IMG/VR virus record: IMGVR_UViG_3300017757_000040
Span: 1-37,719 of that record
Length of the DNA: 37,719 nucleotides
From: a virus
Direction: 5' to 3' (one strand)
Shown here: positions 1 through 37,719 of the stretch, in pieces
Layout: each line of letters opens with the position of its first letter
Numbering within the stretch: position 1 is the first letter of the stretch
Translations under genes and position numbers: made by a program
Notes under the pieces: model-generated
Database searches by the model: none
Told to the model about the DNA's origin: nothing
Seen by the model: the letters and a program-made list of their open reading frames with translations, nothing else

Positions 1-2
1 GA

Positions 3-269
3 GAATCAAGAAGCGGTCTCCCAACAACGGACAGAGTCGCAGCTGAAGTCCAAAAGGGTTCTAAAGTTCCCGCGCCAGCTGAATTGGGGGCTGATTCCTT
101 GGATGGATTGGCAAATCACATCGTGATCAATAATCTTCCGTATGCAGAACGTCTTTGCGAGGAAGGCTGGTCAAAAAAGGTCAGTTTAGATTGGTTTAAA
201 AGAATCGGTCAACGCTGGGAGAATGGAAAGTATTTAGATGAAGCACTGAACAAAAACATTGATTTGTAA
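3..269 (+). CDS. HK97 gp10-like head-tail joining/minor tail protein (5' truncated)
   Basis: The reading frame is open from the window edge to the TAA at 267-269, so only the C-terminal part (about 88 residues) is visible. The stretch VINNLPYAERLCEEGWS is the kind of motif found in the HK97 gp10 / lambda gpZ-like family, which acts at the head-tail interface or in tail completion. A TTG at 84 could be mistaken for a start, but the frame continues upstream in a protein-like way, so I treat that TTG as internal. The stop overlaps the next ATG by one base (TAATG), indicating translational coupling. The position just before a tail terminator and tail tube gene fits lambda order. The family is inferred from one motif plus context. 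Confidence 0.6.
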   Translation, partial: ESRSGLPTTDRVAAEVQKGSKVPAPAELGADSLDGLANHIVINNLPYAERLCEEGWSKKVSLDWFKRIGQRWENGKYLDEALNKNIDL

Positions 270-862
270 TGACGACCTTCTCACCAAATGCAATCAGAGC
301 GGACATTGAAACTCAGATCAATCGTCTATTCAACCCGCCACCGTTTGACGCTGGTCTGAACTATGAACCATTTACGGCAGTTGCTAAAGATGAGAAGGTC
401 TACATCAACCCCGCCGAACAGCTAGCAGCAGTTTTTGATCCCTCGGCTTGGATTGAATTAGGGGTCGCCTGTCCTGTCTTATTTGAAAACGTGATCCAGA
501 CGATCCCAGAAGGTGGAGCTGTGCGCGTAATAATTAGCTGGGGAGCGACTACAAACAACACGATTCCTTGCAGCGACACACAGGGAAGCAGCGCAGAGGT
601 TGAAGGAGTCCTGACTTTCTTTGCTTACACACCGTCAAACCAGGGAACAAAAAAAGGGCTTGAGTTGATGACAAGGGTGCGAGACATTATTCCCGTATGG
701 GCCAAGCTTCCCGATCTAGTTAGCGAAACAGATCGCCCGTGTTATCGAATAACGGAGCCAAGTGGGCCGCGATCAGCAGGCACTGAAACAAGTACAGATT
801 TCGCGACCCATAATCTCACCGCAACATTGACTGCATATTCCAGCGGAAGCCGGTTTGCATAG
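269..862 (+). CDS. Putative tail terminator (lambda gpU-like position)
   Basis: A 197-residue soluble protein with no signal peptide or membrane segment. It opens with an amphipathic N-terminus (about residues 7-22, AIRADIETQINRLF), as in many proteins that cap the tail tube, followed by an alpha/beta-looking body. It starts at an ATG overlapping the previous stop and lies directly before the tail tube gene, which is the gpU position in lambdoid tail operons. I do not recognise a diagnostic motif, so the role is inferred mainly from gene order. A minor joining protein is the main alternative. Confidence 0.5.
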   Translation: MTTFSPNAIRADIETQINRLFNPPPFDAGLNYEPFTAVAKDEKVYINPAEQLAAVFDPSAWIELGVACPVLFENVIQTIPEGGAVRVIISWGATTNNTIPCSDTQGSSAEVEGVLTFFAYTPSNQGTKKGLELMTRVRDIIPVWAKLPDLVSETDRPCYRITEPSGPRSAGTETSTDFATHNLTATLTAYSSGSRFA

Positions 863-894
863 GTGCCACCAGGCTTAAAAACTTTACAGCCAAA

Positions 895-901
895 TAGAAT
901 A
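895..901 (+). promoter_or_regulatory. TAGAATA motif in the leader of the tail tube gene
   Basis: The 127-base gap 863-989 contains TAGAATA in an A/T-rich context. The same heptamer occurs in the gaps before the genes at 11638 and 15162. TAGAAT is one base from the bacterial -10 hexamer TATAAT, but no good -35 lies 16-18 bases upstream. It could be a late promoter for a modified polymerase or the phage sigma factor. The rest of the gap holds a small dyad around 906-916 and, just before the tube gene, a CCCC-AA-GGGG element that includes the Shine-Dalgarno. Confidence 0.35.
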
Positions 902-989
902 AAGAGAATACGGACGGCGTCTGTCTAGTTATCCTGTGCCGCTCTAACGGGATTGCGAAAACTGATCTTTAGCCCCAAGGGGTTTCCAA

Positions 990-1802
990 GTGCCAATCCA
1001 ATGCAATAACTCTGCGCTGAGTGGAAACAGCGGCAGAGTGATGTTCAAGCCACCCGGCTCCACTTTTTGCTTAAAAGATTTTGATGATTTCCCTCTTGGC
1101 GATTCAATCGTAGTTCCGGGGAACAATGATTTTCAGATTGGTGATGCTGTCAAGCTCACGGATGTGGGCGGCTCAACACTGGCAGAAAATGCAGCAGGAA
1201 CAGCCTATGTTTTTGGGACCACCTATTACGTTGTAGGAGGCGGTTCAGGTACTTCCATCCTGAAGCTTGCAGCAACAAAAGGCGGCGCCGCAATTTCGGT
1301 AACCGTAAGAGGGGGCACCGGATCTGCAAACACAAGTGGCACACACATCAACATCTCTTACGCGGATTTTGATGTTGTCTGTTCTGTGGTCGAGTGGGAC
1401 ATTGATTTCTCTAGGGAATCCATCGATGTAACCACGATTCCTTGCTCGATTAGTGGAGCAGCCGCAAAGTTTGCGAATTTCAAAGAGACGATTCCAGGCC
1501 CAGCAGAAGGAACGGGCAGCATGACAGTGCTGTTTACTCCTGATCAGACATCAACAGCAAATAGGTTGATTTATTCAACGCTTCTTGCAGATCAGAACGG
1601 GGCGGAAGTAAAGCTCTATCTGAATTATGTTGATGATCCAGGCAACCCAGGGGCTGATGACGCTGCATCAATGTTTGTTCAAGCTCCTGTTGTCTTGAAC
1701 GGTTTCAGCGTTAATGCCAGTACGTCTGATGCGTTGACAGCAACGATTAGCTTCTCACTAGCAGGAGCACCAAGCCACATGTTCTATACGGCATTGACTT
1801 AA
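990..1802 (+). CDS. Putative major tail tube protein
   Basis: A 270-residue beta-rich, Gly/Ser/Thr-rich protein. The GTG at 990 is chosen because AAGGGG (977-982) sits about 7 bases upstream and an in-frame TGA at 963 leaves no better start. The C-terminal half (about residues 135-270) reads like a tube domain: an early segment with DVTTIPCSISG, then alternating beta strands ending in ATISFSLAG. An insertion rich in Gly/Thr (about residues 45-115) could be a surface domain. It is followed by a strong terminator and then the chaperone and tape-measure genes, which is the lambda gpV position. Family membership is inferred from composition and synteny. Confidence 0.65.
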   Translation: MPIQCNNSALSGNSGRVMFKPPGSTFCLKDFDDFPLGDSIVVPGNNDFQIGDAVKLTDVGGSTLAENAAGTAYVFGTTYYVVGGGSGTSILKLAATKGGAAISVTVRGGTGSANTSGTHINISYADFDVVCSVVEWDIDFSRESIDVTTIPCSISGAAAKFANFKETIPGPAEGTGSMTVLFTPDQTSTANRLIYSTLLADQNGAEVKLYLNYVDDPGNPGADDAASMFVQAPVVLNGFSVNASTSDALTATISFSLAGAPSHMFYTALT

Positions 1803-1804
1803 GG

Positions 1805-1814
1805 GCTAGCTAGC
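1805..1814. promoter_or_regulatory. GCTAGCTAGC palindrome, copy 1
   Basis: A perfect 10-base palindrome two bases after the tail tube stop codon and just before the terminator. It is one of ten CTAGCTAG sites in the window, all at gene boundaries. It is followed by CATAAAC and then AGGAGG, so it could sit at a promoter for the short leader downstream. Confidence 0.55.
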
Positions 1815-1832
1815 ATAAACAGGAGGGTGAAG

Positions 1833-1871
1833 TTGAGCTTGGGTGAGACCAAGCTCTTTTTTTTGGCTTGA
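1833..1871 (+). CDS. Possible leader peptide spanning the terminator
   Basis: A strong Shine-Dalgarno AGGAGG (1821-1826) is followed six bases later by TTG and a 12-codon reading frame (encoding MSLGETKLFFLA) that ends at the TGA at 1869-1871. A GTG at 1827 lies in the same frame but too close to the Shine-Dalgarno. The frame runs through both arms and the T-tract of the terminator. Ribosomes translating it would block hairpin formation, so it could act as a translation-sensitive attenuator between tail tube and chaperone genes. The peptide may equally be a chance frame. Confidence 0.25.
   Translation: MSLGETKLFFLA
1835..1864 (+). terminator. Rho-independent terminator after the tail tube gene
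   Basis: An 8-bp perfect stem (GAGCTTGG with CCAAGCTC), a 6-base loop and eight T residues. It lies between the tail tube gene and the chaperone/tape-measure genes, where partial termination would keep tube protein, needed in many copies, above the other tail proteins. Confidence 0.85.
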
Positions 1872-1888
1872 CGGCTAGCTAGCATTGG
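1868..1888 (+). promoter_or_regulatory. TTGAC plus CTAGCTAG promoter/operator element upstream of the chaperone gene
   Basis: TTGACG (1868-1873) runs directly into the palindrome GCTAGCTAGC (1874-1883) and then ATTGG. The same arrangement, 18 of 21 bases identical, occurs at 36859-36879. TTGACG matches a sigma-70 -35 box, but no -10 hexamer lies at the standard spacing in either copy. Either the promoter is non-canonical or an activator or repressor binds the palindrome. Confidence 0.5.
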
Positions 1889-1906
1889 ATGAAAGGATAA
1901 ATCTGA

Positions 1907-2311
1907 ATGAACGGTTTACAAGAGCTGAAAAATGCCGTTTCAATGAAGCGGACACGACGTTCTGTTGAGCTAGATAATGGACAGGAATTTGTGTGGTGGA
2001 TGACACCGCTGACTCTTGCACAACGTGAACGCGCAACACGTTTAGCAGGTAAAAACTCAGAAGATCCAATCAGTGTTGCCTTAAACGTCCTAATCATAAA
2101 AGCAGAAGATGAAGCAGGTAACAAAAGATTTATACTTGCTGATTTTGCGGAGCTTAAACAACATTTTCCCGAAACATTGATGAGCAAACTTGTGGTTGAA
2201 GTATTCCGAGAGACAATTACTGAAGTTAATGAAGACGGCGTAGAAACAGAAGTAGATGTGGACCTATCTCAAAAAAAATCGTCGAACAGCTCAAGAAAGA
2301 CGGGGAGCTAA
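1907..2311 (+). CDS. Tail assembly chaperone, short product (lambda gpG-like)
   Basis: A 134-residue protein starting at ATG 1907, with AAGGA nine bases upstream. It lies between the tail tube and tape-measure genes, where nearly all long-tailed phages encode the chaperone that coats the tape measure during assembly. The body is helical and charged. The last ten residues of the zero frame (SSNSSRKTGS) look like random sequence that follows an A8 run at 2271-2278. This fits a gene whose longer product arises by -1 frameshifting into the frame that ends at 2469. The stop overlaps an ATG at 2311 in the other frame. Confidence 0.7.
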   Translation: MNGLQELKNAVSMKRTRRSVELDNGQEFVWWMTPLTLAQRERATRLAGKNSEDPISVALNVLIIKAEDEAGNKRFILADFAELKQHFPETLMSKLVVEVFRETITEVNEDGVETEVDVDLSQKKSSNSSRKTGS

Positions 2312-2469
2312 TGCTTCAATTGTTAGTGGCTGAAAAATTAGGCTACACACTGGGCGAAATCCAAGAAAGATTAACTCCACAAGAACTAGCTATCTGGTCT
2401 GCATTTTATACCTTAAGGAAGCAGGAGGAAGATGCCGCCATGGAAAAAGCAAAGAAAAGGCGTCGGTAA
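2278..2469 (+). CDS. Tail assembly chaperone C-terminal extension reached by -1 frameshift (lambda gpT-like)
   Basis: Reading CAA AAA AAA at 2270-2278 and slipping back one base gives a frame of 63 residues from 2278, continuing through an internal ATG at 2311 to the TAA at 2467-2469. The total fused product is about 187 residues. The extension contains LTPQELAIWSAFYTLRKQ, resembling the C-terminal parts of lambda gpGT-type proteins, and ends in a very basic tail. If the frame were used only from ATG 2311, it would make a separate 52-residue protein. The frame remains protein-like upstream of that ATG right up to the A-tract, which favours frameshifting. Confidence 0.6.
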   Translation: MVEQLKKDGELMLQLLVAEKLGYTLGEIQERLTPQELAIWSAFYTLRKQEEDAAMEKAKKRRR

Positions 2470-2478
2470 CCTAGACAC

Positions 2479-5400
2479 ATGAGCCAGTATTCAGTCAGTC
2501 TTTCGCTGCAAGTGCAGCAAGCGCTTCAGTCGCTGAAAAACCTTACTGGCAATTTCAAAAAGGTAGACAAAGAAGTAGCAGCTACAACTAGAGAGCTAGA
2601 GAAATTTGAGAAAGAGTTAAAGGACGAAAGCGCAACGATTAAGAACACGATCGGCGCACAAACGCAATATATCAACAAACTAAAAGGAATACAGACCGGG
2701 CTTGATAAATCTTCAGCGAAATTCAAGGCAGTATCAAGAGAGATAACCAAGTTTGAGGGGAATCTCAAGGGAGGGACAACAGCGGTTCAAGGGCTGACGG
2801 GTGCTCTTGCCGTGCTTGGCGCTGGGGCAGTGCTTAAAGGCATCACGGGGGATGTTTTACAACTAGGCAAAGAGTTTTCAGCAGCTGAAGGCTCAGTAAG
2901 AACCCTGACGGGTGCCGCTGGATTTGACGACGTACAAGCGTCAATCCAAAAAGTAACTCAGGCTTCTGGGGGCCTAACAGACAGGATTGAAGCAACGGCT
3001 GCAAGTTATCAACTGTTATCTGCTGGCGTATCGGGCGCGGAAGACATTGAAAAAGTACTGGAATCATCAGTTGCATTGACAACCGCAGGATTCACTGATC
3101 AGACAACGGCTGTTGATGCGCTGACAACCGTGATTAACGCTTACGGGTTAGAAGCAGACAAAGCCGCTTTACTGACCGATCAGTTGGTGCAAACGCAAAA
3201 TGATGGCAAACTGACGATCAACGAATACGGGCAATCACTTGGCAAGGTAATCCCAATCGCAGCTCAACTAAATGTTAGTTTCGCTGAGGTTAATGCTGCG
3301 GTTGCAGGGATTACGTTGCAAGGCAATAAGGCAGAGATTGCGACATCAGGATTAAACTCAGCCTTGGCGAAGCTATCAGCGCCAACAAAAGAAGGTGAGG
3401 GGATATTAGCGAAATATGGCATAACAGTAAATGCAGCGAGCATTAAGGCTGATGGATTGGTTGGCACCCTAGAGAAGCTGAGGAAAATTACAAGCGATCA
3501 GGACAGGATCGAGCTATTTGGAACGGAAGCCAACAAAGCACTGGGTCCGCTGTTAAATGATTTTGAGAATTTCCAAAGGCTAGTAAAAAACCAAACTCAA
3601 GCTACTGGAGTAGCGAAAAAAGCGGTTGACAACCTGGCGAATGGTTATGCGACACTCAGCAAAAAAAACGAGAATCTTAGAAAAGATGTAGGCGTTGCGG
3701 TCTTTGAGCAACTAAAGCCAGCAATTGGGGCAGTTCTTGTTCCAATCAATAACTTGTTGGCTGCATTCCTACAGCTGCCGGGGCCAATCAAAAAGGTAGT
3801 TATCGGCTTGGCCGTGATTGTTGGCGTAGCGGTGGGTATTGGGTTAGCCGCTATTGCAATCTCAACGTTAAATGGGGCAATACTTGCCGCGACTGGGGCC
3901 ACAAGCCTGTGGGTTGCTGCGACAACAGCTTTGGCGGGAGCTTGGGCTGTCATAACAGCACCAATTACTTTGGCTGTTCTGGCGGTCGCCGCATTAATTG
4001 CCGGAGCCGTACTTCTTTATAACAACTTTGAGCCATTCAAGAAACTAATTGACGCAATAGGCAACGAATTTAAATATTGGGGCGGGGAAGCAATAAATAT
4101 CATCAAAGCCATCGGCGCGTTTGCGGGGGTGATGATTGATAACTACATCAAGGGATGGCAGGAGTTTTTCAGCGTTGTCGGTGAACTCTGGGGAAGATTT
4201 ACAAACTTCATTGGTGATGGATTCGAGTCAATAAAGGAGAAGGGCTCCCAAACCCTAGACAACATTAAAAACTTTTTTGGAAATGCTAAAACCGTAATTT
4301 CAAATGTCTGGGGTGCATTAACAGGCAATGTTAATAAAGGCACTCAATCAATTGGCGATACAACGAACGAAACCACCAATGGGATACAGGTGGCTTTCGG
4401 GCATGCAGCTGATTGGATTGGGAAGAAGTGGACAGAACTACTGCAATTTATCGGGGATACAGCAACAAAAGTATTAGGCGGAGTTTCTGATTGGTTCAAA
4501 GATGTTTTCAACATAGACATCATGGCAGGTTTGAACCGAGCCGTTGAAGCAGCGAAAAAAGCTTATAAAGGCGCTGGAACTCCTGAGGGTACGACCACCG
4601 GCAATGGCAGCGGTACAACAACCAACACACCAACAGGAGTAACAACACCAACAGGTACAGATGATGGTGGGGGCAGCAAAGGCGGGAAATCGGATGCAGA
4701 GAAAGCAGCTGAAAAGCGTCAAAAGGAGATTGAAAAATCTTTGGAGAATGGCGATAAATTATTACGTCAAACACAGCGTGAAATTGCATTAATCCAAGCA
4801 GCGACTGATCACGAAAAGTTCAAGCTGCAAGTAAAGTACGACCTAGAAGACAGTCAGCGTGAAACTAATGAGCTAATAAACGTTGGGCAAAAAGCTGCTC
4901 TCACAGAGTTGAACTTAACGAAGGCAAAGCTTGTTGTTCAGGAGAAAGATAAAGGGCTTGCAGAAGCAAAAGCAAAAGCACTAAGTGGTGTTACTGGGCA
5001 GCTTAATGATGAGATCACTTTGCTTGAAGCAAAGCTAGCTGGCAACGAAGAAGAGATAAAAGATCTAATGGCAATTAAAAAGCTAAAACAGCAAATTGAA
5101 GATATCCCTAATTCAACTGATGCAGACAAAGCAGCTGCGGTTGGATTGCTACAACGGAAACAAGCTTTGGAGGCTACTAACAAAGAACAAGAGAAGCTAA
5201 AGGAAACGACAAGGCAATATGCAGAAGCAATTGTCGGACCTCTTGCTGGGGCATTCCGCGAGATGGCAACAGGCGCTAAATCAGCAAGTGAAGCTTTTGC
5301 AGCCGCATTCCAAACGATTGCAGATAGCTTCTTAGATATGGCGCAAAAGTTGATCACGGAATGGCTTGTAATGCAAGCCATTGGATTAGTTACCAGTCTG

Positions 5401-5937
5401 TTTGGAGCTGGGTCAAATGGTGCAACGCCATTGGTTGATTCTTTATCTGGACAAGGCGGATCACCTTTTCAACCTGGCGGAGGAATGAACTTCTTTGGAA
5501 CACAGCAGCCAAGAATGTTCGCTAACGGTGGTCGCCCAGAACCAAATAAAGTCAGTTTGATCGGAGAAAAAGGGCCTGAGTTATTTGTTCCTGATGGTCC
5601 GGGCACAGTATTAAGCAATAATCAGGCATTTGATGCAGCGCGTGATGCAATGGGAGGCAGTGGTGGCGGATCATCCAATGCCTTTAATGAAAACGCCGAC
5701 GCCCTTGCTGTAAGTAATAGCTATACCCGCGAACGCGTAATGGAGAAAGAGCGTAGTGAACGCTCGACCAGTAGCGGCACAATGTTGATAGAGACGCAGG
5801 TGATTAATAATGTGGAATACGCCACTATTGATCAAGTTGATAAAGCAGCGTCAGCTAGTGCCAAGCAAGCTCGCGCTCAGGTGTTTAGTGACATGAGAAA
5901 CAAACCTTCCACCCGTCGTCAACTGGGAATTAGATAG
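2479..5937 (+). CDS. Tail tape measure protein
   Basis: At 1152 residues this is one of the two largest proteins here and sits after the chaperone genes, as tape measures do. The N-terminus (about 15-95) is a charged coiled coil. Residues about 100-410 resemble the phage tail tape-measure minor tail domain, with KVIPIAAQLNVSFAEVNAAV-like helices. A strongly hydrophobic block (about 437-514) could insert in the host membrane during DNA ejection. A Gly/Thr/Pro linker (about 699-734) leads to a second coiled coil (about 736-915), then a conserved-looking segment near 1020-1045 with LIGEKGPELFVP, common near tape-measure C-termini. It has no peptidase motif that I can see. Its length sets tail length. 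The stop overlaps the next start (TAGTG). Confidence 0.93.
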   Translation: MSQYSVSLSLQVQQALQSLKNLTGNFKKVDKEVAATTRELEKFEKELKDESATIKNTIGAQTQYINKLKGIQTGLDKSSAKFKAVSREITKFEGNLKGGTTAVQGLTGALAVLGAGAVLKGITGDVLQLGKEFSAAEGSVRTLTGAAGFDDVQASIQKVTQASGGLTDRIEATAASYQLLSAGVSGAEDIEKVLESSVALTTAGFTDQTTAVDALTTVINAYGLEADKAALLTDQLVQTQNDGKLTINEYGQSLGKVIPIAAQLNVSFAEVNAAVAGITLQGNKAEIATSGLNSALAKLSAPTKEGEGILAKYGITVNAASIKADGLVGTLEKLRKITSDQDRIELFGTEANKALGPLLNDFENFQRLVKNQTQATGVAKKAVDNLANGYATLSKKNENLRKDVGVAVFEQLKPAIGAVLVPINNLLAAFLQLPGPIKKVVIGLAVIVGVAVGIGLAAIAISTLNGAILAATGATSLWVAATTALAGAWAVITAPITLAVLAVAALIAGAVLLYNNFEPFKKLIDAIGNEFKYWGGEAINIIKAIGAFAGVMIDNYIKGWQEFFSVVGELWGRFTNFIGDGFESIKEKGSQTLDNIKNFFGNAKTVISNVWGALTGNVNKGTQSIGDTTNETTNGIQVAFGHAADWIGKKWTELLQFIGDTATKVLGGVSDWFKDVFNIDIMAGLNRAVEAAKKAYKGAGTPEGTTTGNGSGTTTNTPTGVTTPTGTDDGGGSKGGKSDAEKAAEKRQKEIEKSLENGDKLLRQTQREIALIQAATDHEKFKLQVKYDLEDSQRETNELINVGQKAALTELNLTKAKLVVQEKDKGLAEAKAKALSGVTGQLNDEITLLEAKLAGNEEEIKDLMAIKKLKQQIEDIPNSTDADKAAAVGLLQRKQALEATNKEQEKLKETTRQYAEAIVGPLAGAFREMATGAKSASEAFAAAFQTIADSFLDMAQKLITEWLVMQAIGLVTSLFGAGSNGATPLVDSLSGQGGSPFQPGGGMNFFGTQQPRMFANGGRPEPNKVSLIGEKGPELFVPDGPGTVLSNNQAFDAARDAMGGSGGGSSNAFNENADALAVSNSYTRERVMEKERSERSTSSGTMLIETQVINNVEYATIDQVDKAASASAKQARAQVFSDMRNKPSTRRQLGIR

Positions 5938-6404
5938 TGATTGCAATTGGAACTTACGTCTTGCTCAAACAGGCGGACGGCATTATCACTCCTTATCGCT
6001 TCCAAAACTTTCATGCTGGAGAGTCGAGAACGTTCCAAGGGCTGCCCTATCTATTTGCGGGTTTTGGTTTTAGCGGGGGGACATTAGATTTACAGGGAGC
6101 CAACATTTCAGCATCGATGGTATTTGCTGTGAACGAGCTAGACCTAAACGTTTTCAAGCAAGCAGCAGATGAACGTTGGATCGCGCAAATTAATACGGTT
6201 TGGCTTGACCCCGAAACGTTGCAAGAAACCGACAATTACAGCTCGGAGGTCTATCAAATCACCGGCTTTGAACATGACAGCAGCCGTTTGCAGATAAGGC
6301 TTAGCAGTCCTTTAGATGCAGTTGCAGCTGATACGCCACGCAGAACGCTTACGCAATCATTGGTTGGGGCATTGCCTTCCACCGGAAACATTTCTCTGAA
6401 CTGA
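5937..6404 (+). CDS. Minor tail protein, lambda gpL / DUF1833-like
   Basis: A 155-residue protein starting with GTG at 5937, overlapping the tape-measure stop by one base. It is beta-rich, with the pattern YRFQNFHAG near residue 20, alternating strands, and a C-terminal TPRRTLTQSLVGALPSTG. It resembles proteins placed between tape measure and J in lambdoid tails, which join the tube end to the tip. Lambda gpL binds an iron-sulfur cluster through C-terminal cysteines. This protein has no cysteines, so a cluster is unlikely. The next gene starts at the base where this one stops. Confidence 0.55.
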   Translation: MIAIGTYVLLKQADGIITPYRFQNFHAGESRTFQGLPYLFAGFGFSGGTLDLQGANISASMVFAVNELDLNVFKQAADERWIAQINTVWLDPETLQETDNYSSEVYQITGFEHDSSRLQIRLSSPLDAVAADTPRRTLTQSLVGALPSTGNISLN

Positions 6405-9400
6405 TGCTGAGCCCTAACGACGGCGATTGGATTCCGCTTCTGCCGCAAGACCGGCAGATCATGGAAATTACCGGGATGGACGAGAAGCAATATCGAGCGT
6501 TCATGCGGGAAACAATGTTGCGCCATGGCATTAAGCCTGGCGACCCCGTGGCATTTGATCTGATCAGCTTCGCCGTGGTTCTAATCATCGGCATTGTCTT
6601 ATCAGCACTGAGTTCACTCCTTTTCCGTAAGCCGCAGCCTAAACAGCCTGAGTACGAGACCAACACGGTCCAAGGCCAAGACATCCAGAACAGCAGCAGG
6701 TTCACGCCAACTTCTGGGTTTGACAGTGTTCAGAATGTTGTTGAGCTTGGTTCAACTGTTCCGCTCGTCTACACCAACCGCCAAGAAATTGACGGCATTG
6801 CCTATGGCGGCGTTCGAGTGAACACCAATCTGCTGTGGTCACAGCTCTACAGCATCGGCGGCGGACAACTCTTGCGAGCGTTGTTTTTGATTGGGGAAGG
6901 AACAATCCCACAGCTTGATGTTGATCAATTCGCTATCGGTAACAACATCATCGGCAGCTACAAACTCGAAAGCACCGAAGCGGGCCGCATCAGCCTTTAC
7001 TACTCACCAGACGGCGGACGCATCACCAGCAGCGATTACGTTGCAGGACTCCGGGCCGGTTTAGATCCAGGCAACGCTGAAAACGCTGGAGCGACTGACG
7101 TATTTCAAGCCCGTGGAGCGGGGATGGCCTTCGGTCCAAATTTCTGCTTTACCAGCACCCCCTCAAACCAAACGGTCTTTGGTCTATACGGTCACCTAGG
7201 AAACAACTTCGGGCTAAAGCCCAACCCAAGCCTGCGCCCGCAGGTCAGTTTGAGTTCAGATTCAGACGGCAATGTGATCTGTCCTTTGGACAGGCAAGAA
7301 CGTGGTCAACGCACCAAGCAGGGCAGAAGATATCCAGGCCGCAGCGGAATTGTTGGAGCGTCTGACGGCGAAAGAATTGCTGAGGTCGATGAGAACTTAA
7401 CCTTTAAGATTTTTCAGCAAACTGATGGAAATGGATTTTTTACAATTCCAGTCACTACCGGCACTGGGGCACCGGCAACCGTAAGTCTTAACGATGTTGG
7501 CTCAACGATTGCTTCAAGACAGAACAGCTATGACGACAATCTGAGCATTGGTGAGCTGTATCGCGTTGGCAGTGCAATGGCAATTTGCACCAGTCGCACA
7601 AACAAAGTTTTCGTCTCTGACATTGAGAGCACATCTTCAAATGCTGGGCAAACAGTCGAAGCTAACTTTCGCGTGGTTCGTCGCGGGGTCATCGCGCAAT
7701 ACACAGAAAGCAGGCTTAATCCAGCCACATACAACGGTGACATTGGCGAGAACCCGCCAGCTAACGCTGTAGGACTGAAACCATGTAGCAGAAACCCCCA
7801 GATTTTTCGGTGTGCTGAAAGCTCGTTTGCTACCGAACGTGTCGGTCAAGTCGTAGAACTGGGGCTAAGAAGCAACTTAGGCTTGGATGTAAACGGACTG
7901 GCTAACTTTGGTGATTGCATTTATTCAGACAACGGGACATTAAGAACCAGAACTTATGAAATTATTGATGGCCAAGCTTGCGAAGACTATGAGGGAGACG
8001 GCATCGATGGGGTCAGCTCAATTAATTATCAAAACGGCACATATCAAAGTCCCGAAACTCAATACTCCTTCTTTATTATTGCTTATCGAGAAGCAGCAAC
8101 AGATGACGTTTTTACAGAGTTCAACCCATTCTTTGGCATAAGAGGGCAGGGCGGAACAAATATGTATAATTATTTGCGCTTCGATTTTGGGGAAGAAAAA
8201 CGTTGGGAGTTTCGCCTAACACCAGTCAGCAGCTGGGAGGTTAGAAGTTCAAATAAACAGCTACAGGTATTGGACTACCGCTCACCACTAACAAATTACA
8301 ACCAAGGAAATGCAACTATCCAATATAACGGCGCGGCGGTAAATAACCGCCTTAAGACTTTTGCTTTACCCGTAACCCGCACGATCGGATCAGAAGACAT
8401 TGGCACAGGTTTTGATGATTTTGTTCAACAACAGGGCTTTTATGTAGACGCCTACGCCCGTTTAGCAGAAGCCTTTATCTACAGCGAGGTCACTAGCACC
8501 GCCGTAAACAATCCCGCCCACCAGATTGTTTATATCAACACGGTTACCAAGAATAATGAAATTCCTAATTACGACAATTTAGCCTTAGTAGGCATGAACA
8601 TCCGTAGCAGCAAGGAAATCACCCAGCTCAGCCAGTTCAGTGTCTACGTCAACCAGGGCATTGGCAGCACAAGCAACTTCCCTGAGATCCTTTATGACCT
8701 ACTGAGTAATAAGCGTTACGGCACTGGCAAAATCGTCAGCCTGGAGCAGATCGACAAAGCCGCCTTTGACTATTGCAGCGAGTGGGCAGCCAACCGCAAA
8801 TACTTCTTTGATGGAGCGGTCTCTGAGAAGCTCAACATCCGCAGCTGGGCTTCAGAAACAGCAACTAACTTCATGTTGGAATTTGTGATCCGTAACGGCA
8901 AATTCTCGCTACAGCCGGTTGCCAACTTTGACGGTCCCGAAACAGTTACAGGGCTCTACACCGCAGGCAACATTATTGAAGACAGCTTTGCTCTGAACTA
9001 CTTTGACGAGCAAGCTCGCATCCCACCCCGCGTCAGCGTGAAATGGAGAGAAGAGCGTCAGTCCACGGCTGTTGACAACAAAGGCTTGTTTCCCGTGGTG
9101 CGCGAAGTGACCGTGCGCGAGGCAACCACTGACGAAGACGCTCCACTAGAACAAATCGACTTAAGCGGCTTTTGCACCAGCCTGGAGCAAGCAATCGACA
9201 GAGGCAAATGGGAATGCCGCAGCCGCCGCCTAGTAACCCATGGCGTCACCTTCAAAACAACCCCAACCCAGATCACCCTGGACATCGGCGCTGTCTTCAA
9301 GCTTGGTTTGGAGACATTTTCATATGACCAACCCAGCAATGGCGCGGTTGATGCAGCTGGAAATATCACATCATGGCCTGCCTTATCTGATGGCAGCTAC

Positions 9401-9673
9401 CCGGTCTTGTACTGGGACGGCACCGCACAAACAGTCACAGAACAAACCATGGTGATTGCTAACGGTAAAACAGCACCAGGCCCCGCAGTGTTCTCAATCA
9501 AGACTGCTTATAATGACGCCCAGACCTATAGAACTCAAGCGTTAAGTTTTGACGAAAACGGCAACATTGATGTTGAGGCTAGTTACTTCCCAACCGGCGA
9601 AGACTACATATCAGAGCTAGTCCGCAATTGGGACGATGCGTCAAAATGGATTATCGAGGGGGATCAATCATGA
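6404..9673 (+). CDS. Tail tip / host-specificity protein (lambda gpJ-like)
   Basis: A 1089-residue protein following the L-like gene. The N-terminus carries a single hydrophobic segment (about 50-74) followed by a basic Pro-rich stretch, an arrangement seen in many J-type tip proteins. The region around residues 125-175 has the J-like pattern of a flat-lining interface domain (LYSIGGGQLLRALFLIGEG). The middle (about 610-900) contains INTVTKNNEIPNYDNLALVG and LLSNKRYGTG, characteristic of the tip-attachment domain that builds the baseplate hub. The C-terminal part is beta-rich. It would sit at the tail tip and lead receptor recognition together with the many fibres downstream. Start at ATG 6404; the last codons overlap the next gene by ATGA. 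Confidence 0.8.
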   Translation: MLSPNDGDWIPLLPQDRQIMEITGMDEKQYRAFMRETMLRHGIKPGDPVAFDLISFAVVLIIGIVLSALSSLLFRKPQPKQPEYETNTVQGQDIQNSSRFTPTSGFDSVQNVVELGSTVPLVYTNRQEIDGIAYGGVRVNTNLLWSQLYSIGGGQLLRALFLIGEGTIPQLDVDQFAIGNNIIGSYKLESTEAGRISLYYSPDGGRITSSDYVAGLRAGLDPGNAENAGATDVFQARGAGMAFGPNFCFTSTPSNQTVFGLYGHLGNNFGLKPNPSLRPQVSLSSDSDGNVICPLDRQERGQRTKQGRRYPGRSGIVGASDGERIAEVDENLTFKIFQQTDGNGFFTIPVTTGTGAPATVSLNDVGSTIASRQNSYDDNLSIGELYRVGSAMAICTSRTNKVFVSDIESTSSNAGQTVEANFRVVRRGVIAQYTESRLNPATYNGDIGENPPANAVGLKPCSRNPQIFRCAESSFATERVGQVVELGLRSNLGLDVNGLANFGDCIYSDNGTLRTRTYEIIDGQACEDYEGDGIDGVSSINYQNGTYQSPETQYSFFIIAYREAATDDVFTEFNPFFGIRGQGGTNMYNYLRFDFGEEKRWEFRLTPVSSWEVRSSNKQLQVLDYRSPLTNYNQGNATIQYNGAAVNNRLKTFALPVTRTIGSEDIGTGFDDFVQQQGFYVDAYARLAEAFIYSEVTSTAVNNPAHQIVYINTVTKNNEIPNYDNLALVGMNIRSSKEITQLSQFSVYVNQGIGSTSNFPEILYDLLSNKRYGTGKIVSLEQIDKAAFDYCSEWAANRKYFFDGAVSEKLNIRSWASETATNFMLEFVIRNGKFSLQPVANFDGPETVTGLYTAGNIIEDSFALNYFDEQARIPPRVSVKWREERQSTAVDNKGLFPVVREVTVREATTDEDAPLEQIDLSGFCTSLEQAIDRGKWECRSRRLVTHGVTFKTTPTQITLDIGAVFKLGLETFSYDQPSNGAVDAAGNITSWPALSDGSYPVLYWDGTAQTVTEQTMVIANGKTAPGPAVFSIKTAYNDAQTYRTQALSFDENGNIDVEASYFPTGEDYISELVRNWDDASKWIIEGDQS

Positions 9674-10050
9674 GCATTGACTTTCCAGAGATATGCCCCA
9701 CACGCAGGACTTACACGCCAGGCGAATACGCAACAAAACGCTTCACCGCTATCAACGGAGCCAGCAAATCACGCCTTTACGGAAGCAAGGCATTTGACGC
9801 CGAATTAAGTATGTCATTTCTGCTTAACGATGCCGACATGGCCAGTCTTTTGGGTTCCTGGCACGCATCAAAAGGCGGTTTTTACACACTGGACCTGCCG
9901 GATTCAGTGTTTGCAGGTGTTAGCTCAGTTCTACAAACACAAATTCCAAGCTATCTACAATGGAGATGGGCAGAGATGCCCTCTGTTGAATCCGTTATGC
10001 CTAACCGTTCACGGGTTCAAGTTCAGCTGATCGCAACTTTGGATTCCTAA
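9670..10050 (+). CDS. Small tail-associated protein, family not recognised
   Basis: I place the start at ATG 9670, inside an ATGA overlap with the J-like gene and preceded by GAGGGGG, giving 126 residues. A longer frame from 9628 would add residues that overlap the J C-terminus and has no ribosome site. The protein has an N-terminal MSIDFPEICPTRRTYTPGEY and a mostly beta-strand body with several tryptophans, which looks like a small tip or fibre-adaptor domain. Its operon position between J and a tube-like protein suggests a virion component. Confidence 0.6.
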   Translation: MSIDFPEICPTRRTYTPGEYATKRFTAINGASKSRLYGSKAFDAELSMSFLLNDADMASLLGSWHASKGGFYTLDLPDSVFAGVSSVLQTQIPSYLQWRWAEMPSVESVMPNRSRVQVQLIATLDS

Positions 10051-10445
10051 TGGCAGTACAAACCGGAGCTGACGGTCAGCTGAAGTACAAGAACAAAATA
10101 ATCGGGCGCTGTAGAGATTGGAGCATCTCAGTCAGCAAAGACGCCCTTGAGGATACGTGCCTTGGAGCGTATGACCGCACCTATGTGGAAGGGCTACGCG
10201 GCACAACAGGCAGCGCGACTGTTTTGTATGACCCAAGCGACGAAACAGCAAACGAGATGCTTAATTCTGTTTTCACCAATGGCCAAGGTGAGTCAGCTAT
10301 GGAATTTACGCTTTCCCGTGGTTCGACAAGATCTTTCACCTGTAGCGGGTTCCTAACCAGCGTCAGCCCTAGCGTCTCTGTTGGCGCTGCGACTGCTTGC
10401 AGTATCTCGTTTCAGGTATCAGGAAAACCTAGTGGTGGCTTCTGA
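10050..10445 (+). CDS. Tail-tube-like structural protein
   Basis: A 131-residue protein whose start overlaps the previous stop (TAATG). The sequence pattern (GADGQLKYKNKIIGRCRDWS, then a DALEDTCLG turn and a closing strand block with SISFQVSG) resembles TP901-1/HK97-type tail tube folds. It would be a second tube-like domain protein in the same operon, beside the putative tube at 990-1802. In this position it could form a ring at the tip or decorate the tail. The fold assignment is by pattern only. Confidence 0.5.
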   Translation: MAVQTGADGQLKYKNKIIGRCRDWSISVSKDALEDTCLGAYDRTYVEGLRGTTGSATVLYDPSDETANEMLNSVFTNGQGESAMEFTLSRGSTRSFTCSGFLTSVSPSVSVGAATACSISFQVSGKPSGGF

Positions 10446-11584
10446 TGGCAGTTCTTGGTGTAGGCGGGAAGCTCCGACTTGAGAGGAAAGCGCCAGAGGC
10501 TTGCGTCATCAATACTGAGGCGGTGATTCCTGAGATCAACAGTCTTAGGAGCATTTGCCCTGGCTACTGGAATGGTGATCGCGTCAGTGTTTTGTGTTTG
10601 CCACTGGCGGGTGACGTGTTTCCCGCCAACCCCGGAGGCTATGCCACCTACTTCGATTCTCGCTGGTTCCTGGGACCAAACAGAACGCAGATCACATCAC
10701 GCAGCGATGCGTTCTATAAGACCGCCACCGAAGAATATCCAGACGGTCAGTTTGGTGGAGCGGCACAGTTTTACAGCCGCGAAGGCGACACGTCAGGTGG
10801 TGAGGTTATCGATGGATGCCAGAACGGAGATTACTGGATCCACGTTGACGAGCTGGGTCGGGTCAGTTTCTACAACAGCCGCAGCGATGCGTTGAGAGGT
10901 TGCCAATCCAATCGAGTTGAGCTTGCACCAGTTGCATCGGCAGGCCAGATCACGGTGGCACCTTTTGGCAGCTCCGAATATTCCAACGCAGTGTGGGAAT
11001 GCGTGTCTGCCTATGGCGAGTATCAATTCAGCGATGCCCAAGACACCGTAACGCTGGCAAGCATTTGCGCTGATGCGCCACGGTACGCAATACCTGAGGC
11101 TGGAACGGATGAGTATGACAACGCCAACCTATTGCCACGTGGTCAGCAAGGGGAAGTAGCACCGTTCTGGCAAATCTTGTGCGACATCCGTGAATGGAGC
11201 TTGGAATTAAACGCCGCAGCGGTTGAAACTACAGCTGTCGCTGAGAAGTTCGGCACCGCAGTCAAAAGCCTTGTCACAGCAGGCGGTTCGACCGAGTTTT
11301 TGGTTGATCGCAAAGCCTTCGAGCAAGACACGGAAGATAACGGCTTAGTGCTGATGCAGCTACTGATGATGACCGAGAAAGGTTGTGAAGCCTCAGCAGA
11401 ATTTTGGCTTATGTCTGGTGATGATCCATGCTCAGCAACGTGCGGGAAAATCAATGGCGGTCTCTACTACGCCTGCGACATTTTGGTGACAGACACCGCA
11501 GTTAATTTGCGCCCCACAGACATTGTGGCGGGAACGGCAAGATTTGTTACGACGGGTGAGATCAAGCTTTTAGCTAGCCCATAA
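10445..11584 (+). CDS. Structural protein with possible C-terminal tube-like domain, family not recognised
   Basis: A 379-residue protein starting at ATG 10445, overlapping the preceding TGA. It contains paired aromatic-rich segments, such as YWIHVDELGRVSFYNSRSDA near residue 130, about a dozen cysteines (for example CSATCGKINGG near residue 330), and a final part (about 330-379) whose LRPTDIVAGTARFVTTGEI pattern recalls tube domains. It has no signal peptide, no catalytic motif and no coiled coil. Operon position between tip genes and fibres makes a virion role likely. Confidence 0.6.
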   Translation: MAVLGVGGKLRLERKAPEACVINTEAVIPEINSLRSICPGYWNGDRVSVLCLPLAGDVFPANPGGYATYFDSRWFLGPNRTQITSRSDAFYKTATEEYPDGQFGGAAQFYSREGDTSGGEVIDGCQNGDYWIHVDELGRVSFYNSRSDALRGCQSNRVELAPVASAGQITVAPFGSSEYSNAVWECVSAYGEYQFSDAQDTVTLASICADAPRYAIPEAGTDEYDNANLLPRGQQGEVAPFWQILCDIREWSLELNAAAVETTAVAEKFGTAVKSLVTAGGSTEFLVDRKAFEQDTEDNGLVLMQLLMMTEKGCEASAEFWLMSGDDPCSATCGKINGGLYYACDILVTDTAVNLRPTDIVAGTARFVTTGEIKLLASP

Positions 11585-11607
11585 AAATACAATTTTGAAG
11601 CGACAAT

Positions 11608-11614
11608 TAGAATA
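11608..11614 (+). promoter_or_regulatory. TAGAATA motif before the collar fibre gene
   Basis: It lies in the 53-base gap 11585-11637, preceded by A/T-rich sequence, and is the second of three exact TAGAATA copies found only in late-gene gaps. A shorter copy-like AAATAG sits immediately before the GTG start. Confidence 0.35.
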
Positions 11615-11637
11615 GATGCAAAGCTCCGAATTAAATA

Positions 11638-14600
11638 GTGACTGAACTAAGACGTGCTGGGCAAACTGAATCGTTAGGACACATCGATACAACGCAATCA
11701 GGTTTCCAGTCACAGATCAATGCGCTGACTGATACTGTCCGGCAGCTTGCCGGATCCCCGCAGTCTGTAGGTGGCCTTGAAGTACCTGATCCACTGTCGG
11801 CTCCTTATGTCTTGTATGTAGATAGCAATATCGGCGCGGACACCTTTGTAACGGGCGATTATGTCGGTCTTGACGATGGAACGTATGAATCAAAAATGCG
11901 CCGCATCTCATTGCAGCGTCTCGAATGTGGATACAGCCAAAGCAGACCATTCCGAACACTCTCTCGCGCCATCATTGAAGCTGGCATCATCACCAGCCGC
12001 GACTATTTAACGCTTGGGAATGTTTGTGGTGATCTGGTCAGCATCGTTTTATCAGCTGGCGCAACCACAGTTCTTAATGATGAGGGGGAAGCAACAACAC
12101 CAGTTTGGACCGATGGACAAGAGCCTTCAGATGCTGAGCTGATCGCGTTCAATCCTGAAGCGACTGGAGGCTTAATTCTTCCCAGAGGTTGCAGCCTGGT
12201 AAGCCTTGACCTTCGCAAAACGATTTTGCGCCCCAACGCTGTCCCGACGCCTGAAAATGAGGAAGCGGATTACAGCAACCGTCGCGCAATTTTCAAGACA
12301 ACCGGGGGCGGGTATTACTACGGTTTCACCGTCATGGACAAGGCAGGCGCAACAACCAGCGCTCACCTTCTTGACGTTTTCCAATACACAAGCGAAGCCG
12401 AGCTTGATGAGTTCTACGGAAAAATCCGCAGTTCATTTAGTGGCGTTGCTGGTATCAATAACGCCTTTGCCGTACCACGCATTAATGAGTATCAGATCGT
12501 TGGACCGCTACCAGCTACAGCAAACGAAACTGTGGACACGGTGCAAGGTGCATCGCCTTACATCTACAACGTGTCGATTCGCAGTGTCTTTGGGATGTGC
12601 GGTGGATTCTTTGATGGTGCGCGTAACCAAGGATTTTCGTCTTGCGTAATTGCTCAATACACAGCAATTTCACTGCAAAAAGATATGACCTGCTGGGAGA
12701 TTTACTCCGGCGGAACATGGGGCGCAGTTAATAACTACGACGATTACATCAACGCAAACCCTAACGACCTGCGGATGAAGACTGACCGGCGCAGTTTTCA
12801 CATTCGAGCAGTCAATAACGCAATTATCCAAGAAGTGAGCGTATTCGCTATTGGTCAAGGCGTTCACCATTGGGTTGAGTCTGGCGCGTCTATTACGACC
12901 ACCAACAGCAACAGTAATTTTGGTGGGGTAGCAGCTTTAGGCGAAGGCTACAAATCAGTTGCATCAATCAATGACACCGGCTGGAGCGTCAACCGCTTGC
13001 GTGTTGCAACTGACCTTACCGAGAAATCCAACAACGTCCGTAACACCTTCCTCGGTCAAATTGATGCGAGCACAAGCAACACAGCCACCGCCATCGTCCT
13101 AGAGGAAGACCTGACTGAGGGCATTTATGACCGTGACACGCCACGAGAGCTTGAAGCGCTGGGCTACACATTGCGTCCTGGCTCCTACATCTGGGTTCAA
13201 AACAGTCTGGGTAAAGACTTCCGCGCACAGTTGGCAAATCCTGCATGGGATCGAGCGTTTCCCAATGTGATCAACGTCACGGGAGCATTCGAGAATCAGG
13301 ACGGCGAAATACCGGGTGAAGAAATCACACCTGGCGTAAATCTGCCGGATCTTGCTGGGCGAAATATTTTCATCAGGCGTTTCACTGATGTTCGCAACAC
13401 AAACGAGCGCCGCTACGCCGTGCTGGGCCTCAATCTCGGTGGAACAAACCGGACGCCTCAGCGCGATTACATCCTGCAAACGAATCCAGGCGCAGCAGCA
13501 ATTACAGGTGAGATTCCCTATAGCGAATCGATCTGCTGTGCTGTTGGGAGTGCAATCAAGAACGGCCCAGGAGGCAGCAACGGCTTAGTGGAACTGCGCC
13601 GATTGAACGCCGACAGCGCATGGACATCAAATGCCTACTACCGAGCAGGCGACACCGTCCGCTATGCCAACAAACATTGGAATTGCGTCCAGGCCAATAG
13701 CGACACGGCTTTCCAAAGCGACAAATGGATTGAATCGTTCGTCCACATGGCGAGCGAGTTCAACGCTGAGGACTATTTCAAAAACTCCCAGCCAGCGATT
13801 CTGTTTGACAACGACACCAGCGGCGACGCCGACAACACCACCTGCGGCTATGACTTGGCGACGGTATGGACGACAGACGCTGAGATCCAAGCGCAGTACC
13901 GCAGCGCCACTGACTACCGAGGGCTGTACAGCTTCTTGAGAAGCCTTGGATTTGGCGAAGCTGATAGTCACACAATCCTGTTGCCAAAAACAGCAGCACT
14001 GCGCGACCGCGACAACACCAGCCCATTAGATGGAATCAGCAGTCCATCAGGCGTTGCCAATTCATGGGCGGCATGGTCAATCGAGTTCCGTGCTCCAAGC
14101 GCGATTCGTCTGTTTGGCCATGCGTATGAATACGCAGGCCGTTCAAATTACTCAAAGGGTCTGCCGCGCTATCAGCAGAACCTGTCCGCCGCTAACAAGT
14201 TCACCTATTACATGACTTCGAGCGTGGGGCGTGTTTACGGCTCCGGTTTTAACGAGGAGGGCTTTCTTGTCACACCGGCAGGTATTCAAGATCTGACCAC
14301 TGGGCAAGAGGTGGGGATTGATTCAATTGGCGCAGAACAGAGCGTTGACGATGTTCAGTTCCCGACGTTTTACGAATCGCTCAGCATCAATGAGTTGACG
14401 GTCAACACACGCACTGTGCTCAACGGTCAGATCATTACGTCACCAGCCGCATGGGGGGAGAATCCGTTTGGCACAACTTTGCCGGTTGTTCCTACAGCAA
14501 CAGAAGAAGTTGCCGGTCTGGTTGAGATTGCAACCCAAGCCGAAACAAGCGGAGGCACAGCAACTGACCGTGCCATCACCCCAGCCACTCTTGCTGGAGC

Positions 14601-15117
14601 GTTACCGGTTCTGGCACCACGGGCACCAATCGGCTCAATCCTCATGTGGCCATTGGATACCGCACCAACAGATTGGATCGAATGCGATGGCGGGTCAACT
14701 GCTGCTTACCCAGAACTTGCCGAATTGCTTGGTGCGACGGTTCCTGATCTTCGTGGTCAGTTTGTCCGAGGTTGGGACAACAACAGAGGCATTGATGACA
14801 ACCGATTAATTCGTTCAGAACAAGCCGACCAAAACGCACTGCACAACCACGGCGTTAGCAACGATTCTCACAGTCACGACATCACAGACGACGGCCATGC
14901 TCACGATTTCACGGCAGGCCAAGTTCAAGGCAGTGAGGACGAAGGACGTGGCGGAAATACTAGCGTTGAGGTTTTGGCTGAGGAAACGCAAACAGAAACA
15001 GCAACAACGGGCATCAGTATTGATGCACAGGTAACCGGAATCAGTATTGACGACGATGGTGGCAACGAATCTCGCCCTGTCAACACAGCTCTGATGTTTA
15101 TCATCCGAGCTAGATAG
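11638..15117 (+). CDS. Large tail fibre/collar protein with C-terminal phage tail collar domain
   Basis: A 1159-residue protein from GTG 11638. Residues about 1000-1060 match the tail collar domain: GSILMWPLDTAPTDWIECDG, then VPDLRGQFVRGWDNNRG. They are followed by a His-rich stretch with HNHG and HSHD/HAHD motifs that in fibre tips chelate metal, and a closing RPVNTALMFIIRA. Around residues 661-697 a small aromatic module (YYRAGDTVRYANKHWNC, then a terminal W) looks like a CBM5/12-type carbohydrate-binding repeat. The N-terminal 650 residues look like a beta-helix or beta-solenoid body with many catalytically silent Asp/Asn turns. A role in binding host surface polysaccharide is plausible. 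No clear depolymerase site is visible. Confidence 0.8.
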   Translation: MTELRRAGQTESLGHIDTTQSGFQSQINALTDTVRQLAGSPQSVGGLEVPDPLSAPYVLYVDSNIGADTFVTGDYVGLDDGTYESKMRRISLQRLECGYSQSRPFRTLSRAIIEAGIITSRDYLTLGNVCGDLVSIVLSAGATTVLNDEGEATTPVWTDGQEPSDAELIAFNPEATGGLILPRGCSLVSLDLRKTILRPNAVPTPENEEADYSNRRAIFKTTGGGYYYGFTVMDKAGATTSAHLLDVFQYTSEAELDEFYGKIRSSFSGVAGINNAFAVPRINEYQIVGPLPATANETVDTVQGASPYIYNVSIRSVFGMCGGFFDGARNQGFSSCVIAQYTAISLQKDMTCWEIYSGGTWGAVNNYDDYINANPNDLRMKTDRRSFHIRAVNNAIIQEVSVFAIGQGVHHWVESGASITTTNSNSNFGGVAALGEGYKSVASINDTGWSVNRLRVATDLTEKSNNVRNTFLGQIDASTSNTATAIVLEEDLTEGIYDRDTPRELEALGYTLRPGSYIWVQNSLGKDFRAQLANPAWDRAFPNVINVTGAFENQDGEIPGEEITPGVNLPDLAGRNIFIRRFTDVRNTNERRYAVLGLNLGGTNRTPQRDYILQTNPGAAAITGEIPYSESICCAVGSAIKNGPGGSNGLVELRRLNADSAWTSNAYYRAGDTVRYANKHWNCVQANSDTAFQSDKWIESFVHMASEFNAEDYFKNSQPAILFDNDTSGDADNTTCGYDLATVWTTDAEIQAQYRSATDYRGLYSFLRSLGFGEADSHTILLPKTAALRDRDNTSPLDGISSPSGVANSWAAWSIEFRAPSAIRLFGHAYEYAGRSNYSKGLPRYQQNLSAANKFTYYMTSSVGRVYGSGFNEEGFLVTPAGIQDLTTGQEVGIDSIGAEQSVDDVQFPTFYESLSINELTVNTRTVLNGQIITSPAAWGENPFGTTLPVVPTATEEVAGLVEIATQAETSGGTATDRAITPATLAGALPVLAPRAPIGSILMWPLDTAPTDWIECDGGSTAAYPELAELLGATVPDLRGQFVRGWDNNRGIDDNRLIRSEQADQNALHNHGVSNDSHSHDITDDGHAHDFTAGQVQGSEDEGRGGNTSVEVLAEETQTETATTGISIDAQVTGISIDDDGGNESRPVNTALMFIIRAR

Positions 15118-15121
15118 AATA
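15115..15121 (+). promoter_or_regulatory. TAGAATA motif before the next fibre gene
   Basis: The third TAGAATA copy. It overlaps the stop codon of the collar fibre gene and starts the 44-base gap before the gene at 15162. TATAAA follows immediately. No convincing -35 is seen. Confidence 0.35.
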
Positions 15122-15161
15122 TAAACACGGCAAATGTCCGCGTTTTCTCGACTGAATAGTC

Positions 15162-16733
15162 ATGGCTGTTGCAATAATCCTGAAGAGCAGTTCAGTCGAG
15201 GACAGGAGACCGCAACCAGCACAATTAAGTTTCAACGAGATTAGCCTTAACTACAACGAGGCAGGACCGTTTATTTGCTGCAAGGATTCAAGCGGCAAAA
15301 TTGTTCAGCTAGGCGGGGTCAAATTTAATTCAGACGTACCAGCGGATGCTTTGCCTGGAACGTGGTGGTGGAATACTGGCACCAAAACCCTTTACGTGTG
15401 GGATGGTCTGATCTGGAATGAGGTAGGGGGGCAGAGTGGGGGAGGCACGGGCATCACTCAAATTCTTGGTGATGATGGCATTGATGCGTTTGTGAATGGC
15501 AGCGTTGTCACGCTAAATGTTGATGCTGACAGCAATAAAGGTCTTCATTTCTTAGCTGATCGTCTTGCGATTAATGTTGGGGCTAATCTCAGTTTTGACA
15601 GTGAAGGAAGATTAAAAGCAGATATTTTATCGGTTTCATACAAAGGAACACTTGACCTTGCGAACGATCCTGTTGTCTCAAACCCTAGTTTAAATGACGC
15701 TTACATTAACACTGTTGTTGGCACCTTAAATGCTGCTTGGCAGGCCGCTACAGGGGAAGGGGCTTTAGTTGTTAAATCTGGCGATTCAGTTATTTACGGG
15801 CCTTCAGGGTGGTCATTTATCCCTGCATCAGCTACACCAACTGATTTGGGCGTTAATGGACGCACTGCTACTCAACTCAACATCACAAGCAGCACAGGCA
15901 GCAGTGCAGCTCTGCTGGCGGCGACTGATCTTTTAGCTGGACTGATGACAGCGGGGGACAAAGACAAGCTTGATGATATTGAAGATGGAGCACAAGTTAA
16001 TGTCAACTCTGATTGGGTTGCCACTACTGGCGATGCCGAAATTCTAAATAAACCTACAATTCCAGCAGCACAAATCAACTCTAACTGGAGCGCCACCAGT
16101 GGAATTGCGGAGATCCTAAACAAGCCTACAATTCCAGCAGCACAAGTCAACTCTGACTGGAGCGCCACCAGTGGAATTGCGGAGATACTAAACAAGCCAT
16201 CTGTCATCGATGGCGATGCTCCATCTGATGGCAAGAACTATGGGAGAAAAGATGCGGCATGGTCAGAAATCGAGCCGGGAGGCGTTACCCAAATCAGCGC
16301 AGGCACCAACGTAACGATCAGCCCAGTTGGTGGTACTGGCGCGGTCACCGTTAACGCTGACATTGGCGAAGCCCCAAACGATGGGCTGCAATATGCAAGG
16401 CAGAGCGAAACCTGGACTGAAGTAACAGGCGCAATAGCAACTGTTGATACGACAAGCATCAACACAAACTTTGCAATAAGTCCCGACACGGGAACGATGT
16501 TCATAGGTTTTATCGACGCTAATCGCACTTACACTGATGATATGGATAGCGGTGAAAGTATTACGATGATGGTTCGTAGATCTAATGCTGCTTACAGCAT
16601 TACATGGCCAACTATGAAATGGGTTGGTGGGTCACAACCTATTTTGCCTTCAGCAACTGGAGCCTATGCAATCATCACTGTCTGGAAAGCAGACACAACT
16701 TTATTCGGTTCTTATGGCGGAGATGCTTCGTAA
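15162..16733 (+). CDS. Tail fibre protein with 24-residue tandem repeats
   Basis: A 523-residue protein from ATG 15162. The N-terminal part (about 55-90) carries DALPGTWWWNTGTKTLYVWDG, a short domain common in cyanophage fibre proteins. Residues about 273-345 hold three tandem copies of a 24-residue unit related to VNSDWSATSGIAEILNKPTI, widespread in phage fibres, where it forms a trimeric shaft. The C-terminus (about 430-523) is a beta-rich domain with ITWPTMKWVGGSQP, which recurs in the 896-residue fibre downstream as VTWPTSVKWPNDTAP. The shared tail suggests a common trimer-capping domain. Confidence 0.75.
   Translation: MAVAIILKSSSVEDRRPQPAQLSFNEISLNYNEAGPFICCKDSSGKIVQLGGVKFNSDVPADALPGTWWWNTGTKTLYVWDGLIWNEVGGQSGGGTGITQILGDDGIDAFVNGSVVTLNVDADSNKGLHFLADRLAINVGANLSFDSEGRLKADILSVSYKGTLDLANDPVVSNPSLNDAYINTVVGTLNAAWQAATGEGALVVKSGDSVIYGPSGWSFIPASATPTDLGVNGRTATQLNITSSTGSSAALLAATDLLAGLMTAGDKDKLDDIEDGAQVNVNSDWVATTGDAEILNKPTIPAAQINSNWSATSGIAEILNKPTIPAAQVNSDWSATSGIAEILNKPSVIDGDAPSDGKNYGRKDAAWSEIEPGGVTQISAGTNVTISPVGGTGAVTVNADIGEAPNDGLQYARQSETWTEVTGAIATVDTTSINTNFAISPDTGTMFIGFIDANRTYTDDMDSGESITMMVRRSNAAYSITWPTMKWVGGSQPILPSATGAYAIITVWKADTTLFGSYGGDAS
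15981..16196 (+). repeat. Three 72-bp in-frame tandem repeats
   Basis: Units begin near 15981 (diverged), 16053 and 16125 and encode the 24-residue fibre motif. The last two units are almost identical at DNA level, which points to recent duplication and makes the repeat number likely to vary between related phages. Confidence 0.8.
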
Positions 16734-18424
16734 TGTTATTAGCACAAAGTTTATTAGCATCACAAAAATTCGAAGATCGCTATTACGAGTTCACGACAAC
16801 ATCTAACACTATAAACTATTTTCCGCAGGTAAGACCTTATGGCGGATCAGTAACTATTGACTGGGGCGACGGCAACATTGAAGTAGGTTTAGATTGTTCT
16901 ACTTCTGCTCCTGCTTATAAAGAGTACCAACACACTTACTCAGTGGCGGGAAGTTACACAGTAAGAATTTCAACTGAACGCAACGCCTCGTTCTCAATTT
17001 ATTGTGGCTCTAACACATATTTTGACACATCTACTCTTTCTGTAACTGGTTCAACAAAACAAAGAGGGCGCAGCTGGGACAATGCGTTTCTTGATATGAC
17101 TGAAACAGCAGTTAATGGAATGCCAAATGTCAATACAGAGCACGTCACAGACATGAGTTCCACATTTGAAGATGCAAATAACATTACTTCTCTACCTGCT
17201 TACGATACAAGAAACGTTACTGATTTCAGTTCTGTCTTCAAAGGTTGCGGTGCGCTTATTGATTTTCCCGCTATAGATACGAGCAGCGCAACTGATATGG
17301 CTGAAATGTTTCAAAACTGCGCGAGCCTTAATTCAAGCAGTCCGCCCACATATAACTGCTCAAACGTGACTACAGCAGCAAGTATGTTTGAAGACTGCGT
17401 TGACCTTACTCTTATACCTACGTTAACGAATTTGTCTCCTAGCAATACCAGAGGTTATGACTATTTTGCCAATGGCTGCACTAGCTTAACAACAGCACCA
17501 ACATTTGATTTAAGCAATGTGATTTCAGTAAGAGGAATGTTTGCAAACTGTACCAGCCTTGCATCGTTTCCTTTTACTTCATTGCCTTCTCATATCACAG
17601 ATATTACATCTCTGTGCCATGGGCTTACACAGTTCACAACATTTCCTTCCCTTGATATTTCAAACGCAACGAACGGATCGCAACTGTTTTCTTACCTGAC
17701 GCAAAATTTCACTGTACCAAACTGGGATTATTCCAATCTTACCAGTATAAGAAATTTTTTCTGGCATTCATCGGGATTGACAAATGCCAACATGCCAAGT
17801 GCGAGCACACTTAATATTAACTGGTCAAACATAAGCGACGCATCCAATTTTTTTGGTTACTCCGGCATAACGGCTTGCCCTAACTGGGATTTCTCAAGTC
17901 TTACTACTACGGATAGCATGTTTGAAGGATGCGCCTCTCTTACAACTTTACCGTCAACCTTAAATTTCTCAAACTCTACTAACGCTCAGGGCATGTTTGA
18001 CGACTGTATTTCTCTTGCTGCTATACCAGCTTTAGATTTTTCATCGGTAGTAGAAGGCCGTTCAATATTTCAAGGTTGCACTTCATTGGTTACATTTCCT
18101 TCAGGGATCACTTTTGATTCTTTAACAAGAACTTCCCAAATGTTTTATGGATGCAGCAGTTTAGCTAACTTCCCGGCGGGAGTGTTTGACACTACTGGCA
18201 ATTTTGGCCCAGGTGTCTACCACCTTTTTACCTTTCAAGGGTGTGCGCTTACTCCACAATCTATTGAAAACATTCTGGTGTCTTTGAACACGAACTCTGT
18301 CGCTATACCTAGGCTAGATCTTGGTGGCGGCACCAATGCTGGAATGTCAACGTGGAGCACAGCTGCTCTAGCTGCCTGGAATAGCCTAAGAAGTAACGGT
18401 ACTCAAACTTGGGAGAACCCTTGA
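16733..18424 (+). CDS. BspA-type leucine-rich-repeat adhesin with PKD-like domain
   Basis: I start at ATG 16733, coupled to the previous stop (TAATG), giving 563 residues. An upstream extension overlaps the fibre gene and reads like noise. Residues about 23-82 resemble a PKD fold (VTIDWGDGNIEVG, then YQHTYSVAGSYTVRIS). From about 136 to 506 there are a dozen or more units of the BspA/DUF285 type, with cores such as VTDMSSTFEDANNITSLPA and MFYGCSSLANFP. Such repeats occur on bacterial and protist surface proteins and bind host molecules. Within a phage fibre block the protein is best read as a receptor-binding adhesin. I see no signal peptide or anchor, as expected for a virion protein. Confidence 0.75.
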   Translation: MLLAQSLLASQKFEDRYYEFTTTSNTINYFPQVRPYGGSVTIDWGDGNIEVGLDCSTSAPAYKEYQHTYSVAGSYTVRISTERNASFSIYCGSNTYFDTSTLSVTGSTKQRGRSWDNAFLDMTETAVNGMPNVNTEHVTDMSSTFEDANNITSLPAYDTRNVTDFSSVFKGCGALIDFPAIDTSSATDMAEMFQNCASLNSSSPPTYNCSNVTTAASMFEDCVDLTLIPTLTNLSPSNTRGYDYFANGCTSLTTAPTFDLSNVISVRGMFANCTSLASFPFTSLPSHITDITSLCHGLTQFTTFPSLDISNATNGSQLFSYLTQNFTVPNWDYSNLTSIRNFFWHSSGLTNANMPSASTLNINWSNISDASNFFGYSGITACPNWDFSSLTTTDSMFEGCASLTTLPSTLNFSNSTNAQGMFDDCISLAAIPALDFSSVVEGRSIFQGCTSLVTFPSGITFDSLTRTSQMFYGCSSLANFPAGVFDTTGNFGPGVYHLFTFQGCALTPQSIENILVSLNTNSVAIPRLDLGGGTNAGMSTWSTAALAAWNSLRSNGTQTWENP

Positions 18425-18426
18425 TC

Positions 18427-18627
18427 ATGGATGTTTTAATTACTGGGGAGAAATGGGCTGTGGGTTACGGACATCCAACCCATGAAGACTTCTACGCCTA
18501 CGTCCCGGCAGGAACATGTTTTAGCGCAATAAGGCCAACCATCGAAACATTTGACAATGAGGCTGACGCTAGAGACAAGATACTAGAAATTGATCCTGAC
18601 TACCAATTTGATCCACCCATGGAATAA
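18427..18627 (+). CDS. Small protein of unknown function after the LRR adhesin
   Basis: 66 residues from ATG 18427, three bases after the previous gene ends; an upstream in-frame start at 18409 would overlap the adhesin. It is acidic, with several aromatic residues (GYGHPTHEDFYAYVPAG) and the C-terminal EIDPDYQFDPP. Similar small acidic proteins often follow fibre genes in cyanophages and may be fibre accessory factors or chaperones. No known domain is recognised. Confidence 0.55.
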   Translation: MDVLITGEKWAVGYGHPTHEDFYAYVPAGTCFSAIRPTIETFDNEADARDKILEIDPDYQFDPPME

Positions 18628-18845
18628 CAACGCGATGCAGTTGACGCTATGGAATAGTGTGCGAAAACCTGCGCTGATGAGCTAGATCACAGTTTCAGCG
18701 TTTGTGTTTTACGCTGCTGAATCAAACCGGCACTAATTGGAAAGTGCCCTAGGGCTAACGCGCCTGCTTTAATGTTGAAAAGCAACTGAATTATAAAAAT
18801 TAGCTATTATGAACAAAAGAGTTGTTGGATCGAGGATTGCAGTCT
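18628..18845. other. 218-base non-coding gap within the fibre block
   Basis: It contains TTGACG at about 18641 followed by GGAATAG, a CAGCG...CGCTG dyad near 18700 without a T-tract, the palindrome GCCCTAGGGC near 18750, and an A/T-rich run with TTATAAAAATTAG near 18790. A promoter for the next fibre operon is likely here. No single -35/-10 pair stands out and no gene is seen. Confidence 0.4.
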
Positions 18846-19184
18846 ATGTCCGTTTCTCCTGGTGAGTACAACATATCATTGCAACGCAGGGCAAGTTATT
18901 CACTCGGACTGCAATTCAAAGATGGCACGGGTGTAGCAATCGATCTTACCGGAGCTGTCGTTGCTGCCCAGGCATGGAACAAGGCAAGGGAGATCAAATA
19001 TGCAGATTTTTCAGTGGACTATACAGATCGCGTGAATGGGGAAGTAACTATCTTATTGGATGATACGCAGACCACTGCCTTCCCTGATAGCTTGAACTAC
19101 GACGTATTAGTAACAAGTTCAGCCGGATTAAAAGATTACTACCTTGAAGGTACAATCACAGTTTCACAGGGATACACAGCATGA
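18846..19184 (+). CDS. Fibre-associated beta-domain protein (BppU-N-like pattern)
   Basis: 112 residues from ATG 18846, with GAGGA about ten bases upstream; an in-frame TTG at 18822 has no ribosome site. The pattern (ISLQRRASYSLGLQFKDG, IDLTGAVVAAQAW, DYDVLVTSS-like strand, YLEGTITVSQ) is that of a small Ig-like domain often encoded before fibre genes in prophages and cyanophages, similar to the N-terminal domain of baseplate upper proteins. It may attach fibres to the tail tip. Its end overlaps the next start (ATGA). Confidence 0.55.
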   Translation: MSVSPGEYNISLQRRASYSLGLQFKDGTGVAIDLTGAVVAAQAWNKAREIKYADFSVDYTDRVNGEVTILLDDTQTTAFPDSLNYDVLVTSSAGLKDYYLEGTITVSQGYTA

Positions 19185-19444
19185 CAAAAGTCAATATTAC
19201 GACTCAATCGAATACAGTCACTGTAAAAGACGAGAGTGGCACAACCGTTGTCAAAACCCCAAATACAACCGTAGTTACGGCTTCAACAATTGGCCCTCAA
19301 GGAGCCACCGGAGGAGGAGGGTTTGAAATAGACACAAGCGGTAAAATTGACAAAAGCGTTGTTTATTTCAGTAGCGCTTCCGGCAAATTTATTGCTGACG
19401 ACACTTGGACTACAGACACTCTTGTACTTGGGGGCAATTTTTAA
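19181..19444 (+). CDS. Small fibre-linked protein with collagen-like GPQGATG segment
   Basis: 87 residues, ATG 19181, overlapping the previous stop by ATGA. The N-terminal 35 residues are Thr/Val-rich beta sequence, followed by IGPQGATGGGG, a short collagen-like turn typical of trimeric fibre joints, and a C-terminal strand block. It is probably a connector between the beta-domain protein and the long fibres that follow. Confidence 0.55.
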   Translation: MTKVNITTQSNTVTVKDESGTTVVKTPNTTVVTASTIGPQGATGGGGFEIDTSGKIDKSVVYFSSASGKFIADDTWTTDTLVLGGNF

Positions 19445-19447
19445 GCC

Positions 19448-20737
19448 ATGGCTAACACAATTCGCTTGAAGAAAAGAGCTGCTGGAGGCGTTTCAGGTGC
19501 CCCTTCCGCTCTCGCTCCCTCGGAACCGGCATTTTCTGAAGTTGATTCAATTCTCTACTATGGATTTGGCGATTCAGGTGGCACTGCAAGCTCGGTGATA
19601 GCCATCGGGGGCAGTGGAGCGTTTGCGACGCTTACAGGCAACCAAACAATTTCAGGCAATAAAAGTTTCACTGGAACAGTTGATCTTAGCGGTGCCACTC
19701 TTTCAGGCACCAACACCACATTCAGTAACAATCTGATTGTTTCGGGTGACCTTACAGTCAATGGCACAACCACAACTATTAACACAGAAACGGTTGATGT
19801 AAAAGATAAAAACATCACTCTGGGTGATGTAACTACGCCTAGCGATGCGACAGCTAATGGTGGTGGAATTACACTTCTGGGTGCAACAAACAAAACAATT
19901 AATTGGATCAACAGCACTGACTGTTGGACAAGTAGTGAAGATTTCGATCTTGTAGCGGGCAAAGCCTATAAGATCGATGACACAACAATTTTAAGCAGCA
20001 CAACGTTAGGCTCTAGTGTCACAGGGTCATCTCTTACGTCTGTCGGAACACTGACCAGTGGAACATGGTCGGCCAGCACTATTGCAACAAATAAAGGCGG
20101 TACTGGCCAAACGAGTTACACCAATGGCCAGCTATTGATTGGTAATACCACTGGGAACACGTTGTCAAAAGCAACGTTGACGGCTGGCTCGAACATTACG
20201 ATTACGAATAGCGCAGGCGGGATCACAATTGCTGCTGCTGCTGGTACTCCTACAGCTGGAGATGGAATCGCCGTAAATGGTTCTGAAGTTAGTGTTGACA
20301 GAAAAGCCGATGGTGGTCTCGTTTTTGAGTCAAACCAACTTGCCGTTGATCTTGGAGCGTCATCGATCACTGGAACGTTGGCTGTAGCGGACGGGGGAAC
20401 TGGAGCGACTACAGCTAGTGCTGCTAGAAGCGCATTGGGCGCTCAGGCATCTGACGCTCAATTAACTACATTGGCTGGCATGGCTCCAGGCACGGCCATA
20501 AATCTTGCCGCGTTAACAAGTACTGAAGCTGCGATTTTAGACGGTGCGACGGTTACAACCGCTGAGCTAAATAAGCTCGATGGCAGTACTTCTGCAACTG
20601 CTACGACATTGGCAAGTGCAGATCGTATGATTATCAATGACAGCGGTAGTATGGTTCAGGTTGCACTTAGTGACCTTGTTACATTTCTAGAGAATGGCTC
20701 CGTCTCTGGCTTTGTACTTGATGGAGGAACTTTCTGA
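19448..20737 (+). CDS. Tail fibre protein, cyanophage type
   Basis: A 429-residue Ser/Thr/Gly-rich protein. It begins MANTIRLKKRAAG, an N-terminus shared with the next fibre (MANTIRHKRGT) and recurrent in cyanophage fibres. The segments NQTISGNKSFTGTVDLSGA, VSGDLTVNGTTTTINTETV and VGTLTSGTWSAS are shaft repeats known from T4-like and other cyanophage fibres. The C-terminal part includes ILDGATVTTAELNKLDG. No peptidase or chaperone domain is seen at the end. Confidence 0.75.
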   Translation: MANTIRLKKRAAGGVSGAPSALAPSEPAFSEVDSILYYGFGDSGGTASSVIAIGGSGAFATLTGNQTISGNKSFTGTVDLSGATLSGTNTTFSNNLIVSGDLTVNGTTTTINTETVDVKDKNITLGDVTTPSDATANGGGITLLGATNKTINWINSTDCWTSSEDFDLVAGKAYKIDDTTILSSTTLGSSVTGSSLTSVGTLTSGTWSASTIATNKGGTGQTSYTNGQLLIGNTTGNTLSKATLTAGSNITITNSAGGITIAAAAGTPTAGDGIAVNGSEVSVDRKADGGLVFESNQLAVDLGASSITGTLAVADGGTGATTASAARSALGAQASDAQLTTLAGMAPGTAINLAALTSTEAAILDGATVTTAELNKLDGSTSATATTLASADRMIINDSGSMVQVALSDLVTFLENGSVSGFVLDGGTF

Positions 20738-20740
20738 TTT

Positions 20741-23431
20741 ATGGCTAACACAATTCGGCATAAAAGAGGCACTAGCAATCCTGCTGCTGGTGATTTTTCA
20801 GAAACAGCTGAACTGCTTGTTAATACAACAGACGGCGGAGTATTTACCAAAACAGACGGCGGATCTGTTGTCGAGATTGGGGCTGGCGGTGGAACAGTTA
20901 CCAGCGTTGCAAGTGGTACTGGTTTAACTGGTGGCCCAATCACAACAAGCGGAACATTATCACTTGCAGATACTGCTGTTACTGCTGGCAGTTATACGGT
21001 TGTTAGTTTAACTATTGATGCACAAGGAAGAGTTACGGCTGCAAGTAGTGGGACTGCTGGGGTTAGTGACACATCGTCTTCAAGTTCAAGTATCGGTCTT
21101 GGATCGGGTGCTCTTGATTCAGAAACAAATGGGGGTTGGAACACCGCCTTGGGTGTCGATGCACTGACTGATCTGACAAGTGGAAATGTAAACGTTGCGG
21201 TGGGATATTACGCACTTAAGAATCTTACAACTGGCGGAAACAACGTTGCGGTGGGATATGAAGCGCTCGGATTAAGTGTTACTGGAGTAAGCAACACCGC
21301 CCTCGGAAGAGAAGCGGGTAAAGTAGCAACAAACAATTTCAACACTTTTGTTGGTTACGGTGCAGGTAATACATTAACCACAGGATCTAATAACACGCTG
21401 ATAGGTAGAGATAGTGCGCCTAGCTCTATAACAGTATCTAACGAAATCACTTTAGGAAACACAAGTATTACCAAGTTTCGTGTTCCAGGCATTAATTTTA
21501 TTCTTAAAGATAATGGTTCAACACCATCAACAGGCCACGTCTTAACCGCTGACAGTAGCGGTGAGGGCTATTGGGATGACCCTAGTGGGCTGGTAGACAG
21601 TTCTAATGGATCAGTCAGCCTTGGTATTGGTGACAATGCGCTGAATTCAGAAACAACCGGAAACACAAACGTCGGTGTCGGGAATAACGCTTTAAAGGCT
21701 ATTACTACTGCTAGCGGATGCACTGGGGTTGGATACAACGTTCTTGATTCGAATATTTCTGGAGCTAACAATACTGGTTTTGGATATGGGGCTGGGGGTT
21801 CGCTCATAGGCCACAGCAATACAGTGATCGGCTCACATGCGGGCTCTTCGTTAGGTGACGGGGATAATAACATCATAATTGGATATGCAGCCCAAGCAAG
21901 TTCGTCTACAACAAACAAGGAAATCACGTTAGGTAGTACAACTATCGACAAGTTCCGCGTTCCGGGCATAAACTTTATTCTTAAAGACAATGGTTCGCTG
22001 CCATCTGCTGGTCAAGTTCTAACTGCTGACAGTAGTGGTGAAGGGTATTGGGATGATGCTGGTGGCGTGTCGGACACATCGGCAGGGTCTTCAAGCTTTG
22101 GCCTAGGACCAGGCTCATTCGATGCAGATAGTGCCAGCAATAGCAGCACGGCATTCGGTAAGGATGCCTTAAAAAGCACCACGACAGGGTGGAAAAACAC
22201 GGCGGTAGGCACAAGTGCGCTGCAAACCTATAACGGTTCAAACGTTCAAGGAAATAACACGGCGGTCGGGTATAGAGGTCTCTATGCGTTAACGACCGGA
22301 CAGCACAACACGGCAATTGGCGAAGCCACATTGCAATCAATGACCACTACCTCAGAGATGACAGCGGTCGGATCGAGGGCTGGGATGGGCGCGACTGGAA
22401 GTAAATGTACATTTGTCGGGCGGATGACAGGGAGTAGCTCAACAGGGAACAATAATATTTTTCTTGGCTATAACGCTCAACCAAGCACAGCGTCTGTGAG
22501 TAATGAGGTCACTATAGGTGACACAGTAATCTCAAAATTCCGTATTCCAGGCATTAATTTTATTCTGAAAGACAATAGTTCGCTACCATCTACTGGCCAA
22601 GTTCTAACTGCCGACAGTAGCGGGGAGGGTTATTGGGCTACCCTTTCTGGATTAACAGATAACTCGTATCACGCGACCAGCCTTGGCGTTGGTACGGATG
22701 CCCTTATATCAGAAACAGCAACTGGAAACAGTAATGCTGCTTTTGGTACAGAAGCAGGAAAAGCTATTAACACGGGGGATAGAAATTGTGCTTTTGGCTA
22801 TAGAAGCCTTTTAACCAACGTTGGAGGACTCGATAACACTGGCCTAGGTAATGATGCACTTGGGCTAGCAACAGGCGACGACAACACTGGCATTGGTTCT
22901 CAAGCTGGTGATCAAATCACATCAGGGTCTAACAATACTTGCATTGGTTACGATGCCCAGCCTAGTTCAGCAACTGTAAACAATGAGATCACGTTAGGCA
23001 ATACTATTGTCAACAAGTTCCGTATTCCAGGCATTAATTTTGTTCTTAAAGATAATAGTTCAACACCCTCAATAGGCCAAGTTTTAACTGCTGACAGTAG
23101 CGGAGAGGGTTATTGGGCTGATAAAGCTGTTGATACACCAATTGTTGCTTTAACTAGCAACTCGATAAGTGTTGATGAAGGCAATTACTTTACCAGGACC
23201 ATTACAAGTAATGCTAATTTTGCATTTAATAGCGCAGCTGCTGGTAGCGCTTTTAGTTTTACGTTGGAACTAACTCACACGGGTGGTGCGGTCACATGGC
23301 CAACCTCGGTAAAGTGGCCAAACGATACAGCGCCAACTCTGACTACAGGCAAAACTCATTTGTTTGTATTTGTCACTGACAACGGGGGGAGTAGGTATCG
23401 CGGCGCTGCATTAGTAGATTATACAAATTAA
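20741..23431 (+). CDS. Modular tail fibre with four repeated NTAVG-type modules
   Basis: 896 residues, three bases after the previous gene. After the shared MANTIRHKRG start and an about 80-residue linker, four modules of about 160-195 residues follow. Each opens with an SLGxGxxAL motif, continues with hepta/octapeptides of the type NTAVGYxAL, and closes with EITLGNTxIxKFRxPGINF-like sequence and LTADSSGEGYW. The NTAVG units resemble YadA-head-type left-handed beta-rolls, so the protein is probably a trimeric string of beads. The C-terminal about 90 residues share VTWPTSVKWPND with the fibre at 15162. Repeat structure suggests recombination-driven length change. Confidence 0.8.
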   Translation: MANTIRHKRGTSNPAAGDFSETAELLVNTTDGGVFTKTDGGSVVEIGAGGGTVTSVASGTGLTGGPITTSGTLSLADTAVTAGSYTVVSLTIDAQGRVTAASSGTAGVSDTSSSSSSIGLGSGALDSETNGGWNTALGVDALTDLTSGNVNVAVGYYALKNLTTGGNNVAVGYEALGLSVTGVSNTALGREAGKVATNNFNTFVGYGAGNTLTTGSNNTLIGRDSAPSSITVSNEITLGNTSITKFRVPGINFILKDNGSTPSTGHVLTADSSGEGYWDDPSGLVDSSNGSVSLGIGDNALNSETTGNTNVGVGNNALKAITTASGCTGVGYNVLDSNISGANNTGFGYGAGGSLIGHSNTVIGSHAGSSLGDGDNNIIIGYAAQASSSTTNKEITLGSTTIDKFRVPGINFILKDNGSLPSAGQVLTADSSGEGYWDDAGGVSDTSAGSSSFGLGPGSFDADSASNSSTAFGKDALKSTTTGWKNTAVGTSALQTYNGSNVQGNNTAVGYRGLYALTTGQHNTAIGEATLQSMTTTSEMTAVGSRAGMGATGSKCTFVGRMTGSSSTGNNNIFLGYNAQPSTASVSNEVTIGDTVISKFRIPGINFILKDNSSLPSTGQVLTADSSGEGYWATLSGLTDNSYHATSLGVGTDALISETATGNSNAAFGTEAGKAINTGDRNCAFGYRSLLTNVGGLDNTGLGNDALGLATGDDNTGIGSQAGDQITSGSNNTCIGYDAQPSSATVNNEITLGNTIVNKFRIPGINFVLKDNSSTPSIGQVLTADSSGEGYWADKAVDTPIVALTSNSISVDEGNYFTRTITSNANFAFNSAAAGSAFSFTLELTHTGGAVTWPTSVKWPNDTAPTLTTGKTHLFVFVTDNGGSRYRGAALVDYTN
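21425..23120 (+). repeat. Four module-closing repeats inside the fibre gene
   Basis: DNA copies of the closing segment, recognisable by GGCATTAATTTTATTCT or near variants, start near 21488, 21966, 22551 and 23031. Spacings are about 480, 585 and 480 bases. The closing segments are much better conserved than the module interiors, as if homogenised by gene conversion while receptor-facing parts diverge. Confidence 0.75.
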
Positions 23432-23435
23432 AGCA

Positions 23436-25034
23436 ATGGATTTACTGTCTAGAATGTTTGCAGCTACAGCCTCCGGCAAAGGCGAGCTTGAAACTACTGT
23501 TGAATTTGTCTCATCAACCAACAAACAAATTCTAAGTGGAGAGACCAACACTACGATAACACTAAGTAACATTCAAGCTGATGATGTTGTCTTTTTTGCA
23601 ATCGCAGCTGAAGGTTATATTATTAATTCCGTGAAAGGCAGCGGTAGCACTTTAAGTTCTACGGACTGGACACAAATCATGGAGAATACGATTATTAACA
23701 ACCCAACTTTAGGCTTATGGCAGACGGTTGCAACAGGAACTTCCGTGGCAGTGGATACAGATTACACGCCTAATAGTGACAGGAATTCGTATGTAATGTG
23801 TTTATTTGCATTTCGGGGACTTAATACGTCGAGTCCAACCTTGGCTATTGGAAAAGAGCGCGGAAGCTCTAGTTCTTTAGCTCTTACGGATTTCACGGGA
23901 GTAGGTTACGACACTTACCTTTTAGGAATAGGCGTCCTTGATGATGATATTAACGTGACATTTACGATGCCCTCTGGCTACACTGAGATATTTCAAGGAG
24001 AGTCAAGCGGTGATAATGGAGACAACGCAACTATGGCTATTGCATATGGGGCTTCATATGCAAATTACGCCAGCTCTGGAAAAGCTTTCAGCGCAAGCTC
24101 ATCTGACTCATATAACTCCCTACACGTCTTGCTTGTGCCTTCCGGGAAAGACGGCACGCCACCAGTAGTTACAGGAGCCCAGACAGTTACTCAAGCAGCT
24201 GGATCTACTTCAGTAGCGACTTATTCAGCAGACGAAACAGTTACTTGGAGTCTTGAGGGAACTGACGCTAACTTGCTTAGCATCAGCTCAGCAGGAGTAG
24301 TGACTTACAACTCTGCCAGTACGCTTTCAGTAAATAATATTACAGTGGTTGCGACAAATAATGTTGGCTTAATTACGAGTTATCCTGTACAGATAAATAA
24401 TTACAGTAGCGGCGGAACAGCTGGAGGAGGAATCACGCTAGTAACCTCAGATTCTGGCTCGACGGCTGGAAACATTACACTTACACTAAGCGGATTGCAA
24501 TCTGGAGATCTTGTTTTCTTCAGCTATGCTGCTGATAGCCGCAGTCAGACCACACCTGCGGGTTATACAGAGATCGGTGCCAACAGTGGCTTCTCTCCAG
24601 TACACAAATTATATTATAAAGTTACTACCAGCACCGCCGAAAGTCTTAGCTTTAGTAGCGCAAGTGGCACTCAGCGCATGGCCGTAGGAATGTTTGCGTT
24701 TAGAGGCGTTGACAACACAAATCCTGTACTTGCAAAGGGATTGGATATTAGTTCTAGTGGAACGACTGCAAATATTCCAGATCATTTTATTCTTGCTGAT
24801 ACTGTTGAGCTTGTGATCGGAGCATTAGACGATGATTCAGGTGTAACGGCTACACAGCCTACTGGATATACTGTAATTATTGATCAGAATGTTGCTAGCT
24901 CTGGCAGCAGTGCTGCATATTTGAATATTTCATACAAAAATGTCAATGGAAACACAACAGAAACAGGCCGTCAGATTGTGTTTTCAAAGTCTGACTCATA
25001 TAAAGGCTACTCTTTGTCCCTTATGCCAGACTAA
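23436..25034 (+). CDS. Fibre/adhesin protein with a duplicated beta domain and Ig-like linker
   Basis: 532 residues from ATG 23436. Two related domains (about 28-238 and 331-532) share the order LSNIQADDVVFFAIAAEG / LSGLQSGDLVFFSYAAD, then GYTEI, then FAFRGxxxxxP, then xxGVLDDD-type and a final SDSYxxxxxxLxP. Between them (about 241-325) lies a cadherin/Ig-like linker with WSLEGTDANLLSISSAGVVT. The architecture suggests a surface-binding virion protein that arose by internal duplication. I do not know a named family for the duplicated domain, although similar sequences occur near cyanophage fibres. Confidence 0.65.
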   Translation: MDLLSRMFAATASGKGELETTVEFVSSTNKQILSGETNTTITLSNIQADDVVFFAIAAEGYIINSVKGSGSTLSSTDWTQIMENTIINNPTLGLWQTVATGTSVAVDTDYTPNSDRNSYVMCLFAFRGLNTSSPTLAIGKERGSSSSLALTDFTGVGYDTYLLGIGVLDDDINVTFTMPSGYTEIFQGESSGDNGDNATMAIAYGASYANYASSGKAFSASSSDSYNSLHVLLVPSGKDGTPPVVTGAQTVTQAAGSTSVATYSADETVTWSLEGTDANLLSISSAGVVTYNSASTLSVNNITVVATNNVGLITSYPVQINNYSSGGTAGGGITLVTSDSGSTAGNITLTLSGLQSGDLVFFSYAADSRSQTTPAGYTEIGANSGFSPVHKLYYKVTTSTAESLSFSSASGTQRMAVGMFAFRGVDNTNPVLAKGLDISSSGTTANIPDHFILADTVELVIGALDDDSGVTATQPTGYTVIIDQNVASSGSSAAYLNISYKNVNGNTTETGRQIVFSKSDSYKGYSLSLMPD

Positions 25035-25052
25035 CCCCTCTGCTTGATCATC

Positions 25053-25637
25053 ATGAAACTTGTTAAGTACATCCCTGAAACCGACGCTGAAGCTGAATTA
25101 ATTGAGTACCCTTACTCTCTTGCCCAGTTAAAGAAAGAAAACCCTAGAGTTAGTTTTCCGTCCATAATTACGCAGGAGGTGCTAACAAGCTTCAATTGTT
25201 TTATTATCAAAGAATCTAAACCTTCAGTCGTTTATGACGAGACTGCGTATGATCTAGTGTCTGGGGTGGGTTTGATAAATGACGAATGGACTGAGCAGTG
25301 GTCACTGCGTGAAGTAGATGAAGAAGAAAAAGCTGTCCGCATAGAATATAAATTACTAAAACTGGATTACAGGGGCTTCTGGAAAGCGTTTACGAGAACA
25401 TCGTCATACATGGCTCTAAGAGCCGCTGCATCAACTGATCTTACTGTCAACGTCCTGGCAACCGAACTAATCAGCGTGTTTGCTGACGCCAAGGCTGGAA
25501 ATTTGGACGCTGAGGCTATGCGAACCGGAATTGATGAAACGCTTTCTGTCCTTAAGTCTATTGACAAAAACCTTGCAGCTGATGCTGAAAAACTTCTAAC
25601 GTCTTACGGCATTACTTTTACTCATAAAGTTGAATAA
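25053..25637 (+). CDS. Putative tail fibre assembly protein or chaperone
   Basis: 194 residues from ATG 25053; an in-frame TTG at 25044 is less likely. The first half is a mixed alpha/beta domain with PYSLAQLKKENPRVSFP and the aromatic DEWTEQWSLREV, resembling fibre-assembly proteins that end fibre operons. The second half is helical and acidic and reads like a coiled-coil chaperone (LISVFADAKAGNLDAEAM). Position at the end of the fibre block supports this role. The following gap 25638-25789 holds A-rich sequence and no gene. Confidence 0.5.
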   Translation: MKLVKYIPETDAEAELIEYPYSLAQLKKENPRVSFPSIITQEVLTSFNCFIIKESKPSVVYDETAYDLVSGVGLINDEWTEQWSLREVDEEEKAVRIEYKLLKLDYRGFWKAFTRTSSYMALRAAASTDLTVNVLATELISVFADAKAGNLDAEAMRTGIDETLSVLKSIDKNLAADAEKLLTSYGITFTHKVE

Positions 25638-25789
25638 AAAAACTGACAGACTCCCGCACTTATGAAGACCGAGAAAAAAGTAAAAAGTTTTGGAACGGGT
25701 AAGCGGATTGCATGTTGTTGAAACGTGCTGTAACGATATTTGATGGCGAGCCAGATCCATTAAAATAAAAAAACAGAAGCGCTTGAATC

Positions 25790-26065
25790 GTGATTGAAAT
25801 CTACGCCGCGATCCTTGGCGCTTCTATCGGTATTGCGGGGATGAGTTTTTCTGGGTTCACTAGACGAACCAGTGAAAGCCGGGAAGCGGTTATTCGCCTC
25901 AGTGCCGGGCTTGAATCTATCGCGACCAAGCTGGAAGACTTACACCAAGACATGAAATCGGAAAAAGTTCAAGCCAATGCTGATCGCCGCGAAATCTACG
26001 AACGTCTTAACGATCACGGTAATCGTTTAGTAGCTCTCGAAAATGACAAAGCTAGAATTAATTGA
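25790..26065 (+). CDS. Single-pass membrane protein with coiled coil, possible holin or lysis accessory protein
   Basis: 91 residues from GTG 25790. Residues about 4-24 form one hydrophobic, Gly-rich transmembrane helix; residues 40-88 form a charged coiled coil (LEDLHQDMKSEKVQANADRR). This layout fits small holin-like or lysis-accessory proteins, and the gene lies at the late end just before the endolysin locus. No holin family is certain. It could equally be a structural linker. Confidence 0.5.
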   Translation: MIEIYAAILGASIGIAGMSFSGFTRRTSESREAVIRLSAGLESIATKLEDLHQDMKSEKVQANADRREIYERLNDHGNRLVALENDKARIN

Positions 26066-26080
26066 GAGACAGAGATTCAA

Positions 26081-26224
26081 ATGGAACAAGTTCTTCAGCA
26101 CCCAGCATTCTGGATAGTGCTTGCATGCGTATCCGAATTAATCGCAATATCACCAGCAAAAGAAAATTCTGTAGTCCAGCTTCTTTTAAGTGCAATTAAC
26201 TCATTGAAGGGAAAAAAGCGTTAA
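26081..26224 (+). CDS. Small membrane-associated protein of cyanophage type
   Basis: 47 residues, ATG 26081 to TAA 26222-26224. The N-terminus EQVLQHPAFWIVLACVSELI is a hydrophobic helix and the C-terminus is basic (LKGKKR). Very similar short proteins with NPAFW and SELI motifs recur near lysis or late genes in cyanophages, in my recollection. It could be a holin-like pore former. AGAGAC upstream is a weak ribosome site. Confidence 0.6.
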   Translation: MEQVLQHPAFWIVLACVSELIAISPAKENSVVQLLLSAINSLKGKKR

Positions 26225-26247
26225 TTCCTGCTGATGGCAGGTGGCTT

Positions 26248-26448
26248 TTGCGGTGGTCAACTCGATCACCGTTAGATGAAATCAATCGGGAAATACAACG
26301 GCGAAAATTTGAGGCAACCTTAAAGCCTCGTATCGACGCTGAAGTAAAACGGTGGCATGAATCGCAGCCACCTACGACGCCACACGCTATTCAAGTGGAT
26401 GATCTTCATATCAGAGCGCCATGGAGTGATGACAGCTCTAAGAAGTAG
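26248..26448 (+). CDS. Small charged protein, unknown function
   Basis: 66 residues with TTG start at 26248, preceded by AGGTGG five bases upstream. The frame is open upstream only to a TAA at 26197 and has no ATG, so the start is uncertain. The sequence is helical and rich in Arg, Glu and Lys (SPLDEINREIQRRKFEATL), ending in a hydrophilic tail. It is the last + strand gene of the late block and overlaps by 11 bases the end of the small opposite-strand ORF. Confidence 0.45.
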   Translation: MRWSTRSPLDEINREIQRRKFEATLKPRIDAEVKRWHESQPPTTPHAIQVDDLHIRAPWSDDSSKK

Positions 26449-26563
26449 GGTTTCGTCTATATGCAGCCGGGAAAGGCAGAAGGCAAAGCATCCTGTGATG
26501 CGCTGATAAACCACAGACAAGCCCGACAGTGAAAGCAAACCAAAAAACAGCGCGGAACGTCAT
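26438..26563 (-). CDS. Possible tiny membrane protein coupled to the endolysin
   Basis: The endolysin stop overlaps an ATG (ATGA at 26560-26563) that opens a 41-codon frame: TFRAVFWFAFTVGLVCGL gives an N-terminal hydrophobic helix, and the C-terminus is basic. Position and topology fit a holin or spanin-like partner of the endolysin. No lipobox is clear. It overlaps the opposite-strand gene by 11 bases, which is common for convergent genes. It is short, so it could be a chance frame. Confidence 0.35.
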   Translation of the reverse strand: MTFRAVFWFAFTVGLVCGLSAHHRMLCLLPFPAAYRRNPTS

Positions 26564-27312
26564 ACCCCGATAAGGATTCGGTAAGCGCGATCAGTAAAAG
26601 CAATCCGATCATCAGCGCCATTCGGTCTATTACGACCGTTGACCCTTGCCCCAATCTCATCGATCTGTGCGTTAGTGCATTCTTTACGGGCATTGCACAT
26701 GGTTTGCATGTGGTTATTGCGCCACCAGTTACCGCTAATTGACCATGGATATTTTTTGGCATTCCAGGTTTTTCCGATCGCCATGATGTTTGGATCGGCC
26801 TGACCGATTGAATCCATGTGATCAGCAAAGTCTTGTGTATTTGCACGACCTGTGACTTGGATAAAACCTTGGCCAGCAAATTTGACCCCATCTCCTGGTT
26901 GTGTATTTCCTAGATCAGCACGACCTTCGTATGCAGCGCCAGAGGCAATCTCCATGGGGTAGCGAAGCCCCGCAGATTCATGACCGACTTGACCAAGAAA
27001 ATAAACCTGTTCAAGCGTATTCATGTTGCAGTTTTCAACACACCTGGCGAAGTCATCCATCAGCGAATCTGAGAGCAAATCAGAAGAGCAAAGCATGATT
27101 TGCCTCATTTGATGTTTCGTGATTGGCCATTTCGGCGCCGAGAGTGGTTCAGGCTGTTCTCTGTATTTGACAACCCATGCGCTGGAGTCTTGAAGAAGTG
27201 ATAAGGGGATCTGGCTTTCTAAAAGAGCAACCGCTTCCATTTGCTGAGGGTTGCCATGTTCGTAATAACGAAAAAAATCAGGGAGGGAAATTTTGCTCAC
27301 AGCTTGACTCAA
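26560..27312 (-). CDS. Endolysin with GH19 (chitinase-like) domain
   Basis: 250 residues. Residues about 65-250 match the GH19 muramidase/chitinase-like endolysin family: QVGHESAGLRYPMEIASG (about 108-125) contains the HES motif with the catalytic Glu near 112; KFAGQGFIQVTGRANTQDF (about 144-162) and VNGRNRPNGADDR (about 224-236) are typical. A second catalytic acid should be near 121 or 129. The protein cleaves peptidoglycan to free progeny. The first 60 residues look like a separate N-terminal helical part. Start codons are poor (TTG 27312 or GTG 27300), and the true N-terminus is unsure. It lies on the strand opposite the structural genes. Confidence 0.85.
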   Translation of the reverse strand: MSQAVSKISLPDFFRYYEHGNPQQMEAVALLESQIPLSLLQDSSAWVVKYREQPEPLSAPKWPITKHQMRQIMLCSSDLLSDSLMDDFARCVENCNMNTLEQVYFLGQVGHESAGLRYPMEIASGAAYEGRADLGNTQPGDGVKFAGQGFIQVTGRANTQDFADHMDSIGQADPNIMAIGKTWNAKKYPWSISGNWWRNNHMQTMCNARKECTNAQIDEIGARVNGRNRPNGADDRIAFTDRAYRILIGV

Positions 27313-27541
27313 GATTTGGTTTTATTCTGCCGCGTTTGGGAAAATAAGTTGATTCGTCAAACCAAGACACTGTGATAAACGGTATATCCATCAGAAAGCA
27401 ATCTTTGATAAGCCCGTTTTGCTTCTGATTTTGGGAAATCAAAAACGTTGGCCACGCCTTGCTTGTAGACATACATTCGGACGATCCCAACCATTTGACA
27501 AATGCGATCTTCTTAAGGCTAGGCACTAGCGAAAACAGCAA
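27278..27541 (-). CDS. Small cyanophage-type protein, unknown function
   Basis: 87 residues from a TTG at 27541, or 82 from a GTG at 27526; its 3' end overlaps the endolysin by 35 bases in another frame. The pattern FVKWLGSSECMSTSKAWP, then ITVSWFDESTYFPKRG resembles short proteins of cyanophages that regulate or modify unknown targets. It lies just downstream of a terminator for the preceding gene, so its promoter should be between 27541 and 27565 or upstream with readthrough. The overlap and weak starts keep confidence moderate. Confidence 0.45.
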   Translation of the reverse strand: MLFSLVPSLKKIAFVKWLGSSECMSTSKAWPTFLISQNQKQNGLIKDCFLMDIPFITVSWFDESTYFPKRGRIKPNLESSCEQNFPP

Positions 27542-27562
27542 TAAAAAGCCCCATGGTGGGGC
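27541..27562 (-). terminator. Rho-independent terminator ending the recombination operon
   Basis: Read on the minus strand: GCCCC, loop ACCAT, GGGGC, then TTTTTAT. It lies seven bases after the stop at 27569 and separates the recombination genes from the lysis genes downstream on the same strand. Confidence 0.75.
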
Positions 27563-27568
27563 ATAAAT

Positions 27569-27829
27569 TCAACCTTGATGGATCACCGTAATGATTTTGG
27601 CTGCGATGCTTTCGGCATCCGTTCGATTTAATTTTCCGCGACCTGCATGAAGAGCAGCAGAAACAGCTTTGGCATAAACGCCAGTACCAAAATTATGCTC
27701 ATGAAGGCGAGCATTGATAGCGTCCGAAATCCATTTAGTACGCAGCTCAGAATTCTTAGCTGCAAGCTGCATAATTGTAGACAAAGTTTTTTTGTCCAAA
27801 CAAATGGTGATTTTTTGAGATTCAGACAT
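27569..27829 (-). CDS. Putative ribbon-helix-helix DNA-binding protein
   Basis: 86 residues, ATG at 27829 overlapping the previous stop (TAATG). The first 45 residues (KITICLDKKTLSTIMQLAAKN, then KWISDAINARL) fit a ribbon-helix-helix fold: one beta strand, two helices. The C-terminal half is a helical extension. Such proteins regulate promoters and often their own operon, so it is one candidate reader of the CTAGCTAG palindromes, though this is inference only. Confidence 0.5.
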   Translation of the reverse strand: MSESQKITICLDKKTLSTIMQLAAKNSELRTKWISDAINARLHEHNFGTGVYAKAVSAALHAGRGKLNRTDAESIAAKIITVIHQG

Positions 27830-28182
27830 TAAAAAGGAATGTCCCAGCCAGAAGCAGTTTCTGTTGCAGGCGCAGTAGAAGCACCATTTCGTTCTGCTTC
27901 ATACTGAGCTTTTCGAGCAGCAGATTCTTTCTGTTCCTCAAAATTGCGGATCACTGCTTTGATTACAGGCTGTCTTTTGCCATTGTTAGGATCATTTTTC
28001 CAGGCTGAAGCGCCAAGTTTGACAACCTCAAGATTGTTGCGAGTGTCGTTTTCAACTGGCAATTGTTTTTGCTGATAAGCAATAGAAAGCTCTTTTAAGA
28101 CTGAAATTGGGATAGTGATAAAGCCGGTAGCGTCAGGCTGTGTTCCGCCTGGCTGCTTGTTGTCATTAGGCCATAGGGCCAT
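27829..28182 (-). CDS. Possible single-stranded DNA-binding-like protein with SSB-type acidic tail
   Basis: I place the start at the ATG at 28182 (MALWPND), which has AAAGG seven bases upstream. ATG 28197 or TTG 28203 in the same frame are alternatives; the last lies closest to the CCACCAC leader tract. The protein (117 residues) has a beta-rich centre (FITIPISVLKELSIAYQ), a helical Ala/Glu-rich linker, and ends SGWDIPF. A C-terminal acidic DIPF tip is the hallmark by which SSB recruits recombination and replication partners. Location next to an ERF annealase supports a recombination role. A full OB fold is not obvious. Confidence 0.5.
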   Translation of the reverse strand: MALWPNDNKQPGGTQPDATGFITIPISVLKELSIAYQQKQLPVENDTRNNLEVVKLGASAWKNDPNNGKRQPVIKAVIRNFEEQKESAARKAQYEAERNGASTAPATETASGWDIPF

Positions 28183-28226
28183 CTCAAAACCTTTCATAAC
28201 CAAAAATTAAGTGGTGGGGCTCCACA

Positions 28227-28255
28227 ACTATAGCTAGTTTTGGTGGCATTGTCTA
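28227..28255 (-). promoter_or_regulatory. Sigma-70-type promoter for the SSB-like gene
   Basis: On the minus strand TAGACA (28250-28255) and TATAGT (28227-28232) are separated by exactly 17 bases. Transcription would start near 28219, giving a very short leader that contains GTGG-AGCC-CCAC and the CCACCAC tract (28211-28219). The main palindrome lies just upstream of the -35 (28259-28268), and a partial CTAGCTA overlaps the -10. Confidence 0.6.
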
Positions 28256-28579
28256 GCCGCTAGCTAGCACTTGATAGCGTTTTTGCTTTGGGTGACTGCT
28301 GAGGCCAACAGGCTGCAATAAACCTGACTGCTTCATCAAACGAGTTAGACCGCCCCATGCACTGGGATGGTGGGGCTTAATGCCATTGGCTTCGCACGAT
28401 TCTTTGAATTGCTTGGTTGTTCCTTGCTTGCCGCCCCATTCACGACGAATGCAGGCAATTGCTTCACGCTGGAAACAATCTCCTGCATTCTCTAAAGCTC
28501 GATAAACAAACAGATCACGGCTTGGATTTTCGGGTTTGTCCCATATAAAAGTCCAAGCAATGTCTCTGTCTGGTTTCAT
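28253..28579 (-). CDS. Small protein in recombination operon, winged-helix-like, unknown function
   Basis: 108 residues from ATG 28579, six bases after the ERF gene. The N-terminal part (DIAWTFIWDKPENPSRDLF) is followed by an about 65-residue region (REAIACIRREWGGKQGTTK, HPSAWGGLTRLMKQSGLL) that looks like a small helix-turn-helix. The final codons (VLASG, stop) are written by the palindrome GCTAGCTAGC at 28259-28268, so the regulatory site lies inside the coding end. Confidence 0.6.
   Translation of the reverse strand: MKPDRDIAWTFIWDKPENPSRDLFVYRALENAGDCFQREAIACIRREWGGKQGTTKQFKESCEANGIKPHHPSAWGGLTRLMKQSGLLQPVGLSSHPKQKRYQVLASG
28259..28268. promoter_or_regulatory. GCTAGCTAGC palindrome, at a gene end
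   Basis: A full 10-base palindrome within the last codons of the 28253-28579 gene and four bases upstream of the -35 of the next promoter. Together with the partial copy at 28232-28238 it makes a two-site arrangement. Confidence 0.55.
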
Positions 28580-28585
28580 TAGCTT

Positions 28586-29065
28586 TTACCAAGAGGTCAT
28601 GTCAGGTGCAGTGGCGGCAGGCTTGGAAGGCGCTTTGCCGTTCTGCTGTTTAGCGGATAAACCTGACGCTGTATTCCCGTCATCGTCAGCACCACCAGTG
28701 ATGGCAAGCATTCCGCAGATGTTGTATCTCTGTGCATAGGTTTCGCATCCGCCTACTTTTTGAGGTGATGGATCAACAACGGGGAAATAACTGCAACGCC
28801 ATCCGCCATCAGAATGGGAAAGGGTCGTGCAGAAGAAAAAGCGATCACCAACCAAGGTTCCAGAAGTAGAGATGTTTACGCCTTGTTTCGCCAATGGTTT
28901 TACAACGCAATCCAAAACAGTTTCCAGTGAGGCATAACTGGATTTGAAATGCGGGTTATTGGCCGTTTTGGTTAGGTCAGGGAAATTAGGCCGGGCTTTG
29001 GCGATAGCTGCATCGAGTACTTTTAAAGACTCAATATCAGGGCCTGCATTAGGGGGAAGGTTCAT
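28586..29065 (-). CDS. erf: ERF-family single-strand annealing protein
   Basis: 159 residues, ATG 29065. It shows the ERF pattern: NPHFKSSYASLETVLD (about 37-52), then TTLSHSDGGWR (about 80-90), PQKVGGCETYAQRYNICGML (about 101-120) and GGADDDGN (about 124-131). ERF proteins anneal complementary single strands in phage recombination, working with an SSB and often a resolvase; here an SSB-like tail protein and RusA are present. The start lacks a Shine-Dalgarno; the leader instead has ACACCACATCACA just before ATG. The C-terminal 28 residues are a flexible tail ending DMTSW. It is shorter than P22 Erf (about 200) but complete in the core. Confidence 0.85.
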   Translation of the reverse strand: MNLPPNAGPDIESLKVLDAAIAKARPNFPDLTKTANNPHFKSSYASLETVLDCVVKPLAKQGVNISTSGTLVGDRFFFCTTLSHSDGGWRCSYFPVVDPSPQKVGGCETYAQRYNICGMLAITGGADDDGNTASGLSAKQQNGKAPSKPAATAPDMTSW

Positions 29066-29100
29066 TGTGATGTGGTGTCGGCAACCACAGCATAACCGCT

Positions 29101-29109
29101 GCTAGCTAG
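29101..29109. promoter_or_regulatory. GCTAGCTAG site between erf and the opposite-strand ORF
   Basis: It lies 35 bases upstream of the erf start. On the minus strand a TATGCT hexamer follows (29089-29094) but the -35 is weak. On the plus strand TTGACT follows directly, so this palindrome could serve both directions. Confidence 0.5.
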
Positions 29110-29195
29110 TTTTTGACTGTGTAATATATGATATGCAGGAACTGAAAAATCTCATTATGCAACTTATGCTTACGCGGAACTACTTCGCATAGCCG

Positions 29196-29477
29196 TTGCG
29201 TGGTATCACTAAAGTCGGAATTTCAATCGACAACAGCGCAAAATCCGCACTTATGGGATCAACCAGCAATAATTTCACTGAAAACGTGTTGTTTCGACAT
29301 TGCACTAGCCCTGAGGAAGCTGATTGGGTATGGGTTAATCGAAATTCTTTAATGAGGGCAGCTAGTTGCCAGAAAATCAAAGTGGATTTTCAGGTAAAGG
29401 AGCACCTGCTTACGTTTGAAGCCGATCTAGAATCAGAAGGCTCCCTTCTGCTGCCTTTAACAAGTCTGCGACCATAA
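29196..29477 (+). CDS. Possible small + strand gene with an in-frame amber upstream
   Basis: A 93-residue frame opened by TTG at 29196, with TTG and ATG (29250) as the only starts. It fills most of the 345-base gap between erf and the regulator gene and overlaps the end of the latter by 68 bases. The same frame is also open from an ATG at 29133 (QELKNLIMQLMLTRNYFA) and is interrupted by TAG at 29190-29192. The predicted protein (DWVWVNRNSLMRAASCQKI) is mixed and unfamiliar. It could be a gene broken by a nonsense mutation, a readthrough product, or chance coding. Confidence 0.35.
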   Translation: MRGITKVGISIDNSAKSALMGSTSNNFTENVLFRHCTSPEEADWVWVNRNSLMRAASCQKIKVDFQVKEHLLTFEADLESEGSLLLPLTSLRP

Positions 29478-30135
29478 TTTTCTGGCCGGTCAAACGGGTC
29501 AGAGCAGTACACAGCGCGAGTGTTTCCGTTTCGGCTTCTTTAGCCGGATATTCTTCAAGATCAAGGCAAACCATTTTCAGACGTTTAACCCGCTCTGGAT
29601 CGTTTGAGGGGTAATACTCGGCTAGCTCTTCAATGCTTTCCAGCAAATCGGCGTCAAGCTGTTTGAGGATATACCTGACTGCTTTGCCGGTGTCTTCGCC
29701 GGGGAACTCAATAGGAGCCACGGGGTTGCCTTCCCAAGAGACACCCATCCACTCGTCAGGAAGAATAAGCAGTGATCCTGCCCCAAGAAACAGATCAACA
29801 AAATCAGCGGTTGTCGCGACTCTCTCGTTTTTTCGGGCAATAGGCACGAAATGAATATCTTTTTGCAGTATTGGATTCGCGAATTGTTTTTTGTCAAGTT
29901 GAAACTCAGCAGCAGCCTGGTTCAAAGCAGCCAAAGGCTCAAAGGTGTAAATGCTGATCTGTTTCTGCATACCAGTCCGAAGACCGCTTAGTTGAGTCGG
30001 ATGAATGCGATCAGAACCTAGAGCAGCGCCAGCGATACGGCAAAAAGCCTGGGAAGTCAGAGACGATTGCCTAACCCAGCGATCAAGAAAAAATGCAAAT
30101 GCTGCTCTTCCATCAATGTGTCTTTGCAATTCCAT
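29410..30135 (-). CDS. Putative helix-turn-helix regulator
   Basis: 241 residues from ATG 30135. Residues about 22-60 (SSLTSQAFCRIAGAALGSDR, IHPTQLSGLRTG) look like a helix-turn-helix of phage repressor type. The rest is a mostly helical acidic body (DADLLESIEELAEYYPSNDP) ending in a Leu-rich helix that could dimerise. No S24 peptidase or RecA-dependent cleavage site is seen. Alone on its strand between divergent promoters, it is the best candidate for the master regulator, perhaps the reader of CTAGCTAG, but this is inference. The leader contains a CCCACCACCCC tract ending ten bases before ATG. Confidence 0.5.
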   Translation of the reverse strand: MELQRHIDGRAAFAFFLDRWVRQSSLTSQAFCRIAGAALGSDRIHPTQLSGLRTGMQKQISIYTFEPLAALNQAAAEFQLDKKQFANPILQKDIHFVPIARKNERVATTADFVDLFLGAGSLLILPDEWMGVSWEGNPVAPIEFPGEDTGKAVRYILKQLDADLLESIEELAEYYPSNDPERVKRLKMVCLDLEEYPAKEAETETLALCTALTRLTGQKIMVADLLKAAEGSLLILDRLQT

Positions 30136-30180
30136 GTGGCCTCTAGGGGTGGTGGGAGCGAAGACTGAGTACGAACCCGA

Positions 30181-30208
30181 ATATTACAGCTTTTGAGGAG
30201 ATTTGTAA
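30181..30208 (-). promoter_or_regulatory. Promoter for the putative regulator
   Basis: TTACAA (30203-30208) and TAATAT (30181-30186) on the minus strand, 16-base spacer. Start expected near 30174, giving an about 38-base leader that carries CCCACCACCCC (30146-30156) shortly before ATG 30135. There is no CTAGCTAG within this promoter. Confidence 0.55.
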
Positions 30209-30300
30209 GAATGCTCATCCAAGACTCATATATCACAAGAAAAATCATTGGAAGCGGTTAAGGGTTGCGTAGCAAAGAAACGAAATGTCTCGTAACAGCG

Positions 30301-30321
30301 GCTAGCTAGTGATGGTATTAT
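30301..30321 (+). promoter_or_regulatory. GCTAGCTAG (30301-30309) with -10 TATTAT for the 30328 gene
   Basis: TATTAT (30316-30321) lies six bases after CTAGCTAG. A weak GTAACA sits 18 bases upstream as -35, so the palindrome is inside the -35/-10 spacer. AGGAG follows as ribosome site just before ATG 30328. A start this close to the -10 implies an extremely short leader. Confidence 0.5.
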
Positions 30322-30327
30322 TAGGAG

Positions 30328-30612
30328 ATGGAGCACAACGCGCATTTAGTTATCAAGCTAAAAAACTTTGGTGACCAGCTAGCAGCCGGAAACGAACGGA
30401 TGAAACAGCTGTTTGAAACCCAGGATGATGAACTGGCTAGAGCCTATGAAATAGCTTGCACTGCCAAAACTGATCAGGAGTCAAAAGATGCGTGGGCTCA
30501 CATCGCAGCTTTACAAGAGCAGCACACCAAAAAACTGGACGTGATTGCTCGCTGGCTTGAAGAAAATAACGAGCAAATCCTGAGCGTTTATTTTGACGCG
30601 CTAAAAACTTGA
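30328..30612 (+). CDS. Small helical protein, unknown function
   Basis: 94 residues, ATG 30328 right after AGGAG. It is almost entirely predicted helix (GNERMKQLFETQDDELARAY, EQHTKKLDVIARWLEENNEQ), charged, without a membrane segment. It is divergent from the putative regulator and convergent with the helicase gene (12-base overlap). A CTAGCTAG promoter suggests early regulated expression. An antirepressor or a protein partner of the replication complex are possibilities, but there is no family evidence. Confidence 0.55.
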   Translation: MEHNAHLVIKLKNFGDQLAAGNERMKQLFETQDDELARAYEIACTAKTDQESKDAWAHIAALQEQHTKKLDVIARWLEENNEQILSVYFDALKT

Positions 30613-32019
30613 ACTGTAGGTCGGTTCATAAATAGCGCAGCAATCCAACTCAATCCTCAATGAAGTGTCACGACAGGCGCCTTGGCGGTTTTTGAGAACA
30701 CCAACGCGAAGATCGCCAGGGTCTGCGCTTTCATCGTAATAGTGCGGACGGTGCAAACCAACTACAACATCAGCATCTTCCTCGATCCGGCCTGAATCTC
30801 TTAAATCAGCCAATTGCGGCATTTTTTCTTGACGTTGCTCGACAGCTCGGTTGAGCTGGCAAAGAAGCAAAACATCAATACCAAGTTCTGTCGCTGTGGT
30901 TTTAATCAACCTTGTAGCATCGCCAACAGCAATCGCACGGTTTGCACCGCCCATCGATAGCAAACCAAGATGATCAACAATGAACAACCGGCAGGATGGA
31001 TTCTGGCGGCTAAAAAGCCTCATCCGTTGGCAAAGCAGCTCAGCCGTAAAAGTAGATCCACCGGTATGAACTTTAAAGTTTGTTTCCAGAGCGTCATAGG
31101 TTTCTGATTGCAATCGTTCTTTAATCTCGTCTGGCCAAGTCCCGTTGACCCCATGCTCTTGAAGCATTGAGTAAGTCAGCTGTTTGCATGGTTTACCAGT
31201 GCGAAGCGTCATGGCGTGATCCCATGCCGCCAATACGCGCATTTTGATTTGCTTGACACCCATCTCAAGAGACCACATTGCAACCGAATCACCTCCCGCC
31301 GCAACGCGCATTCCCAGGTTCAAAGCAAATTGTGTTTTACCTGCACCCGGCCTCGCGCAAACGATCATTAGCTTTCCTTTGTCAGACGAAGTCGATCCAC
31401 TGATCCCACCACCTAAAACCAAATCAATTGCTTTAAGGCCCGTGGAGATTCTTGAAAATGGCGGACGCGGCGCCAGAACAAAGTCTCGCAAGCTTGCAAA
31501 CGTATCTTCATCATCAAGAGTGAAATTCGGCTCAGCATCAAAAGCGGCCAGTGCTTTAGATGTGGCTTCTCTTGCGGCTGTCATACCGTTTGCAGACGGC
31601 GGAAGGTTAAGGATCTGATCAGCCTTAGACAACTCTTCGGAAATCTTTGGCCGTTTTAGTTTCTGCCACCATGCAGGCAACTCGTCAGATTTATACGTGT
31701 CAAATTCTATGTAATCAGCATGATCGTTACAGACTCGAAAAAGCTCTGTTGCCCAACCGTTTTCGCCACTTGCTTTCTCAGCATCTTTAAGAATTCCGGT
31801 AAGAGTTACGCGGCAATTGTCTTTGCCTAAATCCATTGCCCTCATAAAAAAAGCTCCGAACAACGTTCTAAGGTCGGGATCTGTAAACCATGTTTCATCA
31901 ACAGCAGTTAAAAGATCCATCAAAATCTGCTGGCTTTGCGAGTTCTTTGCTTGTGTTAGGTAACCCAATGCCCCGATGAATTTGGCTTGGCACGGGTATG
32001 TATCCCACTCAGTAATCAT
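30601..32019 (-). CDS. DnaB-type replicative helicase
   Basis: 472 residues, ATG 32019 overlapping the previous stop (ATGA). The N-terminal about 120 residues form a DnaB-N-like helical domain; the RecA-like core begins near 190 (RISTGLKAIDLVLGGG). Walker A is ARPGAGKTQ (about 222-230), Walker B LFIVDH (about 345-350), and CQLNRAVEQRQEKM with LADLRDSGRIEEDAD (about 387-417) is a DnaB signature. It is a hexameric 5'-3' helicase that unwinds the fork. The gene follows the iteron-bearing replication protein, which likely loads it, as lambda O and P load host DnaB; here the phage brings its own. Confidence 0.9.
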   Translation of the reverse strand: MITEWDTYPCQAKFIGALGYLTQAKNSQSQQILMDLLTAVDETWFTDPDLRTLFGAFFMRAMDLGKDNCRVTLTGILKDAEKASGENGWATELFRVCNDHADYIEFDTYKSDELPAWWQKLKRPKISEELSKADQILNLPPSANGMTAAREATSKALAAFDAEPNFTLDDEDTFASLRDFVLAPRPPFSRISTGLKAIDLVLGGGISGSTSSDKGKLMIVCARPGAGKTQFALNLGMRVAAGGDSVAMWSLEMGVKQIKMRVLAAWDHAMTLRTGKPCKQLTYSMLQEHGVNGTWPDEIKERLQSETYDALETNFKVHTGGSTFTAELLCQRMRLFSRQNPSCRLFIVDHLGLLSMGGANRAIAVGDATRLIKTTATELGIDVLLLCQLNRAVEQRQEKMPQLADLRDSGRIEEDADVVVGLHRPHYYDESADPGDLRVGVLKNRQGACRDTSLRIELDCCAIYEPTYSSSF

Positions 32020-33053
32020 TGATTGACTCCGATTGATTTGGATTGTGATCTGAATGCAGTGATGATTTGTTTTGCTTCTTGAGTGGCTGGTGTCTCGTCA
32101 GCAAAAAAGAACTGCCCTGATGAAGCAATTTCAAGTGTTAAATCAGCAATGGCCATCGGGATAGGGGCGCTGTCTTTAGGGGCCGCGCTGGATCTGTATT
32201 CCATGCAGATCTCTTTTTTGGTTGATCGCGGGGTGTCAAGTGGATCAGTTCGGAACGCTTGGCTCTGAGGTTTTCCTATTTGATCAATTTTTAATGCGTA
32301 GTTTGAGAAACCCAAGCTGAGCCAACCTCTTTCAGCGGCTTGCTCTAAAAACTCATCAGCCACTTTTTTGCTGATGGCATACCGCAAAGCTTTTGCTGAC
32401 CGTTGATGAATGCCCCAAGGGTCTTTGCGCCCGGTTGAGGGATGAGATTCCCACCGTTGCTCTAGCCAGGCTTTAACTGGTTCGAGATAACCGCTGAACT
32501 CAATAGGGGCTTGCTCAATCCATTTTTGGATCAGCTCATCTTTTTTCTCGACTTTCCGTTTTGCCTTTTTTGGTGGCTCTTCTTCTTTAGTTAATTGAGT
32601 CTTGTTCAGTAAGTCTTGTTCAGTAAGTCTTGTTACTCGGTCACCCTGACCATAGGGTCCAGTCACCCTGACCATAGGGTCTAGTCTGTCTGACCATAGG
32701 GTATGGTCACCCTGACCATAGGGTATGTTCAATTTGACCATATGGTCACGGCCTGCGAGATCCCAAACAAGAACTTCGTAGAGGTTTGAAGAAAGACTCC
32801 CGTCAGTTTTTTGTCGGCGCGTCCAACGGATAATTTGTTTCTCGACTAACCCTGCCAACGCCCTTTGAACACCTGATTTTGAAATCATTGCCATTGAAGC
32901 AATAGTTGAGTGAGAGGGGAAAACTTTTGTTGTCCCAAAAGACAACAACACGCAAAGAACAGCCAGCTCAGGCGGGGCCAATTTTCCAAAGATCCAATTA
33001 GGGACTTGCGTGAATGGAATTTGATAGACGATCTGCTCATCTTGCTTATCCAT
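32016..33053 (-). CDS. Replication initiation protein with N-terminal winged helix (O-like), iterons inside the gene
   Basis: 345 residues from ATG 33053. The N-terminal about 90 residues match the HTH_36 / phage replication-initiator winged helix (IPNWIFGKL-like VPNWIFGKLAPPELAVLCVL, then SHSTIASMAMISKSGVQRAL). Residues about 100-140 are encoded by the iterons and are low-conservation linker (DHTLWSDRLDPMVRVTG). A Lys-rich stretch (about 155-172) and a helical C-terminal domain follow, presumably contacting the helicase encoded next. It should bind the iterons, open the nearby A/T-rich repeats and recruit DnaB. It overlaps the upstream gene by eight bases. Confidence 0.75.
   Translation of the reverse strand: MDKQDEQIVYQIPFTQVPNWIFGKLAPPELAVLCVLLSFGTTKVFPSHSTIASMAMISKSGVQRALAGLVEKQIIRWTRRQKTDGSLSSNLYEVLVWDLAGRDHMVKLNIPYGQGDHTLWSDRLDPMVRVTGPYGQGDRVTRLTEQDLLNKTQLTKEEEPPKKAKRKVEKKDELIQKWIEQAPIEFSGYLEPVKAWLEQRWESHPSTGRKDPWGIHQRSAKALRYAISKKVADEFLEQAAERGWLSLGFSNYALKIDQIGKPQSQAFRTDPLDTPRSTKKEICMEYRSSAAPKDSAPIPMAIADLTLEIASSGQFFFADETPATQEAKQIITAFRSQSKSIGVNQ
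32599..32636. repeat. 14-bp tandem repeats next to the iterons, possible unwinding element
   Basis: GTCTTGTTCAGTAA occurs at 32599-32612 and 32613-32626, with a partial copy from 32627. It is A/T-rich compared with the neighbourhood. It directly abuts the iterons and, like them, has a period that is not a multiple of three, so it is conserved as DNA and not as protein repeats. Confidence 0.6.
32642..32746. repeat. Five 22-bp-period iterons within the replication gene (putative origin)
   Basis: Repeats of the type CACCCTGACCATAGGGT begin at 32642, 32664, 32686, 32708 and 32730, exactly 22 bases apart (two helical turns). Copies 1, 2 and 4 are identical, 3 differs at the left edge and 5 is the most diverged. 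Each holds the dyad ACCCT...AGGGT. Because 22 is not divisible by three, the coding frame reads each copy differently, so selection must act on DNA. Confidence 0.85.
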
Positions 33054-33360
33054 CGGCCTTGTCTCCCATTACCCAAGGCTGCACGATGTAGCGATTAGAA
33101 GCTTTGCCGCCATCAGCGTTGACTTGGTGCGTAATGCTGACAATCCGTTTTTCCTGCAATTTCTTCAGGTAGCGCTTGACTGTTTCCTGGCCACAATTGA
33201 GCATTTTTGCCAAACGCCTTTGTGAAATCGTTACCTCTCCGCCAAGCGAAAGCAAAGCGCCTAGAAGCGCTATCTCAGGGATATGCAATTGACCATCGGT
33301 AAAAACCCAAGCGGGGATAGGGACGCATGGCGCGACCGGGTCTTGATACAGGGATTGCAT
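33046..33360 (-). CDS. Winged-helix DNA-binding protein, paralogous to the replication protein N-terminus
   Basis: I use ATG 33360 (104 residues); an extension from GTG 33378 would translate the CCACCACCAC leader into His residues (NHHHT), which supports the shorter form. The sequence PIPAWVFTDGQLHIPEIALL, SQRRLAKMLNCGQETVKRYL aligns by pattern with the N-terminal winged helix of the next gene. It is likely a small regulator or replication helper that binds the same or a related site. Its stop overlaps the next start by eight bases. It is first in the replication operon. Confidence 0.65.
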   Translation of the reverse strand: MQSLYQDPVAPCVPIPAWVFTDGQLHIPEIALLGALLSLGGEVTISQRRLAKMLNCGQETVKRYLKKLQEKRIVSITHQVNADGGKASNRYIVQPWVMGDKADG

Positions 33361-33383
33361 TGTGTGGTGGTGGTTCACTAACA

Positions 33384-33409
33384 GTTATAACTGATCAGTG
33401 CTAGCTAGC
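33384..33409 (-). promoter_or_regulatory. Promoter region of the replication operon with GCTAGCTAGC (33400-33409)
   Basis: On the minus strand, the palindrome is followed by ACTGATCAGT (itself a palindrome) and TATAAC (33384-33389). A leader with CCACCACCAC (33364-33373) then precedes ATG 33360. No -35 hexamer is clear, so activation or the palindrome-binding factor may be needed. Confidence 0.5.
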
Positions 33410-33464
33410 CATGTTTGATTGAACATTGGCGAGAATCAGGCTATGAATAACGCATGGCTCTGGG

Positions 33465-33492
33465 TTGCCAACTCTAGCTAGTTGTGTAAAGT
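33465..33492 (+). promoter_or_regulatory. Promoter for the 33516 gene, palindrome in spacer
   Basis: TTGCCA (33465-33470), 16-base spacer holding CTAGCTAG (33474-33481), TAAAGT (33487-33492). The transcript would begin close to CCACCACCAC (33498-33507), which ends eight bases before ATG 33516. It is divergent from the replication operon promoter, so two palindromes lie 65 bases apart. Confidence 0.55.
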
Positions 33493-33515
33493 AAGAGCCA
33501 CCACCACGGAAACCC

Positions 33516-33848
33516 ATGCCACACGTCAGAGAAATTATTGAACATGGCCACATTCAAAGTGCTGTTAGCGAGCTGATAGACGACATTTGGAATGACAGCC
33601 AAAAATTAAGCAACAAACTTGAGGATTATTATGAAAAAAACTCACCAATAAAAACAAGTGCTGAGTTTTTCCCATATCAAATCCAGCATTGCAGACAGCA
33701 AATACAAAGACTTTCTGCCATCATCATGGTTCATCACGACGTTATGGACGAATACGGCTATACCTCTTGTCTGATGAAAGCAACGGAAGCACAGGACGAA
33801 TACCACACCTGCTTGCACATTATTGACGTATTAATTTCAAACTTATGA
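33516..33848 (+). CDS. Small helical protein, unknown function
   Basis: 110 residues, ATG 33516 with a CCACCACCAC leader and only GGAA upstream as a weak ribosome site. It is mostly alpha-helical and charged, with clusters of His (MVHHDVM) and paired Cys distant in sequence (CRQ, SCLMK, TCLH). No membrane segment. It is divergent from the replication operon and shares its palindrome control. No family is recognised. The stop overlaps the next start (ATGA). Confidence 0.6.
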   Translation: MPHVREIIEHGHIQSAVSELIDDIWNDSQKLSNKLEDYYEKNSPIKTSAEFFPYQIQHCRQQIQRLSAIIMVHHDVMDEYGYTSCLMKATEAQDEYHTCLHIIDVLISNL

Positions 33849-34006
33849 TTTTCTATCTGCAAAATGTACCTGGCGGCTGGGCTATTTTTGACAATGATGG
33901 GAAGCGCTATGGGATGCAAGAAACCCTCTCAAACGCAATTCAACTCCTCAGCATTCGCAGACACATGGCCTTGGCCGGTGCCGCCATCTCTTCAACCGCT
34001 GGCTAG
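33845..34006 (+). CDS. Small protein coupled to the 33516 gene
   Basis: 53 residues from ATG 33845, inside the ATGA overlap with the preceding gene. The sequence MIFYLQNVPGGWAIFDNDGKRYG is a compact beta-hairpin start, followed by a helix (ETLSNAIQLLSIRRHMA) and an Ala-rich end. The stop codon TAG is written by the CTAGCTAG site at 34003-34010. The function is unknown. Confidence 0.45.
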   Translation: MIFYLQNVPGGWAIFDNDGKRYGMQETLSNAIQLLSIRRHMALAGAAISSTAG

Positions 34007-34010
34007 CTAG
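34002..34010. promoter_or_regulatory. GCTAGCTAG site at the end of the 33845 gene
   Basis: It overlaps the stop codon of the small gene and is followed at once by ATGCTG. It is one of the ten palindrome copies. Downstream on the + strand lies only the antisense end of the recombinase gene. Confidence 0.5.
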
Positions 34011-34041
34011 ATGCTGTTTTCTGAGGCCGTCCGCTCTCGGC

Positions 34042-35376
34042 TTAAAACATACGCGGAACAGCAAGGTATTGACCTCCCTGACCTACCTGAATCGTCTTCA
34101 GCACACCCGCAAGCAAAGCCCTTTGTTCGGCAGGCGTGGCGCCTAGAAAAAATCCCGGTTGCTTGATCAGCTCCAAATAAACTTCAACGTTTGGCGTTGA
34201 AACGGGTTTGGATTGGATACTCACAATCTCTTTCTCAAGCAGCTCAACAGCAGGAAGCAACGCAGGGTTACGTTCAGCTAGTGCTCTTGTCGCCTCAAGA
34301 TCAGCAATCTTCAGGCTCAGCACTGGATTTATTGAAGCTGGAGCAGCAGCAGCTTCAGCCATTATTTGCGCCGCTTTGACTGCCTCATCAGCAGCCCATT
34401 GAAGGGCAATCTGTTCTTTGACTTTGCCTCGATCAAAACAATTTCGATGACGGCAACTCCACCATGCAACGCCGCCACTGCTATTTCGTCGCAGATTGTG
34501 ACCACAGTTCAGGCAGCTAAGGCTTCCTGTCAAACCATGTTTAGGAGCAAGCCTGTCTCCAATAACTGGTTCGTGTTCATTATTGACAAATTTGCGAGAT
34601 TGTCTCTGAAGAACAATTTTCAATTCTTGCCAATCAAACTCACTAATTAAAGCTTCATGCTGGTCATAGTGAATTTCTGCCCAAGTCGCCTTCCAGCCCT
34701 TGCCCGATTTACGGTCATAGAGATGAGGCAGGTGCCCTCGAATAATTGGATTAACTAACCAATACTGCAAAGAGCTAGGGGCAGGAGTCCAGACAAATTT
34801 TTCTTTCGCGAGTGTTCGGCTGACTTTTGAGAACGAAGCTTTCTCGCGTAAAAGATCTAAAACGTGCAGGGCTTTGTCCCAGTTGTCAGGATGTGGGGTA
34901 AGTCCATGGTTGCCGTTGTAGCAATACCCAAATGTCATTCTTCTTCTAAGGGCTCGACCTTGTTTGCGATAGACCTTGAATTGCGATTTGATCCGCATAC
35001 TCAGCATTCTGCGTTCATGCTCGGCCATCGTGGTCAAGATTCTGCTCATAACAAAACCACTAGGAGATGCTGCCTCAATAACACCGCCGTCTAACGCCTT
35101 GACTTCAACTTTCTGCTCAGCACACATAGCAAGCAAAGTATCCGTGAATTGAGCGTCACGACCCAAGCGATCAACACGGGTTATCAACAGCTTTCCAACG
35201 CGCCCACGTTTGATCTGGTCAATTAATTCAAGGATCCCTGGCCGGTCGTTGCGTCCGCCGCTAACCAGCTCCTGAATTACGTGCGAACAACCAGCTTCAT
35301 GAAGACGAGAAACCTGAGCTGACAGGGCTTCTTCCTGCTCGTCCGTACTGACACGAGCGTATCCAATGGTTTCCAA
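34042..35376 (-). CDS. Serine site-specific recombinase (XisF-like, large serine recombinase)
   Basis: 444 residues from TTG 35376 (METIGYARVSTDEQ). The N-terminal catalytic domain (about 1-140) has the nucleophile Ser10, an Arg cluster (RVDRLGRDAQFTDTLLAMC, about 65-85) and a helix E. Residues about 150-280 form the recombinase domain (PIIRGHLPHL). A zinc ribbon with four Cys (CLNCGHNLRR, CRHRNC, about 285-315) follows, then a coiled coil with Ala-rich and Glu-rich segments. It resembles cyanobacterial XisF proteins and phage integrases and should integrate or excise this element. Without att sites I cannot say which. It is preceded by CCACCACCAC (35383-35392). Confidence 0.85.
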   Translation of the reverse strand: METIGYARVSTDEQEEALSAQVSRLHEAGCSHVIQELVSGGRNDRPGILELIDQIKRGRVGKLLITRVDRLGRDAQFTDTLLAMCAEQKVEVKALDGGVIEAASPSGFVMSRILTTMAEHERRMLSMRIKSQFKVYRKQGRALRRRMTFGYCYNGNHGLTPHPDNWDKALHVLDLLREKASFSKVSRTLAKEKFVWTPAPSSLQYWLVNPIIRGHLPHLYDRKSGKGWKATWAEIHYDQHEALISEFDWQELKIVLQRQSRKFVNNEHEPVIGDRLAPKHGLTGSLSCLNCGHNLRRNSSGGVAWWSCRHRNCFDRGKVKEQIALQWAADEAVKAAQIMAEAAAAPASINPVLSLKIADLEATRALAERNPALLPAVELLEKEIVSIQSKPVSTPNVEVYLELIKQPGFFLGATPAEQRALLAGVLKTIQVGQGGQYLAVPRMF

Positions 35377-35393
35377 TGGCCTGTGGTGGTGGC

Positions 35394-35440
35394 TATGCGC
35401 TACCTAACCTATATCCAATGAAAACGTCAAAGTAGCGCAT
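35394..35440. repeat. 9-bp inverted repeat upstream of the recombinase
   Basis: ATGCGCTAC (35394-35402) and GTAGCGCAT (35432-35440) flank a 29-base A/T-rich spacer. TTGACG, a possible -35 on the minus strand, lies in the spacer. It could be an autoregulatory operator or part of an attachment site. Confidence 0.4.
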
Positions 35441-35531
35441 GGCAAAGAAAACAAGGCCACGACTGGCCTTCTCTATTCATAGCACCAGCTGCTTGCTGCT
35501 CCGGTATGATGTAGAAGTCAGAAGAAATTAA

Positions 35532-35613
35532 TCTGAACCTGATCGCTGCATAAGACTGTGGTGGTTGGCTGTAAGCGATCAGGAAGAGAAGCCTCCTCAA
35601 GGGGGCTTTTCTT
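35532..35613 (+). ncRNA. Candidate small RNA with anti-CCACCAC loop
   Basis: CCTGATCGCT (35538-35547) pairs perfectly over 10 bases with AGCGATCAGG (35574-35583), with TCT/AGA extending the stem past a 3x3 internal loop. The 26-base loop contains TGTGGTGGTTGG (35557-35568), complementary to the CCACCAC tracts that precede at least seven early genes. A good terminator follows. TATGAT (35505-35510) is a possible -10, with no clear -35. There is no + strand gene upstream that would need this terminator, so a short independent transcript is reasonable. Both promoter and function are inferred. Confidence 0.45.
35589..35613 (+). terminator. Terminator of the candidate small RNA
   Basis: An 8-bp stem (AAGCCTCC with GGGGGCTT, one G-U pair), loop TCAA, followed by TTCTT directly after the stem. 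It is oriented on the plus strand; the reverse strand has no T-tract. Confidence 0.7.
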
Positions 35614-35622
35614 GTGAGTATG

Positions 35623-35652
35623 CTGCAATATGCTAGCTAGCTGTGGTAGCTT
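35623..35652 (+). promoter_or_regulatory. Possible promoter of the sigma factor operon with GCTAGCTAG (35632-35640)
   Basis: CTGCAA (35623-35628) and TAGCTT (35647-35652) are weak -35 and -10 candidates 18 bases apart, with the palindrome in the spacer. The leader has GTGGT followed later by ACCACCG (35664-35670), which could form a hairpin. ATG is at 35677. Confidence 0.45.
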
Positions 35653-35676
35653 GTAAACAACGGACCACCGCAGGCT

Positions 35677-36690
35677 ATGGACACTCTTGGAAGCTATTTG
35701 AAAAGCATTGGGAAAATTCCTTTGCTTACAGCAGACGAAGAAATTACATTGGCTAGAAAAATCCACGCAGGCATAGCAACTTCAAAAGAAGTAGGCGAGC
35801 AAACGCCAACTCCGGCACAGCGACGGACTATTGCATTAGGGAAGCGAGCAAAAGAGCGCATGATCACAAGCAACCTTCGCTTGGTTGTGACTATTGCCAA
35901 AAAATATCGCTATTTCCAAATGGATCTTTTAGATCTGATCCAAGAAGGAACCCTGGGACTGGATCGCGCCGTCGAAAAATTTGACCCAGAACGCGGCTAC
36001 AAATTCTCGACTTATTCTTATTGGTGGATTCGCCAAAGCATCACAAGAGCCATTGAGACGCAAGCTCGGACGATCCGCTTGCCTTTACACCTGTCAGAGC
36101 TACGCCATCGCATTCAAAAAATCAGCAGGGATTTTGAGTTAGAAACTGGCAAAAGTCCTTCCACTGAATACTTAGCTCAAGTTCTTGAGTGCTCAGAAAA
36201 TCGAATCCGTGAAGTCATTGCGGCTTTCACGCCTATTGCAAGTTTGAATGCAACAGGATCGACAGGCAGCAGCAGTCAAGACGAGCGAAGTTCGTTGATG
36301 GATCTTGTAGCTGATCCAACGCAGGAAGAAGCCGCTGATGCGTTTGTGATGCAGCAGGACGCCAATGAAAAACTTTTCCTGTGTTTGAGCTGTCTTACGG
36401 AACGAGAAAAATTGATTGTTGTTCGCTACTACGGCTTAGACAATCAGGAACCTATTTCACTGTCAAAAATTGCGAGCATGATCACGCATAAAACAGCAAA
36501 AGACCAACGAATCACAAGAGAAAGAGTCCGTCAGATCAAAGCAAGAGCCATTACAAAAATGCGATTGCGTTCAGGTCAGATTAATTCGGCCCGATGCAAC
36601 GTCAGAGGAAACATGCACATGGAAATGCCGACAAACAGCTCAGTTCCGGTGCAGCTTCTACCCCGTGAAAGCCAACTGGCATTTGCGTGA
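35677..36690 (+). CDS. RpoD-like sigma factor (cyanobacterial group 2 type)
   Basis: 337 residues from ATG 35677. Region 1.2 (about 1-35; DTLGSYLKSIGKIPLLTADEE), region 2 (about 60-140; RLVVTIAKKYRY, DLIQEGTLGLDRAVEKFDP, FSTYSYWWIRQSITRAIETQ), region 3 (about 140-210) and region 4 (about 238-298; TEREKLIVVRYYGLD, then RITRERVRQIKARAI) are all present. It resembles cyanobacterial group 2 sigma factors, so it likely reprogrammes host RNA polymerase. Region 4 has an insertion before the recognition helix (MITHKTAKDQ) and the C-terminus carries an extra about 38-residue tail, both unlike host versions. Its gene has a palindrome and a CCACC leader. Confidence 0.9.
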   Translation: MDTLGSYLKSIGKIPLLTADEEITLARKIHAGIATSKEVGEQTPTPAQRRTIALGKRAKERMITSNLRLVVTIAKKYRYFQMDLLDLIQEGTLGLDRAVEKFDPERGYKFSTYSYWWIRQSITRAIETQARTIRLPLHLSELRHRIQKISRDFELETGKSPSTEYLAQVLECSENRIREVIAAFTPIASLNATGSTGSSSQDERSSLMDLVADPTQEEAADAFVMQQDANEKLFLCLSCLTEREKLIVVRYYGLDNQEPISLSKIASMITHKTAKDQRITRERVRQIKARAITKMRLRSGQINSARCNVRGNMHMEMPTNSSVPVQLLPRESQLAFA

Positions 36691-36869
36691 ACGAAAACGA
36701 CTACAAGATCATCAAGCTAAAGCCGCAGCGAGTGAAAGGCCAAACAGGCAAATGGGTTTTTGGCAGAAATCGCGGCTACATCAGAGATTGGCGTCGAGCT
36801 ATTGACCAAAGTGCCAGAAAACTGACAGAGAAACCAATTCACTGGCTAGATGATCACCTTGACAACTAG
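36687..36869 (+). CDS. Small basic protein, unknown function
   Basis: 60 residues, GTG 36687, overlapping the sigma stop (GTGA). Basic and aromatic (KPQRVKGQTGKWVFGRNRGY, RDWRRAIDQSARKL). It could bind nucleic acid or the polymerase with the sigma factor, but no family is recognised. Coupling suggests joint production with sigma. Confidence 0.5.
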   Translation: MNENDYKIIKLKPQRVKGQTGKWVFGRNRGYIRDWRRAIDQSARKLTEKPIHWLDDHLDN

Positions 36870-36879
36870 CTAGAATTGG
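36859..36879 (+). promoter_or_regulatory. TTGACA plus CTAGCTAG element before the small HTH gene
   Basis: TTGACA (36859-36864), CTAGCTAG (36866-36873) and ATTGG follow each other exactly as at 1868-1888. It overlaps the end of the preceding gene. ATG 36884 comes only ten bases after the palindrome, so a promoter here would give an almost leaderless message or serve the downstream genes from a different start. Confidence 0.5.
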
Positions 36880-36883
36880 CAGC

Positions 36884-37063
36884 ATGAGCGATAAGACGAA
36901 AGGCGAGCGCAACAAAAGCGCAAAGCTCACAGCTTTCCAAGTCTTTATGGTCAAAGCCGCGTCACCAAAACCGAAACTTAACGCTCATCTTGCACGGGCG
37001 TTAAATGTAACGCCAACGAATATCGGCTTGATTCGTAAGGGTAAAAGCTGGGGCTGGCTATGA
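36884..37063 (+). CDS. Small helix-turn-helix-like protein
   Basis: 59 residues, ATG 36884 to TGA 37061-37063. The C-terminal half, ALNVTPTNIGLIRKGKSW, resembles the small DNA-binding helix-turn-helix seen as a NUMOD/HNH-associated domain or in phage regulators. The first 20 residues are Lys-rich. Its stop overlaps the next start (ATGA). It is another candidate reader of the CTAGCTAG sites. Confidence 0.55.
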   Translation: MSDKTKGERNKSAKLTAFQVFMVKAASPKPKLNAHLARALNVTPTNIGLIRKGKSWGWL

Positions 37064-37512
37064 AATCGCCAATTAGGATCCGAGCTTATGGGATTCCAGC
37101 AGCTCAAGGCTCAAAACGATCTGTGGGCCGAGGAATCATGATCGAATCGTCTAAGAAAGTAAAACCGTGGCGTGAAGCAGTAAGAGTTGCAGCTAGCGAG
37201 ATCTATGAAAACCAGCCAATAGAAGAACCAGTTTCAATTACCGCGCATTTCATTTTTCCTAGACCCAAAGGGCATTACCGAACTGGAAAGTTTGCCGGAC
37301 ATCTCAGGGAGTCAGCTCCACGTTTCAATACCAGTCATGCCAATGGAGATTTAGACAAACTTTTGAGGAGCACGTTTGATGGACTGTCGTTTGCTGCTGG
37401 GGGTTCAGTGCTTCGAGATGACTCCCTAGTTGTCTCGGTTGAATCAACTAAAGCTTACGCAGATCCCAACACGCCACCAGGCGCATTTATTTACGTCCAT
37501 ATCCTTTCCTGA
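37060..37512 (+). CDS. rusA: RusA-family Holliday junction resolvase
   Basis: 150 residues from ATG 37060. The RusA pattern is present: GIPAAQGSKR (11-20), PWREAV (36-41), a central strand FIFPRPKGHY (64-73), DLDKLLRSTFDGL (about 97-109) and RDDSLV (119-124). Conserved Asp residues at about 97, 99, 120 and 121 would bind magnesium. It cuts four-way junctions made by recombination, and fits the ERF and SSB-like proteins on the other strand. Confidence 0.85.
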   Translation: MKSPIRIRAYGIPAAQGSKRSVGRGIMIESSKKVKPWREAVRVAASEIYENQPIEEPVSITAHFIFPRPKGHYRTGKFAGHLRESAPRFNTSHANGDLDKLLRSTFDGLSFAAGGSVLRDDSLVVSVESTKAYADPNTPPGAFIYVHILS

Positions 37513-37513
37513 A

Positions 37514-37719
37514 ATGACAAAACTCACTGATTTCACCCCCGACCCTAAGAACCTCAACCAAGGAACTGAGCGCGGTAACTACGCCCTAGAGCGCTCGCTT
37601 CGGGACTATGGCTTTGCTCGCCCTGTTGTTGCTGATAAAGATGGCGTCATCCTTGCCGGGAACCACGCTTATCAGAAGGCTGGGGAGATAGGTCTAAAGA
37701 ACGTTCGAGTGATTGAGAC
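37514..37719 (+). CDS. ParB-like nuclease/Srx-domain protein (3' truncated)
   Basis: ATG 37514, one base after the RusA stop; the frame is open to the window edge (68 codons). The fragment (NYALERSLRDYGFARPVVAD, then DGVILAGNHAYQKAGEIGL) matches the start of a ParB N-terminal-like domain, with GNHA in place of the usual GHRR. In phages this domain is often fused to a DNA methylase and lies just before the terminase genes. The rest is outside the window. Confidence 0.6.
   Translation, partial: MTKLTDFTPDPKNLNQGTERGNYALERSLRDYGFARPVVADKDGVILAGNHAYQKAGEIGLKNVRVIE

Follow-up and report, generated by a model that had tools for sequence, protein, structure and literature searches.

A candidate hairpin RNA complementary to the early-gene leaders of a putative cyanophage-like siphovirus

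In the Cluster K mycobacteriophages, a start-associated sequence (SAS), rare in the host, lies shortly before many non-structural start codons and is accompanied by one reverse copy, which the passages of the original description considered here note as unexplained (PMC3203893). According to the same passages, the role of SAS has been open since 2011, the discoverers having raised the question of an RNA or protein, of host or phage origin, as its binding partner (PMC3203893). SAS is also carried by a lytic phage, AnnaSerena (PMC7302621). The locus described below has a comparable layout, with a motif repeated before early genes and a reverse copy of this motif presented by the loop of a hairpin.

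The window analyzed here is the whole of the virus record IMGVR_UViG_3300017757_000040, 37,719 bases. Its source seems to be a cyanophage-like siphovirus, and the record is probably an incomplete fragment, since a ParB-like reading frame (37515–37719, 5′ part only) is cut by the window end, and no terminase or head genes were recognized within the 37,719 bases. Tail and fibre genes run rightward to approximately 26 kb, an early block encoding an ERF recombinase, a DnaB helicase, and winged-helix proteins runs leftward, and beyond it lie a leftward serine recombinase gene and then rightward genes for a sigma factor and RusA. The match between the recombinase and XisF is full-length, its score being below the equivalog cut-off. 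Two further repeat arrays were observed: a 606-aa protein of the tail-fibre region (16604–18424) contains repeats MFxxCxSLxxxPxxDxSxxT, by eye resembling BspA-type surface repeats, and five 22-bp direct repeats (CTGACCATAGGGTCYRGTCACC type, 32646–32755) within the gene of a 345-aa HTH/DnaD-like protein look like replication-origin iterons.

The leader motif of the early genes

CACCAC or CCACC stands 3–13 nt before the start codon of seven early genes (Table 1). CCACCAC is fivefold enriched in the window (16 copies vs. three expected, with none of 100 shuffles yielding as many), and CACCAC is found within 32 nt upstream of the start in six out of 16 early genes (the sigma gene has CCACC), versus none of 22 late ones. 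CCACCAC on either strand also occurs inside coding sequence at about six places. The p110 gene, encoding a winged-helix protein, is the first one of the replication block; ATG 33360 is preferred as its start over GTG 33378.

In three cyanobacterial gene sets, standing in for the phage host, CACCAC precedes 3/170, 4/129, and 1/519 genes, or about 1% of host-type genes, and on these counts CCACCAC was rejected as a host leader habit. The leaders resemble a start-associated sequence in being repeated near non-structural starts and rare before host genes; unlike the Cluster K SAS, GGGATAGGAGCCC, which contains a Shine-Dalgarno core, the motif lacks AGGAG. Three leaders, those of the sigma and ERF genes and of the gene starting at 28197, have an upstream GTGG(T) with which their CCAC can pair in cis; CCAC–GUGG pairing thus recurs as a theme, both in cis and, perhaps, in trans. 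The possibility that CCACCAC is half of a general DNA operator was rejected, as the GTGGT-N16-ACCAC dyad is fixed in the sigma leader only.

A second overrepresented word, CTAGCTAG, has 10 copies in the window vs. 0.4 expected, nearly all of them intergenic and several inside a likely promoter, e.g., TTGACAACTAGCTAG at 36857–36873. Judging by these positions, it is a likely operator for a phage regulator. Tail-related contigs and S-CBS1 do not contain it, and its combination with CCACCAC as a joint search signature was dropped due to too low specificity.

Table 1. Positions of the leader motif copies and of the features surrounding the hairpin in the window
Feature	Sequence or context	Position	Strand
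Leader motif, 122-aa protein	CCACCAC, 13 nt before ATG 28197	28211–28217	-
Leader motif, ERF recombinase	CACCAC, 6 nt before ATG 29065	29072–29077	-
Leader motif, 241-aa protein	CCACCAC, 13 nt before ATG 30135	30149–30155	-
Leader motif, p110	CCACCACCAC, 3 nt before ATG 33360	33364–33373	-
Leader motif, p110b (no assigned function)	CCACCACCAC, 8 nt before ATG 33516	33498–33507	+
Leader motif, serine recombinase	CCACCACCAC, 6 nt before TTG 35376	35383–35392	-
Leader motif, sigma factor	ACCACC, 7 nt before ATG 35677	35664–35669	+
Large serine recombinase gene	XisF-like, full-length	34042–35376	-
Second perfect dyad	46-bp span, ATGCGCTAC / GTAGCGCAT, encloses the recombinase promoter	35395–35440	
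Leftward terminator	AAGGCCAGTCGTGGCCTTGTTTTCTTTG, separates the dyad from the promoter of the recombinase gene	35443–35470	-
Stem, left arm	CCTGATCGCT, 10-bp	35538–35547	+
Loop	GCATAAGACTGTGGTGGTTGGCTGTA, 26 nt; opposite strand CCAACCACCACAGTCTTATG	35548–35573	+
Stem, right arm	AGCGATCAGG, pairs with CCTGATCGCT	35574–35583	+
Terminator hairpin	AAGAGAAGCCTCC-TCAA-GGGGGCTTTTCTT, 13-bp, abuts the stem on its 3′ side	35584–35613	+
Leftward promoter-like site	TTTACA-16-TAGCAT, score 8.6, top 0.1% of positions	35630–35657	-
Conserved sigma-leader word	GTGGTAGCTTG, exactly 10 nt before ACCACC	35643–35653	+
Sigma factor gene	Sigma-70 family	35677–36690	+
CTAGCTAG copies	10 copies	1806, 1875, 28260, 29102, 30302, 33401, 33474, 34003, 35633, 36866	

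The hairpin and its pairing with the leaders

The sequence-only reading had placed a perfect 10-bp stem with a 26-base loop, followed by a terminator, at 35532–35613, and each of these elements was confirmed base by base. The loop carries the early-leader motif in reverse orientation, and the region 35517–35616 folds as RNA with an energy of −45.2 kcal/mol (z = −5.9). No Rfam family matches the window at the gathering score, and the matches seen are weak and sub-threshold. The stem alone proves nothing, because the number of perfect dyads in the window (arms of at least 9, span of at most 80) is 12, close to the approximately 11 expected by our own estimate.

The pairing of the loop with the leaders is, on the contrary, far beyond chance. 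The summed pairing energy with the seven leaders is equaled by none of 4000 other genomic 26-mers and reached by none of 1000 shuffled loops; when only the loop is shuffled within the complete RNA, one out of 150 variants reaches the real energy and 149 do not, the latter test being conservative, because cofold energies cannot represent loop–loop contacts. Among 41 gene starts, the top five pairings are those of the recombinase (int), sigma, p110b, p110, and ERF leaders, all bearing the motif. The recombinase leader is predicted to pair most strongly, the predicted pairing with the sigma leader covers about 16 bp, including the start codon, and that with the leader of the 241-aa protein is the weakest of seven. 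Hence, the earlier claim of complementarity to tracts shortly before several early starts holds, with gaps of 3–13 nt, and so does the claim of an about 9-base pairing with the replication operon leader: it was found as the 9-nt match AACCACCAC at 33367–33375, with the p110 start reassigned to ATG 33360. The hairpin thus possesses an unpaired region complementary to its presumed target mRNAs beyond chance, a feature of antisense RNAs.

We consider it most likely, with a probability of about 0.45, that the hairpin encodes a terminator-ended anti-leader RNA. In such a short RNA, the hairpin would hold GUGGUGGUUGG open, and the loop would pair with CCACCAC of the early mRNAs and cover the motif, most strongly in the recombinase, sigma, p110b, p110, and ERF leaders, the coverage extending to the start codon in the sigma leader. 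The likely outcome would be joint repression of early translation, e.g., during lysogeny or at a late stage of infection. This is in line with the pairing tests, with the presence of the motif before seven early and no late starts, with the strong rightward terminator, and with the ability of three leaders to pair in cis; the chance-level frequency of stems argues against it.

The same frequency favors another possibility, namely, that an ordinary terminator lies beside a chance dyad with a GTGGTGG centre, while the leaders act alone as a translation or promoter-proximal element. It also agrees with the use of leaders without the RNA in related phages, with the coding copies of CCACCAC, and with the fact that the whole window had been scanned for patterns. 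Nevertheless, we regard it as unlikely, given that none of 4000 genomic 26-mers pairs as well, that the reverse copy sits in the loop of a terminator-closed hairpin in a short gap between two of its best predicted targets, and that the same layout, with covariation, is seen in Cluster K (see below).

Transcription signals and the attP alternative

No rightward promoter above background was found before the hairpin (best score 4.4, top 2% level). The idea of the sequence-only reading that one RNA could control several leaders is therefore supported in part, by the complementarity and the Cluster K parallel, but not by promoter evidence. Promoter scans, however, carry little weight here, because the other early leaders score unevenly and the number of promoter-like sites in the 18–37.7 kb part equals the shuffled expectation. 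Terminators are present on both sides of the dyad, each pointing away from it, and the leftward one is left unexplained by the anti-leader RNA. The rightward terminator precedes the sigma gene's own conserved element and therefore closes a separate short unit; placed between divergent genes, it is most readily understood as ending a short rightward unit or as stopping transcription that comes from outside.

The leftward signals could alternatively belong to a transcript from approximately 35623 to approximately 35443, whose loop, CCAACCACCACAG, would be a copy of the leader titrating a protein or RNA that binds early leaders. This strand does resemble a leader with ATG, and both a high-scoring promoter-like site and a terminator are available to it (Table 1). 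Yet the polymerase would need to read through the 35584–35613 hairpin soon after initiation, the leftward transcript folds less stably (z = −2.2 vs. −5.9), the ATG opens seven codons only, and promoter-like sites in the 18–37.7 kb half are no commoner than in shuffles, making such a decoy improbable.

The placement of both terminators is better accommodated if the 46-bp dyad is attP, the integration site used by the large serine recombinase encoded next to it, with the terminators shielding the prophage and the leader match being a coincidence or a second use. The geometry and placement of the dyad, overlooked in the earlier interpretation, are suggestive: it is a pseudo-palindrome of near 50 bp beside a large serine recombinase gene, 161 bp upstream of this full-length gene, whose other flank has no gap, and its arms lie about 13–22 bp from the centre. 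This is near the geometry of the A118-type structure, with its zinc-ribbon motif at 16–24 and a dimer spanning 50 bp (PMC3783163). With the dyad as attP, the rightward terminator on its right and the leftward one on its left would face inward from both prophage ends, blocking host transcription; a promoter would be unnecessary, so that the terminators and the missing promoter would both be explained. On the other hand, the inner 26 bp have no dyad symmetry, the complementarity of the centre to seven early leaders (0/4000) is not accounted for, and a rival 46-bp dyad, which could be an operator or an alternative attP, is located at 35395–35440. We regard the attP reading as rather unlikely, although it is the main rival of the anti-leader RNA, ahead of coincidence and of the leftward decoy. 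The attP and RNA functions could coexist in the same dyad, in which case integration would split the RNA gene. By eye, the opposite strand of the loop resembles part of the Bxb1 attP, but the register does not fit the centre of the dyad, and the resemblance was set aside.

Related phages and comparison with known systems

Using sigma, recombinase, DnaB, and the 241-aa protein as queries, we found no relative with this early module: the best sigma matches have 41–52% identity, the recombinase has one match at 24%, and the DnaB and 241-aa protein searches gave none. Tail relatives are 75–92% identical, the early region being missing there. Genome contigs yielded no match when searched with the tail and mostly cyanobacterial sigma loci, at up to 45%, when searched with sigma, and the exact loop and stem patterns were seen in viral contigs in coding or unrelated DNA only. 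The absence of a homologue among these leaves the RNA without covariation or loop conservation of its own and counts against the anti-leader reading. In S-CBS1-type phages, CACCAC was counted in 4/26, 6/30, 3/25, and 5/30 cases in stretches with early genes, in agreement with the pattern counts, vs. 0/20 and 1/20 in late halves; the motif is not present in S-CBS3 and KBS-S-2A. These S-CBS1-type leaders occur without a hairpin of the present kind, which is a further argument against the RNA and makes the leader motif independent of it. As one S-CBS1 copy resides in a 15-nt gap between same-strand genes, the element there most likely acts in mRNA. The sigma leader has its own conserved element (35643–35669): GTGGTA[G/C][C/T]TTG-N10-ACCACC, with exact spacing, precedes sigma in the present phage and in eight further cyanophage genomes or contigs, even with sigma proteins that share only about 40–52% identity.

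The parallel in Cluster K can be followed further. The reverse SAS copy of Anaya (59870–59882), located in a 385-bp stretch devoid of annotated genes, where some relatives have an annotated hypothetical protein, is presented by the apical loop of a hairpin (59846–59902). Twelve relatives can be aligned to a common hairpin, in which seven out of 10 outer pairs show compensatory changes and 98.4% of cells are paired; none of 500 shuffles is as good, and slid controls give 32–50%. G–U pairs at positions where the opposite strand gives A–C identify the RNA strand as the one with loop CCUCCUAUCC, which is the complement of SAS. Exactly one reverse GGATAGGAG is present in six out of 12 searched genomes, vs. 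13–19 forward copies. A second GC-rich hairpin, AAAACGGCCCC...GGGGCCGTT, lies upstream of the anti-SAS one. An RNA of this kind is not described in the passages of PMC3203893, PMC11373665, and PMC12699233 considered here, and may still have been published elsewhere.

In view of this unrelated parallel, control by an anti-leader RNA is a reasonable proposal for the cyanophage, with several caveats. The loops of Ekdilam, Hammy, Syra333, and Cain are different and match SAS imperfectly, SAS itself being unchanged, and thus the loop–SAS pairing is not strictly kept; a joint change of loop and SAS was looked for in Cluster K and rejected, SAS being constant where the loop differs. The Cluster K loop also resembles the 16S anti-Shine-Dalgarno sequence. 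AnnaSerena, considered as a third instance, was discarded, as it has no reverse copy even with up to two mismatches. Both the drift of the loop against a constant SAS and the SAS of AnnaSerena without a reverse copy count against the anti-leader RNA. As AnnaSerena and the S-CBS1-type phages, with no known integrase, are without such an RNA, there is a hint that it may serve lysogeny control. That unrelated phages, the cyanophage and Cluster K, have independently evolved a start-proximal motif together with one anti-motif hairpin RNA switching early translation is a tentative idea, and we would lean against it at present. If true, a phage RNA targeting all SAS-like leaders at once would answer the question of what binds SAS, would represent an unusual instance of a single phage RNA controlling an entire early regulon, and would provide a new handle on cyanophage lysogeny.

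In both systems, a start-proximal motif before many non-structural genes is accompanied by a reverse copy in a hairpin loop within a gene-poor gap. The sequence and host of the Cluster K motif are unrelated to those of the present cyanophage, and the Shine-Dalgarno core sets SAS apart from CCACCAC; the Cluster K hairpin is supported by covariation and its gap is far from the integrase, whereas the cyanophage hairpin is a single sequence in a gap adjoining the recombinase. The ~50-bp pseudo-palindrome of the A118/LI-type attP (PMC3783163) is similar in lying beside an integrase and in having outer arms at the zinc-ribbon position, but the inner part of the cyanophage dyad is not palindromic and the complementarity to leaders is foreign to attP.

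The sequence-only reading had named no known precedent for the proposed control; phage antisense RNAs such as c4, sar, and OOP are, however, already known (PMC12197685), and what is unusual is therefore just the targeting of many leaders. Cyanophage S-PM2 also has an antisense RNA, CfrI, which is cis-encoded at psbA, about 225 nt long, and from a different phage type (PMC12197685). P22 sar and lambda OOP are short phage RNAs of about 70–80 nt that tune the lysis–lysogeny choice (PMC12197685), and the candidate would be similar to them; each of the two has one target, that of OOP lying on the strand opposite to it, while the present targets are elsewhere in the genome. The P1/P7 c4 RNA would be similar, if our preferred reading is true, in that complementary stretches presented in loops block a ribosome-binding region (PMC12197685); c4 targets the ant mRNA, while the anti-leader RNA would target several separate early leaders.
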